From: Micromonospora rhizosphaerae
GTDB lineage: Bacteria; Actinomycetota; Actinomycetes; Mycobacteriales; Micromonosporaceae
NCBI RefSeq assembly: GCF_900091465.1
Contig: NZ_FMHV01000002.1
Location: forward strand, 1,116,001-1,180,000
Direction: 5' to 3'
Length of the DNA: 64,000 bases
Shown: positions 1 through 64,000 of the stretch, piece by piece
Layout of the letters: every line of letters starts with the position of its first letter
How positions within the stretch are numbered: position 1 is the stretch's first letter
The notes under the pieces: model-generated
What the model was told of the DNA's origin: nothing
What the model saw: only the letters and a program-made list of their open reading frames with translations
Database searches by the model: none
Made by a program: the position numbers and the translations under genes

Positions 1-141
1 CGCGTAGCTCATGTCCAGACCCAGCACGACATACATCGTCAGCGCCATCACGTCAGCCGTGATCGCGGCACGGGCGAGCAGCGAGACGCCCAGCAGCGAT
101 GCCATCCCTGGCACGGCGAGTACCTGTCGGTATCTGGTCAC
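1..141 (-). CDS. MFS transporter, N-terminal part (runs off the window)
   Basis: The minus strand is open from a GTG at 141 to the window edge and encodes about 47 residues. It begins VTRYRQVLAVPGMASLLGV and continues into a hydrophobic first membrane helix. This start (short basic stretch, 'LLGVSLLARAA', 'LTMYVV') is typical of 12-helix major facilitator drug exporters of actinomycetes. It is divergent from the LysR gene at 208, with about 66 bases between them, the usual layout for a LysR regulator and its target exporter. Only the first helix is visible, so the substrate cannot be judged. Confidence 0.6.
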   Translation of the reverse strand, partial: MTRYRQVLAVPGMASLLGVSLLARAAITADVMALTMYVVLGLDMSYA

Positions 142-207
142 CTGCGTGACGCTAGATTTTCCGTCACATCATAGGAAGTGGTAAATTCATTGGACCTGGC
201 ATAATGG

Positions 208-1056
208 ATGCTTATGGCCCGAGATCTTGAGACGGCGTTGCTGCGGACTTTCGTCACCGCCGTGCGGACGGGCAGCATCAGCCGCGCCGCGACCGCGCTC
301 GGACATACCCAGCCCGCGCTCAGCCAGCAGTTGCGCAAGCTCGAGAGGGCCGTCGGCCGTCCGCTGCTTTACCGGTCGACGTCTGGGGTCTCGCCGACCC
401 GGGCGGGTGAGGAACTCCTGCCGTACGCCGAACGCATTCTCTCGCTCTCCGCACAGGCACTCACCGAAACCGGGCGCGCGCTTACCGGCCACTGCGGCGT
501 CGGGTTGCTCGAAGACCTCGCCGCGTCCCAGCTTCCACAGGCCCTCGCCGACCTCGCCCGGGTGCACCCCGGCGCCACGCTCGAGGTGCTCACCTTCTCC
601 AACGCCGCGATGCGGGAGGCCTACGACGCGGGCCGCGTCCAACTCGTGCTCGACGAGGTGCCGTACGTTCCCGGGCCGCCGCGCTGGACGGTACGCCGCC
701 CGCTGGTCTGGGCGATCGGCCAGGGTGTGGACGTGGCTGCCGATCCGCTGCCGGTGGTGCTGTTCTCGAACCCGTGCTTCTGGCGTACGTCAGTGCTGGA
801 AACGCTCGAACGTGCCGATCGGCGCTGGCGGGTGGCGTTCGAAAGCAACAGCCTGGTCGGTGTGCTCGCCGCGGTACGGGCCGGTCTCGGCGTCGCGGCG
901 CTCATGCCCGCGAACCTCGAACCGGTCATGGCCTGCCACGACGCGGACGCCCTGCCCACCCTGCCGGACGTCGAGCTCGGTCTCACACGGCACCCACGGA
1001 CCGAAGGTGATCCGCTGATCGATGCCGTGGAGACCGCGCTACGACGCATGATCTGA
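208..1056 (+). CDS. LysR-family transcriptional regulator
   Basis: 282 residues, a usual LysR length. The N-terminal winged helix-turn-helix (about residues 5-65) shows the family pattern: AVRTGSISRAATALGHTQPALSQQLRKLE, quoted here only as its landmarks 'GSISRAA' and 'QPALSQQLRKLE'. The rest is a periplasmic-binding-protein-like effector domain. The start ATG at 208 lies two codons before a second in-frame ATG (214), and either could be used. It is divergent from a partial MFS exporter at 1-141 and probably controls it and itself from the short shared intergenic region. No effector can be read from the sequence. Confidence 0.88.
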   Translation: MLMARDLETALLRTFVTAVRTGSISRAATALGHTQPALSQQLRKLERAVGRPLLYRSTSGVSPTRAGEELLPYAERILSLSAQALTETGRALTGHCGVGLLEDLAASQLPQALADLARVHPGATLEVLTFSNAAMREAYDAGRVQLVLDEVPYVPGPPRWTVRRPLVWAIGQGVDVAADPLPVVLFSNPCFWRTSVLETLERADRRWRVAFESNSLVGVLAAVRAGLGVAALMPANLEPVMACHDADALPTLPDVELGLTRHPRTEGDPLIDAVETALRRMI

Positions 1057-2783
<1,727 letters not shown>

Positions 2784-3112
2784 TTCTCCGGTCTCTCAAT
2801 AATGCGTAGGCGTCCATTGACGAGCGTAAAATCGAATCATATCGAAAGTCGGGCTCATGGAGAGGCTGACGAACCTCGTCGACGCGAGTGCGGCCGGGGC
2901 GTGCCAGGTAACCCCGACATCGACCTGCCGCGACGCTGTGCCGACAATGGCCTGACCAGATAGCGCCCGGCCCATTCTATTCGAAAGCGCACTGCCCCGT
3001 GATTCGAACAAGTTAGGCCGCTATAAGGAGGATGATCGGCTCTGGACCGGTACGACGCCTGCGCCGAGCGCATTCAGCGGGCACACATTCGGCCGCGCGC
3101 GGCGTGGTGCGG
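2784..3112. other. Non-coding gap
   Basis: About 330 bases between the flavin reductase and the peptidase gene. Short open frames exist on both strands (for example 2796-3011 minus), but none has a recognisable product, and a promising AAGGAGG at 3024-3030 directly abuts its ATG and so cannot serve it. The base composition is more AT-rich than the flanks (2820-2850), compatible with the promoter of the minus-strand reductase. Nothing else seen. Confidence 0.4.
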
Positions 3113-3877
3113 TCAGGCGGAGTAGCCGCGGGTGGCGATCCAGTTGGCCATGTTGATCGTGTTCATCCAGTAGGTGTTGGAGCCGTACATGCCGGAGGCG
3201 TCGGCGACTTTCACGGCACGCCCGTCGTCGCTGTAGCCGACGAGGGTGACGTAGTGGCCGCCAGAGAAGTCGTGCCGGACCCCGCTGGCGTCGGTCGCGC
3301 CGCCGATGATGTTGGCCACCACGGCATGGCCGTTGCTGATCGCGTGTACGACGTCAGCCTGCAGTTGGTCCATCTGAGCGGGTGTGGCTTCCTGACCCGT
3401 GATCTCCTTCGTCTGGTACACGTCGGCGCCGATCGCGCCGTTGAGCATGCGGGTCGTGTCGAAGGCGGAATCCGTGCCGTGGACCGTCGTGCCCAGCCCG
3501 CTGGCGAGTTTCTCCTGGCTGACGTCGATGCCGCGGGCAGTCAGGGCGTTGTGCACCGCGGCCGGGCCGCAGTAGTAGAAGTTGATCTGATACTCGAACG
3601 AGGTGTCCAGGATCTTCTCGGATGGGGCCGCCGGAGCCGCGGGTTGAGCGGTGGCCGTGTCCGGGTCGGGCGCGGCCGTGGCCGTGGCGGGCGCAACATC
3701 GGCCGTGAGCAGCGAACCCGAGGCGGCTGCCGCGCCGGGAGCGGTGGGCTCATGCCCGAGTGCGCCTGCGGTGGCGGCCATCGCGGCGGTTACCAGCGCA
3801 GCCGACAGCAGCGCCACTTTATGACCGCGGCGCAGCGCGGTCGGGCGAAACAAATTGCGAAAACGTTCCTCAGTCAT
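3113..3877 (-). CDS. Secreted C39-family-like cysteine peptidase
   Basis: 254 residues from an ATG at 3877, preceded by GAGGGA. An upstream in-frame ATG would add 27 residues that do not resemble a signal peptide. The N-terminus has basic residues, then a hydrophobic run 'VALLSAALVTAAMAATAGAL', a clear export signal, then a Pro/Ala/Thr-rich linker of about 70 residues. The catalytic part is papain-like of the C39_2 type: 'INFYYCGPAAVHNAL' supplies the nucleophile Cys, 'SGGHYVTLVGY' the His and 'KVADASG' the Asp/Asn. It probably works outside the cell as a peptidase. Substrate unknown; no lantibiotic or bacteriocin ABC transporter is adjacent, so it is not a leader-processing C39 transporter domain. 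Confidence 0.8.
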   Translation of the reverse strand: MTEERFRNLFRPTALRRGHKVALLSAALVTAAMAATAGALGHEPTAPGAAAASGSLLTADVAPATATAAPDPDTATAQPAAPAAPSEKILDTSFEYQINFYYCGPAAVHNALTARGIDVSQEKLASGLGTTVHGTDSAFDTTRMLNGAIGADVYQTKEITGQEATPAQMDQLQADVVHAISNGHAVVANIIGGATDASGVRHDFSGGHYVTLVGYSDDGRAVKVADASGMYGSNTYWMNTINMANWIATRGYSA

Positions 3878-4040
3878 GATGTTCCCTCGATCGCGTGAAT
3901 TAGCAGAACTCTCGCTCCGCTGAGTGAGTTGCGCTATGCACGGCTTCCCGGACAGCACCCGGCTTTACGGCCGGCTGCTGCCGCATCTCGTCCCCCGTAG
4001 ACCGCGGCTCGCCGGTGTGGCCGGCGAGCCGCTTGACGGG

Positions 4041-4970
4041 TCAGTCGATGGTGATGGTGAGTTTGCCGAGGGTGCCGGCGGCGAAGTCAGCCAGCGCCTT
4101 GGGTACTTCGTGGAGGCGATAGCTGGCGGTGACCGGTATGCGGAGCCGTCCGGCCGCGGCGTGTTCGGCGAGGGTGTCGAGGGTGGCCTGGTCGGGGTTG
4201 GCCCAGATGGCGGTCGCGGTGGCGTCGGGGCGGTTCAGCGCGTCCGGGCCGAAGCCGAGGGTGGAGGCCAGGCGTCCGCCGGGGGCGAGCAGGTCGGCCA
4301 GTGCGGTGGCGTCGCCGGCCAGGTGCAGCACCGCGGGTACGCCGTCCGGGGCGATCGCCCGCACCTGCGCGGGCAGGTCGCCGGTGTAGTCAACGGTGTG
4401 CGCGGCGCCGAGGTCGCGCACGAACTCGGCCTCCGCGCCCGGTTTGGCGGTGGCGATCACGGTGGCGCCGCGGGCGGCGGCGAACTGGATCGCGTACGCC
4501 CCGACGCCGCCGGTCGCGCCGGCAATGAGCACGGTCTCACCGGCGGTCGGAGCGACCGCGTCGACCGAGTTGAGGGCGGCGGTGCCGGCCAAAGCCAACG
4601 CGGACGCGGCGGTGTGGTCCAGCCCGGCCGGAATTCTGGTCACGTAGCCAGCGGGGACGGTGACGTACTCGCCGAACGCGCCGTCGCCGAGGGCCGGCTT
4701 GATCACCGCGCCGAACACCGGGTCACCGACCGTCAACCGCGACACCCCCGAGCCGACGGCGGCGACGGTGCCGGCGAAGTCCTTGCCGACGACGACCGGG
4801 AAGCGGTGCTCCATCATCCCCTTGGTTGTCCCGGCGGCGACCATCGCGTCGATGCCGTTCACCGACGATGCGGTAACCCGCACCAGCACTTCCTCCGGCT
4901 CGGGCGTCGGCTCGGGCAGGTCGGTCAGGACCGGGGTGGCACCGAAATCGGTGACCACGATTGCGCGCAT
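4041..4970 (-). CDS. Zinc-independent quinone oxidoreductase-like MDR enzyme
   Basis: 309 residues, medium-chain dehydrogenase/reductase fold. The N-terminal GroES-like domain runs to about residue 120 ('VVGKDFAGTVAAVG'), and the NADPH-binding Rossmann fold has 'VLIAGATGGVGAYAIQFA'. No structural-zinc Cys cluster is seen, which places it with quinone oxidoreductases and related NADPH reductases rather than alcohol dehydrogenases. It is divergent from the TetR gene at 5082, across an intergenic region carrying a long perfect inverted repeat, so TetR repression is likely. The substrate is probably a quinone or enone, not resolvable here. Confidence 0.85.
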   Translation of the reverse strand: MRAIVVTDFGATPVLTDLPEPTPEPEEVLVRVTASSVNGIDAMVAAGTTKGMMEHRFPVVVGKDFAGTVAAVGSGVSRLTVGDPVFGAVIKPALGDGAFGEYVTVPAGYVTRIPAGLDHTAASALALAGTAALNSVDAVAPTAGETVLIAGATGGVGAYAIQFAAARGATVIATAKPGAEAEFVRDLGAAHTVDYTGDLPAQVRAIAPDGVPAVLHLAGDATALADLLAPGGRLASTLGFGPDALNRPDATATAIWANPDQATLDTLAEHAAAGRLRIPVTASYRLHEVPKALADFAAGTLGKLTITID

Positions 4971-5014
4971 GTTCGTCTCTCCTCAAGACTCGGCAAGCGA
5001 TCCGGAATGGTCTC

Positions 5015-5048
5015 GTCCGGTTGCGTGAACCGTAGCACGCAACCGGAC
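5015..5048. promoter_or_regulatory. 13-bp inverted repeat, candidate TetR operator
   Basis: Perfect 13-base arms GTCCGGTTGCGTG (5015-5027) and CACGCAACCGGAC (5036-5048), separated by 8 bases, sit between the divergent quinone-reductase and TetR genes. A further half-site-like CCGGTTG follows at 5058-5064. The position and length fit a TetR-family operator controlling both promoters. Confidence 0.7.
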
Positions 5049-5081
5049 ACACATATTCCGGTTGTCGGTACGATGGTGGAC

Positions 5082-5756
5082 ATGACCTCGACCACAGCCG
5101 GCCGACAGCCCGACGGGCTGCGCGCCGACGCCACCCGCAACCGGGCCCGGATCATCGACGCGGCCCGCCGCATGTTCGCCAAGCACGGCCTGGACGTGCC
5201 GATGGCCGAGATCGCCGAGTGCGCCGGCGTCGGCGTCGGCACGCTCTACCGCCGCTTCGCCAGCCGCGACGAACTCATCGCCGCGATCTTCACGGCGAAC
5301 ATGGCCAGCTACGCCGATGCCGCCGAAGAAGCGCTCGCCGACCCGGACCCGTGGCACGGGCTCACCAGGCTGCTGCACCGCATGTGCCAGTGGCAGGCCG
5401 ACGACCAAGGCTTCAGCGACGTGCTGATCACGGCACAGCCGCAGGCCAAGCACGTCGAAGCCGAGCGCCAGCGTGCCTATCGGGCAGTGACCGAATTGAT
5501 CAGCCGCGCGAAGGCCGCCGGGCAGGTCCGCGCCGACTTCACCGCCGAAGACATCGCCATGCTGCTCATCGCCAACGCGGGCCTCATCAGCGTCACCGGC
5601 GACGTCGCCCCCGACGCCTGGCGCCGCTTCGCCACGCTAATGATCTCCTCGTACCGCGCCGACAACACCGAGCCCGCCCCGGCGCCGCCTACCGCCCGCG
5701 CGATGTACGGCGTGATGCGCCGACGACAAACCCAACGCCCGGCAGGCAACCCGTAG
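5082..5756 (+). CDS. TetR-family transcriptional regulator
   Basis: About 224 residues from the ATG at 5082 (an alternative in-frame ATG lies three codons upstream at 5073). The N-terminal TetR helix-turn-helix is clear: 'RARIIDAARRMFAKHG', then 'PMAEIAECAGVGVGTLYRRF' and 'SRDELIAAIF'. The C-terminal ligand domain is of the helical TetR_C type. It is divergent from the quinone-reductase-like gene and probably represses it through the 13-bp inverted repeat at 5015-5048. The open frame extends far upstream of 5073, but that part is antisense to the reductase and is not coding. Confidence 0.9.
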   Translation: MTSTTAGRQPDGLRADATRNRARIIDAARRMFAKHGLDVPMAEIAECAGVGVGTLYRRFASRDELIAAIFTANMASYADAAEEALADPDPWHGLTRLLHRMCQWQADDQGFSDVLITAQPQAKHVEAERQRAYRAVTELISRAKAAGQVRADFTAEDIAMLLIANAGLISVTGDVAPDAWRRFATLMISSYRADNTEPAPAPPTARAMYGVMRRRQTQRPAGNP

Positions 5757-5910
5757 CCGCCCGCGCCGCAGCGATCGCGGTCTCCACGTCGGCAGTAGCG
5801 ATAACTCCGTGCGGCCCCTCACATACGGCTTTCGGTGGCCAGGGACAGCCAGCCTCACCCGGACCCATCCGTGCCAGTGGATCTGTTGTTCCCGAGCGCC
5901 CTGCCGGGGA

Positions 5911-6378
5911 TTACCGAGGGCGGGCGGCGCGCAACGACTCGGCAGCTGTCAGGAGAGCGGCACCGAGGAGCACCGTGTCCTTCAACAGGAACTGCCCCAG
6001 CTGAGAAAGGCTCAACATCCCCTGACCTTCCTGCCGAGCCCCGGGCGTCGTCGCCAGGAAACTGAGCGTGGTGAGGAACATCCCGACCGCCCCGAAACTG
6101 CCGATCGCCGACGCTCTGGGCGCAAGCGGCCTCGCGGCGATCAGAGAGCCCAGGGCGATCTCTGTCACCCCGATAAGCCGGTTGAGCTTTTGTGCGCCCA
6201 ACTTCTCGCGGAACCGCGAGAACAGCGGACTCGAGGTGACCAGGGGCTCGTCGTTTTCGACCTCGTACTGCTTGAACTTGAGCGCACCGATCCACAAGAT
6301 GTTCGTCGCCAGTGCGGAGCGCAGGAACGCGTAGCCTACGGAGCCGAGATCATCGGCGGAGGCGTGCCGTGTGCGCAT
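5911..6378 (-). CDS. DUF417 (RclC/YkgB-type) membrane protein, copy 1
   Basis: 155 residues with four hydrophobic segments and the family hallmarks 'TNILWIGALKFKQYE', 'PLVTSSPLF' and 'IGVTEIALGSL'. E. coli RclC belongs to this family, an inner-membrane protein of the reactive-chlorine operon. A second gene at 35581-36048 encodes the same protein with about 14 substitutions in 155 residues, and the similarity continues into the 5' flank. The neighbours here are a quinone-reductase-like gene and TetR, and an RclA-like gene lies 3 kb upstream. Biochemical role unknown. Confidence 0.82.
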   Translation of the reverse strand: MRTRHASADDLGSVGYAFLRSALATNILWIGALKFKQYEVENDEPLVTSSPLFSRFREKLGAQKLNRLIGVTEIALGSLIAARPLAPRASAIGSFGAVGMFLTTLSFLATTPGARQEGQGMLSLSQLGQFLLKDTVLLGAALLTAAESLRAARPR

Positions 6379-6675
6379 CGCTCACTCCTAAGTCCCTGCG
6401 TCGACGGGCGACCCTTACCCGCTGCGACCCGCCGCACACACCGAGGGCGCGACATCGCGCTCAAGAATGCCAGCCAGCAGGCGGAAAGGTGATCACTGCC
6501 GGGGCCCGATGCTGAGCCCGTTCACCGATTAGTTCCGGGGTTAGAACCGGGGGCCAGGGGTAGTCGCCCAGCGCTGAGGGAGAACGCCGAGCGCCTTTGG
6601 GGTGATCATGTCCGTTCGGTGCAGGGGTCCTGCGGCAGGGCCGGTCGGGATCTGTCCGCAGTCGCGGGTCGTTCG

Positions 6676-8454
6676 GTGAGCAACGAGCGGATCGGTGAGC
6701 ACGGGTTTCTCGCCGACGGCCTGACCGCGGCGCTCGTCAGTCGCGACGGGTCGGTGGATTGGTGGTGCCCTGCAAGGTTCGACGGACCTTCGGTGTTCGC
6801 CCGGTTGCTCGATGACGACGGCGGACACTGGTTCGTGCGGCCGGGCGACCAGTTCGACGCCGACCGCTCCTACCTGGGTGACACCCTGGTCCTGCGTACG
6901 GTCTTCACCACACAGCAGGGCACGGTCGCCTTGACCGACGCGCTGGCCCTGGAACCCGGTGCTCGGGTGCACATTGGGCTGCGGCCGCCCCGGGTACTGC
7001 TACGGATGGTGGAAGGACTGTCCGGCAGGGTCCCGGTCGTCATGTCGTTCGCCCCACGGTTCGAGTACGGTCGGGTGACCGCGTATCTTGCGCAGCACGA
7101 CAGTGGCGTGGCGGTCACGGCCGGGCCGACGACGTTGACGATGAGTGCCAGCGTTCCCCTGGAGTGCCGCGACGGTGACGCGTCAGCGCAGGTCACCGTC
7201 GGTGAAGGGCAACGGGAGACGTTCGCGCTGGCCTACACCCCGACGTACGGCGGGGGGCAGCCGCCGATGACGGACGTTGGCGCCGCGCTCGCCGATACGA
7301 TCGAAGCTTGGGAATCGTGGAGTCGGGCGCACAATTACCCGGGTCGCTACCCGGAGCTTGTCCGGCGCAGTGCGTTGGTGGTGCAGGGCCTGACCTATCA
7401 GCCGAGCGGGGCGGTCGTTGCCGCGGCGACCACATCGCTGCCCGAAAAGCTGGGCTCGGACCGCAACTACGACTATCGGTACACGTGGGTGCGCGACTTC
7501 GCCCTGACCCTGCGGGCGTTGAAGGTGGCGGCCTGCCCTTACGAGGCGGGCCGGCTGTTCACCCGGGTCGCCCAAGCCGTCGGCCAGCCGGGCAACCAAC
7601 CCACTCCGATCATGTACGACGTCGAGGGCGAACGCGATCTGACCGAACGCAAGCTGGAGACCCTGCGCGGATACGGCGGCAGCGGGCCGGTATGGGTTGG
7701 CAACGACGCTTGGCGACAGCGTCAACTGGACGTGCCCGGCGAGGTCCTCGATGCAGCATGGACGCTGCGGAACCAGCTGGATCCGATGCCGGCCGACGTC
7801 CGTCAGCTACTGGCGGCGCTGGCCGACACGGCCGCCAGGGATTGGAGCCAGCCGGACGCCGGGATGTGGGAGGCGCGGGACGTCGAACGGCACCACGTGT
7901 CGTCGAAGGTGCTGTGCTGGGTGGCACTTGACCGGGCGGTGCGGTTCGGCACCGCGCTGGGCAGTCCCGAGGATCTTGCCCGGTGGGCATCGGCCCGAGA
8001 CGAGGTCCGCGCAGCGGTCCTGCAACAGGGCTGGCGCGCCGAGGTCGGCGCCTACACCGGGGCGTTCGGCTCCGACGAGCTGGACGCCTGCGTGTTGATC
8101 ATGCCGCTGGTTGGCTTCCTTCCCGCGACCGACGAGCGGATGCGCGCCACGATCGAACTCATTGAACAGCGACTGTCCAGCGGTGGCCTGGTCCGGCGCT
8201 GGCCCGGCGATCCGGCGGGTTTCCTCCTGGCTTCCTTCTGGCTGGTGCAGTGCCTGGCCCTCGTTGGCGAGGGTGAACGGGCCATCGCGATGTTCGAAGG
8301 CCTCGCCGGACGGGCCAGTGATCTGGGCCTCTTCGCCGAGCAGATCGACCCGCGGACCGGCGAGCAGCTGGGCAACTTCCCCCAGGCGTTCTCGCACATC
8401 GCCCTGATCGACGCCGCTTGGCTGCTCACCAATACCACGTGCCCTCCCGAATAG
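6676..8454 (+). CDS. Glycoside hydrolase family 15 glucosidase/trehalase
   Basis: 592 residues from the GTG at 6676, chosen because the family begins with the 'IGEHGFLADG' and 'ALVSRDGSVDWWC' motifs right after it; a longer GTG start at 6619 adds 19 atypical residues. The N-terminal beta-sandwich is followed by an (alpha/alpha)6 barrel with 'NYDYRYTWVRD', 'VWVGNDAW', 'MWEARDVERHHVSSKVLCW' (catalytic acid region) and 'GLFAEQIDP' plus 'NFPQAFSHIALI' (catalytic base region). There is no signal peptide, so it is likely cytoplasmic. Members of this bacterial subgroup act as alpha,alpha-trehalases or glucoamylases; the sequence alone does not decide which. It stands alone with no sugar transport genes. 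Confidence 0.88.
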   Translation: MSNERIGEHGFLADGLTAALVSRDGSVDWWCPARFDGPSVFARLLDDDGGHWFVRPGDQFDADRSYLGDTLVLRTVFTTQQGTVALTDALALEPGARVHIGLRPPRVLLRMVEGLSGRVPVVMSFAPRFEYGRVTAYLAQHDSGVAVTAGPTTLTMSASVPLECRDGDASAQVTVGEGQRETFALAYTPTYGGGQPPMTDVGAALADTIEAWESWSRAHNYPGRYPELVRRSALVVQGLTYQPSGAVVAAATTSLPEKLGSDRNYDYRYTWVRDFALTLRALKVAACPYEAGRLFTRVAQAVGQPGNQPTPIMYDVEGERDLTERKLETLRGYGGSGPVWVGNDAWRQRQLDVPGEVLDAAWTLRNQLDPMPADVRQLLAALADTAARDWSQPDAGMWEARDVERHHVSSKVLCWVALDRAVRFGTALGSPEDLARWASARDEVRAAVLQQGWRAEVGAYTGAFGSDELDACVLIMPLVGFLPATDERMRATIELIEQRLSSGGLVRRWPGDPAGFLLASFWLVQCLALVGEGERAIAMFEGLAGRASDLGLFAEQIDPRTGEQLGNFPQAFSHIALIDAAWLLTNTTCPPE

Positions 8455-8624
8455 CGCCTCTGACGTTCGGGTGAGCGGCAACTACGAGTCCCTTGTAAGA
8501 GTGACGCTGGCTGGGGGCCGTTGGATGACACGCCGCTCGGCTTCGCGTGCCGCGGCGCCTGGTGCCCGACGCTTGGACGGTGACAGAACCTGTTCGTGGA
8601 CCAGGAAGGTCAACGCCGTTCGGC

Positions 8625-9257
8625 ATGGAGCGCGATCCTTCGCGGGTCGTCGCGTTCAGCGATGCGGTCATCGCCATCGCCGTCACCCTGCTCGTCCTGG
8701 AGATCCGCCCGCCGCAGGATACCCGGCACCTGGTCCACGGCCTCGCCACGCTCTGGCCGTCCTACCTGGCTTACGTCGTCACCTTCATGTTGATCGGGCA
8801 GGTGTGGGCCAATCACCACGTCATGTTCGACCAGATCCGCATCGCCGACCGGATGGTGCTGTTCCTGAACACCGTGCTGCTGATGGACATTGCGTTCCTG
8901 CCGTTCGCCGCCTCCGTTCTGGCCCAGGCGTTCCGCGACGGACAGGGGCAGCGCTCTGCCGTCGTCTTCCACGGCATCGCGTTCGAATTGGCAGCCATGC
9001 TGTTCAACGCCATCTGGGAGTACGCACGTCGTCATCGCCGGCTGCTCGTGACTACCATGGATTCCGCCGGTGCGAGGGCCATCAGCCGGCGCTTCCGGCT
9101 CGCCCTTACCTGGATCGCCACCGGAACCCTGCTGGGCGCCCTGCTTCCCGCTCTTGGCGTGGCTGTGATCGCCGCCTTCATTCCCTTCTACTGGCTGCCG
9201 ATCCGGGGCGAAATCGCCGAGACGAAGCCTCGGCGCGACGGTGGCGGTCAGGCTTGA
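8625..9257 (+). CDS. TMEM175/DUF1211-family potassium channel-like protein
   Basis: About 210 residues from the ATG at 8625, chosen because 'RDPSRVVAFSDAVIAIAVTLL' is the family's first helix with its FSDA signature; an upstream in-frame ATG at 8547 adds 26 unlike residues. Six hydrophobic segments are visible, including 'YLAYVVTFMLIGQVWANHH', the conserved third-helix region with W and NHH. Bacterial members form tetrameric potassium-conductive channels with one FSD helix per repeat, and a single six-helix repeat is present here. It lies downstream of the GH15 gene but about 170 bases away, so not clearly an operon. Confidence 0.82.
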   Translation: MERDPSRVVAFSDAVIAIAVTLLVLEIRPPQDTRHLVHGLATLWPSYLAYVVTFMLIGQVWANHHVMFDQIRIADRMVLFLNTVLLMDIAFLPFAASVLAQAFRDGQGQRSAVVFHGIAFELAAMLFNAIWEYARRHRRLLVTTMDSAGARAISRRFRLALTWIATGTLLGALLPALGVAVIAAFIPFYWLPIRGEIAETKPRRDGGGQA

Positions 9258-9537
9258 CCGCGGGTGGCCAACACCGCAGCAGGACACCGAGGCCGGTAGG
9301 CTTCCGGATCATTCGCAGGGTGCCTTGATGAAGCAGCACGCCAACGCCGGTGTTGGCTATGGCGAGCCAAGACGCGCCGAGCAAGCCCGGCTCGACGTTG
9401 ATCACGTCGGTAGCCAAGAGCAAGGCTGGCTATCCCAGCGCGGCGGCGGCGAGTGCTGACCGCCACCAGCGGCCGAGGACAAGGCCGAACAAGATCAGTG
9501 TTGGAATACGGCGTACCCCTCTACGCTGGTCCAACAT
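9250..9537 (-). pseudogene. Small membrane protein split by an in-frame stop
   Basis: One minus frame reads 'GVRRIPTLILFGLVLGRWW' and 'SALAAAALG', then a TAG at 9430-9432, then continues in the same frame with 'PALLLATDVINVEPGLLGA' and 'WLAIANTGVGVLLHQGTLR'. Together these make a coherent three-helix protein of about 90 residues from an ATG at 9537. The uninterrupted amphiphilic pattern on both sides of the stop argues that it was one gene inactivated by a point mutation. Family not recognised with certainty. Confidence 0.5.
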
Positions 9538-9558
9538 ACCCTCATCGTCATATCGCAA

Positions 9559-9587
9559 AGGCCGTCTCCCGCTGCGGGAAACGGCCT
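9559..9587. terminator. Strong hairpin
   Basis: The stretch from AGGCCGT to ACGGCCT folds into a 13-14 bp stem with one mismatch and a minimal loop (inner arms TCCCGC/GCGGGA). No T-run follows. It sits beside a tRNA-3'-end-like sequence (9600-9640) and resembles the hairpins that follow tRNA genes. Confidence 0.45.
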
Positions 9588-9797
9588 CTGACCTGGGTGG
9601 GGCCTGGGGGGATTTGAATCCCATAGACCCGAGGTTGGCAGCGATCGCCTTCAATCGGATGGTCCGCCGTGCCGAGCTGCGGGAAGACCTCCATCGTCTG
9701 ACATCATTTGCCGGCTCTGCTCGACATGAGTTGTGCCGGATCTGTGCCCGTTGATCTTCACGCTGCAGGCATGACGGGCACCAGCAAGGACCAGCCG

Positions 9798-9965
9798 TCG
9801 ACCGGACCTCCGCTGTTCGACGGCCGCACCGTCATCGCCCGACATCCGCGGCTGATCACCTGCGGCGGGCAGAGCGTGGACCTGGACCACTACCTGGATG
9901 TGTTGAGGGGCGAGCCGGGTGCCTTGCCCGGCAGCACAGCGTTGGCGCGGGTCCGGCAGTGCGCG
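9798..9965 (+). pseudogene. IS21-family IstA transposase C-terminal remnant
   Basis: About 55 codons read 'LFDGRTVIARHPRL', 'LDHYLDVLRGEPGALPGST' and 'ALARVRQ'. These match the characteristic Mu-transposase C-terminal domain of IstA (FDG-x-VARHPR, LDHYLEVL-x-x-KPGALPG-ST-x-L). The catalytic part and istB are absent. It ends just upstream of the SRPBCC gene. Confidence 0.72.
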
Positions 9966-10005
9966 ACTAGAGTTCCAAACGATTGCCGCCGACCGAGGAG
10001 CCCGC

Positions 10006-10434
10006 ATGGCCGCCGTAATCGCCAGCATCGAGATCAACGTGCCCGTCGAGAAGGTCTTCGCCTACGCGATCGACCCGGCGAATCTGTCGGCCTGGCAGGA
10101 GAACGTCGTGTCGGCATCCCAGGAGGGTGAGCTCGCCGTCGGCGGCAAGGTGATCACCGTCCGTCGCGTGGGTAAGCGCGAGCAGCCCATGACGATGGAG
10201 TTCACCAGTTACGACGCCCCGCACAGCTGGTCGATGAGGGGGGTCGATGGCCCGGTCCGGCCGCTCGTTGACACGCGAGTCGAGCCGACAGCGGTCGGTT
10301 CCCGAGTGACTGTCGAACTCGACTTCGAGGGCCGCGGGATCGGCAAGCTCCTGGTGCCCCTCCTCGTCAAGCCCGAGACCCGCAAGGGCCTGCCTCGAAA
10401 CCTCGCGCTGCTCAAGAAGAACCTCGAGGCGTGA
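10006..10434 (+). CDS. SRPBCC-superfamily (START-like) protein
   Basis: 142 residues from the ATG at 10006, with GAGGAG eight bases upstream. The pattern is that of polyketide-cyclase/dehydrase-like SRPBCC proteins: 'SIEINVPVEKVFAYAIDPANLSAW' landmarks at the start (only 'VPVEKVFAYAIDP' quoted in full), a central beta-sheet, and a C-terminal amphipathic helix 'ETRKGLPRNLALLKKNLE'. Such proteins bind hydrophobic small molecules in a cavity; the ligand is unknown. It stands alone in the degraded island. Confidence 0.8.
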   Translation: MAAVIASIEINVPVEKVFAYAIDPANLSAWQENVVSASQEGELAVGGKVITVRRVGKREQPMTMEFTSYDAPHSWSMRGVDGPVRPLVDTRVEPTAVGSRVTVELDFEGRGIGKLLVPLLVKPETRKGLPRNLALLKKNLEA

Positions 10435-10439
10435 GCCCG

Positions 10440-10920
10440 CGTGTCGCTAACCACCATTCAGCGTTGACTCTCAGGCAATCCCCACGACCTTCAGTCGTCC
10501 TGAATCCTTGGATTGTCGGCGAGGCGGTTACTCACGGCTTCCTGTGCAGGTCGAGAGCTGCGGCTGGCTGGGTTGGGGCTCCAGCACGACCCGGAGCTCG
10601 ACGAGATGCTGCCTGACATCTCGCTTACAAGGCGTTTACGGCAAGAGTCGCAGCGTCCGCTGACGTCCACTGGGTCGGCGACAGAGCCGAGATCCGTACG
10701 GACGTGTCCGGGGTCGGCCGCCAGGGTTGATGTCAGGGACTGATGTCAGGCCGCCCCTGCTACTGCTCCCGGCTCGCGGGCGGCATGACCTCGGCCGAGG
10801 GGGAGCCCGGTGCCATACATCGAGCCTCGGCAGGTTCCGTCTAGCGTGTCCCGCCACCATCAACATCGAACCTCACCGCCGAACCTTGACAGCTCACTCA
10901 ACGGCCTAACTGAACGGCGT
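10440..10920. other. Gap of about 480 bases with no supported gene
   Basis: Short frames in this stretch have no recognisable product. It holds one copy of an 18-base sequence (10614-10631, TGACATCTCGCTTACAAG) that recurs with one mismatch at 13053-13070. Nothing else seen. Confidence 0.4.
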
Positions 10921-10925
10921 TGCCA

Positions 10926-11330
10926 CTAGCGGGCCCGTCGTTCACCGGGACGGAGGCCCACCGGTTCGACCACCCGCCAGAAGTCCTTCGAGAGTTGAGC
11001 CACCATGTCCTGGAACTCCTCAGCCGGGACAGCCTCACGCAGTGTGGTGAGCACCGCGCGGACGCCGGCACTGGCGAGCACACCGTCGACGCCGGCGCGT
11101 GCCGTCACCCGCTGAACGAACTCCCCGAGCCCGAACGACTCGGGGTGTTCCCGAGTCTTGCGCAGGGGATCGTCAAGCCCTTCGGGAAGCTGATCGGCGA
11201 GATCACTCGCCTCGCCTCCGCTGATCCGATCTGCCAACGTCTCCAACGTCGCCCGGGCTATCGTCTCCGCCTGATCGGCCGACACCCCTGTCCGCCTGGC
11301 CACTGCCTCAACAAAATCCTCGTAGACCAC
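10926..11330 (-). CDS. DUF2267 domain protein
   Basis: 134 residues from a GTG at 11330 with a perfect AGGAGG seven bases upstream; longer upstream frames are not coding-like. The protein opens 'VVYEDFVEAVARRTGVSAD', followed by 'ATLETLADRISGGEASDLA' and 'QLPEGL', the DUF2267 signature, and has two helical repeats. DUF2267 proteins are common in actinomycetes, often near stress genes; function unknown. An IS5 transposase tail begins about 75 bases upstream. Confidence 0.82.
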   Translation of the reverse strand: MVYEDFVEAVARRTGVSADQAETIARATLETLADRISGGEASDLADQLPEGLDDPLRKTREHPESFGLGEFVQRVTARAGVDGVLASAGVRAVLTTLREAVPAEEFQDMVAQLSKDFWRVVEPVGLRPGERRAR

Positions 11331-11422
11331 CTGGATCCTCCTCTCGGCCAGACCGCGGTCTACCCGTTGCCGACGCCTCGAACCCCTCCGTCGCCCAGGC
11401 CGAGTGGAGTGTCCGACCGGCG

Positions 11423-11649
11423 AGATCGCCCACATTGACAAGGCGCCCATCCAGGCAAGCCAACGGTGGCACGTCGAGCGGACGGACAGCTGGCACAACG
11501 CGTTCAACCGGCTGCAACGCTGCTACGAACGGACCGAGAAGGTCATCGACGCGTTCTTCGACCTGGCCGACGCGATCATCACCGTCCGTAGCCTTATCCG
11601 ACGCGCACGGATCCTCTACCGGTGGGACCACCGCCCCACCCGCCGCTGA
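11423..11649 (+). pseudogene. IS5-family transposase C-terminal remnant
   Basis: About 75 codons read 'QRWHVERTDSWHNAFNRL', 'RCYERTEKVIDAFFDLAD' and 'IITVRSLIRRA', ending TRR-stop. This is the C-terminal end of an IS5 DDE transposase: the catalytic-Glu helix 'WHVERT' and 'YERxxxVIDAFxDLA' are diagnostic. The N-terminal two thirds and the terminal repeats are gone. Confidence 0.8.
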
Positions 11650-11654
11650 TGATC

Positions 11655-11870
11655 ACCAACCAGTCCGCGCGACCTCTAAGGTGCTCGCCGCACCCGTGAG
11701 CCATCAACGCCGGCTTGTCCTCGAAGTGCAGCGAGAAGTCCAACAGGCTTGCCGCATCGTCGTCGTGCTGGCCCTCGTGCCAGTAACGCGCCTCGCTTAC
11801 CGCCAGCAACCCGCGACCGATGAGGTCACGGACGAGGTCGGCCGCAGCGTCCGGATGATTCCGAGACAGA
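11655..11870 (-). pseudogene. Fragment of an unrecognised protein
   Basis: A minus frame from about 11870 reads 'HPDAAADLVRDLIGRGLLAV', 'SEARYWHEGQHDDDAASLLDF' landmarks and 'LMAHGCGEHL', with coding-like composition. It loses its C-terminal end where the IS5 remnant begins, and no start codon is visible. It looks like the middle of a small soluble actinobacterial protein that was cut by the insertion. Family not recognised. Confidence 0.4.
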
Positions 11871-12153
11871 ACCTACTTCGCTTGGCACTTGTCCCGCTGA
11901 CCTACGCATTACGAGTCGGTAGCCACGCGCTGGTCCGGCGCCCGTTCCTCCTACTCGCTTTGGTGCCTCGGTCCGCGATTGTCCGCCGCTGCTCGCGGGT
12001 TTGGCTGCTCGCTCGGCTGCTCGGCGAGCCGGAGGCCTGCCGGTGGTGTGAGTCGGAAGACGCGAGCCAGTCAGCTCAGGAACGACCGGTCTATCCAGGC
12101 TCGTGGTTCTATTACCACCCGTCGCAGTCACCCTGATGTCGGGAGGAGACACC

Positions 12154-12275
12154 GTGACCGAGAAGGCTCTTCCCACGCTGGTCGTGATCCGCGGAAACTC
12201 GGGCAGCGGCAAGACGACCACAGCCCGCGGGTCCGCCGCCGCTACGGACGCGGCTGCGCCCTCCTCGAACTTTCC
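12154..12275 (+). pseudogene. P-loop kinase N-terminus, frameshifted and truncated
   Basis: A GTG at 12154 with GGAGGAGA upstream starts 'VTEKALPTLVVIRGNSGSGKTTTAR', whose core is the Walker A 'GNSGSGKTTTA'. The expected continuation 'VRRRYGRGCALLE' is present but in the +1 frame, starting near 12217. After about 12270 all similarity is lost, just before the HAD gene end. It is the first 40 or so codons of an AAA-type kinase that has lost the rest. Confidence 0.68.
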
Positions 12276-12307
12276 CACCGGCATCCTTGTGTACGTGACG
12301 TCCAGCT

Positions 12308-12964
12308 TTAGCCGCTTTCCGCGTTGTGCTTCTCAACCAGGCTCGGAAGTTCGTCCAGCGAATCGATGCGGAACAGGCACTGCTCAGACACGGCTGGCAT
12401 GTCGAGGATGTAACCCCACGGACCGCGCCGGATCAGGCACGTCTTCATACCGGCCTCCTTGGCCGGGCGTACATCGTTGTCGGGCCGATCGCCGACGTAC
12501 AGGATCGAAGACGCATCGCCACCGCCTTCACGAATGACGTGCTCGAAAAAGGCCGGTGACGGCTTCGCCACGCCCCAACCGTCCGACGTGCCGATCACAT
12601 CCACGGACAGGTCGAGAGCACGAAGGATCGCCTCAGCATGAGCTGGCTGGTTGCCAGCCAAGCCCACAAACAGGCCCTGATCCTTCAAGGAGGTCAGGCA
12701 CGATCGCGCGTCGGGGTAGAGATCCTCTTCGCCGAACGACTCCGGTTTGCCAGCGGCTGCTCGGCGTTCGAGCTCGGCCGCGAGATCGAAACCGGGCCGG
12801 AAGACCCGGAACGGTTCCTGCCAGTCCAGACCCCGGGCGATCGCCGCACCGAAGACCGCCGAAAACGTATGCCGTGGAACCCCGAACCAGTCCGCCCAGG
12901 TCTCGAACTCGCGGGACTCGTCGAGAATCGTCCCGCCGATATCAAAAAAGATCGCATCGATCAC
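12308..12964 (-). CDS. HAD-superfamily hydrolase
   Basis: 218 residues. Motif I appears as 'IFFDIGGTILDE' (the usual second Asp is Gly, as in many HAD members of the DxGxT type), motif II as 'LAGNQPAHAE', the Lys as 'GVAKPSPAFF' and motif IV as 'ILYVGDRPDNDVRPA'. It has a helical cap between motifs I and II. Likely a small-molecule phosphatase in the cytoplasm; the substrate cannot be inferred. The 5' side is a 300-base gap; the 3' end abuts a kinase remnant. Confidence 0.85.
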   Translation of the reverse strand: MIDAIFFDIGGTILDESREFETWADWFGVPRHTFSAVFGAAIARGLDWQEPFRVFRPGFDLAAELERRAAAGKPESFGEEDLYPDARSCLTSLKDQGLFVGLAGNQPAHAEAILRALDLSVDVIGTSDGWGVAKPSPAFFEHVIREGGGDASSILYVGDRPDNDVRPAKEAGMKTCLIRRGPWGYILDMPAVSEQCLFRIDSLDELPSLVEKHNAESG

Positions 12965-12969
12965 TTGCG

Positions 12970-13280
12970 TTCCCCGTCACGGTCGCACTGCCACTGGATC
13001 ATAGACGGGGATCGCCGGGGCCCTGCTCGTGATCATCCCTGGAGCGCCCCCGTGACGTCTCGCTTACAAGTCCTGTGCGCTCCGTCAGGCAACGTCCGTC
13101 AACGTACGCGACCTCGGGCAGCGCGGGCGGCGCGGATGGAAGGAACTCACGACCCCTATCGCCGCCCGACGGATAAACGGAGCCGCTCGAACCCGGACCA
13201 CCGCAGCACATCCGCATCTGACGGCCGTGTGGTACGAATTACCGAAAAGTTAGACAGAAACCGCAGAAACGGGCGAGGAG
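12970..13280. other. Gap with no supported gene
   Basis: About 310 bases between HAD and ltrA. It contains the second copy of the 18-base repeat (13053-13070, TGACGTCTCGCTTACAAG) and a more AT-rich stretch at 13228-13262, suitable for the ltrA promoter. No open frame is convincing. Confidence 0.4.
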
Positions 13281-14462
13281 ATGACGGGCGGAGCAGCCGG
13301 GCTCCTGCGACGACCCGAGGACCCACGAGCGACGTACCTGGAACTCTTCTTCGACCTGGTGTTCGTCTTCGGGCTCGCGCGGCTCTCGCAGGGGCTGCTG
13401 GAGCATCTGAACTGGAGCGACGCGCTCCAGACGCTGGTGTTGCTGCTCGCCGGGTGGGCGGTTTACACCTATACGGCGGGGCTCACGGACAGGTTGGACC
13501 CGCAGCAGCCGCTGATACAGCTGCTGGTGATCGGGACCATGTTCGGCACTCTGCTGATGACCGCCGCAGCGCCGCAGGCGTTCGGCGAGCATGGCCTGTT
13601 CTTCGCAGGCTTGTACGTTGCCATCCAGATCGGTCGCAGCGCCGGCGCCGTGCTCGTGCTGCGGGGCCACGAGGCGCGGGTGGCCTTCGTGCGGCCACTC
13701 TTCTGGTCCTGCGTGTCCGCGGTGCCGTGGATCGCCGGCGCTGTCACGCACGACACGGCGCGCGGCGTGCTGTGGGCGCTGGCGGTAGCCATTGAGCACA
13801 CGGCAATCGCATTCGGCTTGCCCACACCGCGGCTGCGTCACGTGTTCGCGAGGGCGGAAGAGCTCGCGATCTCCGCCCCACATGTGGCCGAACGCCACCG
13901 GCAGCTCTTCATCATCGCGCTCGGCGAGCTCATTCTAGTCACCGGTTTCACCTTCAGCCGCGGCCGGTACGAGCCCGACCGGATCGCCGCGGTCGTCGTC
14001 GCGTTCGCCACCACGGCGCTGCTATGGCAGATCTACATCCAACGCGCCGGGTCCCTGCTCGCGGAGGCCATCGCCGCCGCCCGCGACCCGGTCCGCGTGG
14101 TCATCCCGTCGATATACGCCCACCTGGTCATGGTCGCCGGCATCGTCCCGATCTCCATCGGCGACGAACTTGTCATCGGCCACCCGCTCGGACACACACC
14201 ACCGGCCTGGGTCACCGTCATCCTCGGCGGACCCGCGCTGTTCCTCGCCGGACGGGCCGCCTTCGAGTACACGGTGTTCGGCCGGGTCTCCCGCTCCCGG
14301 CCGATCGGGGTGCTCGTCCTCGCCGCCATATCGCCGGCGGCGTTCTTCCTGCCGCCGCTGGTGGTCGCCCTGGCAGCTGCCCTCGTTCTGGCCGGAATCG
14401 CCATATCCGACGCGGCCCGCGCCCGAGGACGCCCACCCGAGCCCCCCTCACCACCCGGCTAG
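13281..14462 (+). CDS. ltrA: Low temperature requirement protein A (LtrA) family
   Basis: 393 residues with about ten hydrophobic segments. The family's opening 'ATYLELFFDLVFVFGLARLS' is present (ELFFDLVFVF being diagnostic), and 'LFIIALGELILVTG' marks the second conserved block. It is an integral membrane protein of unknown activity, named after a Listeria mutant unable to grow in the cold. It is preceded by GAGGAG four bases before the ATG. Confidence 0.88.
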   Translation: MTGGAAGLLRRPEDPRATYLELFFDLVFVFGLARLSQGLLEHLNWSDALQTLVLLLAGWAVYTYTAGLTDRLDPQQPLIQLLVIGTMFGTLLMTAAAPQAFGEHGLFFAGLYVAIQIGRSAGAVLVLRGHEARVAFVRPLFWSCVSAVPWIAGAVTHDTARGVLWALAVAIEHTAIAFGLPTPRLRHVFARAEELAISAPHVAERHRQLFIIALGELILVTGFTFSRGRYEPDRIAAVVVAFATTALLWQIYIQRAGSLLAEAIAAARDPVRVVIPSIYAHLVMVAGIVPISIGDELVIGHPLGHTPPAWVTVILGGPALFLAGRAAFEYTVFGRVSRSRPIGVLVLAAISPAAFFLPPLVVALAAALVLAGIAISDAARARGRPPEPPSPPG

Positions 14463-14468
14463 CCCGGA

Positions 14469-14525
14469 AGTGTCACCCACGTTCCCGAGACTGTTCTGTC
14501 ACCCAGGTCCTGAGACTCGACACGC
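14469..14525. repeat. Tandem IS-end-like sequence
   Basis: TGTCACCCACGTTCCCGAGAC (21 bases, shown by its ends TGTCACCCA and CGAGAC) at 14469 and TGTCACCCAGGTCCTGAGAC at 14497 are two adjacent copies of a motif that resembles the terminal inverted repeat of IS481-type elements. No transposase lies between or beside them. Probably a scar left by an insertion element next to the truncated XRE gene. Confidence 0.45.
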
Positions 14526-14662
14526 CGGCAGCCGGCTGTCCGGCCTCGGGACCTGCGTGACACCACCTCCGCCCCTGGTCTCCTTGCCGGGGAGCGCCGC
14601 CCCACCGGTTGCAAGCCCCAGCGCGAGTACATCGAGGCACTCAGGGCGCTGCTCGTCGCGAC

Positions 14663-15070
14663 CTACTGCTTGCGTATGTCTCTGCCTACGTCGTCGCCGC
14701 GAAGCTCTTGACGAAGATGGGGGCAGGGGACCTCGCGTTGCTGGCGTCCGACCGCGGCGCAACGGCAGCCATCGAGGCAGATTCTGTCGAGGCTCGTGGA
14801 ATGGCGGCCTATCAAGTCGTCTGCGCCCTCCTGCGGGCTGACCGTCCCGAGGACGCCGAGGGTTTAGCAATCAGCATGGCGGAGCAGGTCCAGCGACACG
14901 CGCGAGCGGACGTGCCCGACCTCGTCTCAGTGGCTGGCGCGCTGTGGCTGATTGCGGCCGTGATTGCTGCTCGCCGTACCGACCGTGCGGAAGCCTGGCG
15001 GAGGCTCGCTGTGGCTGAGGACCTGGCGGCGGTGCTTGGGCACGACGCCAACTTCGCTTGGACTGCGCCC
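14663..15070 (+). pseudogene. XRE-type regulator, C-terminal part only
   Basis: The frame reads 'LLLAYVSAYVVAAKLLTKMG', 'DLALLASDRGATAAIE', 'AAYQVVCALLRADRPEDAE' and 'RRLAVAEDLAAVLGHDANF', the helical TPR-like C-terminal domain of actinobacterial XRE regulators paired with small flavoproteins. The helix-turn-helix domain is missing, as is the end of the domain after 'FAWTA'. The flavoprotein piece follows in its usual place. Confidence 0.65.
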
Positions 15071-15098
15071 TGCCGGCGTGCTCGACTGAGAGCCTGCT

Positions 15099-15482
15099 GT
15101 GGCACGCCCACTCACTCTGATCGTGTGCGGAGCACCGCTCGCTTCGCGGGCCGCCGACATCGCGGCCGCGTTGGTAGCCGACACCTGGGACACAACCGTC
15201 GTGGGAACCCCCGCATCCGCGCCCTGGCTGGACGTTGACGCTGTCGTGTCCGTGACCAATCGGCCGGTCCGGTTCGACTACAGGGAACCGTCTACCCCAA
15301 AGACCGGACCGGATCCAGAGGCGATCGTGGTGTGTCCCGCAACGTTCAACACGATCAACAAGGCTGCTGCTGGGGCCTCCGACACATACGCACTCGGCGT
15401 CCTCTGTTCAGCGCTCGGCACCCGTCTTCCAACGCTCGTCGTGCCGATGATCAACAACAAGCTCTGGGGCCATCCCGCTTGA
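15099..15482 (+). pseudogene. Flavoprotein (PPC-decarboxylase-like), truncated
   Basis: From a GTG at 15099 the frame gives 127 residues: 'LTLIVCGAPLASRAADIAA', 'VCPATFNTINKAAAGASDT' and 'VVPMINNKLWGHPA', then a stop. Family members run on for another 40-50 residues after the 'WGHPAW' motif, so the C-terminus is missing. The fold is that of homo-oligomeric flavin-containing Cys decarboxylases. It follows the XRE remnant as in intact actinobacterial loci, so both were probably cut by the same events. Residual activity is doubtful. Confidence 0.62.
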
Positions 15483-15548
15483 AGGACCCGGCGCCGAAGA
15501 ACGACCCCGAACGGCAACCAGAAGTCGGAGAAGGGAACGGGCCGGCCC

Positions 15549-16384
15549 ATGTGGTCAACCCAGGTCTTCGGACTCCAGCTCTCGACGCGCATGGTCCAGC
15601 TCGTCCATGCTGTCCTGCGAGCCGCGCTCCAGCACGCCGTGCGGGAGGAGTTACTCGCTCGTAACGTCGCCAAGCTGGTCCAGGTCGCCACCCCCGACGA
15701 TCGGCCGGGCCGCGGCCTGTCCGCTACCGAGGCTCACCGAGTGCTCAAGGCTGCCGAGGGGGAGTCCCCGCACGCGCTCTACGTACTCGCCCTCTACCTC
15801 GGGCTGCGTCGGGCTGAACTACTTGGGTTGCGCTGGCAAGACCTCATCCTCGACGCAGACCCAGGTCGCTACCCCTCCCTGGAGATCAAGCAGACGCTAC
15901 AGCGGGTCAGGGGTCAGCTTCAGTTCGTGCCCCCGAAGACCCGGACCTCCCGTCGCACCGTTCCGCTGCCGCCCGTCTGCGTCGCGGCGTTAAAAGATCA
16001 CGCGAAGCGTCAGGCCGAGCAACGCGCCGACAGGGGCAGGGACTGGAAAGATCATAGGCTGGTGTTCCCGAGCAGGATCGGCACCGATGGAGCCCGGACA
16101 ACCTTCGCCGGAGCTGGGAACGGATCAAGGACGCGGCGGGGGTTCAGCTCCGCTTCCATGACTTGCGCCACACATGCGTAACCCTGCTCCTGGAGCTTGG
16201 CGTCCCGCCGCAGATCGTCCGAGAGATCGCGGGCCACTCCGCGCTGGACGTCACCATGACGATCTACGCACACACATCGCTAGAGGAGAAATACCGCGCA
16301 CTGGCCCGGCTCGACGAGCGCATCAGCAAGGAGTCGTTGTCGTCAGACTGCCGTCAGCGCGGTGACGAAACGGACATCCGATGA
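15549..16384 (+). pseudogene. Tyrosine recombinase (integrase), 5'-truncated and frameshifted
   Basis: One frame (15549-16090) gives the end of the core-binding domain and the catalytic N-half: 'LVHAVLRAALQHAVREEL' and 'LALYLGLRRAELLGLRW' (first catalytic Arg). Two extra bases between about 16083 and 16096 move the reading to another frame, which continues 'NLRRSWERIKDAAG', 'FHDLRHTCVTLLLELG' (His-x-x-Arg), 'IAGHSALDVTMTIYAH' (His and the nucleophile Tyr). All catalytic residues survive, but the N-terminal arm-binding domain is lost and the frame is broken. It ends 80 bases from the 3' end of tRNA-Phe, the classic position of an integrase of a tRNA-targeting element. Confidence 0.82.
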
Positions 16385-16408
16385 CACGTGCGGATCCACA
16401 AAGCAAAA

Positions 16409-16436
16409 CGCCGACCGGCGTTTCCGCTGGTCGGCG
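16409..16436 (-). terminator. Hairpin downstream of the tRNA cluster
   Basis: Arms CGCCGACC (16409-16416) and GGTCGGCG (16429-16436) lie just past the 3' end of tRNA-Phe. An overlapping AACGCC/GGCGTT hairpin is also possible. It is the likely terminator of the minus-strand tRNA transcript. Confidence 0.6.
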
Positions 16437-16462
16437 CTGCTGTAGCCCGGCGAAAGGCTATG

Positions 16463-16536
16463 TGGCCAGGGGCGGGGTCGAACCGCCGACCTTCCGATTT
16501 TCAGTCGGACGCTCGTACCAACTGAGCTACCTGGCC
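16463..16536 (-). tRNA. tRNA-Phe (GAA)
   Basis: Minus-strand cloverleaf of 74 bases: acceptor GGCCAGG/CCTGGCC with discriminator A, anticodon loop CTGAAAA giving anticodon GAA, and T-loop TTCGACC. The CCA is not encoded as a full extra triplet. Last gene of the Glu-Asp-Phe cluster. Confidence 0.95.
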
Positions 16537-16641
16537 ATGGTGCTCGGTCCATGCTACCCGGAGCGGCGGGGTCACCGCCGAGAGGGTCACACGCTCCGAT
16601 ACGCAGAACGCCGCGCATCATCCGCGCGGCGTCAGCGCTTG

Positions 16642-16715
16642 CGGTCCTGACGGGACTTGAACCCGCGACCTCCGCCTTGACAGGGCGGCGAGCACTCCAA
16701 CTGCTCCACAGGACC
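16642..16715 (-). tRNA. tRNA-Asp (GTC)
   Basis: Minus-strand cloverleaf of 74 bases: acceptor GGTCCTG/CAGGACC with discriminator G, anticodon loop CTGTCAA (anticodon GTC) and T-arm GCGGG-TTCAAGT-CCCGT. Middle of the cluster. Confidence 0.95.
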
Positions 16716-16747
16716 TGGCTCTGTTGCATCCGACCGAAGCCGGACCG

Positions 16748-16820
16748 TGCCCCCAACGGGATTCGAACCCGTGCTACCGCCTTGAAAGGGCGGCGTCCTG
16801 GGCCGCTAGACGATGAGGGC
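16748..16820 (-). tRNA. tRNA-Glu (TTC)
   Basis: Minus-strand cloverleaf of 73 bases: acceptor GCCCTCA/TGGGGGC with one G-T pair, discriminator A, and anticodon loop CTTTCAA (anticodon TTC). First gene of the cluster in transcription order. Confidence 0.94.
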
Positions 16821-16975
16821 GGCCCCGCCATCATTGCACACTCGCAACTTCAAGCGGACTTGCTCCCATCCGGCCCCGCCGGAGGCTTGGAAAGCATACG
16901 TGATGGCCGGCCGGTCGACCAAACCGGTATGGCGCTGGGCACATCAGTGCGCAAAACCGCAGGCCAGCGGCGGTC

Positions 16976-17767
16976 TTACCGGAGCCGGGAGATCCCGTAT
17001 CGGCGTTTCAGGTCGGGGATCAGGCGCTGGCAGGCGGCCAGCGTCTGCCGCCGGTCGCCGCCGCCGTCGTGCAGCAGCACGATCGCCCCGGGCCGGACCG
17101 CCGACTCCACCCGCTCGATGATCGTCTCGGCGGTGGGGTGGGCCCAGTCCTGCGGGTCGACGCTCCAGTGCAGGGAGCGCATGCCGAGCTGGCGGGCCAC
17201 CGCCACGACCTCGGGGGTCCAGCGGCCACCCGGCTGCCGGTAGTAGGGGATGCGGGCGTTCGGCACCGCCGCCTTGATCGCCCGGTCGGTGCGGACCAGG
17301 TCGGCCCGGATCTCCGCCAGCGGCCGTCGGCCGAGGTTCATGTCGTGCCGCCAGCTGTGGTTGCAGAGCTGGTGTCCCTCCCGGGCGATCCGGGCGACCA
17401 GCGCTGGGTAGCGCTGCGCCTGCTTGCCGATCAGGCAGAACGTCGCGGTGACCCGCGCCGCGCGCAACTGGTCGAGGACCTTCGGCGTCCACCGCGGGTC
17501 CGGACCGTCGTCGAAGGTCAGCGCCACCGCCCGGTCGCCGGTGCTGCGGCGCAGGCCGGCCGGAAGCGTGGTCGGCATCGGCCGCAGCCGGGGCTTGGGC
17601 GGGGTGGTCCGGGTGGGTCGCGGCGAGGCCGTCGGCTTCGGCTTCGGAGGTGCCGAGGGGGCCGGGGAAGGGCCGGCCGCCTGGGCCGGGCTCCGGGCGG
17701 GATCTCCGCAGCCGGTCAGGAGGAGGACCAGGCCGAGACCGAACGCCAGCACGGCGCGTGAACGCAT
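16976..17767 (-). CDS. Polysaccharide deacetylase lipoprotein (NodB domain, CE4)
   Basis: 263 residues. The N-terminus is a lipoprotein signal with lipobox 'LLLTGCG' (Cys20), followed by a Pro/Lys/Ala linker of about 50 residues. The NodB domain shows 'ALTFDDGPDPRWTPKVL' (metal Asp pair), 'HQLCNHSWRHDMNL' (metal His-x4-His), 'YYRQPGG', and 'PGAIVLLHDGGGD' (C-terminal catalytic His). All five CE4 motifs can be found, so it should remove acetyl groups from cell-wall or exported glycans outside the membrane. The TFDDGPDPRWTP motif is shared with the deacetylase half of the 56431 fusion. Confidence 0.9.
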   Translation of the reverse strand: MRSRAVLAFGLGLVLLLTGCGDPARSPAQAAGPSPAPSAPPKPKPTASPRPTRTTPPKPRLRPMPTTLPAGLRRSTGDRAVALTFDDGPDPRWTPKVLDQLRAARVTATFCLIGKQAQRYPALVARIAREGHQLCNHSWRHDMNLGRRPLAEIRADLVRTDRAIKAAVPNARIPYYRQPGGRWTPEVVAVARQLGMRSLHWSVDPQDWAHPTAETIIERVESAVRPGAIVLLHDGGGDRRQTLAACQRLIPDLKRRYGISRLR

Positions 17768-17843
17768 CGTCGCTCCCGAAGGGGGGTCGGGGTACGCGGA
17801 CGCTCCGACCGTAGTGGACGTCGCGCCGAACCGGGAGGGCCGG

Positions 17844-18812
17844 TCAGTCCGCTGGCGACCGATCCAGCGAGTCCCGTACGGCCAACGCCAGCGAGACCGC
17901 CTCGGCCAGGGCGGCCGGACGGACCACGCCGGCGGGCAGCGTGTCGGGGTGCCAGCCCGGGCCGGCGGCGAGCGCCAGCAGCGGTCGGCGCGGCGCCGCG
18001 AGCAGGGCGGAGAGCTGCCGGGGGTCGGCGGTGGCCGGGCTGTGCGACCAGATCACGACGGCGGCCGACCCGGTCCGGGTGACCGCCTCGACCAGCGCCT
18101 CCACCGGCACCCGGGCGCCGAGCATCCGGTAGCTGACCCCGGCCTCCGCCAGCGCGGCGGCCAGCGCCTCCAGCGGCAGCGTGTGCTGCTCCTCGTCCGC
18201 GCAGGAGAGCAGGATGCGGGCCGGACCGGTGGCCGGGTGCGCCCGGGCCACCGCGGCGAACGCCTCCGAGACGCACCGGGACACCAGGTGCTCCACCTCG
18301 ATCAACCCGGCGGTGGCCGCGTGCCGTTCGCCGAGCCCGGCGAGGACCGGCCGCAGCAGCCCGTCCCAGGTGCCGATCACCCCGTCCGTGGCCAGGGCGT
18401 GCGCGATGGTCTCCCCGATCGCCACCGAGTCCAGGCGCATGGCGGCCCGGGCGAGCCCCCGGGCGGCCGGCCCGGCCCGGCCGACCGGGATGGTCTGCCC
18501 ACCGCCGTCCCGAGCGGCACCCCGGCTGGCCTGCGGCACGCCGACCTCGGCCGCGCTCCCGGCGGGAGTCTGCCGGGCCCAGCGGGCCGCCTCGGCCGGG
18601 GTGACCCCCTCCGCGGTGAGCCGTCGCATGATCTCCAGGCGCGCGAGATCGGCCGGCGTGTAGCGCCGGTGGTGCCCCGGTACGTGCTCGCTGGGGCCGA
18701 GACCGTAGCGCTGGTGCCAGGTGCGGAGGGTGGTGACCGCGACCCCCAGCCGGCGCGCGGCGGCCCCCGCGCTCAGCGCCTCATCGGCCACCTGGCCGCT
18801 CCGACGCCTCAT
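17844..18812 (-). CDS. MerR-family regulator with B12-binding domain (CarH/LitR-like)
   Basis: 322 residues. A MerR helix-turn-helix lies at about residues 12-80 ('GVAVTTLRTWHQRYGLGPSE', 'HRRYTPADLARLEIM'). A four-helix segment follows, then a Rossmann-type cobalamin domain from about residue 195, with the B12-ligand motif 'SCADEEQHTLPLEAL' (His). In light-sensing members a W-x9-EH motif caps the cofactor; the EH is present ('IEVEHLVS'), but the Trp position appears to be His ('GERHAATAG'). The start overlaps the end of idi by 32 bases, and a GTG at 18791 is an alternative. As the last gene of the crtI-idi operon it likely represses the carotenoid genes in the dark, with adenosylcobalamin as the sensor. 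Confidence 0.82.
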   Translation of the reverse strand: MRRRSGQVADEALSAGAAARRLGVAVTTLRTWHQRYGLGPSEHVPGHHRRYTPADLARLEIMRRLTAEGVTPAEAARWARQTPAGSAAEVGVPQASRGAARDGGGQTIPVGRAGPAARGLARAAMRLDSVAIGETIAHALATDGVIGTWDGLLRPVLAGLGERHAATAGLIEVEHLVSRCVSEAFAAVARAHPATGPARILLSCADEEQHTLPLEALAAALAEAGVSYRMLGARVPVEALVEAVTRTGSAAVVIWSHSPATADPRQLSALLAAPRRPLLALAAGPGWHPDTLPAGVVRPAALAEAVSLALAVRDSLDRSPAD

Positions 18813-19392
18813 CCGTGGGAACGCCGGACGGGAACGCGACCGCGTCGGCGGCGCCCGTGGCCGGGTGCAGCAGCCGGCTCACCACCCCGCCCAGCCAGGG
18901 TGCGTACGCGCGGGGGTCGACGTCGAGGTCCGCCTGCAGCTGGATCGGGTCGACCCAGCGTAGGTCGGCCACCTCGTCGGGATCCGGCGCGATGTGCAGG
19001 TCGGCGGGTACGTCCGCGCGCAGGACATGGTCGTACTCGAACTCGACGCGGCCGGTGGCCGGGTCCTCGGCGTAGTAGGCGTACACCCCGACCTCGGTCA
19101 GGGTGACCGGGCCCGCGCCGAGCTCCTCGCCGAGCCGGCGGTTGGCGGCCTCGACCAGCGACTCCCCCGGTGCCGGGTGGCCGCAGCAGGCGTTGGCCCA
19201 GCGCAGCGGGAACCGGGTCTTGACGGCGGCCCGCTGCTGGAGCAGCACCCGGCCCGCCGGGTCGACCAGCACTACGGAGAAGGCGCGGTGCAGCCGGCCC
19301 GGCGACTGGTGGGCGGCGGCCACGGTGGTCTGGCCGAGCACCCGCCCGGTGTCGTCGACCAGCTCGACCAGGTGTCCTTCCCGGGAGGTCAC
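18781..19392 (-). CDS. idi: Isopentenyl-diphosphate delta-isomerase (type I)
   Basis: 203 residues from a GTG at 19392 that overlaps the crtI stop by four bases (GTGA). Type I Idi is a Nudix-fold enzyme: 'RWANACCGHPAPGESLVEA' carries the catalytic Cys, the Nudix box 'GESLVEAANRRLGEELG' follows, and 'EFEYDHVL' contains the second catalytic Glu. It interconverts IPP and DMAPP to feed C20 precursor synthesis. The C-terminus is extended by about 25 residues that overlap the regulator gene. The larger open frame containing it begins inside crtI and is not real. Confidence 0.9.
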   Translation of the reverse strand: MTSREGHLVELVDDTGRVLGQTTVAAAHQSPGRLHRAFSVVLVDPAGRVLLQQRAAVKTRFPLRWANACCGHPAPGESLVEAANRRLGEELGAGPVTLTEVGVYAYYAEDPATGRVEFEYDHVLRADVPADLHIAPDPDEVADLRWVDPIQLQADLDVDPRAYAPWLGGVVSRLLHPATGAADAVAFPSGVPTDEASERPGGR

Positions 19393-20870
19393 GGCCGGCC
19401 TCCGGTGATACGCGAGGCGGCCAGCTTGCCGGAGATGAGGACCATCGGCACGCCGACCCCGGGCTGGGTGCCGGAGCCGGTGAAGACCACGTTGGACAGC
19501 GTCCGGTGCAGGTTCCCCGGGCGGAACGGGCCGGTCTGGAAGAGGCTGTGCGCGGAGGCGAACGGCGTGCCGGCGGCCATCCCCTGCTCCTCCCACTCGG
19601 CCGGGGTGACCGTGCGCAGCACCTCCACTCCGTCGCCGAAGCCGACGTAGCCCCGCTCCTCCAGCGTCTCGATCAGCTGGTCGGTGTAGCGGCGGCTGAG
19701 GCCGCCGCGCCAGTCGAACGGCGCCCGGTCGAGGTTGGGCACCGGGGCGAGCACGTAGTAGGTGTGCCGGCCGACCGGGGCCACCGACGGGTCGGTCCGG
19801 CTCGGGTTCGTCACCAGCAGCGACGGGTCGGTCATCAGCTCGCCTCGCCGGATCACCTCGTCGAAGGTGTCCTTCCAGGATTGTCCGAAGTGGATGTTGT
19901 GGTGGGCGATCTTCGCGTAGCCCTGCCGGGAGCCCACGTGCAGCACCACGCAGGAGGGCGAGTAGGTGAGCTTCCGCCGCCGCCCCGGGGGGAGCAGGTC
20001 CCGGTAGGCGACCGGCAGGTCCGGGTTGAGCACCACCACGTCGGCCGGGACGAACTCCCCGTCCGCGGTGACCACGCCGGTGGCCCGGCCGTTCGCGGTC
20101 TCCACCCGGGTCACCGTGGTGCCGTACCGGATCTGCACGTCGTGCTTCTCGGCCGCGCCGGCCATGGCGCGGGAGACCGCGTGGATGCCGCCGCGCGGGA
20201 AGGAGACCCCGGCCACCGAGTCGAGGTACGCGATGACCGCGTAGATGGCCAGCGCGTCGTGCGGGGCGAGGCCGGCGTACATCGCCTGGAAGGAGAAGAT
20301 CCGCTGGGTACGCGGATCGCGGAAGAACTGATTGATCTTCGTCTGGAGCCGCCGGAACGCCCCCGCGGCCAGCAGCTTCAGCAGGTTGGCGGTGAGCAGG
20401 TCGGTCGGCGCGTCGAGGTTGCGCTCGATGAAGTCGGCCCGCTCCAGCTGCCACAGCCGGCGGGCGTACTCGACGAAGCGTAGGTAGCCGTCGGCCTCGC
20501 GGGGGCCGCAGACCCGGGAGATCTCGGCCGCCATCCGGGTGGTGTCGGTGATGACGTCCAGCGTCGAGCCGTCCGGGTACCAGGCGCGGTAGGCCGGGTC
20601 GAGCGGGGTGAGGTCCAACCAGTCGCGCAGCTCCTCGCCGACCGCCCCGAGCGCCTCGGCGATCAGGTCGGGCATGGTGAGCACGGTCGGCCCGGTGTCG
20701 AACTCGTACCCGTCGACGCTGAGCCGCCCGGCGCGCCCGCCGGGCACCGGCTCGCGTTCCAGGACGGTCACCCGCCGGCCGCTGCCGGCCAGGTGCAGCG
20801 CGCAGGCCAGCCCGCCGAGCCCGGCGCCGACGATCACCACTCGGTCCGTCGGTCCGCTCACGGTCCGCAC
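19389..20870 (-). CDS. crtI: Phytoene desaturase
   Basis: 493 residues. The N-terminal FAD-binding motif is 'VVIVGAGLGGLACALHLAG', followed by 'VPGGRAG', the family's 'FDTGPTVLTMP', and the C-terminal CrtI signature 'GVGVPMVLISGKLAA'. It removes hydrogens from phytoene to give neurosporene/lycopene at the membrane. The start is a GTG at 20870. The stop overlaps idi, and a 57-codon ORF upstream overlaps its start. Divergent from crtB. Confidence 0.93.
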   Translation of the reverse strand: MRTVSGPTDRVVIVGAGLGGLACALHLAGSGRRVTVLEREPVPGGRAGRLSVDGYEFDTGPTVLTMPDLIAEALGAVGEELRDWLDLTPLDPAYRAWYPDGSTLDVITDTTRMAAEISRVCGPREADGYLRFVEYARRLWQLERADFIERNLDAPTDLLTANLLKLLAAGAFRRLQTKINQFFRDPRTQRIFSFQAMYAGLAPHDALAIYAVIAYLDSVAGVSFPRGGIHAVSRAMAGAAEKHDVQIRYGTTVTRVETANGRATGVVTADGEFVPADVVVLNPDLPVAYRDLLPPGRRRKLTYSPSCVVLHVGSRQGYAKIAHHNIHFGQSWKDTFDEVIRRGELMTDPSLLVTNPSRTDPSVAPVGRHTYYVLAPVPNLDRAPFDWRGGLSRRYTDQLIETLEERGYVGFGDGVEVLRTVTPAEWEEQGMAAGTPFASAHSLFQTGPFRPGNLHRTLSNVVFTGSGTQPGVGVPMVLISGKLAASRITGGRP

Positions 20871-21031
20871 GTCACCACCTCCTTCCCGGCCTCGGCGGCC
20901 GGGGTCGCGAGGGTATCCTCGACCCCCTTGACCAGGTCTTTCGTAAACGCGGCCAGGACGCCGCGGACCGGATCGTCCGGCGGTGCCGACGGGAGGCGGA
21001 GCGGGTCACCCCCGGCTGCGTGGTTGGCCAT
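20858..21031 (-). pseudogene. 57-codon ORF, possible collapsed crtE (GGPP synthase)
   Basis: From an ATG at 21031 the frame reads 'MANHAAGGDPLRLPSAPPDD', 'PVRGVLAAFTKDLVKGVEDT' and a short tail 'EAGKEVVTCGP', and the stop lies within the crtI start region. It occupies the position of the geranylgeranyl diphosphate synthase gene in related carotenoid loci, and its start resembles the N-terminal helix of such polyprenyl synthases as I remember them. No aspartate-rich DDxxD motif is present, so it cannot be a working synthase. It may be a crtE that lost its interior by an in-frame deletion, or an unrelated small ORF. No other GGPP synthase gene is in the window. Confidence 0.4.
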
Positions 21032-21040
21032 GCGGGCGAG

Positions 21041-21057
21041 CGTACCCTAGGGTTACG
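21041..21057. promoter_or_regulatory. Palindrome in the crt divergent promoter
   Basis: ACCCTAGGGT (21044-21053) is a perfect 10-base palindrome, and the symmetry extends imperfectly to CGTA...TTACG. It lies between the divergent crtI-side ORF (start 21031) and crtB (start 21095). It is a candidate site for the MerR/B12 regulator at 17844 or for RNA polymerase. Confidence 0.5.
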
Positions 21058-21094
21058 AGTTGCGTCGATTGCCGCGTCGATCCGAGGAGGGCCG

Positions 21095-22021
21095 GTGAAC
21101 CCCGATCTCACCGCTGCCTACGACCGTTGCCGCGAGCTGCATCGACGTCACGGCCGCACCTACTATCTGGCCACCCGACTGCTCCCGGCCTGGAAGCGGC
21201 GGCACGTGCACGCCCTGTACGGATTCACGCGCTACGCCGACGAGATCGTCGACCGGACCGAGGATCTTCCGCCGGCCGACCGCGCCGCCCGGTTGGCCGA
21301 GTGGTCGGCTCGCTTCTTCGCCGGCCTGCACGGCGAGCCGGTCGACGACCCGCTGCTCCCCGCCGTGCTGCACACCATCGCCATCTTCGACCTGGATCAC
21401 GCCGACTTTGCGTCGTTTCTCAAGAGCATGGCGATGGACCTCACGGTCGGCGCGTACCCGACCTACGACGACCTGCTCGACTATATGGAGGGGTCGGCGG
21501 CTGCCATCGGCACGATGATGCTGCCGATCCTGGGCAGCTCCGACCCGGCGGCCGCCCGCGAGCCGGCCCGCCAGCTCGGCGTCGCCTTCCAGCTCACCAA
21601 CTTCATCCGGGACGTCGCGGAGGACCTGGACCGCGGCCGGACGTACCTGCCCGACGAGGACCTGGCCAAGTTCGACGTCGCTCCGGAGGACCTGCTGGCG
21701 GCGAAGGTCCGCGGCCGGAGCACGCCGAAGATCCGGGACCTGATCGAGTACGAGGTGACCCGCGCCCAGGCCCACTATGCCGCCGCCGCGCCGGGGATCA
21801 CCCTGCTCGCGCCCGCCTCGCAGGCCTGCATGCGCACCGCGTACGCGCTCTACGGCGCGATCCTCGACGAGGTGGCCGCCCAGGACTACGACGTCTTCCT
21901 GCGGCGGGCCCGCGTACCCCAGCGGCGACGGCTGGCGGTGGCGGCCCGAGCCCTGCTCACCCCGCCCGGCACCCCGGTCGCGGTCCCCGGCGTGGTTGCC
22001 CACCCCGTCCCGGTCCCCTGA
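21095..22021 (+). CDS. crtB: Phytoene synthase
   Basis: 308 residues from a GTG at 21095 with GAGGAGG six bases upstream; an open extension to 21020 lacks a ribosome site. The trans-isoprenyl synthase motifs are 'HALYGFTRYADEIVDRT' (first Asp-rich, DEIVD) and 'NFIRDVAEDLDRGRTYLP' (second, DVAED). It condenses two GGPP to phytoene, the substrate of the divergent crtI product. The C-terminal tail is Pro/Val-rich. Confidence 0.93.
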   Translation: MNPDLTAAYDRCRELHRRHGRTYYLATRLLPAWKRRHVHALYGFTRYADEIVDRTEDLPPADRAARLAEWSARFFAGLHGEPVDDPLLPAVLHTIAIFDLDHADFASFLKSMAMDLTVGAYPTYDDLLDYMEGSAAAIGTMMLPILGSSDPAAAREPARQLGVAFQLTNFIRDVAEDLDRGRTYLPDEDLAKFDVAPEDLLAAKVRGRSTPKIRDLIEYEVTRAQAHYAAAAPGITLLAPASQACMRTAYALYGAILDEVAAQDYDVFLRRARVPQRRRLAVAARALLTPPGTPVAVPGVVAHPVPVP

Positions 22022-22128
22022 GCCTGAGGGGCGGTGGCCGGGGCGCGGGCGCCACGCTCAGTGGCCCGTGTCGGCTGTCCCGACTCATGTACCGGGCATC
22101 GCCGTGCGACCGGTTGGAGGCACAACCG

Positions 22129-23190
22129 TCAGAGGCAGGAGTGCAGCGCCTCGACCAGCTCGTCCACCCGGTCGTGGTCGGCGAGGCGGCCGGTCGCGTA
22201 CGCGAAGGTGTAGCCCCGCTCCGGGTCGGCCCAGGCGCTGCTGCCGCCGATCCCGCCCATGCCCCAGCTGCCGTCGGTTTCCCACTGCATGCCCAGCGTC
22301 CAGCACGCCCGGCGGTCCAGGACCAGGTCCGGGCCGTCGTACTGGACCCGGGTCGCCTCGGCGACCAGCTCCGGGCTGAACAGGCGTACCCCGTCGAGGG
22401 TGCCCCCGGCCAGCAGGCCAGCGTAGAGCCGGGCCAGGGCGGACGCGGTGCCGTGCAGGTTGACCGCCGGCACCTCGGCGCCCCGCCAGAGCGAGCTGTT
22501 CAGCACCGCCAGGTCCAGGCCGCCGGCTGGGTTGCCCACCGCCCGGGCCCGCAGCGACCCCGGCTCACCCAGCATCCGAGCCGGCCACCCCGGATCGGCG
22601 TACGACAGGTCGGCGCAGCGCCGCTGGTCCGCCGCGCCGAGACCGAAACCCAGGTCGAGCCGCCACGGCCCGGCGATCTCCTCGGCCAGGAACCGCCCCA
22701 CCGACCGCCCGTCCACCCGGCGGACCAGCTCGCCCACCAGGTGTCCGTACGTCCAGGCGTGCTCGCCCGCGACGGACCCGGGCTCCCACTCGGGCTCGGC
22801 GGCGGCCAGGTCGGCGCAGAGCAGCGCCCAGTCGGCGACCGCCTCGGCCGGCCGGGGCACCGGGAAGGCCGGCAGCCCGGCGGTGTGGCTGAGCACCTGC
22901 CGCACCGTCGCGGGGGTGCGGAACCTCGACCAGTGCTCGGCGACCGGGTCGTCGAGGTCGATCCCACCCCGGTCGACCAGCATCAGCAGGCACAGCGCGG
23001 CCACCGGCTTCCCGACCGAGTAGACGTTGACCAGCGTGTCCGGCCGCCACTCCCGCCCGGCAGACCCACCGCCCACCAGGTCGACCACCGGCTCGCCGTC
23101 GTACCAGATGGTCAGGCCGGCGCCGGTCTCCCGGCCGGTGGTGAAGAGGTCGTGGAAGCAGTCCCGCACCGGGGCGAAGCGCGCGTGCAT
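22129..23190 (-). CDS. Serine hydrolase of the beta-lactamase (class C/EstB) family
   Basis: 353 residues from the ATG at 23190. The catalytic 'YSVGKPVAALCL' is the SxxK motif, 'EHAWTYGHLVGELV' supplies the Tyr of the Y-x-N position (here YGH), and 'WGMGGIGGSSAWADPE' is the third box. There is no signal peptide, so it is likely a cytoplasmic esterase or peptidase rather than a resistance lactamase. The upstream open frame reaching 24048 is antisense to the FAD oxidoreductase and is not coding. Confidence 0.88.
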   Translation of the reverse strand: MHARFAPVRDCFHDLFTTGRETGAGLTIWYDGEPVVDLVGGGSAGREWRPDTLVNVYSVGKPVAALCLLMLVDRGGIDLDDPVAEHWSRFRTPATVRQVLSHTAGLPAFPVPRPAEAVADWALLCADLAAAEPEWEPGSVAGEHAWTYGHLVGELVRRVDGRSVGRFLAEEIAGPWRLDLGFGLGAADQRRCADLSYADPGWPARMLGEPGSLRARAVGNPAGGLDLAVLNSSLWRGAEVPAVNLHGTASALARLYAGLLAGGTLDGVRLFSPELVAEATRVQYDGPDLVLDRRACWTLGMQWETDGSWGMGGIGGSSAWADPERGYTFAYATGRLADHDRVDELVEALHSCL

Positions 23191-23281
23191 CCGGCCACCG
23201 TAGCCGTCGGGATCATTACGAGCGGGGGAATTCCGGTCCGGTGCGGTGGCCCCGGGCCCGCCGGTGCGAAATGCTGGCGGC

Positions 23282-24766
23282 ATGGCGGAGCCGGAGCTGG
23301 TGGACGTGGTCGTGGTCGGGCTTGGGGTCGGCGGCGAGGAGGTGGCCGGGCGGCTCGCCGAGGCCGGCCTCACCGTCGTCGGGATCGAGCGGGACCTGGT
23401 CGGCGGGGAGTGCCCGTACTGGGGCTGCATCCCGAGCAAGATGATGATCCGGGCCGCGAACGCGTTGGCCGAGGCACGGCGCGTCAACGAGCTGGCCGGC
23501 GCGGCGCAGGTGCGACCGGACTGGGCGCCGGTGGCGAAGCGGATTCGCGAGGAGGCCACCGACACCTGGGACGACACGGTGGCGGTGGAGCGGTTCACCG
23601 GCAAGGGCGGGCGGTTCGTCCGGGGCAGCGGCCGGCTCGACGGCCCCGGCCGGGTACGCGTCGGCGAGCAGGTCTTCCAGGCCAGGTACGGGATCGTGCT
23701 GGGTACCGGCACCCGCCCCTCGATCCCGCCGATCGACGGGCTGGCCGACACGCCGTACTGGACGAACCACCAGGCGATCGAGGTCGAGGAGCTGCCGGAG
23801 TCGCTGCTGATCCTGGGCGGCGGCGCGATCGGGCTGGAGCTGGCCCAGGCCTTCGCCCGCTTCGGTGTCCGGGTGACCGTCGTGGAGGCGGCGGACCGGG
23901 TGCTCGCCATCGAGGAGCCGGAGGCTTCCGAGATCGCCGCGAAGGCGCTCCGCGCCGACGGGGTGACCATCGAGACCGGGGTGAAGGCCGAGCGGGTCGA
24001 CCACGACGGCTCCACCTTCACCGTGCACGCGGGCGGCACCGAGTTCACCGGCGAGAAGCTGCTGGTGGTGACCGGCCGCCGGGCGCACCTGGAGGAGCTG
24101 GGCCTGGAGACCGTCGACGTGGACGCCTCCCAGCGCTACCTGCCGGTGAACGGGCGGATGCACGTCACCGACGGGATCTGGGCGGTCGGCGACCTCACCG
24201 GCGAGGGCGCGTTCACCCACATCGCCATGTACCAGGCGGCGATCGTCGTCACCGACATGCTCGACCACATGCGGCTCACCAAGGGCGGGCCGGACCCCAG
24301 CGGCACCGCCAGCGTGGTTGGCGGAGCGGCCGGGGCGACCAGCGCGGTCGGCGGGGCGATGAGCGCCGGCGGGTCGACCGCCGCGCCGGGCAGCGTCCCG
24401 CGCGCCGACTACCGGGCGCTGCCCCGGGTCACCTTCACCGACCCCGAGGTCGGCGCGGTCGGCCTCACCGAAAAGCAGGCCCGTGAGCGCGGCATCAACG
24501 TCCAGATCGGGTACGCCGACCTGACGTCGTCGGCCCGGGGCTGGATCCACAAGGCCGGCAACGACGGCTTCATCAAGCTGGTCGCCGACGCCGACCAGGG
24601 CGTGCTGGTCGGGGCCACCTCGGTCGGCCCGGCGGGCGGCGAGGTGCTGTCCGCGCTGGTGGTGGCGGTGCACGCGGCGGTCCCGATCAGCCAGCTCCGG
24701 CACATGATCTACGCCTACCCGACCTTCCACCGCGCCATCGAGGCCGCGTTGGGCACGCTGAGGTGA
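23282..24766 (+). CDS. FAD/NAD-dependent disulfide-reductase-like oxidoreductase
   Basis: 494 residues from the ATG at 23282. FAD fold 'VVVVGLGVGGEEVAGRLA', redox pair Cys44/Cys49 in 'GGECPYWGCIPSKMM', NAD fold 'LLILGGGAIGLELAQAFARFG', and 'WAVGDLTGEGAFTH'. Two oddities: a Gly/Ala/Ser-rich insert of about 38 residues (roughly 336-374), and a C-terminal 'YAYPTFHRAIEAAL' in which the catalytic His-Pro of lipoamide dehydrogenase-type enzymes is Tyr-Pro. It therefore probably does not reduce a disulfide by the standard mechanism. It is divergent from the serine hydrolase and convergent with the crotonase. Confidence 0.87.
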   Translation: MAEPELVDVVVVGLGVGGEEVAGRLAEAGLTVVGIERDLVGGECPYWGCIPSKMMIRAANALAEARRVNELAGAAQVRPDWAPVAKRIREEATDTWDDTVAVERFTGKGGRFVRGSGRLDGPGRVRVGEQVFQARYGIVLGTGTRPSIPPIDGLADTPYWTNHQAIEVEELPESLLILGGGAIGLELAQAFARFGVRVTVVEAADRVLAIEEPEASEIAAKALRADGVTIETGVKAERVDHDGSTFTVHAGGTEFTGEKLLVVTGRRAHLEELGLETVDVDASQRYLPVNGRMHVTDGIWAVGDLTGEGAFTHIAMYQAAIVVTDMLDHMRLTKGGPDPSGTASVVGGAAGATSAVGGAMSAGGSTAAPGSVPRADYRALPRVTFTDPEVGAVGLTEKQARERGINVQIGYADLTSSARGWIHKAGNDGFIKLVADADQGVLVGATSVGPAGGEVLSALVVAVHAAVPISQLRHMIYAYPTFHRAIEAALGTLR

Positions 24767-24773
24767 GCGCGGG

Positions 24774-25538
24774 TCAGTCCGCCGGGGCGCCGTGCCGGCC
24801 GGCTCCGGCGGTGAACCGTGCGGCGCCCGCGACCGCGTCCGTCGCCAGGGACTCCATGCCGAAGGCCAGTTCGGTGGCCATCGCCTCCGGCTCGGGCAGG
24901 TCCGCACCCGCGAGCAGCGCCGCCCGGTCGTTGCGCAGGCAGGTCTGCGGGTGCCGGGCGATCTCCGCCGCCAGCCGCTCGGCCTCCGCCCGGGCCTCAC
25001 CCGGCGCGACCAGCCGGTTGACCAGACCCATCGCGTACGCCTCGGCGGCGGGGACCGGTCGGCCGGTGAGGATCAGGTCCATCGCCCGGCTCTCGCCGAT
25101 CAGCCGGGGGAGTCGTACCGTGCCGCCGTCGATCAGCGGGACGCCCCAGCGTCGGCAGAACACCCCGAGCACCGCGTCGGACTCGGCGATCCGCAGGTCG
25201 CACCAGAGCGCCAGCTCCAGTCCGCCGGCCACGGCGTACCCGGAGATCGCGGCGAGCACCGGCTTGGACGGGCGCATCCGGGTCGGACCCATCGGGCCGT
25301 CGCCCTCCGGCTCGACCCGGTTGCCGCTCGGCGTACCGATGGCCTTGAGATCGGCGCCGGAGCAGAACGTGCCGCCGGCGCCCCAGAGCACGGCGACCGC
25401 CGCCTCCGGATCGGCCTCGAAGGCGCGGAACGCGTCGGCGAGCGCCCGGGCGGTCGGACCGTCGACGGCGTTCCGGGCCGCCGGCCGGTCCAGGATCACC
25501 GTGGTCACCGGTCCGTCGTGCTCCACCCGTACGCCCAT
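24774..25538 (-). CDS. Enoyl-CoA hydratase/isomerase (crotonase) family protein
   Basis: 254 residues. The CoA-binding 'DRPAARNAVDGPTARAL' and 'GAGGTFCSGADLKAIG' (first oxyanion element) and the second 'ISGYAVAGGLELALWCDLRIA' are typical. The active-site region 'FGVFCRRWGVPLIDGGTVRL' reads with Asp rather than the hydratase Glu pair, so the reaction (hydration, isomerisation or another) is not fixed by the sequence. It ends seven bases from the convergent oxidoreductase stop. Confidence 0.88.
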   Translation of the reverse strand: MGVRVEHDGPVTTVILDRPAARNAVDGPTARALADAFRAFEADPEAAVAVLWGAGGTFCSGADLKAIGTPSGNRVEPEGDGPMGPTRMRPSKPVLAAISGYAVAGGLELALWCDLRIAESDAVLGVFCRRWGVPLIDGGTVRLPRLIGESRAMDLILTGRPVPAAEAYAMGLVNRLVAPGEARAEAERLAAEIARHPQTCLRNDRAALLAGADLPEPEAMATELAFGMESLATDAVAGAARFTAGAGRHGAPAD

Positions 25539-25636
25539 CGCCCCAGCATGCCGCCGCGGCGTGCCGGCGCGCCAGGGCCGAGACCCGGCACCCTGTCGCC
25601 CGGCCGACCCCCGGCGCCGCCGACATTGACCGGCGG

Positions 25637-26638
25637 TCAGAACGCCTCGTCCAGCGCCACCGTCCCCTCCACCGCCACCTGGTACGCCGAGACCCGCCGC
25701 TCGAAGAAGTTGGTCAGCTCCTGCACGTCCTGCAGTTCCATGAACGGGAACGGGTTCGTCGATCCGTACACCGGTGGGAGCCCGAGCCGGGCGAGCCGCG
25801 CGTCCGCCACGTACTCCAGGTAGCGGCGCATGTCGGCGGTGTTCATGCCGGGCAGGCCGTCGCCGCAGAGGTCCCGGGCGAAGGCCAGCTCCGCCGCGAC
25901 CGCCTCGTCCAGCATGGTCCGCACCTGCGCGGCCATCTCGTCGTCGAAGAGGTCCGGCTCCTCCGCCCGGACGGTGTCCACCACCGTGAAGGCGAACTCC
26001 ATGTGCATGGACTCGTCGCGGAACACCCAGTTGGTGCCGGTGGCCAGCCCGGAGAGCAGGCCACGCGAGCGCAGCCAGTAGACGTACGCGAAGGCGCCGT
26101 AGAAGAACAGCCCCTCCACACAGGCGGCGAAGCAGATCAGGTTGAGCAGGAACGCCCGCCGGTCCGCCCGGCTCTCCAGCCGGTGCAGGGACCCGATCGA
26201 GTCGATCCAGCGGAAGCAGAACTCTGCCTTGTCGCGGATCGACGGGATGTGCTCGACCGCGGCGAACGCCTTCGCCCGTTCGTCGTGGTCGGGCAGGTAG
26301 GTGTCGAGCAGGGTCAGGTAGAACTGGACGTGCACCGCCTCCTCGTAGAGCTGGCGGGAGAGGTAGAGCCGGGCCTCGGGCGCGTTGACGTGCTGGTAGA
26401 GGTTGAGCACCAGGTTGTTCGCCACGATCGAGTCGCCGGTGGCGAAGAACGCCACCAGGCGGTGGACCAGGTGTCGTTCGCCGTCGGAGAGCTTCGCCAG
26501 ATCGGGTACGTCGGAGGCCAGGTCCACCTCCTCCACCGTCCAGGTGTTGCGGATGGCGGCCCGGAACCGCTCGTAGAAGTCCGGGTAGCGCATCGGTCGC
26601 AGGGTCAGGTCCATGCCGGGGTCGAGCAGCATCGTCAC
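25637..26638 (-). CDS. nrdB: Class Ia ribonucleotide reductase, beta subunit
   Basis: 333 residues from a GTG at 26638 that shares four bases with the nrdA stop; an ATG two codons later is an alternative. Ferritin-like di-iron protein: 'LYEEAVHVQFYL' gives the EExxH ligands and 'FRDESMHMEFAF' the second ExxH pair, and the C-terminal tail is acidic and ends in 'VALDEAF', as needed to dock to NrdA. It carries the tyrosyl-radical cofactor for the alpha subunit. Second gene of the riboswitch-controlled nrdAB transcript. Confidence 0.92.
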   Translation of the reverse strand: MTMLLDPGMDLTLRPMRYPDFYERFRAAIRNTWTVEEVDLASDVPDLAKLSDGERHLVHRLVAFFATGDSIVANNLVLNLYQHVNAPEARLYLSRQLYEEAVHVQFYLTLLDTYLPDHDERAKAFAAVEHIPSIRDKAEFCFRWIDSIGSLHRLESRADRRAFLLNLICFAACVEGLFFYGAFAYVYWLRSRGLLSGLATGTNWVFRDESMHMEFAFTVVDTVRAEEPDLFDDEMAAQVRTMLDEAVAAELAFARDLCGDGLPGMNTADMRRYLEYVADARLARLGLPPVYGSTNPFPFMELQDVQELTNFFERRVSAYQVAVEGTVALDEAF

Positions 26639-29073
26639 TGGCACGCCTCGCAGATCTCCGGGTTCTCCAGCGAGCAGGCGACCGCGTCGCCGTCGCCGAC
26701 GGTCAGGGTGAGCAGGGTGGGCGCGGCGGGTTGCGGCTGCGCCGGCACCGGCACGGTGGCCGGGGCCGCGGCGACGGTGGTCTGGGCGATCCGGGTTGCC
26801 GGACGGGAGCGCAGGTAGTAGGTGGTCTTCAGGCCGGCCCGCCAGGCGTACGCGTACATCGAGGAGAGTCGGCCGATGGTCGGGCTGGCCTGGAACAGGT
26901 TGAGCGACTGCGACTGGTCCACGTAGGGCGCCCGCGCGGCGGCCAGGTCGATCAGCGCCCTCTGCGGCAGCTCCCAGGCAGTGCGGTGCAACGCCTTCAG
27001 CTCCGCGGGCAGGTCCAGGCCCTGCACCGAGCCGTCCGCCCGCTTGATCGCGTCCCGGGTCTGCGGCGTCCACCGGCCCAGCCGCTTCAGGTCGGCGACC
27101 AGGTGCCGGTTGACCTGGAGGAACTCCCCGGAGAGGGTCTCCCGCTTGAAGACGTTGGAGACCAGCGGCTCGACGCACTCGGAGCAGCCGGCGATCGACG
27201 CGATCGTCGCGGTCGGGGCGATCGCCACCAGCAGCGAGTTGCGCAGCCCGTGCCGGGCGATCTTCTCGCGGAGCGCCGCCCAGGCGTCCGGCCGGGTGGG
27301 CCGGGCGTCCGGCCAGTGGTCCGGGTGCAGCACCCCGCCGGCCGCCCGGGTCAGCGGGTACGCCGGATGTGCCCCGCGCAGCGCCGCCAGATCGGCCGAG
27401 GCCTCGTACGCGGCCAGCGCGATCTCCTCGGCGATCCGGGTGGAGAGCGCCAGCGCCTCCGGGGAGTCGAACGGCAGCCGCAGCGCGGCGAACACGTCGG
27501 CCAGCCCCATCACGCCCAGCCCGAGGGGTCGCCAGCGCCGGTGCGCGGTGGCCGCCTGCTCGGTGGGGAACCAGTTCCGGTCGATCGCCCGGTCCAGCGC
27601 CCCGACCGCCAGCCGGACGGTGCGTGCCAGCGTCACGAAGTCGACGCCGGAGGCCGTCGCGGCGCCGGACGGGGCGTCGGACCCGGCCTCGGGTCCGGTG
27701 CCGGTCTCTGCCTCGGATCCGGTGGCCGGCAGCAGGTGCGCGGCCAGGTTGATCGAGCCGAGGGTGCAGACCGCCGTCTCGTCGTCGCTGGTCACCTCGA
27801 GGATCTCGGTGCAGAGGTTGGAGTGGTGCACCACTCCACCGCCCGCGCCGACCTGGTTGCAGGTGCGGTTCGCGGCGTCCCTGAAGGTCATCCAGCCGTT
27901 GCCGGTCTGCGCCAGGGTGCGCATCATCCGCGCGTACAGGGTGCGGGCCGGCAGTGTCCGCACGGCCTTGCCCGCCGCCTCCGCCGCCCGGTACGCCGAG
28001 TCGAACTCCTCGCCCCAGAGGTCGAGCAGCTCCGGTGCCTCCTTCGGGTCGAAGAGCGACCAGTCGGCGTCCGCCTCGACCCGGCGCATGAACTCGTCCG
28101 GCACCCAGTTGGCCAGGTTGAGGTTGTGCGTACGCCGGGCCTCGTCGCCGGTGTTGTCCTTGAGCTCCAGGAACTCCTCGATGTCGGCGTGCCAGGTGTC
28201 CAGGTAGACGCAGGCGGCGCCCTTGCGGCGACCCCCCTGGTTGACCGCGGCCACGCTCGCGTCCAGGGTGCGCAGCCACGGCACGATGCCGTTGGAGCGG
28301 CCGTTGGTGCCCCGGATCAGCGAGCCACGCGAGCGCACCCGCGACCAGGAGATGCCGATCCCACCGGCGAACTTGGACAGCTTCGCAACCTGCGTGTAGC
28401 GCTCGTAGATGGACTCCAGCTCATCCCGAGGCGAGTCCACCAGGAAGCAGGAGGAGAGCTGCTGGTGCCGGGCGCCGGCGTTGAACAGCGTCGGTGAGCT
28501 GGGCAGATAGGCCAGCCGCGCCATCAGCCGGTACAGCTCGCCCGCCTCCTCGACGGTGTCCGACAGACCGGTGGCCACCCGCAGCCAGAAGTGCTGCGGC
28601 CGCTCCAGCACCCTCCGGCTGCCCGGGTGACGCAGCAGGTAGCGGTCGTACAGCGTGCGCAGGCCGAAGTACTCGAACGCGTCGTCGTGGGCGTGGTCGA
28701 CCAGGCGGTCGAGGGCGTCGGCGTGCGTCGCGACGAAGCCGGCGAAGCCGGGGTCCAGCAGCCCCTCGGCGTACGCGGCCGCGACGCTGTCGCTGAACGT
28801 GTCGATGCCCTGCGCCGTCGCTTCGTGCGCGATTCGCCCGGCGAGCAGGCGCGCGGCGAGTCTTGCGTACGCCGGCTCCTCGGCGCTCAGGCCGGCCGTC
28901 GCCGCGATGGCCAGCTCGGTCAGCTCCGCTTCGTCGGCCCGGGCGGTACGCCCGGACTCCACCAGGGCCAGGATCCGGTCCGGGTCGGTGTCGGGCAGGT
29001 CGTGGTGGTGCCGGTGCAGCAGGTCCCGCACCGCCTCGACTGCGGGCGGGGCAAGGGTGGATGACGCCGTCAC
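26635..29073 (-). CDS. nrdA: Class Ia ribonucleotide reductase, alpha subunit
   Basis: 812 residues from the GTG at 29073, with AGGAGAG nine bases upstream; the longer frame to 29523 crosses the riboswitch and is not coding. The barrel core shows 'PSSPTLFNAGARHQQLSSCF' landmarks (active-site Cys of 'LSSCF'), 'KFAGGIGISWSRVRSRG', 'NLCTEILEVT', and 'PTATIASIAGCSECVEP'. The C-terminal redox pair is 'CEACQ'. It reduces ribonucleotides to deoxyribonucleotides with NrdB. An Ala/Gly/Thr/Glu-rich insert near residue 450 is unusual. A cobalamin riboswitch precedes it, consistent with use when the B12-dependent class II enzyme fails. Confidence 0.93.
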   Translation of the reverse strand: MTASSTLAPPAVEAVRDLLHRHHHDLPDTDPDRILALVESGRTARADEAELTELAIAATAGLSAEEPAYARLAARLLAGRIAHEATAQGIDTFSDSVAAAYAEGLLDPGFAGFVATHADALDRLVDHAHDDAFEYFGLRTLYDRYLLRHPGSRRVLERPQHFWLRVATGLSDTVEEAGELYRLMARLAYLPSSPTLFNAGARHQQLSSCFLVDSPRDELESIYERYTQVAKLSKFAGGIGISWSRVRSRGSLIRGTNGRSNGIVPWLRTLDASVAAVNQGGRRKGAACVYLDTWHADIEEFLELKDNTGDEARRTHNLNLANWVPDEFMRRVEADADWSLFDPKEAPELLDLWGEEFDSAYRAAEAAGKAVRTLPARTLYARMMRTLAQTGNGWMTFRDAANRTCNQVGAGGGVVHHSNLCTEILEVTSDDETAVCTLGSINLAAHLLPATGSEAETGTGPEAGSDAPSGAATASGVDFVTLARTVRLAVGALDRAIDRNWFPTEQAATAHRRWRPLGLGVMGLADVFAALRLPFDSPEALALSTRIAEEIALAAYEASADLAALRGAHPAYPLTRAAGGVLHPDHWPDARPTRPDAWAALREKIARHGLRNSLLVAIAPTATIASIAGCSECVEPLVSNVFKRETLSGEFLQVNRHLVADLKRLGRWTPQTRDAIKRADGSVQGLDLPAELKALHRTAWELPQRALIDLAAARAPYVDQSQSLNLFQASPTIGRLSSMYAYAWRAGLKTTYYLRSRPATRIAQTTVAAAPATVPVPAQPQPAAPTLLTLTVGDGDAVACSLENPEICEACQ

Positions 29074-29102
29074 GTGCTCTCCTGGGTGGTCGGTGTGGAC
29101 CC

Positions 29103-29183
29103 CGCGGGAGGGCACGACGGCACGCCGGAACGCCGCCGGTCGGTGTGCCGGTGGTGTCCGTACGGCTCGACGGCCCTCCCGCG
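29103..29183 (-). promoter_or_regulatory. Long-range stem in the nrdAB leader
   Basis: Perfect 11-base complementary arms CGCGGGAGGGC (29103-29113) and GCCCTCCCGCG (29173-29183) lie between the riboswitch and the nrdA start. They could form the expression platform, competing with the aptamer. Confidence 0.4.
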
Positions 29184-29221
29184 AGGCCCCGAGGTGGTAT
29201 GCGCGCCGGGTTGGCGCGCCC

Positions 29222-29425
29222 TGCTGGCAGGTCTTCGGACTCGCGGGCTGACGCGTTCCGCGTTCGCCTACTGGCCGTCGCTTCCCAGGCCCCGTCGGGC
29301 CCAGTGCTCGTGACGGCGGTCGTTCCCGCTCACCGCTGCGGGGCAGTCCCGGATTCGCACCGGGTTCCCTGTTCGGCGCGACGCCTGGCGGGCGCCGACG
29401 CCTGGCTGACCACAAGGTCGAACCA
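29222..29425 (-). ncRNA. Cobalamin riboswitch upstream of nrdAB
   Basis: Read on the minus strand, the leader contains the cobalamin aptamer landmarks in order: 'GGGAACCCGGTGCGAATCC' (shown in part), 'GGGACTGCCCCGCAGCGGT', 'GCGACGGCCAGTAGGC', and the B12 box 'AGTCCGAAGACCTGCC' at about 29225-29241. It begins some 150 bases before the nrdA GTG. B12 riboswitches on nrdAB operons are known in Streptomyces, where B12 turns off class Ia reductase when the class II enzyme NrdJ can work. Boundaries are approximate. Confidence 0.92.
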
Positions 29426-29581
29426 GCAGTGAGAGTGATCCTAGATGTAGTGGTCGAGCAAAAGCCAGCACACCAGATGATGTGGGCGTGTCGCCTCGCC
29501 GAGAAAATTCGCCGGGCGTACAACCTGGAGGAAGGCCGACCCCGTCACCGGGGTGGAATGGTTCACGGACGGGGTGGGTGG

Positions 29582-30097
29582 ATGCGGGCGGACCTGGAGC
29601 AGGAGTACGTCGAGTACGTCACCGCGCGGCTGGCGGCGCTGCGCCGGATCGCCTGCCAGCTCACCGGGGACGCGCACCGCGGCGACGATCTGGTCCAGAC
29701 CGCGGTCACCCGGATCTACGTCAACTGGCGCCGGGCCCGCGCCGCCGACAACCTCGACGCGTACGTCCGGACGGTGCTGGTCCGGGTCTTCCTCGACGAG
29801 AGGCGCCGGCTCTGGTCCCGGGTACGCCTGGTGGACACCCCGCCCGAGCGGGTGCCCGCGCCACCCGACGACGCCGTCGAGGACCGAGCACTGCTGCGCG
29901 CCGCGCTCGCTCAGGTGCCGCCTCGGCAACGGGCCGTGCTGGTGCTCCGCTTCCTCGACGATCGGCCCGTCGACGAGGTGGCGGCGATCCTCGGCTGCAC
30001 CGCCGGCACCGTCAAGAGCCAGACCTCGCAGGGTCTGGCCCAGCTGCGCCGCCTGCTCGGTACCGCCTCCTACGCGATCACCGGAGAGGGGAAGTGA
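29582..30097 (+). CDS. RNA polymerase sigma factor, SigE family (ECF-like)
   Basis: 171 residues from the ATG at 29582, a usual length; an ATG at 29560 would add a few residues. Region 2 runs 'YVTARLAALRRIACQLTGD', 'DDLVQTAVTRIYVNW' and region 4 'VPPRQRAVLVLRFLDD' with 'VAAILGCTAGTVKSQTSQG'. The missing canonical region 3 identifies a group-4 sigma of the actinobacterial SigE-like kind. The stop overlaps the next gene (TGATG), so the pair is translationally coupled. Promoter specificity unknown. Confidence 0.9.
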   Translation: MRADLEQEYVEYVTARLAALRRIACQLTGDAHRGDDLVQTAVTRIYVNWRRARAADNLDAYVRTVLVRVFLDERRRLWSRVRLVDTPPERVPAPPDDAVEDRALLRAALAQVPPRQRAVLVLRFLDDRPVDEVAAILGCTAGTVKSQTSQGLAQLRRLLGTASYAITGEGK

Positions 30098-31200
30098 TGG
30101 AGGAGAAGTTGCTCACGCCGCTGCGGGACGTACCGCTTCCGCCGTCCGGCGTGGACCTGCACCGGGCGGTCCGCGACGGGCGCCGGCGGATGCGGCGGCG
30201 CCGGATGGCCGCGGCGTGCGGCGTGGGGCTCGCAGTGGTCGGGGTGTTGGCCGCCGCCCCCGCGCTCCTCGCCCGGCCCGGGTCGCCGGAACCCGTCCTG
30301 CCCGCGACGACGCCGACCGCCCCCGTGGCGCCGATGCCCGACCGGGCTCCGGCCGCCTTCGACCCGAAGAGGCAGTACGCGGACTTCGGCTGGCTCCCGG
30401 ACGGGCCGACCGAGCGGACCGTCACGACTGGAACCACTCAGCTCGCTTTGAACGCGTCGACGCCGGTGAAGGGGACCGGTGCGGACCCCGCCGGGCTCAT
30501 GGTCGACCTGCGGATCGTGCCGGCGGGCCGCGAGATTGCCCACGACATGTCCAGCGACTTCGCCCTCCCCAGCGGCCGGGCCGGCTCGGCCGGGCTGGAA
30601 CCCGCCGACCCGGTGAACGGCCGGACCGCGCGATGGAACACCACCCCCACCCCCGAACCCCGAGCCGCCGCCCTGCGCTGGGAGTACGCCCCGGACGCCT
30701 GGGCCGAGGTGATCGTGCACGGCGTCGCCGAGGGCGACGACCCCAGGGCGCTCGCCCGCCGGATCGCGCTCGACGTGCGGTACGGCCTGAACTCGCCGGT
30801 CCGGCTGCCGGTGCGCCTCGGGCCCCTCCCGGTCGGCCTGAAGCCCGTGTCGTACCGGGTGACCATGACGGCGGACGGTACCTGGGGCGTCGAGCTGTCG
30901 TACGGCGCCGGCCGGCGGACCCGGTACGGGGACTGGCCGCTCGTTGTCATGGTGATTCCCCGGACCTCGGCCTCCGGCGACAACGCGGTGCTCGCCGACC
31001 CCGACTCGACCCTCGACGGCCACCCGGCCCGCCGCCGCTCGTCCATCGACGGCGGCGCCAGCCTCCAGGTGTACGGCGTCCAGGGCCTCTATGTGGAGCT
31101 GACCGCGCACGACAAGGCCACCCTGCGAGCATTCGGCGGGAATCTGGACGGTCTCTTCCGCGACGCCACCCTCTATCCGAAGGTCAAGGACTGGCGCTGA
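30097..31200 (+). CDS. Membrane-anchored protein paired with the sigma factor
   Basis: 367 residues. A short cytoplasmic N-terminus with a basic stretch 'RDGRRRMRRRRM' precedes one membrane helix (about 38-58, 'ACGVGLAVVGVLAAAPALL') and then a large extracytoplasmic domain with a Pro-rich start. The topology and coupling to the sigma gene fit an anti-sigma factor or sensor, but no zinc-binding anti-sigma motif is present, so the role is inferred from position only. The domain itself is not recognised. Confidence 0.6.
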   Translation: MEEKLLTPLRDVPLPPSGVDLHRAVRDGRRRMRRRRMAAACGVGLAVVGVLAAAPALLARPGSPEPVLPATTPTAPVAPMPDRAPAAFDPKRQYADFGWLPDGPTERTVTTGTTQLALNASTPVKGTGADPAGLMVDLRIVPAGREIAHDMSSDFALPSGRAGSAGLEPADPVNGRTARWNTTPTPEPRAAALRWEYAPDAWAEVIVHGVAEGDDPRALARRIALDVRYGLNSPVRLPVRLGPLPVGLKPVSYRVTMTADGTWGVELSYGAGRRTRYGDWPLVVMVIPRTSASGDNAVLADPDSTLDGHPARRRSSIDGGASLQVYGVQGLYVELTAHDKATLRAFGGNLDGLFRDATLYPKVKDWR

Positions 31201-31206
31201 CGCGGG

Positions 31207-31236
31207 CCGGGCGGCGGATTTGTCATCGCCGCCCGG
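31207..31236 (+). terminator. Hairpin after the sigma operon
   Basis: Arms CCGGGCGGCG (31207-31216) and CGCCGCCCGG (31227-31236) with a 10-base loop, followed by TTTCGG. Just downstream of the paired membrane-protein gene. Confidence 0.7.
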
Positions 31237-31269
31237 TTTCGGGCCGCTCCTGCCGGGAAGTCGGACCGG

Positions 31270-32127
31270 GTGCGAGCACTCTTGACGAAACTCGAACAGG
31301 CCTCGGCGCTGGACCGGGTGGGCGACCGGCTGCAGCGCGTCGTGCAGGGCATTCTGCGTCCGCAACGGGTTAGGGACCTGCTGCACGGCGTCTGGTTGGG
31401 ACACCCGCTGCACCCGGCGCTGGTGCAGGTGCCGGTGGGCGCCTGGATGTCTGCCGCCATGGTCGACCTGATGCTCCCCGATCAGCGCCGGGCGGCCACC
31501 ACCCTGGTCGGGATCGGTACGGCCAGCGCGGTGCCGGCGGCCGTGGCCGGGCTGAATGACTGGGCCGCGCTCTCCCGCGACCAGCGCCGGGTCGGCCTGG
31601 TGCACGCCACTACCAACGGCGTCGGGGTGGCCCTCTACGTCGGCTCGCTGGCCGCGCGGCTGAGCGGGCAGCACCGGCTGGGCCGGACGCTGGGCTACCT
31701 GGGGCTGACCGCCGCGAGCACCGGGGCCTACCTGGGCGGCCACCTGGCGTACAAGCAGGGGGCGCAGGTCAGCCAGAGCAACTCCGAGCTGCACCGGATG
31801 GCCGGCGGCTGGCACGCGTTGGCCGACATGGCCGCCCTGCCGCAGCGGGAGCTGGTCACCCGCCAGGTGAAGGACGACGTCTCGGTGATCCTCTACCGGC
31901 ACGGTGACGACGTCACCGTGATGCTGGAGCGCTGCCCGCACCAGAGCGGCCCGCTCGGCCAGGGCGACGTGCAGGAGATCGACGGCCACGCCTGCGTGGT
32001 GTGCCCCTGGCACGGCAGCACGTTCCGGCTCAACGGCGGAGAGGTGGTGCACGGGCCGTCCGCGAACGACCAGCAGGTCCTGCCGACCCGGGTGATCGAC
32101 GGCGTCCTCCAGACCCGGCTGCCCTGA
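31270..32127 (+). CDS. Rieske 2Fe-2S protein with N-terminal DUF2231 membrane domain
   Basis: 285 residues from a GTG at 31270. The first 170 residues are a DUF2231-type membrane domain ('GHPLHPALVQVPVGAW' is its signature) with about four helices. The C-terminal 95 residues are a Rieske domain with ligands C222/H224 in 'CPHQSGPLG' and C245/H248 in 'CVVCPWHGSTF'. This suggests electron transfer at the cytoplasmic membrane. The partner enzyme is not adjacent, so the pathway is unknown. Confidence 0.88.
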   Translation: MRALLTKLEQASALDRVGDRLQRVVQGILRPQRVRDLLHGVWLGHPLHPALVQVPVGAWMSAAMVDLMLPDQRRAATTLVGIGTASAVPAAVAGLNDWAALSRDQRRVGLVHATTNGVGVALYVGSLAARLSGQHRLGRTLGYLGLTAASTGAYLGGHLAYKQGAQVSQSNSELHRMAGGWHALADMAALPQRELVTRQVKDDVSVILYRHGDDVTVMLERCPHQSGPLGQGDVQEIDGHACVVCPWHGSTFRLNGGEVVHGPSANDQQVLPTRVIDGVLQTRLP

Positions 32128-32168
32128 CTGACGCCCGTCCGGCATGTGCTGGCCGGGGTGCCCCGCGG

Positions 32169-32804
32169 TCAGCGGCGGGCGGGGCCGCGGGCGTCGACCA
32201 CCGGGCGGGCCGACCGGCGGACCCACCACCGGAGCATCTCGGCGGTGGGGCGGGCCGCCAGCGGGGTGATCAGGGTGGTGACCAGCACTCCCAGGAGCAG
32301 ACCGGCGGCCACGTCGTGCGGGTAGTGCACGCCGATGAAGGTGCGGGAGAGCGCGGCGAGCACGGCCAACGGCGCGGCGATCAGCCCGATCCGGCGGTGC
32401 AGCAGCAGCGTCGCGCCGGCCAGCGCCCCGGCGATCGTGGCGTGGTTGCTGGGGAAGGACCAGTCGCCCACCGGGGGGCAGTGGCCGGCGACGATCACCA
32501 GGTCGGCCGGGCTGCGGCAGGGGCGTTCCTCGGCCACCAGGCTCTTGAGCCCCTCGCTGCCACCGTACGCGAGCAGAACCGACACCGGCGCGGCCAGGGC
32601 GAGTGCCCGGGCGCGGACGTCGCCGCCGAGCAGCCGCGTCACGGCGGCCAGCGCCAGCAGCACACCGAGCAGCAGGATCGCGCCCTCGGTGAAGTGCGCG
32701 GCGAACCCCTGCACCGGTTGCGGGGTGCCGTCGGCGAACTCGACGATGTCGTGGTACCAGTCGGCGCTGATGTCGGGAACGCCGGTCATAACGGTGTCAG
32801 TCAT
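32169..32804 (-). CDS. PAP2-family membrane phosphatase
   Basis: 211 residues with five to six hydrophobic segments. The three phosphatase motifs are 'KSLVAEERPC', 'WSFPSNHATIAGA' and 'SRTFIGVHYPHDVAAG'. Members remove phosphate from lipid phosphates such as undecaprenyl pyrophosphate or phosphatidic acid. Monocistronic, with the Rieske gene ending convergently 41 bases away. Confidence 0.9.
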   Translation of the reverse strand: MTDTVMTGVPDISADWYHDIVEFADGTPQPVQGFAAHFTEGAILLLGVLLALAAVTRLLGGDVRARALALAAPVSVLLAYGGSEGLKSLVAEERPCRSPADLVIVAGHCPPVGDWSFPSNHATIAGALAGATLLLHRRIGLIAAPLAVLAALSRTFIGVHYPHDVAAGLLLGVLVTTLITPLAARPTAEMLRWWVRRSARPVVDARGPARR

Positions 32805-32902
32805 GAATCACCTCACCAACCGTTCATACTCGGCTCACCTGCCCGCTGCCGTGGGAATCAGGGGGAGGGCAGCCAAGTCTCAGGGGCCTCACAGCCGACT
32901 CT

Positions 32903-33052
32903 GATGCGGTGACCGCCGCCGCAGTGGACAACGCGGGCTCCCTCGCGGTGCTGCGACGCACCGGGTTCACGCCGGTCGACGAGGTGATGCTCGATGGCCG
33001 CCCCGGCCTACGTCACGTCCGGGACCTGCGGGCCGCCCGGCCCGGCTGTTGA
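32903..33052 (+). pseudogene. GNAT acetyltransferase C-terminal remnant
   Basis: The frame reads 'AAAVDNAGSLAVLRRTGF' and 'DEVMLDGRPGLRHVRDL', then a stop at 33050-33052. This is the final strand-helix region of a GNAT fold (the N-x-x-S-xx-x-LR-x-xGF block). The acetyl-CoA-binding Q/RxxGxG/A motif is absent. The fragment overlaps the end of the minus-strand zinc-ribbon gene. Confidence 0.7.
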
Positions 33053-33514
33053 CCGCTGGCCCGGCAGGCCGGACATCCGCTCCACGAGCGCCTCGAGGTC
33101 CTCGAAGGCGTACGCCCAGTTGTGGCACTTGAAGCTGCGCAACCCCGTGATCGGCGTGCGGCAGTCGGCGCAGTGCACCCCGGGGATCGCGTCCGGCACC
33201 TCGGTGTTGACGTACTTGCGCTCACCCAGGATCACCCGGGCGATCATCGCCCGGTCGTGCACGCCGTGCAGCGCCGAGGAGACGATGTCGTACCAGTTCA
33301 CCCGGCGACCGCACTTCGGGCAGTCCGGCTCGTCGCCGCTGACCCAGAGCGGCGCGCCGATGCTGCGCGCCGGCATGTTGAGCAGCTTCTCCAGCCGACG
33401 GACGTCCGACTCGGGCGTGGTCCAGCGGTGCCGGCCCGGCAGGGAGGCGGGCGAGTCGTAGACGGCGCGGAACACGACCGGGTCGACCTCCACGGTCTCC
33501 CGCTTGCTGGTCAT
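33008..33514 (-). CDS. Hypothetical protein with two CxxC pairs
   Basis: 168 residues from the ATG at 33514, with GAGGAGG upstream. The open frame continues to 34066, but that part is antisense to another gene. The protein has two zinc-ribbon-like Cys pairs, 'CPKCGRRVNW' and 'HCADCRTP', about 45 residues apart, followed by a helical tail. It may bind one zinc ion. No known family identified, and the neighbours give no clue. Confidence 0.7.
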   Translation of the reverse strand: MTSKRETVEVDPVVFRAVYDSPASLPGRHRWTTPESDVRRLEKLLNMPARSIGAPLWVSGDEPDCPKCGRRVNWYDIVSSALHGVHDRAMIARVILGERKYVNTEVPDAIPGVHCADCRTPITGLRSFKCHNWAYAFEDLEALVERMSGLPGQRSTAGPGGPQVPDVT

Positions 33515-33800
33515 CGGGTACCTCCTCGACGGTCGGTGGCTAAACCGTCGTACCAGGTGGAGGGCCGGTGCAGCCGGACCATGGACGCGAGGGCCGGCGG
33601 TGTGTCTCCTCCGCCGCCCGACCCGCCGGTCCTCCTGCACTGATGGGTCCCAGGTGGACGGCTGATCGGTCCCCGGATGTAACCCCCTCGATGGTCCGGA
33701 CGCCTGATAGGTGGATCGGGCCACGTTTCCGATGACCGCCGCCGCTGGTCCGGATAGTGCTGCCCGTCCTGCCCAGTACCCCTCGTCAGTCAGGGAGACC

Positions 33801-35483
33801 ATGACCGGTTCATCCACACTCGCGCGGGCGCGTCGCGCCGCGCTCGCCACCCTCGCGGTTGCGACCTCGCTCGGCACGCTTCTTCCCGGTGGTGTCGCCT
33901 CCGCCGCTCCCAGCCCCGCCGACCTGGTGGTCGGCCTGGCCACCGACCCAACCGAGGTCGGCCCGGCGGGCGACATCGTCCGGTTGGACGTCTCGGTACG
34001 CAACGCGGGGGGCGCCGAGGCCGCCGACACCACCGTGAAGATCACGTTGCCGGACAACGCCACCATGGGCTACGGCGAGCTGGCCACCGGCTGGACCTGC
34101 GACGCCGACGCCCTCAAGTGCAAGTACGGCGACCTCGCTGCCAATGTCGCCGCTCCCACGCTGTACCTGTACGTCACGCTGCCGGCCGGCGAGCACGACC
34201 AGAAGGCGACGATCACGGCGACCGCCGGCACCCAGAGCCACGAGTCGTCGACGGCGAACAACACCGGCACGACCGCGGTCCGCTACGTCGTCCAGCCGGA
34301 CCTCAACTTCGAGTTCCGGCCTGAGCTGACCGAGATCTCGTACCTGGGCGGCATGGGCGCGCGAGCCTTCATCCAGGCGGTGTCCACCAACGTCGGCACG
34401 GTGGCCGCGCCGGATGTCACCTTCCGCTTCACCCCGCCGGCGGGGGCCCGGATGGACCCGGCCGAGGCCGAGCTCTATGGCTGGAAGTGCGATGCGTCGT
34501 CCCCGACCTGGGTCTGCACCGGGCCCGGCGGGGTCGAGGTCGGGCAGAGCGAGTACCTGAACCTGTCGGTCTACTTCCCGGCCGGCACGGTGGGCGACAC
34601 CCTGACCATGGCCGGGTCGGTCTCGACCACCGCGACTGAGCGGTCGCTGACCAACAACGGCGGTGAGACCGCGTTCCGGTACGTCGTGCCCCGCCCGGCG
34701 GACATCGTCGTGGCCTGGGTGTCCGTCGTCCCCAACTACCAGGTCAAAGCGAACGAGCAGTTCGACGTGTACGTCGAAATGGACAACATCGGCGGCAGCC
34801 CGGCCGAGAACGTGAAGGTCCGGGTGCCGCTGGCCCCGACCGTGCAGATGGCGTCCCTCGACCCCGAGTTCCCCGGATGGACCTGCGCCGTGGTGGACGA
34901 GACCGCGGACCGGGCCGTCGAGTGTGCCCGCGAGGGCGCGTACGACATCTCCCAGCCGTACAACCGGCTGCGGCTGCGGATGACGGCTGGCCCGGGCACC
35001 CCGGACGGTCCGCTGACCTTCACCGCCACCGCCTCCACCACGAGCACGGAGGAGACCACCGAGAACAACACCGCCCAGGGCAGCACCGTCTACGTCGCCG
35101 AGGGCATCATGACCGGCCACGCCTGGATCGACACCGACCGCGACGGCCAGCGCGACGCGGACGAGCCGGGCGCGTACGGGAAGATCGGCAGGATCGAGTT
35201 CGTGCTGGAGGGCACCCGACCGAGCTGGGACGTTCCGACGGCTAGCCTCAACGAGAATGGCATCTACTCCACCCGCCTGAAGCCCGGCCGGTACGTGGCG
35301 AACGTCTACCTGCAGGACGGGGTGCCGTACAGCTTCACGACCCCGGACGTCGGCGATGACGCCACCGACTCGGACATCGTCGGCAGCACCGGCGGCTACT
35401 ACAACCGGGGCTGGAGCGCGGTGGTCGAGGTGAAGGACGCCGAGCAGACGTTCGTCGACATCGGCCTCGTCCCGACCGTGTAG
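33801..35483 (+). CDS. Secreted protein with DUF11-type repeats
   Basis: 560 residues from the ATG at 33801 (GGGAGA upstream). The N-terminus has a clear export signal ending 'GGVASAAPSPADL'. Three repeats of about 125 residues each begin 'ADLVVGLATDPTEVGPAGD'-like, 'PDLNFEFRPELTEISY'-like and 'ADIVVAWVSVVPNYQVKA'-like and end in 'SSTANNTGTTAVRYVV', 'SLTNNGGETAFRYVV' and 'ETTENNTAQGSTVYV'. These are CARDB/DUF11 beta-sandwiches. A C-terminal SdrD-B-like domain starts 'GHAWIDTDRDGQRDADEPG'. No sorting signal is seen, so it is probably released or wall-bound. Function unknown. Confidence 0.82.
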   Translation: MTGSSTLARARRAALATLAVATSLGTLLPGGVASAAPSPADLVVGLATDPTEVGPAGDIVRLDVSVRNAGGAEAADTTVKITLPDNATMGYGELATGWTCDADALKCKYGDLAANVAAPTLYLYVTLPAGEHDQKATITATAGTQSHESSTANNTGTTAVRYVVQPDLNFEFRPELTEISYLGGMGARAFIQAVSTNVGTVAAPDVTFRFTPPAGARMDPAEAELYGWKCDASSPTWVCTGPGGVEVGQSEYLNLSVYFPAGTVGDTLTMAGSVSTTATERSLTNNGGETAFRYVVPRPADIVVAWVSVVPNYQVKANEQFDVYVEMDNIGGSPAENVKVRVPLAPTVQMASLDPEFPGWTCAVVDETADRAVECAREGAYDISQPYNRLRLRMTAGPGTPDGPLTFTATASTTSTEETTENNTAQGSTVYVAEGIMTGHAWIDTDRDGQRDADEPGAYGKIGRIEFVLEGTRPSWDVPTASLNENGIYSTRLKPGRYVANVYLQDGVPYSFTTPDVGDDATDSDIVGSTGGYYNRGWSAVVEVKDAEQTFVDIGLVPTV

Positions 35484-35506
35484 TCCTGAGCCGTACCGGA
35501 AGAACC

Positions 35507-35536
35507 GGCCCCGGCGACCGTGCGGTCGCCGGGGCC
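35507..35536. terminator. Bidirectional hairpin
   Basis: Perfect arms GGCCCCGGCGACC (35507-35519) and GGTCGCCGGGGCC (35524-35536) with a 4-base loop, between the convergent secreted protein gene and DUF417 copy 2. Confidence 0.75.
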
Positions 35537-35580
35537 ATTCGGGTCCTCCCACCAGGAAATTCCGCGAATAGTCCGGATCT

Positions 35581-36048
35581 TTATCGGTGGCGGGCCGCGT
35601 GCAGCGACTCGACGGCTGTCAGGAGAGCGGCACCGAGGAGCACGGTGTCCTTCAACAGGAACTGCCCCAGTTGGGAAAGGCTCAACATCCCCTGCCCTTC
35701 CTGCCGAGCCTCGGGCGTCGTGGCCAGGAAGCTGAGCGTGGTGAGGAACATCCCCACCGCCCCGAAGCTACCGATCGCCGACGCTCTGGGCGCAAGCGGC
35801 TTCGCGGCGATCAGAGAGCCGATGGTGATCTCCGTGACCCCGATGAGTCGGTTGAGCTTTTGTGCGCCCAGCTTCTGGCGGAATCGCGAGAACAGCGGAC
35901 TCGAGGTGACCAGGGGCTCGTCGTTTTCGACTTCGTACTGCTTGAACTTGAGCGCACCGATCCACAATATGTTCGTCGCCAGTGCGGAGCGTAGGACCGA
36001 GAAGCCTACGGAAGCGAGGCCATCTGCCGAGGCGTGTCGTGTGCCCAT
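35581..36048 (-). CDS. DUF417 (RclC/YkgB-type) membrane protein, copy 2
   Basis: 155 residues from the ATG at 36048. It is the near-identical paralogue of 5911-6378: about 14 substitutions, clustered at the first 18 residues and near residues 75 and 112. The DNA match spans the whole gene and continues into the 5' flank (a 'TTACCCGCTG' and 'CACCGAGGG' block). It is followed upstream by a quinone-oxidoreductase-like gene in the same orientation, 155 bases away, echoing the arrangement near copy 1. Function unknown; see copy 1. Confidence 0.82.
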   Translation of the reverse strand: MGTRHASADGLASVGFSVLRSALATNILWIGALKFKQYEVENDEPLVTSSPLFSRFRQKLGAQKLNRLIGVTEITIGSLIAAKPLAPRASAIGSFGAVGMFLTTLSFLATTPEARQEGQGMLSLSQLGQFLLKDTVLLGAALLTAVESLHAARHR

Positions 36049-36202
36049 CCGCTCGCTCCTAGTCGCTGTGTCGGCGGCCGGCTTGTGGGGACCATTACCC
36101 GCTGGGTTCCGCCACAAGCACCGAGGGTGCGGCTGGGCGCCCGCCTGCTGTGGGCTCAGGTGATTCCTTCCCCTCCCTGCACTCGGGAGGAGGGAGCCCC
36201 GG

Positions 36203-37129
36203 TTAATCGTCGTTCGTGACGCGGATGATGGTCTTCCCGGGCACTCGGGGGGCGTCGGGCCCGAATGCGGCCACTGCCTCCGACAGGGGCCGGGTGGCTC
36301 CGACGTTCGGGGTGAGCCGTCCGTCGCGCAGTCGCGTGGCCAGTTCGGTGAGCTGGGAGCGGTCGGCTTCGACGACGAAGAAGATCGCGCGACCGTTCTG
36401 CGGCTGGATCTCCGGCGGGCTAGCGATGGTGACGAGCGTGCCGCCGGGACGCACGAGTGCGGTGGAGCGGTCGCGGATGTCTCCGCCGATCACGTCGAAG
36501 ACCACATCGACCTGTCCGACGTCCTCAAGAGTGTCGTTCTGGAGGTCTACGAACGCGTCGACACCAAGCTTCAGCGCGGTGTCTCGGTCTCGTGCGCGGC
36601 CGGTGCCGATCACTCGTGCTCCGACCTCGCGGGCGAGCTGGACTGCGATCGAGCCGACACCACCCGCGGCGCCGTGGATCAGGACAGTCTGACCCGCTTC
36701 GATGCGGGCGTGGACGAAGAGGGCCTGCCAGGCGGTGAGTCCGGAGATCACCGTGGCCGTGGCCACGGCGTGGTCCACGTCCGCGGGCAGCGGGGCGAGG
36801 TTGCGGGCCTCGACGGCCACGTACTCGGCCAGAGAGCCGTTGCGCGTCCAGTCGGTCAGACCGAACACACGCTGCCCCACGCTCAGCCCAGTGGTGCCGT
36901 AGCCCAGCTCGGTCACGACACCGGACACCTCGTGTCCGGGAACGGACGGGGTGCGGTCCCGCCCGGCACGGTCGGTCCACGTCCCCGGCCAGGTCAACTC
37001 CCCGGGAGTGAACCCTGCCGCGTGCACGCGCACCATGACTTCGTTCTCCGCCAGGTGCGGGTACGGCACCTCGGTCAGGGTCAGCCCGGCCAATCCGGCC
37101 TCTTGGTCCCGCACAGTGATCGCTTGCAC
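36203..37129 (-). CDS. Quinone-oxidoreductase-like MDR enzyme
   Basis: 308 residues. GroES-like domain with 'SVPGHEVSGVVTELG', NADPH-binding 'VLIHGAAGGVGSIAVQLARE' and 'VFDVIGGD'. No zinc-site Cys cluster, so NADPH:quinone or enone reductase type. It differs from the 4041 gene well beyond recent duplication, but it also lies beside a DUF417 gene. No regulator is adjacent here. The next feature upstream is tRNA-Lys. Confidence 0.87.
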   Translation of the reverse strand: MQAITVRDQEAGLAGLTLTEVPYPHLAENEVMVRVHAAGFTPGELTWPGTWTDRAGRDRTPSVPGHEVSGVVTELGYGTTGLSVGQRVFGLTDWTRNGSLAEYVAVEARNLAPLPADVDHAVATATVISGLTAWQALFVHARIEAGQTVLIHGAAGGVGSIAVQLAREVGARVIGTGRARDRDTALKLGVDAFVDLQNDTLEDVGQVDVVFDVIGGDIRDRSTALVRPGGTLVTIASPPEIQPQNGRAIFFVVEADRSQLTELATRLRDGRLTPNVGATRPLSEAVAAFGPDAPRVPGKTIIRVTNDD

Positions 37130-37366
37130 AAAAATCCTCTCTCTGTCGAAGTCCGGGCAGCACCGTCACCCGATGGCTCCGCTCCGTCTTCATCCTCTCC
37201 CGGTGTCCGCAGCAGACGGGGCAGGACAGCCGATCTGCCCGACCGTCCCAAGCTTCGACGGAGCCAATGGCGCAGCGACCGAACCAGCGGCTTGCCTGCA
37301 GCCGCCCGCCGACCGGGCATAGCTGGCATCGACGACCCCGGTCACGGTCGCTGACCAGCGGTTGAG

Positions 37367-37438
37367 TGGGCCGCCAGGGACTCGAACCCTGAACCTATGG
37401 ATTAAAAGTCCACAGCTCTGCCATTGAGCTAGCGGCCC
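37367..37438 (-). tRNA. tRNA-Lys (TTT)
   Basis: Minus-strand cloverleaf of 72 bases: acceptor GGGCCGC/GCGGCCC with discriminator A, anticodon loop CTTTTAA (anticodon TTT), and T-arm CAGGG-TTCGAGT-CCCTG. CCA not encoded. Confidence 0.95.
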
Positions 37439-37548
37439 GCCCGCCCAGGCTACCGGAACCCGGCCGCGCGGGCCTTCCGGCTTCCCGCCGCCCGTCGATG
37501 TCCGCCAGCCGACGCCGAGGCGACCGCGTATGGGTGCGAGGCCCTTGA

Positions 37549-37780
37549 GGATGGCCGGCGGCACTCGGGGTGCGGTGTCGGCGATCGCCCCGTTCGTGCG
37601 GGCAGCTCCAAAGGAAAGCCGGCACGTGGCCGGCGGCACCTGGGGCCCGGTGTCGGCGACCGCCCCGTTCGTGCGGGCAGCTCCAAAGGAAAGCCGGCAG
37701 GGGCCCGGCCGCCCCGGGCCCGGCGTCGGCGTCGGCGACCACCCCATCCGTGCGGGCAGCCCCAAAGGGGAACAGGCGGA
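37549..37780. repeat. About three imperfect tandem repeats of 75-79 bp
   Basis: A unit containing GCCCCGTTCGTGCGGGCAG followed by CTCCAAAGGAAAGCCGGC occurs with 'GTGCGGGCAG' beginning at 37596, 37671 and 37750, giving periods of 75 and 79 bases; the third unit is more diverged. The block lies between tRNA-Lys and a small gene, and no reading frame in it looks like a known protein. Each unit can form a GC-rich hairpin. Purpose unknown. Confidence 0.7.
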
Positions 37781-37918
37781 TGCCGGCCAGCACCCCGGCC
37801 CCGTGTGGTCCGCCACCGCGACCTGGCATGTCCGACCGGCTGGGCGACTACCATGTCGGCGCGCAGCCGGACGACACGGCCCCGCATGGGGTGCCGCCAG
37901 CGGGGAACCGTGACCGGC

Positions 37919-38218
37919 ATGAGGATGAGCAGCACGCCGGCGGTGGCGGCGTCGAGCGAGGAGGTCGGCGCGGACGGCGTACGGCAGCCCGGCGGCGAGG
38001 TGCACGCCTGGTTGCCGGGGCGGAACCAGACCGTCTGCGGGCTCCCGCTCAGCCGGACCCGGCTGCGCCGCTTTCCGCACGTGCCGTTCGACTACGCCTC
38101 GACCGACGTGCTCACCGAGGCCGACCCGGTCGGCTTCATCTGCCCGCGCTGCCTGGCCGCCACTCAGGGGCGCCGCCGGCAGGAGAAGGGCTGGGTGCGC
38201 CACTCGCCCCGCCCCTGA
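37919..38218 (+). CDS. Small protein with CxxC (zinc-ribbon-like)
   Basis: About 99 residues from the ATG at 37919; a GTG three codons earlier (37910) is possible. The core 'VHAWLPGRNQTVCGLPLSR' and 'ADPVGFICPRCLAAT' is conserved-looking, with Cys residues that could form a metal site with the CPRC pair. Small proteins of this kind are common in Micromonosporaceae, with no assigned role. The epimerase gene starts 44 bases downstream on the same strand, so an operon is possible. Confidence 0.6.
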   Translation: MRMSSTPAVAASSEEVGADGVRQPGGEVHAWLPGRNQTVCGLPLSRTRLRRFPHVPFDYASTDVLTEADPVGFICPRCLAATQGRRRQEKGWVRHSPRP

Positions 38219-38262
38219 CCGATCAGGGGTTGGAGTCCGGTTCAGCGGGTACCGCATCTCGC

Positions 38263-39345
38263 ATGCGGATCGTGATCGTGGGAGCCACCGGCAACGTGGG
38301 GACCGCGCTGCTGCGTCGGCTGCGCCAGGAGCCGGGGCCGGAGCTGGTCGGGGTGGCCCGTCGGCTGCCCGGCCCGGACGCCGGTGAGCCGTACGACCGG
38401 GTGGAGTGGCACTCCTGCGACATCGGGGCGCCCGGCGCGGCCGACAGGCTGGCCGCGATCTTCGCCGGCGCGCGGGCGGTGGTCCACCTGGCCTGGCAGA
38501 TTCAGCCCAGCCACGACCAGCACACCCTGCACCGGACCAACGTCGGCGGCAGCCGCGCCGTGATCGACGCGGTCGTCCGGGCCGGCGTGCCGGCCCTGGT
38601 GTACGCCTCGTCGGTCGGCACGTACGCGTCCGGCCCGAAGGACCACCCGATCAGCGAGCGCTGGCCGGCGACCGGGGTGCCCGGGTCGTCGTACAGCCGG
38701 GACAAGGCCGAGGTGGAGGCGATGCTCGACACGGTCGACCGCGACCACCCGCAACTGCGGGTGGTCCGGCTGCGGCCGGGCCTGACCTTCCAGCGCGAGG
38801 CCGGCACGGAGATCACCCGTTACTTCCTCGGGCCGCTGGCCCCGGTCCGGCTGCTCCGCTTCGGCCGGATCCCGTTGGTCCCCGCCCACCGCCGGTTACG
38901 GATGCAGGCGGTGCACGCCGACGATGTCGCCGACGCGTACGCGAGGGCGGTGCTGGGTGAGGCTCGAGGCGCCTTCAACATCGCCGCGGACCCGGTGCTG
39001 ACCCCGGAGTTGGTCGCCCGGCACTTCCACGGCTGGACGGTGCCGGTGGCCGCCCCGGTGCTGCGCGTCGCGGCGGCGCTCACCTGGCGGGCGCGGCTGC
39101 AACCGGTCGACGCCGGCTGGGTGGAGCTCGCCCTGAACGCGCCGCTGATGTCCAGCGACCGAGCCGAGACCGAGCTTGGCTGGACGCCGAGGATCGACGC
39201 GCTGACCGCCCTCAAGGAACTCTTCGCCGGCATGGCACATCGGGTCGGCACCGACGCCCCACCCATGTCGGCCGACGCCGACCTGCCTGGCCGCCCCGCG
39301 GCGCTCCGGAAAGCCCGCACCCCCGGTCACGGCAACCCCTACTGA
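38263..39345 (+). CDS. NAD-dependent epimerase/dehydratase-family (extended SDR) protein
   Basis: 360 residues from the ATG at 38263. It starts 'MRIVIVGATGNVGTALLRRL' with the atypical-SDR NAD(P) motif, followed by 'VVHLAWQIQPSHD', catalytic 'YASSVGTYASG' and 'SSYSRDKAEVEAML' (Tyr-x3-Lys), and 'VHADDVADAYARA'. It acts on a nucleotide sugar or small carbonyl compound; the substrate cannot be read from the sequence. The C-terminal 40 residues are Pro/Ala-rich and probably disordered. Confidence 0.87.
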   Translation: MRIVIVGATGNVGTALLRRLRQEPGPELVGVARRLPGPDAGEPYDRVEWHSCDIGAPGAADRLAAIFAGARAVVHLAWQIQPSHDQHTLHRTNVGGSRAVIDAVVRAGVPALVYASSVGTYASGPKDHPISERWPATGVPGSSYSRDKAEVEAMLDTVDRDHPQLRVVRLRPGLTFQREAGTEITRYFLGPLAPVRLLRFGRIPLVPAHRRLRMQAVHADDVADAYARAVLGEARGAFNIAADPVLTPELVARHFHGWTVPVAAPVLRVAAALTWRARLQPVDAGWVELALNAPLMSSDRAETELGWTPRIDALTALKELFAGMAHRVGTDAPPMSADADLPGRPAALRKARTPGHGNPY

Positions 39346-39397
39346 CGCACCCCACACCCGCCGTCAAGCGGCTGACCGGCAGCTCAAGCGGCGGAAG

Positions 39398-40147
39398 TCA
39401 GGCGTGCGAGAGGGCGAAGGCGGTGAGGAACCCCAGCACGGTGATCAGCCCGACCAGGAGGTGGGCGTCCTCGAACGCCTCGGGGACCATGGTGTCGGCG
39501 ATCATGGCCAGGATGGCACCGGCGGCCAGCGCGGTGATCGTGGCCAGCACCGCCGGTGACGTGCCGCCGAGCAGTGTGTAGCCGAGCAGCGCCGCGAGCC
39601 CGCTGACCAGCGCGATCGCCGTCCAGAGCAGGAAGACGTACCGCCTCGACCGGCCGGCCCGGCGCATGCCGGCCGCGCTGGACAGCCCCTCCGGAACGTT
39701 GCTGAGGAAGACCGCGACCACGGTGACCAGGCTGACCGGACCGCCGGCAAGCAGGCTCGCGCCGATCACCACCGATTCCGGTACGCCGTCCAGCAGCGCG
39801 CCGACGGCGATGGCCGAACCGGAGCCGGGCTGTTCCTGCTCGCAGGGCTGCTGGTCGCCGGAGCGCTTGCGGTGCCGAGCGCCGCCTCGGGCCAGCAGCA
39901 CGTTCGCCCCGGTGTACGCCAACGCGCCGCCGGCGGCCCCGATCGTGGTCGCCGTCAGCCCGCCCCGCTCGTGCGCCTCGGCGATCAGGTCGAAGGAGAC
40001 CGCGGAGAGCAGCACGCCCGCCCCGAACGCCATGATCGACGCGATGACCCGCCGTGACACCTTGGCGAACCAGCCGAGCGCCGCCCCGACCAACAGGGCG
40101 GATCCGGCCAGCAGTCCCCAGCCGCCCGCCTGCAACCAGCCCGGCAT
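39398..40147 (-). CDS. ZIP-family metal transporter
   Basis: 249 residues from the ATG at 40147 (an upstream ATG at 40207 adds 20 unlikely residues). Eight hydrophobic segments. Metal-binding helices read 'ALLDGVPESVVIGA' and 'FLSNVPEGLSSAAG', corresponding to the HNxPEG motifs of ZupT-like transporters. The loop between helices 3 and 4 has 'RHRKRSGDQQPCEQEQ', a short variable stretch. It probably imports zinc or another divalent cation. No Zur-like site recognised upstream. Confidence 0.85.
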   Translation of the reverse strand: MPGWLQAGGWGLLAGSALLVGAALGWFAKVSRRVIASIMAFGAGVLLSAVSFDLIAEAHERGGLTATTIGAAGGALAYTGANVLLARGGARHRKRSGDQQPCEQEQPGSGSAIAVGALLDGVPESVVIGASLLAGGPVSLVTVVAVFLSNVPEGLSSAAGMRRAGRSRRYVFLLWTAIALVSGLAALLGYTLLGGTSPAVLATITALAAGAILAMIADTMVPEAFEDAHLLVGLITVLGFLTAFALSHA

Positions 40148-40224
40148 GAGATGGACCGTACACCGGTGTGTCGGGCGCAAAACCGGGAACGCCGAGCCGT
40201 CGAGCAACCGACGGCTGGAGGGAC

Positions 40225-40920
40225 ATGGGCGCCAGAACCTTCGTGGTGGTCGGTGGCACCAGCGGGCTCGGCCTGGCGGTGGCCCGCCTGCTCGTTGAGG
40301 AGCACCGGGTGGCGGTGCTGGGCGACCGGCCGGAGGAGGTCGCCGCGGTGGCCGGCGAGCTGGGCTGCGCGGGCGTGGTGTGCGACACGTCCTCGTACGA
40401 CCAGGTGCGGGAGGCGTTCGCCGAGGTGATCGACCGGTATGACACGGTGGACGGGGTAGCGGCGTGCGCTTCGGTGTGGGCGGGCGGCGATCTGGTGGAC
40501 CTGCCCCCGGAGCGCATCCGGCGGGCCGTGGAGGTCAATGCACTCGGCACGACGTACGTGTTCCGGGAGGCGCTGCAGCACCTGCGCCGGCAGGGGTTCG
40601 GCAACCTGGTGTACGTCGGGGCGATGGCGGTGACCAGACCCAGGCCCGGTATCCCGGTGTATCGGGCGACCAAGAGTTACGGCCAGAGCCTGGTGGAGTC
40701 GCTGGCGGAGGCGCAGCACAGCAACCAGATCAAGGTGATGGAGGTCGATCCGGGGCCGATGCCGACCCGGTTGCAGGAGCGGGTCGGTGACGAGTTCCTG
40801 GACCACGTCTACGCCCTGCCCGAGCAGGTAGCCCCGGAGGTGACCCGGCTGCTGCTGCTCGATCCGGACGACCTGTACGTCTCGGGGGAGCGGGTGCTGC
40901 GGGCGGACGGGCGGTGGTAA
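40225..40920 (+). CDS. Short-chain dehydrogenase/reductase
   Basis: 231 residues from the ATG at 40225 with GGAGG upstream. NAD(P)-binding 'VVVGGTSGLGLAVARLL', 'VNALGTTYVFREAL', and the catalytic 'VYRATKSYGQSL' (Tyr-x3-Lys); the Ser position reads 'VYVGAMAV', so the usual catalytic Ser may be missing. The last codons overlap the start of the MFS gene, suggesting a two-gene operon. Substrate unknown. Confidence 0.87.
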   Translation: MGARTFVVVGGTSGLGLAVARLLVEEHRVAVLGDRPEEVAAVAGELGCAGVVCDTSSYDQVREAFAEVIDRYDTVDGVAACASVWAGGDLVDLPPERIRRAVEVNALGTTYVFREALQHLRRQGFGNLVYVGAMAVTRPRPGIPVYRATKSYGQSLVESLAEAQHSNQIKVMEVDPGPMPTRLQERVGDEFLDHVYALPEQVAPEVTRLLLLDPDDLYVSGERVLRADGRW

Positions 40921-42545
40921 CGGCGGCGGGCACCTCCGTCGAGGCACCGGTCTCGGCCTGGTCGCCGCTGCGCACCGCGGTCTATCGCAACCTGTGGCTG
41001 GCGCTGCTCGCCGCGAACATCGGCACCTGGATGCAGACGGTCGGCGCGCAGTGGCTGCTGGTCCACCAGCCGAACGCCTCGACGCTGGTGTCGCTGGTGC
41101 AGACGGCGAGCCTGCTGCCGATGCTGCTGCTGGCCCTGCCGGCGGGCGCGCTCGCGGACACCTTCGACCGCCGGCACCTGCTGATCTCGGTGCAGCTGTT
41201 CATGGTCGCGGTGGCCGGGGCGTTGACCGTGCTCACCGCGACCGGGCGGATGCCGCCGGCGCTGCTGCTCACCCTCACCTTCGCCTTCGGGGTCGGGCAG
41301 GCGCTCACCCTGCCGGCCTGGGCGGCGGTCATTCCCGAGCTGGTACCGCGCGATCAGCTGCGGGCGGCGTCCGCGCTCGGCTCGATCAGCGTCAACGTGG
41401 CCCGGGCCGTCGGCCCGGCCGCCGCCGGCGTGCTGATCGCCAAGGCGGGCGCCGCTCCGGTCTTCGCCCTCAACGCCGCGGCGTATCTGATCTTCGCCCT
41501 CGCGCTGTTCCGGTGGCGGCCCGGCAACGCTCGCGCCGTCGAGGTGCCCGAGCGGTTCACCGCCGCGCTGCGCGCCGGCGGTCGGTACGTGCGGCACTCT
41601 CCGGTCGTGCGCCGGCTGCTGCGCCGGGCGCTGGTCTTCGTGATACCGGCCAGCGCCCTGTGGGCGCTGCTGCCGCTGATCGCCAGCCGTCGCCTCGGCA
41701 TGGACTCCAGCGGGTACGGCCTGCTGTTGGCCGCCCTCGGCGTGGGTGCCATCCTGGGCGGCCTGCTGATGCCGTGGATCCGCACCCGGATAACGGCCAA
41801 CCAGTTCCTGCTGGTGGCCGGGGCGTTCTACGGCGCGGCGCTGATCGTGGTGGCGACGGTGCGCGTCGTCCCGGTGGTGCTGGTCGCCCTGCTCCCGGCC
41901 GGGCTGGCCTGGGTCACCGTGCTCGCCAACGTCAACGCCGAGATCCAGCTCTTCCTGCCTGGCTGGGTACGGGCCCGCGGGCTGGCCGTCTACCAGGTGG
42001 TCCAGGGGGGCGGGCAGGCCGTGGGCGCGTTCGCCTGGGGCGTTTTGTCCGACACCGCCGGGCTGGTCACCGCGTTTTACGTGGCGGCCGCGCTGATGCT
42101 GGTCGGCGCGGTGACGTCCCAGATCTGGCCGCTGCCCGACCTGCGCGGGGTGAGCAAGGACCCGACCGCCTACCTGCCCCGACTGGAACTGGCGCTCGAA
42201 CCGGATCCCCGGGTGGGTCCGGTGCTGGTGGAGGTGACCTACACCGTGCGGCAGGAGCGGGAGCAGGAGTTCCTGAAGGCGATGGACCTGGTCCGGGGCT
42301 TCCGACAGCGTACCGGGGCGATGCGCTGGGGGCTGTTCCGCGAGGGCGAGACCACGAACCGGTTCGCCGAGGTCTACATGGTGCCGTCCTGGGACGAACA
42401 CCTGCGCCAGCACGGCGGCCGGCTGACGGGAGCGGATCAGGAGGCGGAGGAGCGGGCCAAGGAACTCGCCGAGGGCGAACCGGAGGTGCGGCACCTGCTG
42501 CCCGCCGCCGCCAGCGCCAACACGGCTCCCGACCGGACCACCTGA
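40914..42545 (+). CDS. MFS transporter (MFS_3/EntS-like) with C-terminal soluble domain
   Basis: 543 residues from a GTG at 40914 overlapping the SDR stop. The first 410 residues hold 12 membrane helices of the EntS/MFS_3 type ('NIGTWMQTVGAQWLL', 'GALADTFDRRHLL' with the loop-2 GxLaDrxxRR motif). Residues from about 440 form a soluble domain ('VEVTYTVRQEREQEFLKAM', 'AMRWGLFREGETTNRFAE') resembling an antibiotic-biosynthesis-monooxygenase fold. This fusion is seen in other actinobacterial exporters. Probably an efflux pump of a small molecule. Confidence 0.88.
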   Translation: MVTAAGTSVEAPVSAWSPLRTAVYRNLWLALLAANIGTWMQTVGAQWLLVHQPNASTLVSLVQTASLLPMLLLALPAGALADTFDRRHLLISVQLFMVAVAGALTVLTATGRMPPALLLTLTFAFGVGQALTLPAWAAVIPELVPRDQLRAASALGSISVNVARAVGPAAAGVLIAKAGAAPVFALNAAAYLIFALALFRWRPGNARAVEVPERFTAALRAGGRYVRHSPVVRRLLRRALVFVIPASALWALLPLIASRRLGMDSSGYGLLLAALGVGAILGGLLMPWIRTRITANQFLLVAGAFYGAALIVVATVRVVPVVLVALLPAGLAWVTVLANVNAEIQLFLPGWVRARGLAVYQVVQGGGQAVGAFAWGVLSDTAGLVTAFYVAAALMLVGAVTSQIWPLPDLRGVSKDPTAYLPRLELALEPDPRVGPVLVEVTYTVRQEREQEFLKAMDLVRGFRQRTGAMRWGLFREGETTNRFAEVYMVPSWDEHLRQHGGRLTGADQEAEERAKELAEGEPEVRHLLPAAASANTAPDRTT

Positions 42546-42551
42546 CCGCAG

Positions 42552-42915
42552 TCAGAAGTCGGCGAACAGGTAGGGCAGCCGGCGAGGGAAGAGCTGGCGC
42601 AGCTCGGCCGCCGCGTCCCCCGGCACCACGCCGAGACCACGGATGTCCACATCGGCCGGGTCGAGCACCCCGTACGCGAGCGCGGAGAGCCCGGCGGCGG
42701 TGAGCCTCGCGGTCGGGACGCTGTCCACGGCGGTGCTGTCGCCCGGCTGCAGCTCCAGCTTGCGGGTCGGTGGCCAGCAGGTCGTCGGCGAGCAGCGTGC
42801 CGCCGTGGTCGTCGATCCGGTAGGTGACCGCGCCGAGCGTCTCGCCGTCCCGGACGGCGGTGAGCAGCCACCGGTCGTCCCGGTCCCGCTGGCGGGCGAT
42901 CGGGTCAGACCTCGG
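42552..42915 (-). pseudogene. Eis-type N-acetyltransferase, internally deleted remnant
   Basis: Two frames meet: 'RWLLTAVRDGETLGAVTYRI' with 'TLLADDLLATD' (42915 to about 42770), then in the next frame 'KLELQPGDSTAVDSVPTARL', 'ALAYGVLDPADVDIRGLG' and the C-terminal 'FPRRLPYLFADF'. This is the middle and the C-terminus of an Eis-like enzyme, ending in Phe, which in Eis is the catalytic carboxylate. The N-terminal GNAT part and a central segment are missing. The 5' side runs into the pp2c stop. Confidence 0.68.
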
Positions 42916-43624
42916 TGAGGTCGCAGACCACGACGGTGACGTTGTCCGGCGCGCCGGCCTGGTGGGCGAGCTTGACCAGATGCTCGCAGCACTGCTGCCG
43001 GTCGCCGTAGGTGCCGAGCGCGGCGGCGATCGCCGCGTCGTCGACGTAGTCGGAAAGGCCGTCGCTGCAGAGCAGCAGCCGGTCGCCGGCGAGGACGGTG
43101 AGCGTCCCGATCGCCGGCGGCGCGTCCAAGCCCTGCACGGCCCGGGTCACCAGCGACCGCTGCGGGTGGTGCCGGGCCTGGTCGGGGGAGAGCGCGCCCT
43201 GGTCGACCAGCGCCTGGACGAAGGTGTCGTCCCGGGTGAGCTGGGCCAGCCCGCCGTCCCGTAGCAGGTAGCAGCGGGAGTCGCCGACCTGGGCGAGGAC
43301 CAGGGTGTCGCCGGCGAGCAGTGCGGCGGTCAGCGTCGTACCCATGCCGTCGCGGGCCGGGTCCACCGTGATGGCCGCGCGGATCCGCTGGTTGGCGGTG
43401 CTCACCACAGCGCGCAGCGCGTCCGCGGCCTCGTCGGGGACGGTAGGCGGGGTCAGCTCGTCCAGGATGCGGATGACGATCTCGCTCGCCACCTCGCCGG
43501 CGGGCAGCCCGCCCATGCCGTCGGCCACCGCCAGCAGGCGGTCACCGGCGAGGGCGGAGTCCTCGTTGTTGGTCCGGACGAGGCCGACGTCGTTGAGGAG
43601 GGCCGAGCGGAGGATGAGCGTCAT
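42905..43624 (-). CDS. PP2C-family serine/threonine phosphatase
   Basis: 239 residues. All PP2C metal motifs are found: 'RTNNEDSALAG', 'LLAVADGMGGLPAGE', 'MGTTLTAALLAGDTLVLAQVGDSR', seen as 'GTTLTAALL' and 'AQVGDSRCYLLR', 'LLCSDGLSDYV' and 'PDNVTVVVCD'. It is a cytoplasmic, soluble PPM phosphatase of the PstP type. It is divergent from the LuxR/ATPase gene, with a palindrome in between. Confidence 0.92.
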   Translation of the reverse strand: MTLILRSALLNDVGLVRTNNEDSALAGDRLLAVADGMGGLPAGEVASEIVIRILDELTPPTVPDEAADALRAVVSTANQRIRAAITVDPARDGMGTTLTAALLAGDTLVLAQVGDSRCYLLRDGGLAQLTRDDTFVQALVDQGALSPDQARHHPQRSLVTRAVQGLDAPPAIGTLTVLAGDRLLLCSDGLSDYVDDAAIAAALGTYGDRQQCCEHLVKLAHQAGAPDNVTVVVCDLTEV

Positions 43625-43659
43625 GGGCCTAGCTTGCCAAGAAGACCCTGCCGCCGTCT

Positions 43660-43677
43660 CTACGCACTACTGCGTAG
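43660..43677. promoter_or_regulatory. Palindrome between pp2c and the LuxR-type gene
   Basis: CTACGCA (43660-43666) and TGCGTAG (43671-43677) are perfect complements with a CTAC spacer. It sits 11 bases before the LuxR-type ATG and 36 bases from the PP2C ATG. A LuxR-type regulator binding site or a divergent-promoter operator is plausible. Confidence 0.55.
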
Positions 43678-43687
43678 GGTGGGAGAA

Positions 43688-44734
43688 ATGATGCCGGTGT
43701 CCATGGTCGGGCGCGCCGGCGAGCTGGCCGAGCTCGACCGGGCATGGTGCACCGTGGTCTCCGGTGACCGGCCGGCACCCACCGTCACGGTGATCACCGG
43801 CGCCGCCGGAGTCGGCAAGAGTCTGCTGGTCGCGGCCGCCCTGGAGGGTTTCGCCCCGCGCCCGGCGATGGTCCTCGCGGGCGCCGCCCGGGTGCACGAC
43901 CCGGCCCCGTACGACTGGTTGGCGGCGGTGCTCAGCGGGCGGGACACCAGCGGCCTCGACCTGCCGCCCGACGCCCTCGCCTGGCTCGCCCAGCAACCGA
44001 CCGCGCCGCGCGAGCGCTACGCACCGGGCACGCTGCTGCGGCTCGCCGTCCGCACGGTGCGGCTGCTGGTCGGCGCCGGCCCGGCGGTGCTGGTGGTCGA
44101 GGACCTGCACGCCCTCGATCCGGCCAGCCTCAACCTGCTGTGTGAGCTGGCCGCCACCCCGGAGCTGCCGGCCCTGCTGGTGGTGGTCAGCCGGCCGCCG
44201 GCCGACGCGGTCGCGCCGGACCTCACGGTCCGCGCGCTGGCCCGCCTCTGCGGGGTACGCGGCGCGGTGCGCCAGCACCTCGCCCCGCTGACCGCGGCCG
44301 AGGTGGCCGAGGTGCTGACCCAGGTGTACGGCGGGACGCGCCCCGCCGAGCCGGTGGCCACCGCGGTCTGGCAGCGCACCGGCGGCAACCCGTACGTGCT
44401 GACCGAACTGCTCGCCGCGCACGCCGGGGCGGGCCCGGAGGGGCTGGTTCACCAGCCGCTGCCGGAGCATCTTCGGCCGCCGGTGCCCCGGCCGGCGGCC
44501 CCGCCGGACGCGGAGCCGCCGGACGCGGAGCTGACTGGCCGGGAGATCGAGGTGCTCGGCTGCCTGGTCGCCGGGATGTCCAACAAGCAGGCGGCCCGGG
44601 CGCTCGGCATCTCGGTGCGGACGGTGACCGTGCACGTGTCGAATCTGCTGCGCAAGACCGGTTCGGCGTCGCGTACCGAGGCGGCGCTCTGGGCGGTGCG
44701 GCGCCGGCTGCCGGTCTCGGCGCCGCCCGGCTGA
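43688..44734 (+). CDS. LuxR-family regulator with AAA/NTPase domain (LAL-like)
   Basis: 348 residues. Walker A 'VITGAAGVGKSLLVAAAL' and Walker B 'AVLVVEDLHALD' lie in a MalT/LAL-type ATPase; the C-terminal LuxR helix-turn-helix is 'LTGREIEVLGCLVAGMSNKQ', 'LGISVRTVTVHVSNLLRKTG'. It is short for the LAL family: the long TPR-like middle part is absent, so it is a reduced form. A Pro/Ala/Asp linker precedes the helix-turn-helix. Possible start ATG at 43688 or 43691. Confidence 0.87.
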   Translation: MMPVSMVGRAGELAELDRAWCTVVSGDRPAPTVTVITGAAGVGKSLLVAAALEGFAPRPAMVLAGAARVHDPAPYDWLAAVLSGRDTSGLDLPPDALAWLAQQPTAPRERYAPGTLLRLAVRTVRLLVGAGPAVLVVEDLHALDPASLNLLCELAATPELPALLVVVSRPPADAVAPDLTVRALARLCGVRGAVRQHLAPLTAAEVAEVLTQVYGGTRPAEPVATAVWQRTGGNPYVLTELLAAHAGAGPEGLVHQPLPEHLRPPVPRPAAPPDAEPPDAELTGREIEVLGCLVAGMSNKQAARALGISVRTVTVHVSNLLRKTGSASRTEAALWAVRRRLPVSAPPG

Positions 44735-44941
44735 CCTTCCCGGCCGGTGGGCGCGACCGGGTAGAGCCGCGGCGCCGGGAGGGGCCCGCTGGTCCGACGA
44801 CGGGAGTCGGTGTCGGCCCCGCCCGCCTCGGTGAGGCTGATCAGCCGCAGGATCCCCTCCTGGTACGGGTTGCCCCAGCCCTTCGGCGGCAGCCGGGCCG
44901 GTCGCCGGGGATCCGGGAGGCGCCCCCACCACGGACCCGGC
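44735..44941 (-). other. Short coding-like fragment, no start
   Basis: A minus frame reads 'WWGRLPDPRRPARLPPKGW', 'GNPYQEGILRLISLTEAGG'; the protein-like pattern 'GWGNPYQEGILRLISL' looks conserved. No start codon with a ribosome site is in reach, and the frame is open through the LuxR gene end. It may be a gene remnant or a very small unannotated gene directly behind the DUF2171 gene. Confidence 0.3.
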
Positions 44942-45316
44942 TCACTCCTCAGCCGACAGCTGCGCGGCGGGGACGTCGAGGCGTACCTGGCCGTCGGTGA
45001 CGGCGGCGATCTGGTCGGCGAGCACGTAGACGGCGCCGGTGCGGGCCAGCTCGGTGGAGACCTTCAGGTAGCCGCCGTGCAGCAGCCGGGCGGCCAGGTC
45101 GGCGGGGACGTCCGGCTCCTCGACCGCCGTCGACTCGATCAGCTCGTCAAGACTGCTGCCGGGGTCGGCGGTCGGGGGTCCCTGCACGGTCACCGCGTTC
45201 GGGTCGGCGCGCTGGACGAGATCCACGGTGCCGACCTCGACGCCGGTGGAGTCGACCACCCGCATGCCGGTGGTGACCCGGGAGATGGTCGCCTGCTGCG
45301 TACCCTGCTGGTTCAT
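44942..45316 (-). CDS. DUF2171/PRC-barrel-like protein
   Basis: 124 residues. 'ISRVTTGMRVVDSTGVEVG' and 'TVDLVQRADPNAVTV' match the DUF2171 start (a PRC-barrel-like fold), and 'RLLHGGYLKVSTELARTGAV' with 'YVLADQIAAVTDGQVRLDVP' the end. Cytoplasmic small protein, often in stress-related contexts in actinomycetes; function unknown. Confidence 0.75.
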   Translation of the reverse strand: MNQQGTQQATISRVTTGMRVVDSTGVEVGTVDLVQRADPNAVTVQGPPTADPGSSLDELIESTAVEEPDVPADLAARLLHGGYLKVSTELARTGAVYVLADQIAAVTDGQVRLDVPAAQLSAEE

Positions 45317-45345
45317 TCAGGCGCGGTTCCCGGGCCGCCCGTGCG

Positions 45346-45594
45346 CTAAACAGGCGGGGTCCAGCCGCTCGGCGGGCGCGGGGAGAGTTCGCGCCAGGTG
45401 TCCGGGCCCGCCAGCAGCGCCCGGACGGTCTCCTCGGCCTCGTCCGCGCTGTCGTACTCGTAGAACTGGGAGACCCCCTCCGCGCCGCCGGCCCGCTGCT
45501 CGACGTGCCAGCGGTCCGCGTCCACCCGGAGGAAGACGTCCCGCCGGGCCAGCCGCCCCCACTTCCCGTTCCACCAGTGCCTGCGCTGTTCCAT
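45346..45594 (-). CDS. Small hypothetical protein under a LexA-like box
   Basis: 82 residues: 'MEQRRHWWNGKWGRLARRDV', an alternating strand region 'RVDADRWHVEQRAGGAEGVSQ' (shown in part) and a helix 'ADEAEETVRALLAG'. No family recognised. A 16-base LexA-like box (45607-45622) ends directly before a TAGAGT -10-like hexamer, and the ATG follows six bases after that hexamer. A leaderless SOS-induced transcript is therefore likely. Confidence 0.62.
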   Translation of the reverse strand: MEQRRHWWNGKWGRLARRDVFLRVDADRWHVEQRAGGAEGVSQFYEYDSADEAEETVRALLAGPDTWRELSPRPPSGWTPPV

Positions 45595-45606
45595 GGCGGA
45601 ACTCTA

Positions 45607-45622
45607 TCGAACACATGTACGA
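45607..45622. promoter_or_regulatory. LexA-like SOS box 1
   Basis: TCGAACACATGTACGA: left half TCGAAC perfect, right half GTACGA one base from the consensus GTTCGA, spacer four bases. It abuts the -10-like TAGAGT of the 45594 gene. The identical 16-mer occurs at 62495-62510. Confidence 0.72.
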
Positions 45623-45630
45623 CATGGGAC

Positions 45631-45657
45631 GGCCCCTGCGGGATTCCCGCAGGGGCC
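45631..45657. terminator. Bidirectional-looking hairpin
   Basis: Perfect arms GGCCCCTGCGGGA and TCCCGCAGGGGCC around a single T, 27 bases, downstream of mscL and upstream of the SOS-type small gene. It terminates mscL transcription on the minus strand. Confidence 0.75.
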
Positions 45658-45674
45658 GATGTGCAGGCGGTACG

Positions 45675-46154
45675 TCAGCGGTTGACCGGCGGCTCGTTCC
45701 GGCGGCCCAGCACCTCGTCCAGCGCCCCCCGCTGCTGCCCCGGCGTGTGGTGGCCGGCGGCGACCAGCGCGTCCCGGATCTCGGTGAGCAGCTTGATCTC
45801 CTCGCTCGGCGCCTTCGGCGGCGGCTCCTCGCCGCGCCGCCGGCGCTCGGCGAGCCGGTTCATCGGGTAGACGACCAGGAAGTACAGCGCCGCCGCGGTG
45901 AGTAGGAAGGTGATCACCGCGTTGACGAAGGCCACCCAGTCGAACGGGATGCCCCGGAAGTCGGGAGCGGTGCCCGCGATCCCGTCGCGGCTGCCGGTGA
46001 GCAGCAGCACGAAGACCCGGATCAGCGGTTCCAGGAACGACTTGGTGAGCTGGGTGACCACGCCGGTGAAGGCCGCACCGATAACGACACCGACCGCCAG
46101 GTCCACGACGTTTCCGCGCATGATGAAGTCTTTGAAGCCCTTGAGCATCCGCAC
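45675..46154 (-). CDS. mscL: Large-conductance mechanosensitive channel
   Basis: 159 residues from the ATG at 46154 (an ATG two codons later is possible). 'MLKGFKDFIMRGNVVDLAVGVVIGAAF' is the family start, seen as 'MLKGFKDFIMRGNVVDLAVG', the first membrane helix with the pore, followed by a periplasmic loop 'GTAPDFRGIPFDWVAF' and the second helix 'NAVITFLLTAAALYFLVV'. The C-terminal helix bundle 'SEEIKLLTEIRDAL' is complete. It opens to relieve osmotic down-shock. Confidence 0.93.
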   Translation of the reverse strand: MRMLKGFKDFIMRGNVVDLAVGVVIGAAFTGVVTQLTKSFLEPLIRVFVLLLTGSRDGIAGTAPDFRGIPFDWVAFVNAVITFLLTAAALYFLVVYPMNRLAERRRRGEEPPPKAPSEEIKLLTEIRDALVAAGHHTPGQQRGALDEVLGRRNEPPVNR

Positions 46155-46187
46155 TCCTGTGCTGTCCGATTCTGCGTCCGGGACAAC

Positions 46188-46871
46188 CTATGCCGTGGAC
46201 TGCGGCTCCAGAAAGGCACCCGCCTCGATCGCCGCCCGCTCCGGATCGCCGTCCCGGATCGCCGCCACGAGCCGATCATGATCGACGTACCGCTCGGGCT
46301 CCAGCGCGCCGCCCATGGCCTGGGCGACGGTGCCGCGCAGCGCGGCGCCGACCGAGGCGTACAGCTCGGCGAGCATGGCATTGTGCGCGGCGGCCACCAC
46401 CGCGGTGTGCAGCGTGGCGTCCGCCGTCACGAATTCGTCGACCCGGCCGGAGCGCCAGGCCGCCTCGCGGGCGGCGAGCGCGTCGTCGAGCGCCGCCAGG
46501 TCCGCGGGCGTACGTCGGACGGCGGCGAGCCGGGCCGCCTCCACCTCGAAGGCGCGGCGCACCTCGACCACCTCGGCCATCCGCTCGTCGGTGAACCGGC
46601 GGGCCACCACCGGGGCCAGTTCGTCGGTCGACACCACGTACGTCCCGGAGCCCTGACGGCACTCGAGCACGCCGGCGTGGACCAGGGCGCGGACCGCCTC
46701 CCGGACGGTGTTCCGCCCTACCCCGAGCGCGGCGACGAGCTGCGGCTCGGTCGGGATGCGGCCGCCCACCGGCCACTCGCCACCGAGGATGCGCGCCCGG
46801 AGCTGCTCGATCGTCTGCCGCACCCGGTGCCCGCGGGGCGGTACGGGGACGGAATCCACCGGCGGTGTCAC
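46188..46871 (-). CDS. GntR-family regulator (FadR subgroup)
   Basis: 227 residues. The winged helix is 'GGRIPTEPQLVAALGVGRNTVREAVR' (as 'IPTEPQLVAALGVGRNTVRE'), and the C-terminal FCD domain has 'FEVEAARLAAVRR' and metal-binding His such as 'TADATLHTAVVAAAHN'. It is divergent from the MFS gene at 46922, 51 bases apart, and likely regulates it. Effector unknown; a carboxylic acid is typical for this subgroup. Confidence 0.9.
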   Translation of the reverse strand: MTPPVDSVPVPPRGHRVRQTIEQLRARILGGEWPVGGRIPTEPQLVAALGVGRNTVREAVRALVHAGVLECRQGSGTYVVSTDELAPVVARRFTDERMAEVVEVRRAFEVEAARLAAVRRTPADLAALDDALAAREAAWRSGRVDEFVTADATLHTAVVAAAHNAMLAELYASVGAALRGTVAQAMGGALEPERYVDHDRLVAAIRDGDPERAAIEAGAFLEPQSTA

Positions 46872-46921
46872 TGGTTACATCCCCCGTCCGGAATTCATCC
46901 CATGATTGTAGGTTCGAGGGT

Positions 46922-48220
46922 ATGACCCCGCCACCGACCGCCTGCGCGGACCCGACCACGGTCGCTGCGCCGCCCGCTCCGAGCGTCGACGTCACCCCGG
47001 GACCGGCACCCGCGCCGGCCCCGCCGGCGTCCCCCGCCACGGGCGGCCTGTTGGTGCTGGCCGGGATGCTGCTGGTCGCGCTGAACCTGCGCGCCGCGAT
47101 CACCGGCCTCGGCGCCCTGCTCGACGAGGTACGCACCGGTCTGGCCCTCTCCGGGACGATGGCCGGCGTCGTCACCACCCTGCCCGCCATCGCGTTCGCC
47201 GTCTTCGGGGCGGTCACTCCGCGGCTGGTCCGCCGCCACTCGTCGGCCCGGGTGCTGATCGTGGCGATGCTGGCGCTCGTCGCCGGACAGGTGCTGCGCG
47301 TCCTCACCGACTCGTCGGCGGTCTTCCTGGTCACCAGCGCGGTGGCGCTGGCCGGGATCGCGGTGGCGAACGTCCTGCTGCCGATGCTGGTCAAGCAGCA
47401 CTTCCCGGGCCGCCTCGGGCTGGTCACCGGCGCGTACTCGATGGCGCTGACCGTCGGCGCCACCGTGGCGGCCGCCGCTACCGTGCCGGTCGCGCACGCG
47501 CTCGGCTCGTGGCGCGCCGGCCTGGCGGTCTGGGCCGGGCTGGCCGCGGTGGCCGTACTCCCGTGGGTGCCGCTGGCCCTGCGCGCCCGCGCGTCCCGAC
47601 GGGCGGCGAGCCCAACGGCGGCGAGGGTCGATCGGCCCCGGATCCGGCCGGGGCGGACCCGGCTGGGCTGGGCGATGGCCACCTACTTCGGTACGCAGTC
47701 ACTGGGCGCCTACGCCATCATGGGCTGGCTGGCTCAGCTGTTCCGGGACGCCGGCTACCGCCCGGAGACGGCCGGTCTCCTGCTCGCCGGGGTGACCGCG
47801 CTCGGCACGCCGATCGCCCTGGTCATGCCGGCCCTCGCCGCCCGGGTGCGCACGCTGCGTCCGCTGATCCTGTCGCTCTCGACCGCGATGACGCTCGCGT
47901 ATCTCGGGCTGGCAGTCGTCCCGGCCGCCGGCGCGCTGCTCTGGGTCGTCCTGCTCGCCATCGGGCAGAGCGCCTTCCCGTTGATCCTGGCCACCATCGG
48001 CCTGCGGGCGCGGACCGCCGAGGGGACGGTGTCGCTGTCCGCCTTCACCCAGAGCGTCGGCTACCTCATCGCCGCGCTCGGCCCGCTGCTGGTCGGCATC
48101 CTCTACGAGGCGACCGGGGGCTGGCGGCTGCCGCTCGGGTTCCTGCTGGCGGCGCTCGCGGTGCAGACGACCGCGGGCATGGTGATCGCCCGTCCCCGGC
48201 ACATCGAGGACGAGCGCTGA
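46922..48220 (+). CDS. MFS transporter (CynX/NimT-like)
   Basis: 432 residues from the ATG at 46922. An N-terminal 35-residue Pro/Ala-rich cytoplasmic tail precedes 12 helices. 'LVALNLRAAITGLGALLDEV' is the CynX/NimT family signature at helix 1, with 'LVKQHFPGRLGLVTGAYSMA' mid-protein. Members of this family export or import small anions such as cyanate, nitrate and nitroimidazoles. Regulated probably by the divergent GntR gene. Confidence 0.88.
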   Translation: MTPPPTACADPTTVAAPPAPSVDVTPGPAPAPAPPASPATGGLLVLAGMLLVALNLRAAITGLGALLDEVRTGLALSGTMAGVVTTLPAIAFAVFGAVTPRLVRRHSSARVLIVAMLALVAGQVLRVLTDSSAVFLVTSAVALAGIAVANVLLPMLVKQHFPGRLGLVTGAYSMALTVGATVAAAATVPVAHALGSWRAGLAVWAGLAAVAVLPWVPLALRARASRRAASPTAARVDRPRIRPGRTRLGWAMATYFGTQSLGAYAIMGWLAQLFRDAGYRPETAGLLLAGVTALGTPIALVMPALAARVRTLRPLILSLSTAMTLAYLGLAVVPAAGALLWVVLLAIGQSAFPLILATIGLRARTAEGTVSLSAFTQSVGYLIAALGPLLVGILYEATGGWRLPLGFLLAALAVQTTAGMVIARPRHIEDER

Positions 48221-48230
48221 GAGGGGACGA

Positions 48231-48587
48231 TCAGGAGGAGGCCGGGGTCGGGTCGCCCGCGACGGCCTGCTCGACCGTCGGGTAGGTGTGCAGCACCTCG
48301 ACCAGGCCGCTGACCTCCAGGATGCGCAGCACGCCGCGCTGCGGGGCGGCCAGCCGGACGACGCCGCCGGCCTCGTCGCAGCTGTTCTTGGCCCGTACGA
48401 ACACGGACAGCCCGGTGGAGTCGCAGAACGACACGTCCGCCAGGTCGAAGACGAGGCGGTTGCGCCCCTTGTCCAGCAGATCAGTGATCTGGTCCTGCAA
48501 CTGCGGTGCGGTCGCCATGTCCAACTCGCCCGCGACCGACACGACGACCACGTCGCCGCGCTGTTCCGTCTGCACCGTCAGGGACAT
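48231..48587 (-). CDS. STAS-domain anti-sigma factor antagonist
   Basis: 118 residues from the ATG at 48587 with AGGAGG upstream. It shows 'VSVAGELDMATAPQLQDQI', 'LVFDLADVSFCDSTGLSVFV' (phosphorylatable Ser57) and 'GVLRILEVSGLVEVLHTYPT', the SpoIIAA/RsbV-like pattern. It would bind an anti-sigma kinase when dephosphorylated. It lies divergent from the stressosome-like operon, 161 bases away. Confidence 0.92.
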   Translation of the reverse strand: MSLTVQTEQRGDVVVVSVAGELDMATAPQLQDQITDLLDKGRNRLVFDLADVSFCDSTGLSVFVRAKNSCDEAGGVVRLAAPQRGVLRILEVSGLVEVLHTYPTVEQAVAGDPTPASS

Positions 48588-48748
48588 TCGCCGACCTCCT
48601 GTGTTCGGTGGAACGGTATCCCACGAAGTGGGGGACACGCAGAACGGGAGCCGGTGCGGGTTCCGACGATCATTCTTGCCTCGCGGCAATAGTTGCAGGG
48701 CTGCGGTGATAGAGTCCGGCACCGGTCCAGGTCAAGGGAGGTCTCACC

Positions 48749-49609
48749 GTGGCGTTGCACCCGGAGGAGAGTCGCCGGCTCGCCGGCCTGCTGAGCCAGC
48801 ATGCCGAGCAGCTGACCCGGCGGTGGACGGAGGTCGTCGGCGCGTCGCTGCGCGGACGGCTCAGCCAGGCGGAGCTCGCCCGCCAGGTGCAGGAGCTGCG
48901 CCGTAGCATGATCGACGCCGGCGAGAACGGCATCACCGACCTGGATTCCGAGCAGGGCGGTGAGCTGCGCGCGGTGCTCGCCGAGCTCTCCCGAAGCCGC
49001 GCCCGGCAGGGCTTCACCGCGACCGAGACCGCGATCAGCGTCTTCGCGCTGAAGGATGCCCTGCTCGAGCTGATGGAGGAGGGCCAGGACGCGGCTACCC
49101 TCCGCGACTACGTCGCCTTCTCCGGGCTGATCGACCAGATGGGGCTCTTCACCTTCGAGAGCTACGTCCGCACCCGGGAGAGCCTGATCGCCGACCAGGC
49201 CGAGCAGCTGCTCGAACTCTCCACCCCGGTGGTCAAGCTCTGGGAGGGCGTGGTCGCCGTCCCGCTGGTCGGCACGCTCGACTCGGCCCGCGCCCAGGTG
49301 GTGATGGAGCGGCTGCTGCAGACCCTGGTCGACACCGGATCGCCGTACGCGATCATCGACATCACCGGCGTCCCGGCGGTGGACACCCAGGTCGCCCAGC
49401 ACATCCTCAAGACCGTGGTGGCCGCCCGGCTGATGGGCGCCGACTGCATCATCTCCGGCATCCGGCCGCAGATCGCGCAGACCATCGTCGCCCTCGGCAT
49501 CGAGTTCGGCGACATCGCCACCAAGGCGAGCCTCGCCGACGCCCTGCGCCACGTGCTGCGGCTGACCGGCGTCGAGACCACCCGCCGGCAGCCGCGTCGG
49601 GAGTCCTGA
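48749..49609 (+). CDS. rsbR: RsbR-like STAS protein
   Basis: 286 residues from a GTG at 48749 with GGGAGG upstream. The N-terminal half (to about 160) is the RsbRD_N-type helical sensor ('LLSQHAEQLTRRWTEVVGAS', 'FTATETAISVFALKDALLEL'), and the C-terminal half is a STAS domain with 'IIDITGVPAVDTQVAQHILK' (phosphorylatable Thr213). RsbR proteins form the stressosome shell with RsbS. The stop and the next ATG overlap by one base. Confidence 0.9.
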   Translation: MALHPEESRRLAGLLSQHAEQLTRRWTEVVGASLRGRLSQAELARQVQELRRSMIDAGENGITDLDSEQGGELRAVLAELSRSRARQGFTATETAISVFALKDALLELMEEGQDAATLRDYVAFSGLIDQMGLFTFESYVRTRESLIADQAEQLLELSTPVVKLWEGVVAVPLVGTLDSARAQVVMERLLQTLVDTGSPYAIIDITGVPAVDTQVAQHILKTVVAARLMGADCIISGIRPQIAQTIVALGIEFGDIATKASLADALRHVLRLTGVETTRRQPRRES

Positions 49610-50019
49610 TGGAGCGGGTGCCGATCCTGAAGATCGGCGACATCCTGCTGGTCTCCATCCAGGTCGACATGTCCGACCAGACGGCGGTCCAGCTCCAGGA
49701 GGACCTGGCCGAACGAATCGTCGCAACCGGCAGCCACGGTGTGATCATCGACATCACCGCGCTGGACATCGTCGACTCGTTCGTCGGCCGGATGCTCTCC
49801 ACCATCGCGTCCATCTCCAAGGTGCTGGACGCCGAGATCGTGGTGGTCGGGATGCGTCCCGCCGTCGCCATCACCCTGGTCGAACTGGGCCTGTCGCTCA
49901 ACGGCATCCGGACCGCGCTGAACGTCGAGCGGGGCATGGAGCTGATCGCGGCGGCGCGGGTCTACGAGTGGGACGAGGTCGACGCCGACGAGGATGCCGA
50001 GACGACGGCCACCACATGA
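49609..50019 (+). CDS. rsbS: RsbS-like STAS protein
   Basis: 136 residues, a STAS domain alone with an acidic tail. 'VPILKIGDILLVSIQVDMSD' at the start and 'IIDITALDIVDSFVGRMLST' in the centre, with the phosphorylatable Ser57 at the position of B. subtilis Ser59. It overlaps both neighbours (TGATG before, ATGA after). Partner of the RsbR-like product in the stressosome core and antagonist of the RsbT-like kinase. Confidence 0.92.
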   Translation: MERVPILKIGDILLVSIQVDMSDQTAVQLQEDLAERIVATGSHGVIIDITALDIVDSFVGRMLSTIASISKVLDAEIVVVGMRPAVAITLVELGLSLNGIRTALNVERGMELIAAARVYEWDEVDADEDAETTATT

Positions 50020-50435
50020 CCGCCGGTGTCGATCTGGGCGTGCCGCAGATCCAGGCGATCCAGAGCGACGAGGACGTGGTCCGGGTCCGCCAGCTGGTGC
50101 GTACGGTCGCGGTCGCGGTAAAGCTCTCGCTGGTCGACCAGACCAAGCTCGTCACCGCCGCGAGCGAGCTGGCCCGCAACACCCTGGTCTACGGCGGCGG
50201 CGGCACGGCCGAGGTGGTCACCGTCGAGGACGACCGCCGGCGCGGGGTGCGGATCCTCTTCGCCGACTCCGGGCCCGGCATCGCCGACATCGAGCTGGCC
50301 CTGACCGACGGCTACACCACCGGCAACGGGCTCGGCCTGGGGCTGAGCGGGGCCCGCCGGCTGGTCGACGAATTCGATGTCTGGACCGCCGTCGGCGAGG
50401 GGACCCGGATCACCATCACCAAGTGGTCCCGATGA
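50016..50435 (+). CDS. rsbT: RsbT-like serine/threonine kinase
   Basis: 139 residues of the GHKL ATPase fold. N-box 'VTAASELARNTLVYGGGG' (intact Asn), G1 'ILFADSGPGIADIELAL' and the ATP lid 'GNGLGLGLSGARRLVDEF'. In B. subtilis RsbT phosphorylates RsbS/RsbR and then activates a PP2C phosphatase. It overlaps rsbS and the next gene by four bases on each side. Confidence 0.92.
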   Translation: MTAGVDLGVPQIQAIQSDEDVVRVRQLVRTVAVAVKLSLVDQTKLVTAASELARNTLVYGGGGTAEVVTVEDDRRRGVRILFADSGPGIADIELALTDGYTTGNGLGLGLSGARRLVDEFDVWTAVGEGTRITITKWSR

Positions 50436-51445
50436 GCGGGGACCTGCTCTCCGACCACGGCATCTGGTTCCGGGTGGAGAGCAGCAGCGCGGCCAGCGCG
50501 GTACGCCGGGCGGCCGAGCGCCTCGGCACCCAGTTGGAGCTGGGCGCGTCCCGGACCGCCGACCTGGCGATCGTCGCCGCCGAGCTGACCAGCAACCTGG
50601 TCAAGCACGCCGAGGAGGGGAGCCTGCTGCTCCGGCCGGTGCGCCGGAGTGGACGGGCCGGCGTGGAGCTCATCGCCATCGACTCCGGGCCCGGCATGGC
50701 CGACCTGACCGTGTCGTCGCGGGACGGGCATTCCACCACCGGGACGCTCGGCATCGGTCTCGGCGCGATCGCCCGGCAGGCGAGCTGGTTCGACGGGTAC
50801 TCGCTGCCGGGGCGGGGCACCGTGCTGGCCGTACAGGTCTGGTCGGGGCCGGCGCCGGAGCCGTCCTGGGCCGGTGGGCTGACCCGGCCGATCACCGGCG
50901 AGCAGGTCAGCGGCGACGGGTACGCCGTCCGGGTCGCCGAGGGCCGGCACCAGGTGCTGGTCTGCGACGGTCTGGGGCACGGGCCGCTGGCCGCCGCCGC
51001 CACCGATGCCGCGTTCGCCGCGTTCCGGGCCGCGCCGGCCGGGCCGCCGGGCGCCGTGGTGCTGCATCTGCACCGCGCGATGTCGCACACCCGGGGCGCC
51101 GCGCTCGCCGTGGCCGAGCTGGATCCGGCCGCGGGCTTGCTCCGGTACGCCGGGCTGGGCAACATCGCAGCCATGATCGTGGTCGGGGGCGAGCGGCGCC
51201 GGAGCCTGGTCTCGTTGCCCGGCATCGCCGGCCACCGGCGTCCGGCCGTGCGGGAGTACGACTACCCGTGGCAGGCCGGCGCGACGCTGGTCATGCACAG
51301 CGACGGGGTGGTCGACCGCTGGGACCTCGCCGACTACCCGGGTCTGGACGGGCGGGCGCCCCTGGTGACGGCGGCGACCCTGCTCCGCGACGCCGGGATC
51401 CGCCGCGACGACGCCTGCGTCCTGGTCGCCCGGGCGGAGTCATGA
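50432..51445 (+). CDS. ATP-binding SpoIIE-type phosphatase
   Basis: 337 residues. The first 135 residues are a GHKL ATPase of the RsbW/RsbT kind: N-box 'IVAAELTSNLVKHAEEG', G1 'IAIDSGPGMADL' and 'TLGIGLGAIARQA'. The rest is a PP2C_SpoIIE domain with 'QVLVCDGLGHGPLAAAATDA' and 'VMHSDGVVDRWDL'. Such fusions resemble RsbX-like feedback phosphatases with a kinase half. It overlaps the kinase gene and the histidine kinase gene by ATGA junctions. Confidence 0.88.
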   Translation: MSGDLLSDHGIWFRVESSSAASAVRRAAERLGTQLELGASRTADLAIVAAELTSNLVKHAEEGSLLLRPVRRSGRAGVELIAIDSGPGMADLTVSSRDGHSTTGTLGIGLGAIARQASWFDGYSLPGRGTVLAVQVWSGPAPEPSWAGGLTRPITGEQVSGDGYAVRVAEGRHQVLVCDGLGHGPLAAAATDAAFAAFRAAPAGPPGAVVLHLHRAMSHTRGAALAVAELDPAAGLLRYAGLGNIAAMIVVGGERRRSLVSLPGIAGHRRPAVREYDYPWQAGATLVMHSDGVVDRWDLADYPGLDGRAPLVTAATLLRDAGIRRDDACVLVARAES

Positions 51446-52806
51446 CCGATCCCGCAGACACTCTGCCGCTGCTCCAGATGGCGCTCCGGATCGAACAGGA
51501 CATCTTCCTCGTCCGGCAGCGCGGCCGGGAGGCGGCCGCCGCGGTCGGCCTGGAGCACCAGGACCAGGTACGCATCGCCACCGCGCTGAGCGAGGTGGCC
51601 CGAGACCTGCTGCACTCGGTCGGCGGCGCGGACGTCACCTTCTCGGTCGTCTTCGATCTCGCCGCCGGCCGCTCCGTGCTGCGGGTGGACCTCGCGCCGG
51701 TGGGTCCGCTGCCCGACGGCCGGTACGAGCCGCAGTCCGGCGCGGTGGCGCGGCTGGTCGACATGCTGGCCGTAGTCCCCGCCGATGGGGATACGGTCGT
51801 GAGGATGTCCCGACGTGTCCCGGCCAACGCGCAGGCGCTGACCCCGGTGCGACTCGCCGAACTCCGCGCGGAGCTGAGCCAGAGCGCACCGGGCAGCGCC
51901 CTGGACGAGCTCGCCGCCCAGAACGAGCAGCTCATCGCCGCGCTCGACGAGGTGCGCAGCCAGCGCGACGAGCTGGAGGTGCTCAACGAGGAGCTCCAGG
52001 AGACCAATCGGGGCGTGATGGCTCTCTACAACCAGCTGACCGAGGAGCTGGAGGAGACCAATCGCGGCGTGGTGGCCCTCTACGCCGAACTGGACGAGAA
52101 GTCGGCCCAGCTGCGGACGGCGAGCGAGTCGAAGAGCCGCTTCCTGGCCAATGTCAGCCACGAGCTGCGTGCCCCGGTCGCCGCGATCATCGGGCTGGCC
52201 CGGCTGCTGGCCGACTCCGCGTCCGATCCGCTCACCGTCGAGCAGGCCCGGCAGGTCGGGTTGATCCGTTCGTCGGCGTCCGACCTGCTCACGCTGGTCA
52301 ACGAGCTGCTCGACCTGGCGAAGGCGGAGTCGGGCCGGATCGAGCCGAACTGGGCCGACGTGGACCTGCGGGCGCTCTTCGGGCAGCTCCGGGGCACCGT
52401 CCGGGCGCTGGCCACGAGGCCGGGCGTCAACCTGGTGGTGGAGGAGCTTCCACGGCCGGCGACCATCCGCTCCGACGAGGTGCTGCTCGCCCAGGTGCTG
52501 CGCAACCTGCTGCACAACGGTCTCAAGTTCACCGAGCGGGGCGAGGTCCGGCTGCGCGCGGACCGGCACGAGGACCGCTGGTCGCTGTCGGTCTCCGACA
52601 CCGGCGTCGGCATCCCGCCCGAGCTGCACGAGCGGATCTTCGAGGAGTTCTACCAGGTGCCCGGGGCGACCCGGGTCGGTGGCACGGGCCTCGGCCTGCC
52701 GTACGCGCGCCGGCTGGTGAAGCTGCTCGGCGGGACGTTGGAGCTGTCCAGCGAGCCCGGCCGGGGCAGCACCTTCAAGGTCAGCCTTCCGGTGGGCGGA
52801 GCGTGA
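51442..52806 (+). CDS. Soluble histidine kinase with a degenerate RsbT-like N-domain
   Basis: 454 residues, no membrane helix. The first 130 residues resemble RsbT: 'FLVRQRGREAAAAVGLEHQ', 'QVRIATALSEVARDLLHSVG' matches the N-box, but the Mg-ligand Asn is Asp and no ATP-lid or 'DSGPG' box follows, so it is a pseudo-ATPase. A coiled coil (about 155-235) contains two copies of 'LEETNRGVVALYAEL'-like repeats. HisKA has His240 in 'NVSHELRAPVAAIIGL', and the HATPase domain shows 'LRNLLHNGLKFTERG', 'DTGVGIPPE' and 'GTGLGLPYARRLV'. Partner of the next gene. Confidence 0.87.
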   Translation: MTDPADTLPLLQMALRIEQDIFLVRQRGREAAAAVGLEHQDQVRIATALSEVARDLLHSVGGADVTFSVVFDLAAGRSVLRVDLAPVGPLPDGRYEPQSGAVARLVDMLAVVPADGDTVVRMSRRVPANAQALTPVRLAELRAELSQSAPGSALDELAAQNEQLIAALDEVRSQRDELEVLNEELQETNRGVMALYNQLTEELEETNRGVVALYAELDEKSAQLRTASESKSRFLANVSHELRAPVAAIIGLARLLADSASDPLTVEQARQVGLIRSSASDLLTLVNELLDLAKAESGRIEPNWADVDLRALFGQLRGTVRALATRPGVNLVVEELPRPATIRSDEVLLAQVLRNLLHNGLKFTERGEVRLRADRHEDRWSLSVSDTGVGIPPELHERIFEEFYQVPGATRVGGTGLGLPYARRLVKLLGGTLELSSEPGRGSTFKVSLPVGGA

Positions 52807-54347
52807 CGGTGGAGGGCAGCGCGGCGACCGTGCTGGTGGTCGACGACAGTCGTACCAAGCGCTACCTGCTGGTCAGCTGGCTGACCCGGGCCGGCTTCAA
52901 GACCATCGAGGCGGAGAACGGCGCCGAGGCGCTGGCCCGGGTGGAGATCGATCCGGTCGACCTGGTGGTGCTCGACGTACGGCTGCCGGACCTCAGCGGC
53001 TTCGAGGTCTGCGAACGGATCAAGGCGGCCCTTCCGGCGATGCCGGTCATCCACGTCTCCGCGCACGCGGTGGATGTGGTGGATCGAACGCAGGGGCTGA
53101 CCCGGGGCGCGGACGCCTACCTGGCCGAGCCGATCGAGCCGGAGGAACTGGTCGCCACCGCGCACGCGGTGCTCCGCTACTACCAGGCGCGGCAACGAGC
53201 CGAGCTCCTCGCCGATCGCCTTTCCGCGCTGGCCGACGCGACGGTGTCGATGCACGCCGCGCCGAACTTCGTGCGGCTGCTCGAGGCGGCGGCGGCCGGC
53301 GCGGCGCAGATCTTCAAGTCGCCCGCAGCGGTGATCGCCGAGACCTTCGAGGGCGACTGCCTGGCCGGTGTGGCGCCGGCGCCGGGGGCGAAGTCGTCCG
53401 TCGTCCCGTGGGGGGTCGAGGACACCGGGGTGCCCATCGGCGCCACGGTCCGGATCGACGACCCGGGCGTCTGGGACCTGGTCGACTGGCCGGCCGGCGA
53501 CACGGTGACCGTGGCCGCGGCCCGGCTGCGCGAGGACCGGCCACCGCTCTACGTGGTGGTGCCGACGCACACCCAGACCGTACGGACGCCGGTGCTGGTG
53601 CAGCTCGCGCAGGCGGTCGCGTCGGCTGTGGAGGCGCAGCGCTCCTTCGACGAGGAGCACCGGATCGCGGTGACCCTCCAACGCAGCCTGCTGCCACGCC
53701 GGCTCCCCGAGATCGGCGGTCTCGACCTGGCCGTCCGGTACGAGCCGGCGAGCGCGCGGACCGAGGTGGGCGGCGACTTCTACGAGCTGGTGATGCTCGA
53801 CGGGCACCTGCTGATGGCGATCGGCGACGTCGCCGGGCACTCGCTGCACGCCGCGACCGTGATGGCCGAGCTGCGGCACGCGGTGCGGGCGTACGCGGTC
53901 GAGGGGCACCAGCCGGGGGTGATCCTGGACCGGGTCAACGAGCTGATGCGGACCCTGCTGCCGAACGAACTGGCCACCATCTGCGTGCTGCTGGTGCACC
54001 CGAGCAGCGGTCTGGTCCGGCTGGCCAGCGCGGGGCACCTGCCGGCGCTGGTCAGCGTGGAGGGCCGGGCCGAGTTCGTCCAGCAGCCCGCGCCGCCGCT
54101 CGGCGTCCGCGCGCCCCGCCCACCGGACCTGGAGTTCGTGCTCCCGGCCGGCGCGACGCTGGTCCTCTACACCGACGGGCTCATCGAACGGCGGGACGCC
54201 ACCATCGACGAGGGGATGGCGGCGCTGGGCGCGGTCGCGTCCCGAGTGGACGACGACCTGGACCGGTTCTGCCAGCGGCTGCTGGTCGAGCTGGCGCCGC
54301 CGGAGGTTCAGGACGACGTCGCCGTGGTCGCCGTCCGTCGCCGCTGA
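52803..54347 (+). CDS. Response regulator with GAF and SpoIIE phosphatase domains (RsbU-like)
   Basis: 514 residues from a GTG overlapping the kinase stop. The receiver has 'VLVVDDSRTKR' and phospho-acceptor Asp58 in 'LVVLDVRLPDLSG'; the conserved Lys of 'YLxKP' reads Glu ('YLAEPIEPEEL'), an atypical feature. A GAF-like domain covers about 140-270. The PP2C_SpoIIE domain has 'VGGDFYELVML', 'AIGDVAGHSLHAATVMAEL' and 'VLYTDGLIERRD'. It probably dephosphorylates STAS antagonists under kinase control. Last gene of the operon; the AraC gene is convergent. Confidence 0.88.
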   Translation: MTVEGSAATVLVVDDSRTKRYLLVSWLTRAGFKTIEAENGAEALARVEIDPVDLVVLDVRLPDLSGFEVCERIKAALPAMPVIHVSAHAVDVVDRTQGLTRGADAYLAEPIEPEELVATAHAVLRYYQARQRAELLADRLSALADATVSMHAAPNFVRLLEAAAAGAAQIFKSPAAVIAETFEGDCLAGVAPAPGAKSSVVPWGVEDTGVPIGATVRIDDPGVWDLVDWPAGDTVTVAAARLREDRPPLYVVVPTHTQTVRTPVLVQLAQAVASAVEAQRSFDEEHRIAVTLQRSLLPRRLPEIGGLDLAVRYEPASARTEVGGDFYELVMLDGHLLMAIGDVAGHSLHAATVMAELRHAVRAYAVEGHQPGVILDRVNELMRTLLPNELATICVLLVHPSSGLVRLASAGHLPALVSVEGRAEFVQQPAPPLGVRAPRPPDLEFVLPAGATLVLYTDGLIERRDATIDEGMAALGAVASRVDDDLDRFCQRLLVELAPPEVQDDVAVVAVRRR

Positions 54348-54356
54348 CCGCCCGGA

Positions 54357-55151
54357 TCAGGCCAGCGAGCGGGCGTACGCGGCCGGGGAGAGGCCGGTGA
54401 CCGCGGTGAACTCGCGGACCAGGTGGGCCTGGTCGCTGAAGCCGAGGTCGGCGGCGAGCGTCGCCCAGTCGAGCGGCCCGCCGGCGGCCCGTTCGATCGC
54501 CTCCTGGAGCCGGTAGCGCCGGATCACCCACTTCGGACCGACGCCGACGTGGTCGAGGAAGAGCCGCTGCAGTCGCCGGGTGGAGACGCCGTGCCGCCGG
54601 GCGAAGTCGTCCACCCGCAGGATGCCCCGGTCGGCGCGAATCTCCTCGACCAGTGCGGTCGCCTCGGCGGCCAGCGGGTCCGGCTCGGGCTTCCAGCTCG
54701 TGAGCAGGGTGTCCAACCGCTGGCACCGGTCGTCGTCCGTACCGGCGCAGACGGGACCGCCGGCGGGCAGCCCGACGGCGGCGAGCGGCTCCCGCCGGCC
54801 GGTCAGCTCGGCGACCGGACGTCGCCAGAACGGCCGGAAGCCGCCCGGGCGGAACTGGATCCCGCTGACCCGGCCGGTGCCGCGCAGCGTGATGGTGAAG
54901 AGGTGGGTCCCCACGCCGGCCACCTCGGCGGTCTCCGGGCCGCCGGCCTGGCCGTGGAACACCACGTTGATCGCCGGGTGGGGCAGCACCCGCTGCTCGT
55001 GCGGCTCGGCGAGCTCCCAGTCGATGAGCCAGTAGTGCTCGACGTAGCGGCGCAGCGCCGGGGCGGGCAGCCGCCGGCGGAACCGGACCTGCCGCAGCAG
55101 CCGGCCGGGGTCGAGGATCCCCCGACTGTCCCGCCGCGGCTGCTGTCGCAT
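54357..55151 (-). CDS. AraC-family transcriptional regulator
   Basis: 264 residues from the ATG at 55151. The N-terminal part is the DUF6597-like domain 'LPAPALRRYVEHYWLIDWEL' with 'RVLPHPAINVVFHG', and the two helix-turn-helices are 'RVDDFARRHGVSTRRLQRLF' and 'LAADLGFSDQAHLVREFTAV' with the end 'TGLSPAAYARSL'. It is divergent from the TIGR03086 gene, 31 bases between the start codons, and probably regulates it. Confidence 0.88.
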   Translation of the reverse strand: MRQQPRRDSRGILDPGRLLRQVRFRRRLPAPALRRYVEHYWLIDWELAEPHEQRVLPHPAINVVFHGQAGGPETAEVAGVGTHLFTITLRGTGRVSGIQFRPGGFRPFWRRPVAELTGRREPLAAVGLPAGGPVCAGTDDDRCQRLDTLLTSWKPEPDPLAAEATALVEEIRADRGILRVDDFARRHGVSTRRLQRLFLDHVGVGPKWVIRRYRLQEAIERAAGGPLDWATLAADLGFSDQAHLVREFTAVTGLSPAAYARSLA

Positions 55152-55182
55152 TTCTTCAAGACCGCCCTCATACGCTGGCCCT

Positions 55183-55755
55183 ATGGCCACAAAGACTAGT
55201 GAGCTGCTGGCCGCCGCCGCACCACGGACGGTGGCGGTGGTCCGCGGCATCTCCGCCGATCAGCTGGAACTGCCCACCCCGTGCCCCGACTACTCGGTGC
55301 GCGACCTGCTCAACCACCTGTACGACGTGGTGGTCAACTTCCAGGCGCTTGCCCGCAGACGGGAGGTGGACTGGTCGGCGAAGACCGACCACCTGACCGA
55401 GGGCTGGCGGGACGGGTTCGAGGCGGAGACCGGGCGGCTGATCGAGGCGTGGTCCGACCCGGCCGCGCTGGAGGGCGTCTCGCCCGGCATGGGCCTGCCG
55501 CAGGAGACGGTCGGCGAGATGGCCCTGACCGACCTGACCGTGCACGGCTGGGACCTGGCCCGGGCCACCGGCCAGCGGCTGGACGCCGAGCCGGAGGTGC
55601 TGGGGGCGCTGCACGGCTTCATGGATCGGATGGGGTCCACCGGCCGGCAGATGGGCGCCTTCGCCGATCCCGTCCCCACCACCGGGGAGGCCACCGACCT
55701 CGACCGCCTCCTCGGCCGCACCGGCCGCAACCCCGCCTGGATTCCTACCGCCTGA
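55183..55755 (+). CDS. TIGR03086-family metal-binding protein
   Basis: 190 residues. 'TPCPDYSVRDLLNHLYDVV' contains the first metal His of the DinB-like/maleylpyruvate isomerase helical fold, and 'LTDLTVHGWDLARATGQ' the last. This family groups with mycothiol-dependent enzymes. Reaction unknown. It has a short start region next to AraC and is followed by a 240-base gap that shows no gene. Confidence 0.85.
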   Translation: MATKTSELLAAAAPRTVAVVRGISADQLELPTPCPDYSVRDLLNHLYDVVVNFQALARRREVDWSAKTDHLTEGWRDGFEAETGRLIEAWSDPAALEGVSPGMGLPQETVGEMALTDLTVHGWDLARATGQRLDAEPEVLGALHGFMDRMGSTGRQMGAFADPVPTTGEATDLDRLLGRTGRNPAWIPTA

Positions 55756-55993
55756 GCACACCGGCCGGTGCCGTCCTGCCGCGCCGGCCGTCCTTGACAC
55801 CGCTATTCACTGAGCCGCCGTGCTGGCGACCGTCGGTGTCGGCCTGCTCCTCCTCCGGTCCAGCACGGCGGTGGAGGAGCTGTGACGCGGCGGCCGCCCG
55901 CTACGCTGTTGAACGCGGAGGCCCGCCCCCGGCGGGTCCCCGTGCCGGGCCGCGCGGGGACGGCGGAGAGCGGAACAGCGGGAGACCAACAGC

Positions 55994-56428
55994 ATGCAGA
56001 ACCAGCCCGGCGGCGCGCCGCCGGTGTTCGTCGACCGGACCGGGCGGCGTCGCCGGCTTACCGTGATTGCCGGCACGGTGATGGGCGTTGGCCTGCTCAC
56101 CAGCCTCGGCCTGATCCTGGCCGGCCTCTTCTTCGACTCGTCGGTGTCGCTGCCCGGCTGGTCGGAGACGAAGGAGCAGCCGCCGATCGAGGCCGGGGTG
56201 GACGCCCCGGGCGGGCGGGGCGATCACGCCAGCCCCAGCCCCGGGCCGGCGCCGGCGACCAGCACCTCGGTGCCCGTGCCGTCGCTCTCGCCCACCTCCG
56301 CGGGCGGCAGCACCGCCACGACCAGGAGCACCGCACCCGCCCCCCAGCCGTCCGGTTCCACGGTGCCCGGCCAGGGTGACGAGCGGCGCAGCACCGCCAA
56401 GCCGAGCAGAACGCCCGGCAAGCCCTGA
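55994..56428 (+). CDS. Single-pass membrane protein with Pro/Ser/Thr-rich exterior
   Basis: 144 residues from the ATG at 55994 with GGGAGA upstream. A cytoplasmic basic N-terminus 'DRTGRRRRL', one helix 'AGTVMGVGLLTSLGLILAGLF' (about 26-46), then 95 residues of low complexity (Pro, Ser, Thr, Gly). Its stop lies two bases before the deacetylase-glycosyltransferase start, so they are one operon. It may be an accessory of that enzyme's glycan export; no domain identified. Confidence 0.7.
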   Translation: MQNQPGGAPPVFVDRTGRRRRLTVIAGTVMGVGLLTSLGLILAGLFFDSSVSLPGWSETKEQPPIEAGVDAPGGRGDHASPSPGPAPATSTSVPVPSLSPTSAGGSTATTRSTAPAPQPSGSTVPGQGDERRSTAKPSRTPGKP

Positions 56429-56430
56429 CG

Positions 56431-58551
56431 ATGGCCCGACACGTAGCCCGCCGAGATCCCCGGGCGCACTGGCTGCTGCTCCTGCTCGGCATGGCCGTCC
56501 TGCTCGCCGCGCTCAGTTTCAACGCCATGGTCACCAACGTCACCGGCGGCAGCGGCCCGTCCAACGCCCACGCCTCGCCCGCGCCGCGAGCGGTCACCAC
56601 CGGCGGGCCGGTGCTGCGGCTGGACAGCCCTACGCCGATCGCCCGCCGGATACCGGCGCGGATCATCGCGCTGACCTTCGACGACGGGCCGGACCCGCGC
56701 TGGACGCCGCAGGTGCTCGACGTGCTGCGCCGGCACCACGCCCACGCCACGTTTTTCCTGGTCGGCGCCCGGGTCAACGAGCACCCGGAGCTGGTGCGGC
56801 GGATCCTCGCCGAGGGGCACGAGATCGGCTCGAACACCTTCACCCACGTGGAGCTGAGCGCGGTGCCGGCCTGGCGGGCCGCGTCCGAGCTCTCCTGGAC
56901 CCGCACGGCGATCGCCGGTGTCACCGGCCGCGAGGTGACGCTGCTCCGGCCGCCGTTCTCGTCCACCACGACGTCGCTCACCGCGCCGCAGTACCAGGCG
57001 CTGCGGGACGCCGCGGGCAGCGGGCACGTGGCCGTGCTCGCCGACCGGGACGTCAAGGACTGGCAGCGGCCGGGTGTCCCCGCCATCGTCCAGGCGGCCA
57101 GCCCGCAGGCCGGGGCGGGCGCGGTCGTGCTGATGCACGACGGCGGCGGCGACCGGAGCCAGACGGTGGCCGCCCTCGACCGGCTGCTGCCCCGGCTGAC
57201 CAGGGAGGGCTACCGGTTCACCACCGTCTCCGAGGGGATCGGCGCGCCGAGCTCGATGGTGCCGGCCGGCGCCGGCGCCCGGCTGAGCGGCACGACCCTG
57301 CGCTGGGCGCAGGTCGGCGCCGGCTGGCTGGCCTCGGCGATGAATGTGCTGCTCGGCGTCGCGCTGGCGCTCGGCGTCGCCCGGCTCGCGGTGCAGGTGG
57401 TCTGCGCTCAGCTGCACGTGCGCCGGGTGCGCCGGCCGAGCCGCCGCCGGCCCGAGGTGAACGGCCCGGTCTCGGTCATCGTCCCGGCGTACAACGAGGC
57501 CGCGAACATCGCCGCCACCGTGCGGTCGCTGGTGGCCAGCGCGTACCCGGCGCTGGAGGTGATCGTGGTGGACGACGGCTCCACCGACGGCACCGCGGAG
57601 ATCGTCGAGCGGATGCGGCTACGCGGGGTGCGGGTGATCCGGCAGGCCAACGCCGGCAAGCCGGCCGCGCTGAACACCGGCATCCGGGCCGCCCGGGCCG
57701 AGCTGCTTGTGCTGGTGGACGGGGACACCGTGTTCCAGCCGGACACGGTGTACCGGCTGGTGCAGGGCTTCGCCGACCCGACGGTCGGAGCGATCTCCGG
57801 CAACACCAAGGTCGCCAACCGGCGCCGACTGCTCGGCCGCTGGCAGCACCTGGAGTACGTGATCGGCTTCAACCTCGACCGCCGGATGTACGACGTGCTG
57901 GAGTGCATGCCGACCATCCCCGGCGCGATCGGCGCGTTCCGTCGGGAGGTGCTGCTCGGGGTGGCCGGCGTCCCCTCGGACACCCTCGCCGAGGACACGG
58001 ACCTGACCATGAAGGTGCTCCGGGCCGGCTGGCGGGTGGTGTACGAGGAGGGCGCGATCGCCTGGACCGAGGCGCCGTCGTCGCTGCGTCAGCTCTGGCG
58101 GCAGCGGTACCGCTGGTGCTACGGCACCATGCAGGCGATGTGGAAGCACCGGCACGCGCTCCGCGAGCAGGACGCCGGTGGCAAACTGGGCCGGCGTGGC
58201 CTGCCGTACCTGACCGTGTTCCAGATCGTGCTGCCGCTGGCGGCACCGGCGGTCGACGTCTTCGCCCTCTACGGGCTGCTCTTCCTGCCCTGGTCGTCGC
58301 TCGCGCTGGCCTGGGTGGCGCTGCTGCTGCTCCAGGCGCTGACCGCCGCGTACGCGCTGCGGCTGGACCGGGAGCGCCTCGGCCCGCTCTGGTCGCTGCC
58401 GTTCCAGCAGTTGGTCTACCGGCAGGTGATGTACCTGGTGGTGGTGCAGTCGGTGGTCACCGCGGTGGTCGGCAACCGGCTGCGCTGGCAGCGGATGGTG
58501 CGTACCGGGGAGGCGGCGGCGCTGGTCGACTCGGCTCCCACGGGCCGCTGA
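56431..58551 (+). CDS. Polysaccharide deacetylase-glycosyltransferase family 2 fusion
   Basis: 706 residues. A signal-anchor helix (about 15-33) leads to an extracytoplasmic NodB domain: 'IIALTFDDGPDPRWTPQVLD', 'GHEIGSNTFTHVELS' (metal His), 'LLRPPFSS' and 'VVLMHDGGGD'. A membrane helix (about 300-325) follows, then a cytoplasmic GT2 domain with 'VSVIVPAYNEAANIAATVRS', 'VVDDGSTDGTAEIV', 'LVDGDTVFQPD', 'AEDTDLTMKVL' and the QxxRW site 'WRQRYRWCYG', then three or four helices. One protein thus makes and deacetylates a beta-linked aminosugar polymer (PNAG/chitin-like); PgaB and PgaC are separate elsewhere. Confidence 0.88.
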   Translation: MARHVARRDPRAHWLLLLLGMAVLLAALSFNAMVTNVTGGSGPSNAHASPAPRAVTTGGPVLRLDSPTPIARRIPARIIALTFDDGPDPRWTPQVLDVLRRHHAHATFFLVGARVNEHPELVRRILAEGHEIGSNTFTHVELSAVPAWRAASELSWTRTAIAGVTGREVTLLRPPFSSTTTSLTAPQYQALRDAAGSGHVAVLADRDVKDWQRPGVPAIVQAASPQAGAGAVVLMHDGGGDRSQTVAALDRLLPRLTREGYRFTTVSEGIGAPSSMVPAGAGARLSGTTLRWAQVGAGWLASAMNVLLGVALALGVARLAVQVVCAQLHVRRVRRPSRRRPEVNGPVSVIVPAYNEAANIAATVRSLVASAYPALEVIVVDDGSTDGTAEIVERMRLRGVRVIRQANAGKPAALNTGIRAARAELLVLVDGDTVFQPDTVYRLVQGFADPTVGAISGNTKVANRRRLLGRWQHLEYVIGFNLDRRMYDVLECMPTIPGAIGAFRREVLLGVAGVPSDTLAEDTDLTMKVLRAGWRVVYEEGAIAWTEAPSSLRQLWRQRYRWCYGTMQAMWKHRHALREQDAGGKLGRRGLPYLTVFQIVLPLAAPAVDVFALYGLLFLPWSSLALAWVALLLLQALTAAYALRLDRERLGPLWSLPFQQLVYRQVMYLVVVQSVVTAVVGNRLRWQRMVRTGEAAALVDSAPTGR

Positions 58552-58628
58552 CGCTTTCGCTGGCGGCCCGGCCCGGCCCGCCGCACGGCGGCGGTCAGGG
58601 CGCCCGAACGGGCCGTCGGGCGGCCGGG

Positions 58629-58811
58629 TCAGCGGGCGTTGAGGAGGCCCGCCGACCAGGAGAGCGCCAGGCCGATGACGGCGGAGCAGCAGCAGATCAA
58701 CAGGGCGGCGGCGACCACGCCGAGGATCACCCAGGCCGTCCCGCGCCGGGCCGCGCCGGCTCGCGCTCTCGGCGGTACGTCAGCCCCGGCCGCCTCCTCG
58801 TCGTCGCTCAC
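58629..58811 (-). CDS. Small single-pass membrane protein
   Basis: About 60 residues from the GTG at 58811 (an ATG at 58877 would add 22 residues). An acidic then basic N-terminus 'SDDEEAAGADVPPRARAG', then a helix 'AWVILGVVAAALLICCCSAV' that contains three adjacent cysteines. The Cys-rich helix suggests lipidation or metal chemistry, but nothing in the sequence decides it. Convergent with the preceding fusion gene. No family recognised. Confidence 0.5.
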   Translation of the reverse strand: MSDDEEAAGADVPPRARAGAARRGTAWVILGVVAAALLICCCSAVIGLALSWSAGLLNAR

Positions 58812-59041
58812 CGCGCGGCCCCGATCATCCCGGCAGTCTAGGTCGGGTTCGTCCCACCCTGGGCGCACCCCGACCATCCCGGACCCAACCGAGCGCGCCC
58901 GACCCGCAAGATCGCGCTCGATCCTGGAAGTAGTGGCCTCCTGCGCGGGCCGAGGGGACTGTTCCCTGATCGAGAGTGACCTTCACCTGTGACGGCGACC
59001 GGGGTCTGCGGGTGCCCGCCGCCTCGCGGCAGGATGGGGCG

Positions 59042-59989
59042 ATGGGTCTTGTTTCGCTCGCCGACATCCGGGCCGCCGCCGTCGACATCGCGGGCGTCGT
59101 GACGCGTACTCCGCTGATGCCCACGCCGTGGGACGCGGCGCTGTGGCTCAAGCCGGAGAGCCTGCAACCGGTGGGTTCGTTCAAGCTGCGCGGCGCGACC
59201 CACGCGGTCGCCCGGCTCGACCCGGCGGTGCGGCTCCGGGGCGTGGTGACCCACTCGTCCGGTAACCACGGGCAGGCGCTGGCGTACGCCGCCCGGGCGG
59301 CCGGCGTCCCGTGCACCGTGGTGGTGCCGGAGGGGGCGCCGCGGGTCAAGGTCGACCGGATCCGGGCTCTCGGCGCCGAGGTGGTGCTCGTCCCGCCGGC
59401 CCGTCGGCTCGCCGAGGCGGAGCGGATCGTCGCCGGGACCGGTGCCACCCTGGTGCCGCCCTTCGACGATCGGCGGATCATCGCCGGGCAGGGCACCGTC
59501 GGGTTGGAGATCGTCGAGGATCTGCCCGACGTGGAGGTGGTGCTGGTGCCGGTGGGCGGCGGTGGCCTCTCCTCCGGAGTGGCCACGGCGGTGAAGGGGC
59601 TCCGCCCGTCCACCGCGGTGATCGGGGTCGAGCCGCTGCTCGCCGCGGACGCCCGGGAGTCGCTCGCCGTCGGCGAGGTGGTGGTCTGGGACGTCGAGCG
59701 GACCTACCGGACGAGTGCCGACGGGCTGCGTACCCACCTGTCCGCGCTGACCCTCGCCCACCTGCGGGAACGCCTCGACGGCATCGTCACGGTGACCGAG
59801 GAGGAGATCGGCGCGGCGATGGGCCGGCTGGTCCGCGACGCCCGCCTGGTGGTCGAGCCGAGCGCCGCCGTGGCGGTCGCCGCCCGGCTCTTCCGCAGCG
59901 CGGACCTGCCGTCCGGCCGTACGGTCGCGGTGGTCACCGGCGGCAACGTCGACCCCACCCTGCTCGCCCAGGTCGTCACCGCCCCCTGA
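59042..59989 (+). CDS. PLP-dependent threonine/serine ammonia-lyase-like enzyme
   Basis: 315 residues from the ATG at 59042. The PLP Lys is in 'PVGSFKLRGATHAVA', the phosphate cup 'VVTHSSGNHGQALAYAA', 'LVPVGGGGLSSGVATAVKGL' and a C-terminal 'VAVVTGGNVDPTLLAQVV'. The size and motifs fit serine racemase/threo-3-hydroxyaspartate ammonia-lyase/threonine dehydratase enzymes without a regulatory ACT domain. It converts a hydroxyamino acid to a keto acid or racemises serine. Monocistronic. Confidence 0.87.
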   Translation: MGLVSLADIRAAAVDIAGVVTRTPLMPTPWDAALWLKPESLQPVGSFKLRGATHAVARLDPAVRLRGVVTHSSGNHGQALAYAARAAGVPCTVVVPEGAPRVKVDRIRALGAEVVLVPPARRLAEAERIVAGTGATLVPPFDDRRIIAGQGTVGLEIVEDLPDVEVVLVPVGGGGLSSGVATAVKGLRPSTAVIGVEPLLAADARESLAVGEVVVWDVERTYRTSADGLRTHLSALTLAHLRERLDGIVTVTEEEIGAAMGRLVRDARLVVEPSAAVAVAARLFRSADLPSGRTVAVVTGGNVDPTLLAQVVTAP

Positions 59990-60047
59990 ACCCCCCTCGT
60001 GCCGCCGCCGGGCACGGTGCGCGTGGGCGGGGCGAGGCGGGTCGGGG

Positions 60048-62153
60048 TCAGGCGCGGCCGAGGCGGTCCAGGATCCAGGCGTTGATGAACGCCTCCTCGC
60101 GCCAGGCGTCGTACCGGCCGCTGGGGCCGCCGTGCCCGGCGCCCATCTCGGTCTTGAGCAGGTAGTCGCCCTGCGGGGCGGCCGCCCGCAGCCGGGCGAT
60201 CCACTTGGCCGGCTCGTGGTAGAGCACCCGGGTGTCGTTCAGGCTGGTCACCGCGAGGATGGCCGGGTAGTCGACCGGGGCCACGTTCTCGTACGGGGTG
60301 TACGACTTCATGTACGCGTACACGTCGGGGTTGTCCAGGGGGTTGCCCCACTCCTCCCACTCGGTGACGGTCAGCGGCAGCGACGGGTCGAGGATCGAGG
60401 TGAGCGCGTCCACGAAGGGCACCTGCGCGACGATGCCGGCGAACGCGTCCGGAGCCAGGTTGGCCACCGCGCCCATCAGCAGACCGCCGGCCGAGGCGCC
60501 CCGGGCCACCAGGCGGTCGCTGGCCGTCCAGCCGGCCTTGACCAGGTGCCGGGCGCAGGCCACGAAGTCGGTGAAGGTGTTCTTCTTGGCCAGCAGCTTG
60601 CCCTCGTCGTACCAGCGGCGGCCCAGTTCGCCGCCGCCGCGGATGTGCGCCACGGCGAAGATGACGCCCCGGTCGAGCAGGGAGAGCCGGGCGATTGAGA
60701 ACCACGGGTCCATGCTGGCCTCGTACGAGCCGTAGCCGTAGATGACGCAGGGGGCGGAACCGTCGCGCGGGCTGTCCTTGCGGCAGACCAGCGAGATCGG
60801 CACCCGGGTGCCGTCGTCGCCGAGCGCCCAGTCCCGGTGCTGCTCGTAGTCGGCCGGGTCGTACGCCCGCCCGTCCGGCCCGGGCCGCACCGGCTTCCGC
60901 TTGCGCAGCACCATCTGCCGGGTGAGCAGGTCGTAGTCGTAGACCGAGTCCGGGGTGACCAGCGAGGTGTAGCGCAGCCGCAGCTCGCGGGTCCGGTACT
61001 CGGGGTTGGCGTCCAGCCCGACGCTGTAGATCGGCTCGGGGAAGTCGATGTCGTACTCGTCGCCGCCGCCGACCGGGAGCACCCGCAGCCCGGTCAGCCC
61101 GTTGCTGCGCAGGGAGACGACCAGGTAGTTCTCGAACGCGTCGACCGCCTCCAGCCGGGTGCCCGGGGAGTGCTCGATCAGCGGCGTCCAGTCGCCGGGC
61201 GCGTCCGCCGAGGTGAACGCGAGCGCGAAGTCCTCCGCGCCGTCGTTGTGCAGGATCAGGAACCGGTGTCCGTGGTGCTCCACCGAGTACTCGACGCCCT
61301 GCCGGCGCGGGGCGATGATGGCCGGCTCGCCGGTCGGGTTGGCCGCCGGGATCACCCGGACCTCGCTGGTGATCTTGCTGTGGATGTCGATGACCACGAA
61401 CCGCTCGGAGCGGGTCAGCTCGACACCGACCCAGAACCGCTCGTCGTCCTCCTGGTGGACCACCACGTCCTCACTCGACGGCCGGCCGACGGTGTGTCGC
61501 CAGACCCGGTTCGGCCGCCAGGCGTCGTCGACCGTGACGTAGAAGAGCGCCGAGGCGTCCGTCGACCAGGCCGTGCCGTAGAAGGTGTCCCGGATCTCGT
61601 CGGCGAGCACCTCTCCGGTCTGCAGGTCCTTGACCCGCAGGGTGAACCGCTCGGCGCCGGCGAAGTCCGTCGAGTACGCCAGCCAGCGCCCGTCCGGGCT
61701 GACGTCGAACGCGCCCAGGGCGAAGAAGTCGTGCCCCTCGGCGAGCTGGTTGCCGTCGAGCAGCACCTCCTCGCCCTCCAGGGGGGCGCCGTCGGCGCTG
61801 ACCGGGGGTGCGGTCTCGCCGTCGCGGACGGTTCGGCGGCAGTGCACGCCGTACTGCTGCCCCTCGACCGTGCGGGTGTAGTACCAGTAGCCGTCCTTGC
61901 GGGTGGGCACGGACAGGTCGGTCTCCTGGGTGCGGCGGCGGGTCTCCTCGAACAGCTCCGCCCGCAGCCCCGCCAGGTGCGCGGTCCGCGCCTCGGTGTA
62001 CGCGTTCTCCGCGGTCAGGTAGGCGATCGTCTCCGGGTCGTCCTTCGCCGCGAGCCAGGCGTACTCGTCGACGACGGTGTCGCCGTGGTGGGTGCGCTCG
62101 GTCGGGACACGCTTGGCGGCGGGCACGGGGGTCTCGGTGGTCACGCCCGTCAC
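60048..62153 (-). CDS. S9-family oligopeptidase B (prolyl oligopeptidase)
   Basis: 701 residues from a GTG at 62153 (a GTG three codons later is possible). An N-terminal beta-propeller ('DEYAWLAAKDDPETIAYL' landmark) is followed by an alpha/beta hydrolase with 'VIYGYGSYEASMDPWF', the nucleophile Ser554 in 'ARGASAGGLLMGAVAN', and the His region 'EMGAGHGGPSGRYDAW'. It is cytoplasmic and cleaves short peptides after basic or prolyl residues, depending on the subgroup. Whether it is type B or prolyl cannot be told without alignment. Confidence 0.9.
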   Translation of the reverse strand: MTGVTTETPVPAAKRVPTERTHHGDTVVDEYAWLAAKDDPETIAYLTAENAYTEARTAHLAGLRAELFEETRRRTQETDLSVPTRKDGYWYYTRTVEGQQYGVHCRRTVRDGETAPPVSADGAPLEGEEVLLDGNQLAEGHDFFALGAFDVSPDGRWLAYSTDFAGAERFTLRVKDLQTGEVLADEIRDTFYGTAWSTDASALFYVTVDDAWRPNRVWRHTVGRPSSEDVVVHQEDDERFWVGVELTRSERFVVIDIHSKITSEVRVIPAANPTGEPAIIAPRRQGVEYSVEHHGHRFLILHNDGAEDFALAFTSADAPGDWTPLIEHSPGTRLEAVDAFENYLVVSLRSNGLTGLRVLPVGGGDEYDIDFPEPIYSVGLDANPEYRTRELRLRYTSLVTPDSVYDYDLLTRQMVLRKRKPVRPGPDGRAYDPADYEQHRDWALGDDGTRVPISLVCRKDSPRDGSAPCVIYGYGSYEASMDPWFSIARLSLLDRGVIFAVAHIRGGGELGRRWYDEGKLLAKKNTFTDFVACARHLVKAGWTASDRLVARGASAGGLLMGAVANLAPDAFAGIVAQVPFVDALTSILDPSLPLTVTEWEEWGNPLDNPDVYAYMKSYTPYENVAPVDYPAILAVTSLNDTRVLYHEPAKWIARLRAAAPQGDYLLKTEMGAGHGGPSGRYDAWREEAFINAWILDRLGRA

Positions 62154-62494
62154 GTTACCGGCCCGGCCGGTCGGACCCGTCGATACGCGGCTGGTGCGGA
62201 TCGCACCTGAGCTACCCGGATCGCGTACCGGCTTCGCGAGGTTCGTCTTCGGCCGGCCACAGCTCGGCGGCCGTCGCCGCGAGTACGGTGAGCAGCCGGG
62301 TCACCGCCGGCGGACGCTACGTTGATCGAGGTCGAGATCACCGCCGCGACCCGGCTTGCCGACCGCGAGCTGTCGTCGCGCTGAGCCGCGCCGGATCTGC
62401 GGTCCGAGCCGACGAGTCTGCTCTGTGTACGGTGGGCTGCCGGCAGGTTTTAGCAGCTCACCGGTCCTGTCGCAGGATTCGCCGCCGTCGGTGT
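62154..62494. other. Gap with no supported gene
   Basis: About 340 bases. A short plus frame near 62323 ('LIEVEITAATRLADRELSSR') may be a remnant but is not identifiable. The right end carries the LexA-like box upstream of the FAD oxidoreductase. No other structure seen. Confidence 0.4.
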
Positions 62495-62510
62495 TCGAAC
62501 ACATGTACGA
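62495..62510 (+). promoter_or_regulatory. LexA-like SOS box 2
   Basis: TCGAACACATGTACGA, identical to the box at 45607-45622. It overlaps a TACGAT hexamer (62506-62511) that could be the -10 element, with a 7-base spacer to the ATG at 62519. The promoter would then produce a leaderless transcript, and LexA would cover the -10. Confidence 0.72.
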
Positions 62511-62518
62511 TGGCCGGC

Positions 62519-63994
62519 ATGGCGGCAGCAGCGAGTTCGACCGACCGGCCCGGAGCCCTCGAGATCACTCGGCGACTGGCGGAGATCTGTGGCCCGCCCT
62601 TCGCCCGCTTCGCCGGCCCGGCCGACGAGGTCGCCGGCCGGCCCGCCCGTTGGGTGGCGGTGCCGGGTGGCCCGCACGCCGCCGCCGAGGTGCTGCGGTT
62701 GGCCGCCGCGCACGACCTCACCGTCGTTCCCCGGGGCGCCGGCACCAAGATCGACTGGGGTGCCGCCCCGGCGCAGCTCGACATCATGCTGGACACCGGC
62801 CGGCTCGCCGGGGTCTGGCACGAGCCGCAGGGGTCGCCGACGGCCGAGGTCGGCGCCGGGACCCCGCTGCGGGCGGTCCAGGCGACCCTGGAACGCACCG
62901 GTCAGCGGCTGCCGGTGGATCCCCCGTCCCCCGGGGCGACCCTCGGCGGCGTGCTCGCCGCCGACGAGGCCGGCCCGCTGCGGCAGCGGCACGGCAGCCC
63001 GTGCGCCCAACTGGTCGGGGTCCGTTACCTGGACGCCGACGGCGAGCTGGTGAGCCTGGGCGAGGCCGGGGCCGCGCTGCTCGGCCGGGCCGCTCCGGTG
63101 GTGGGTGGCGGCAGCGGCGGCACCGTCCCGTCGGGCCGGGCCGGGCCGGGTGGCGGCGCGGCGGCGCTGTTCGGGGCGGGTGATCTGCCGGGGCTGGACC
63201 TCGCCCGGCTGCTCTGCGGCTCCCAGGGCGGCCTGGGCGTGCTGGTCTCGGCGACCATGCGGGTGCAGGCCGTCCCCGCCGGCCGGCTCTGGGTGACCCG
63301 GCCGGTCTGGACGCCGCTGGAGGTGCACGACCTGGTCCGGACGGTGCTCGCCGCCCGGCTCGACCCGGCGGCGATCGAGCTGGACCTGCCTGTCCCGGTG
63401 CCCCTGCCGCGCCGGCGGGTCCATCCCGATCACCCGTCGGTCAGCGGCCGGCCCGACCATCCCGCGACGGCCCGCCGCGCCGGTGGACCGGCCGCGGCGG
63501 GCAGCCTGTTGGTGCTGCTGGAGGGCGGCCCGGCCGACGTGGTCGAGCGGGCCGAGCGGCTGGTCGCCCTCCTCGGTCGGGAAACCGTCGTCAGCCACGC
63601 CGCGCCGGAGTGGTGGGGGCGGTACCCGTTCGGTCCGGGCGACACCGCACTCCGGATCGAGGTGCCCATCAGCGATCTTCACGCGGCGGTCTACGCACTG
63701 CGCGACGCGGCCGGCGGCCCGGTGCCGATCCGCGGCTCCGCCGGGGTCGGCACGGTGCACGCCGCCCTGCCCGGCGCGCTGGCGCCCGACCGGGTGGCGT
63801 CGATCCTCGCCGCCGTCCGCGGGGTGCTGCTGGCCCGGCAGGGCCGCTGCGTCGTGGTGGCCGCCCCCGCGCCGGTGCGCTGGGCGGTCGACCTCTGGGG
63901 CGAGCTGCCGACGCTGCCCCGCCTCCGCGCGGCCAAGGAACACCTCGACCCGCACCAGCGCCTCGCCCCCGGCCGCCTCCCCGGCGGCCTCTGA
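62519..63994 (+). CDS. FAD-binding oxidoreductase (GlcE/VAO-type)
   Basis: 491 residues from the ATG at 62519, chosen over the ATG at 62510 because the latter lies in the LexA-like box and -10. The FAD domain has 'TVVPRGAGTKIDWGAAPAQL' (PP-loop with RGAGTK) and 'LPVDPPSPGATLGGVLAADE' and 'CGSQGGLGVLVSATMRVQ'. It resembles the GlcE subunit of glycolate oxidase, with a C-terminal domain split by Pro/Ala-rich inserts. Electron acceptor and substrate unknown. Likely SOS-induced. The terminal 'HLDPHQRLAPGRLPGGL' is complete, so the gene ends inside the window. Confidence 0.82.
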   Translation: MAAAASSTDRPGALEITRRLAEICGPPFARFAGPADEVAGRPARWVAVPGGPHAAAEVLRLAAAHDLTVVPRGAGTKIDWGAAPAQLDIMLDTGRLAGVWHEPQGSPTAEVGAGTPLRAVQATLERTGQRLPVDPPSPGATLGGVLAADEAGPLRQRHGSPCAQLVGVRYLDADGELVSLGEAGAALLGRAAPVVGGGSGGTVPSGRAGPGGGAAALFGAGDLPGLDLARLLCGSQGGLGVLVSATMRVQAVPAGRLWVTRPVWTPLEVHDLVRTVLAARLDPAAIELDLPVPVPLPRRRVHPDHPSVSGRPDHPATARRAGGPAAAGSLLVLLEGGPADVVERAERLVALLGRETVVSHAAPEWWGRYPFGPGDTALRIEVPISDLHAAVYALRDAAGGPVPIRGSAGVGTVHAALPGALAPDRVASILAAVRGVLLARQGRCVVVAAPAPVRWAVDLWGELPTLPRLRAAKEHLDPHQRLAPGRLPGGL

Positions 63995-64000
63995 CCCGCC

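Follow-up and report, generated by a model that had tools for sequence, protein, structure and literature searches.

We analyzed a window of 64,000 nucleotides from Micromonospora rhizosphaerae, in which six open reading frames on the + strand occupy positions 48749-54347 in the order rsbR, rsbS, rsbT, an rsbX-type gene, a histidine kinase (HK) gene, and a gene for a REC-GAF-PP2C protein. The rsbR/rsbS junction is a TGATG at 49607-49611 with a 1-base overlap, and the following junctions are 4-base overlaps (ATGA at 50016, 50432, and 51442, and GTGA at 52803). A preliminary description of this locus had proposed a six-gene operon joined by overlaps of 1-4 bases, and the positions and junctions that we read agree with it, as does the lack of a sigma factor, RsbW, or RsbV gene among the six. 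Pfam assigned RsbRD_N and STAS domains to the first gene, STAS to the second, HATPase_c (and HATPase_c_2) to the third, HATPase_c_2 and SpoIIE to the fourth, HisKA and HATPase_c to the fifth, and Response_reg and SpoIIE to the sixth. A divergent gene lies on the other side of a 161-base intergenic region (48588-48748), which, from the sequence, is presumed to hold the promoters.

The first four genes carry the features of an RsbRSTX module. By Pfam and alignment, RsbR (48749-49609, + strand) consists of an RsbRD_N sensor domain and a STAS domain in which both phospho-acceptor threonine positions are present. RsbS (49609-50019, + strand) is a single STAS domain that aligns with and matches RsbS 6jhk (E 5.6e-33) and has the phospho-acceptor serine. 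The switch kinase RsbT (50016-50435, + strand), identified by Pfam and motif alignment, has complete N, G1, and G2 ATP-binding motifs. The fourth protein (50432-51445, + strand) had been described as an ATPase-SpoIIE phosphatase. Its domains are as stated, and we refine the assignment to the RsbX of the module, a PP2C feedback phosphatase extended at its N-terminus by an RsbT-like ATPase domain: the SpoIIE part matches 3zt9 (E 5.5e-14), which we take to be a Moorella structure, and RsbX 3w40 (E 6.8e-5), while the N-terminal domain aligns with RsbT at an hhalign probability of 99.9. RsbR and RsbS are predicted to assemble into a megadalton complex.

The last gene (52803-54347, + strand) codes for the output phosphatase, which we characterized by Pfam, AlphaFold, and Foldseek. 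Pfam and alignment place a receiver at residues 10-119 (52830-53159, + strand) and a SpoIIE/PP2C domain at residues 333-514 (53799-54344, + strand), as in the receiver-GAF-SpoIIE architecture proposed earlier. Pfam did not find the GAF domain; support for it comes from the AlphaFold model and from Foldseek matches to 6oaq/6ob8, presumably REC-GAF proteins, that span about 300 columns. The receiver has the acidic pair and the phospho-Asp, and its conserved lysine is replaced by glutamate; across 59 aligned homologues this position is Glu in 47, Asp in 10, Gln in 2, and the usual Lys in none. The presumed metal-binding aspartates of the PP2C domain are invariant in 22 aligned sequences. The protein had been called an RsbU-type phosphatase, a label we do not retain in the classical sense, because RsbU_N was not found on it with either PF08673 (no match up to E 0.1) or the RsbU_N profiles built from loci L169 and L243. 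The divergent gene (48231-48587, - strand) codes for a lone STAS antagonist, as had been noticed before; it is an anti-sigma antagonist of the RsbV/SpoIIAA kind, carries a DSTGL motif, and was identified by Pfam and TIGR00377 (anti-sigma factor antagonist, 101 bits against a cut-off of 53). Among 57 actinobacterial loci that have a REC-phosphatase, 29 have such a gene in divergent orientation, and in the other 28 it was not found in place. The divergent STAS protein is a possible substrate of the output phosphatase.

The HK (51442-52806, + strand) had been described as a soluble histidine kinase, which is correct as to the kinase and incomplete as to its N-terminus. On the evidence of profile comparison and a structural model, its first ~125 residues are a homologue of RsbT, a finding that is new to us. 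The N-terminus aligned with RsbT at an hhalign probability of 98.6 (E 1e-15), compared with 1.1 for the reversed-alignment control and 0.3 for STAS. We rejected two other assignments of the domain, as RsbU_N (only 2.1) and as a duplicate of the kinase's own catalytic ATPase region (0.4); RsbT itself does align with that catalytic region (98.9), being of the same superfamily. The AlphaFold model of the domain had a pLDDT of 89.1, and its best 16 solved-structure matches in Foldseek were RsbV/RsbW, UsfX-RsfB, SigF-anti-sigma, and SpoIIAB-SpoIIAA entries, among them 1tid_A, which is SpoIIAB. Antagonist chains from 8ih8 and 6m36 do not appear among the matches. The matches listed include no RsbT structure, so the resemblance in fold is to proteins of the RsbW/SpoIIAB kind. 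Profiles, AlphaFold, and Foldseek together delimit this pseudo-RsbT domain to residues 10-125 (51469-51816, + strand). It is followed by a predicted coiled-coil linker at approximately residues 150-228 (51889-52125, + strand; coil judged by eye), and then by HisKA and HATPase_c. The linker has two copies of an ETNRGV-type motif, and a similar linker precedes PP2C in the phosphatases of PP-only-type loci. Pfam detected no other sensor domain on the kinase.

The N, G1, and G2 boxes of the domain are lost, and the N-box asparagine is present in 0 of 56 actinobacterial HK rows. In contrast, the ATP motifs are intact in 10 of 10 kinases with the same fusion from other phyla. Among 36 conserved RsbT positions outside the ATP site, 13 are kept at ≥0.80 in the actinobacterial kinases, with a mean over all 36 of 0.42, compared with 0.32 in the RsbX fusions; domain identity to the HK of the window ranges from 29 to 80% among 20 relatives. 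Residues kept in the actinobacterial kinases include R12 (1.00), R16 (0.95), D28 (0.98), T34 (0.96), and S37 (1.00). We take R12 and R16 to correspond to RsbT R19 and R23, residues that contact RsbU. The kept arginines map to the RsbU-binding face of RsbT rather than to a demonstrated RsbS-binding face.

A search of other genomes for the six-gene order had been suggested, and the order recurs in many genera and is therefore more than chance; on this point the hybrid idea withstands the refuting condition that had been set for it. Among 55 RsbS-bearing genomes of the class, 24 have the order R-S-T-X-HK-REC-PP with an RsbT domain on the HK, one further locus has an HK without the domain, and one has a broken HK. 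The RsbT domain is thus on 24 of 25 recognised kinases, and wherever an HK is recognised (25 of 25 loci) the phosphatase carries a receiver. Of the 26 loci that have a phosphatase and in which no HK is recognised, 25 have no receiver, and the remaining one has a receiver and HK fragments. We conclude that the conserved order and the co-occurrence of HK and receiver support one pathway. The class sample is an independent set, whereas the other locus sets overlap (L039 and L188, for example, are alike), and counts out of 56, 57, 59, 66, and 118 are partly non-independent.

Beyond the Actinobacteria, RSTX is followed by a fusion of RsbT to an HK, with intact ATP motifs, in Pseudomonadota, Cyanobacteria, and one planctomycete. 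The resulting four-phylum clade has an SH-aLRT of 95, and its actinobacterial part one of 99. Five HKs inside the same clade (L226, L231, and L233 from Pseudomonadota, L057, and L131) have no recognisable RsbT domain, and the domain is therefore not indispensable. One locus, L234, has a HisKA_2 kinase as effector. RsbU_N is present on effectors at 14 of 118 stressosome loci, and among the loci compared no effector with an RsbT domain also matches RsbU_N. On the RST tree, which used 102 of 119 rows after 17 near copies were dropped and has several rows on long branches, one change suffices among effectors labelled RsbT-domain or RsbU_N; when rows without either module are a third state, 13 changes are needed in all.

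The nearest lineage in the RST trees is formed by the PP-only RSTX loci (joint clade FastTree 0.978, SH-aLRT 91), which we take to be largely from Streptomyces. These loci share the RsbT-RsbX fusion and a similar coiled coil, but have neither HK nor receiver, and a fainter RsbT-like stretch is found at the N-terminus of the phosphatase itself (hhalign 90.1, reversed 0.1). The profile behind this comparison kept 15 of 21 candidate sequences; among those kept, L152 seems to be in the wrong frame and L161, L164, and L165 have late starts. The six dropped were without the coil motif, two of them being upstream phosphatases. The pseudo-RsbT profile derived from PP-only loci includes the coil, and matches to L226, L231, and L233 were therefore taken as coil and not as RsbT domain. 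The 16 phosphatases labelled by this profile are group-level evidence only.

The preliminary description had presented the locus as a stressosome/two-component hybrid. Such a combination of genes is present here, but stressosome modules with two-component proteins behind them are already in print (PMC10014275, PMC9237108), and the merger by itself is thus not new. As in our operon, genes for a sensor kinase and another two-component protein come after RSTX in Vibrio vulnificus (RSTX-D1-D2) and its relatives. In these accounts, some downstream proteins of this type have RsbU_N and most, including those of Vibrio, have none detected, and the authors report no positive RsbT-D1 interaction (PMC9237108, PMC10014275). 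Unlike the Vibrio system as described, the present kinase begins with a domain derived from RsbT, and the receiver is part of a PP2C phosphatase. In RsbK/RsbY of Bacillus cereus and RsfS/RsfR of Mycobacterium smegmatis, an HK controls a receiver-PP2C protein that acts on an anti-sigma antagonist, and phosphorylation is activating in RsbKY but inhibitory in RsfSR (PMC10950880). Our locus shares with them a PP2C protein whose N-terminal receiver has the phospho-Asp and whose gene is next to that of a kinase. RsbK and RsfS have a CHASE3 sensor (RsbK also GAF), and the passages on them describe no accompanying RsbRST module, whereas the HK here accompanies RSTX and has an RsbT-like domain (PMC10950880). 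Kinases and phosphatases with RsbU_N at stressosome loci also use a dedicated N-terminal domain for coupling to the RST core (PMC12143880). RsbU_N serves as receptor of the free RsbT protein, whereas the effector here carries an RsbT homologue instead.

We hypothesize that the operon codes for one serial module leading from the stressosome through the RsbT-domain HK and the REC-PP2C protein to a STAS antagonist, a reading to which we give somewhat better than even chances. RsbR and RsbS would form the sensory core, which RsbT, the RsbT-RsbX phosphatase, and the RsbT-domain HK would all reach through RsbT-fold domains. Upon stress, RsbT would phosphorylate RsbS and RsbR, and this would alter the state of the pseudo-RsbT domain of the HK, most likely by releasing it. 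The kinase could then autophosphorylate and target the receiver of the REC-GAF-PP2C protein encoded next to it, which would in turn set how far a STAS antagonist, perhaps the divergent one, is phosphorylated. By way of an anti-sigma factor encoded elsewhere in this genome, a SigB-type sigma factor would be freed, and RsbX would reset the core. Of this path, we computed the order of the genes, the homology of the domains, which residues are kept or lost, and the evolutionary switch; complex formation, release, phosphotransfer, and substrate are inferred. In favour of the path are the recurring gene order, the profile and fold matches of the HK N-terminus, the kept non-ATP residues, the same fusion in other phyla, the single change between RsbT-domain and RsbU_N effectors, and the co-occurrence of HK and receiver. 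Speaking against it are the receiver lysine missing from all 59 homologues, the five HKs without the domain, the mean retention of only 0.42, the 28 loci in which the divergent STAS gene was not found, the location of the kept arginines on the RsbU-binding face, and the 13 changes on the three-state tree with its long branches.

The preliminary description also had stressosome and phosphorelay inputs merging on one output. One pathway is supported by the gene order and the 25 of 25 co-occurrence, but converging inputs are not the simpler reading. If RsbT released from the stressosome activated the phosphatase directly, and the kinase added an independent signal via the receiver, then the encoding of all components together would be expected, and direct activation of a phosphatase by RsbT is described for B. 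subtilis (PMC12143880). On the other hand, the known RsbT binding site, RsbU_N, was not found on the phosphatase, and the kinase has an RsbT-homologous domain in place of any other Pfam sensor domain. These observations make the serial path simpler and two converging inputs unlikely. A further possibility is that RsbT moved from trans to cis, with the fused domain gripping the coiled coil of its own kinase as RsbT grips the RsbU linker, and with RsbS pulling the domain away. The matching arginines are kept, and the domain precedes a coil resembling that of the PP-only-type phosphatases, whose own N-terminus is faintly RsbT-like; however, L226, L231, and L233 retain the coil without the domain, and we consider this arrangement doubtful.

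SpoIIAB/RsbW-type kinases dimerise, and the domain has their fold, so the pseudo-RsbT domain could heterodimerise with RsbT and tune it, making the kinase a core regulator rather than an output. The constant pairing of recognised HK with REC-phosphatase points to an output, and we regard this role as quite improbable. Loss of the N-box asparagine in every actinobacterial row, and the five kinases without the domain, would suit a functionless vestige, but retention of the 13 non-ATP positions despite such divergent domain identity, and of the domain itself by 24 of 25 kinases in the class sample, renders a vestige very improbable.

More generally, and tentatively, at chances a little short of even, we propose that stressosomes address effectors in two ways: RsbU_N receives free RsbT, or a copy of RsbT is fused to the effector. 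The fusion would have a single origin, would have spread across at least four phyla, and would couple the core to exchangeable effectors (HisKA kinases, HisKA_2 in L234, and, more faintly, PP-only PP2C), with the actinobacterial copy being a pseudokinase that only binds. For two-component proteins without RsbU_N, the printed guess is RsbT-dependent phosphorylation of the kinase (PMC9237108). If true, the fused-RsbT reading would fill this gap in how stressosomes reach such proteins, and the RsbT-derived domain would be a concrete, testable link. It would also explain why kinase, feedback phosphatase, and switch kinase have one fold in common, be an example of a switch protein relocated from trans to cis, and provide those who study actinomycete genetics with a defined candidate route to a SigB-type sigma factor.

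A homologue search with the kinase N-terminus scored 7998 candidates and retained 291 proteins. Every one of the 120 listed is a kinase between 420 and 457 residues long, and all that have a named source are from Micromonospora, so the search added no breadth. Two of these listed homologues, P0100 and P0112, are annotated with PF13581 as well.

Six open reading frames at 48749-54347 (+) overlap by 1-4 bases, as the preliminary description had claimed: by one base between rsbR and rsbS (TGATG) and by four bases at the other junctions (ATGA three times, GTGA once). Pfam/NCBIfam searches assigned RsbRD_N and STAS to gene 1, STAS to gene 2, HATPase_c to gene 3, HATPase_c_2 and SpoIIE to gene 4, HisKA and HATPase_c to gene 5, a histidine kinase (HK), and Response_reg and SpoIIE to gene 6, all on the plus strand, and also confirmed the divergent STAS antagonist gene at 48231-48587. 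RsbS of the window matched RsbS 6jhk over 111 residues (E 5.6e-33), and its RsbR matched the solved stressosome RsbR chains. Because the SpoIIE part of gene 4 matched both RsbX 3w40 and 3zt9, which we take to be a Moorella protein, we identify genes 1-4 as an RsbR-RsbS-RsbT-RsbX (RSTX) module. The nearest named relatives are Micromonospora, and the host genome is 7.18 Mb.

The kinase (51442-52806, +) begins with a domain (residues 10-125) that we found to be homologous to RsbT. A profile of the kinase N-terminus from 55 sequences aligned by hhalign to an RsbT profile from 85 sequences with a probability of 98.6 (E 1e-15), versus 65.1 for the RsbX-fused domain and 0.4 for the kinase's own catalytic region. 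RsbT itself aligns with that catalytic region, a member of the same superfamily, at 98.9, and therefore the low value of 0.4 is the informative number. Controls gave 2.1 (RsbU_N, the RsbT-binding domain of RsbU), 2.0 (GAF), 0.5 (receiver, REC) and 0.3 (STAS), and the reversed alignment to RsbT gave 1.1. An AlphaFold2 model of residues 1-133, made with 21 sequences, reached a pLDDT of 89.1, its strands and helices running E-H-H-E-E-(H)-E-E. Its best 16 Foldseek matches to solved structures were RsbV/RsbW, UsfX-RsfB, SigF-anti-sigma and SpoIIAB-SpoIIAA entries, including 1tid_A, which is SpoIIAB. The matches fell on chains other than the antagonists (6m36_B and 8ih8_A), so we took them for the kinase partners.

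We then compared which RsbT residues were kept. The N-box Glu, N-box Asn and checked G1 residues were present in all 123 RsbT rows, and the RsbX-fused domains (RsbX fusions) kept the N-box pair in 91/93 (two gaps). The actinobacterial kinases kept the Glu in 54/56 rows and the Asn in 0/56, with G1 and G2 eroded, and kinases of other phyla kept the N-box in 10/10 and the G1 Asp in 9/10. Several RsbT-specific positions show the opposite, the actinobacterial kinases keeping what RsbX fusions lose. Numbering each position p as residue p+13 of the window RsbT, Q13, R16, Q29, T34 and R41 (which falls inside the N-box stretch) were kept at 0.80, 0.95, 0.91, 0.96 and 0.98 in the kinases, versus 0.01, 0.05, 0.00, 0.00 and 0.02 in the fusions. 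Counting against selective keeping of RsbT-specific residues, the 36 conserved positions that lie outside the ATP boxes had a mean retention of 0.42 in actinobacterial kinases, against 0.32 in RsbX fusions and 0.56 in kinases of other phyla, and in the actinobacterial kinases K31, A36, F107 and W124 were nearly absent (0.00-0.02). Over 19 ATP-box positions the means were 0.25, 0.66 and 0.71, respectively. R12 also takes the place of SpoIIAB R20, a residue with a known role, if the alignment offset is extended beyond the upstream limit of the aligned region. We take R12 and R16 to correspond to B. subtilis RsbT R19 and R23. A 2025 eLife paper (PMC12143880) implicates RsbT R19 and R23 in RsbU binding and places them, buried, within the interface it predicts.

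Among 121 genomes of the order, 48 had a kinase match (E<=1e-40), but the match started at residue <=10 in only 16: the host itself, 10 congeners, one further member of the family and four others. RsbT and RsbX genes precede the kinase in 15/16 loci read (the window and 15 others), the sixteenth having a contig end inside gene 4. Among 21 loci (L039-L059) from named genomes, those of Micromonospora, Actinoplanes and kin, Asanoa, Dactylosporangium, Rugosimonospora, Herbidospora, Planotetraspora and one Streptomyces, 19 have an RsbT-domain HK and a REC-phosphatase, one has an HK without the RsbT domain, and one is cut. RsbS was present in 55/296 genomes of the class; their loci held an RsbT-domain HK with a REC-phosphatase (24), an HK without the RsbT domain with a REC-phosphatase (1), a REC-phosphatase accompanied by no more than HK fragments (1, L127), a phosphatase without REC and without HK (25), neither (3), or a broken or cut row (1). 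Across the class, HK and receiver are gained or lost as a pair.

The fusion also occurs outside Actinobacteria. RsbS was found in 5/79 cyanobacterial and 22/246 actinomycetote genomes (E<=1e-12), 3/99 planctomycete and 13/249 pseudomonadote genomes (E<=1e-15), and 7/38 genomes reached via other loci (E<=1e-10). An RsbT-domain HK immediately follows RSTX in Cyanobacteria (L220, L221, L236, L237), a planctomycete (L219) and Pseudomonadota (L227, L228, L229, L230, L232). Pfam placed HATPase_c_2 at the N-terminus of 5/5 such HKs scanned, and in 7/10 of these loci the next gene encodes a receiver-led kinase rather than a phosphatase. Locus L234 has a second kind of fusion, an RsbT-like domain ahead of a HisKA_2 kinase.

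In trees from RsbR-STAS, RsbS and RsbT, a single clade unites the RsbT-domain HK loci from four phyla (FastTree 0.997, SH-aLRT 95). It also contains L226, L231, L233, L057 and L131 (HKs without the RsbT domain), L127 with its broken HK, and L222, which stops at a contig end. Its actinobacterial part had support of 0.959 and 99, and the clade plus the PP-only type (RSTX followed by a phosphatase that lacks a receiver) 0.978 and 91. Counting only RsbT-domain rows (65, PP-only type included) and RsbU_N rows (12), one change is needed, and still one with the PP-only type left out; treating the remaining 25 rows as a third state raises the number to 13, and several rows have long branches.

In the PP-only phosphatases the N-terminus resembles RsbT more faintly (hhalign 90.1 versus RsbT, 90.3 versus the kinase domain, 5.4 versus the RsbX fusion, 0.1 versus RsbU_N, 0.1 reversed), and their coil is similar to that of the kinase. 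The next kinase or phosphatase at 118 RsbX-bearing loci carried an RsbT domain 66 times, RsbU_N 14 times, a pseudo-RsbT/coil match 19 times (on 16 phosphatases, and on 3 kinases counted as coil only), a receiver once (L127) and nothing recognized 8 times; no effector was found in 10. No RsbU_N match fell on the RsbT-domain effectors of these loci, and L158-L160 were left outside the classes. RsbU_N-like domains occur in 21 ORFs (E<=0.1). These include family f8 phosphatases, phosphatases from other actinobacterial classes, and the kinases at L223, L235, L238, L239, L240, L247 and L250; PF08673 was found in 2/7 phosphatases scanned (L169, L243). In L235, L239 and L247, rsbT and rsbX are separated by another stand-alone gene of RsbT-like type, an arrangement that resembles a split RsbT-RsbX fusion. 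L223:7001-10971 (minus), from an archaeon (Methanosarcina, genome of L117), has an RSTX-like row and then a kinase with an RsbU_N-like domain.

We favor a serial path in which a stressosome signal would reach the RsbT-domain kinase, the kinase would act on the REC-phosphatase, and the phosphatase would act on a STAS antagonist. Possible roles of the RsbT domain are docking on RsbS/RsbR, clamping the kinase's own coil, or both. RsbKY and RsfSR have opposite signs of phospho-control (PMC10950880), so either direction may hold here. Stressosome loci with two-component genes, and kinases with RsbU_N at such loci, already appear in PMC12143880, PMC9237108 and PMC10014275, and PMC8115616 treats mycobacterial RsbRST. 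Titles, abstract starts and passages from searches of an open-access library yielded no description of an RsbT domain-histidine kinase fusion, and an earlier mention is possible.

The phosphatase receivers (52830-53159 in the window, and homologues) have the acidic pair and phospho-Asp in 59/59 and the conserved Lys in 0/59 (Glu 47, Asp 10, Gln 2). The Lys is also missing in 10/10 N-terminal receivers of receiver-led kinases that follow an RsbT-domain kinase. The whole phosphatase model (pLDDT 87.7, pTM 0.62) best matched RssB, followed by the RsbU/RsbW portion of Rv1364c; a match across ~300 columns was to a dual-sensor kinase, which we take to be a REC-GAF protein. The divergent STAS gene is in place in 29/57 REC-phosphatase loci, including 10/10 uncut loci of the genus. 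Candidate downstream partners exist, since two sigma factors of the SigB/F/G type score above the cut-off in the host genome, which also has 18 STAS matches and an adjacent STAS and HATPase_c_2 pair (1303314-1304071).

Elsewhere in the host genome, one 392-residue frame (L207:970-2145; C2:3849969-3851144) holds a SigB/F/G-type sigma factor and STAS, which looks like the fusion of a sigma factor with an antagonist-like domain. Near it, a 255-residue frame with STAS and HATPase_c_2 (L207:4302-5066, minus; C2:3853301-3854065) is an apparent RsbV-RsbW fusion. Just past the window end, starting ~10 kb beyond the operon's downstream end, a second signalling group (L205:143-7527) comprises a 953-residue GAF/PP2C protein (minus), a 1481-residue kinase with a receiver and a further receiver gene. 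In eight other genomes, too, a large kinase shares a contig with the operon's kinase, at a distance of 10-19 kb.
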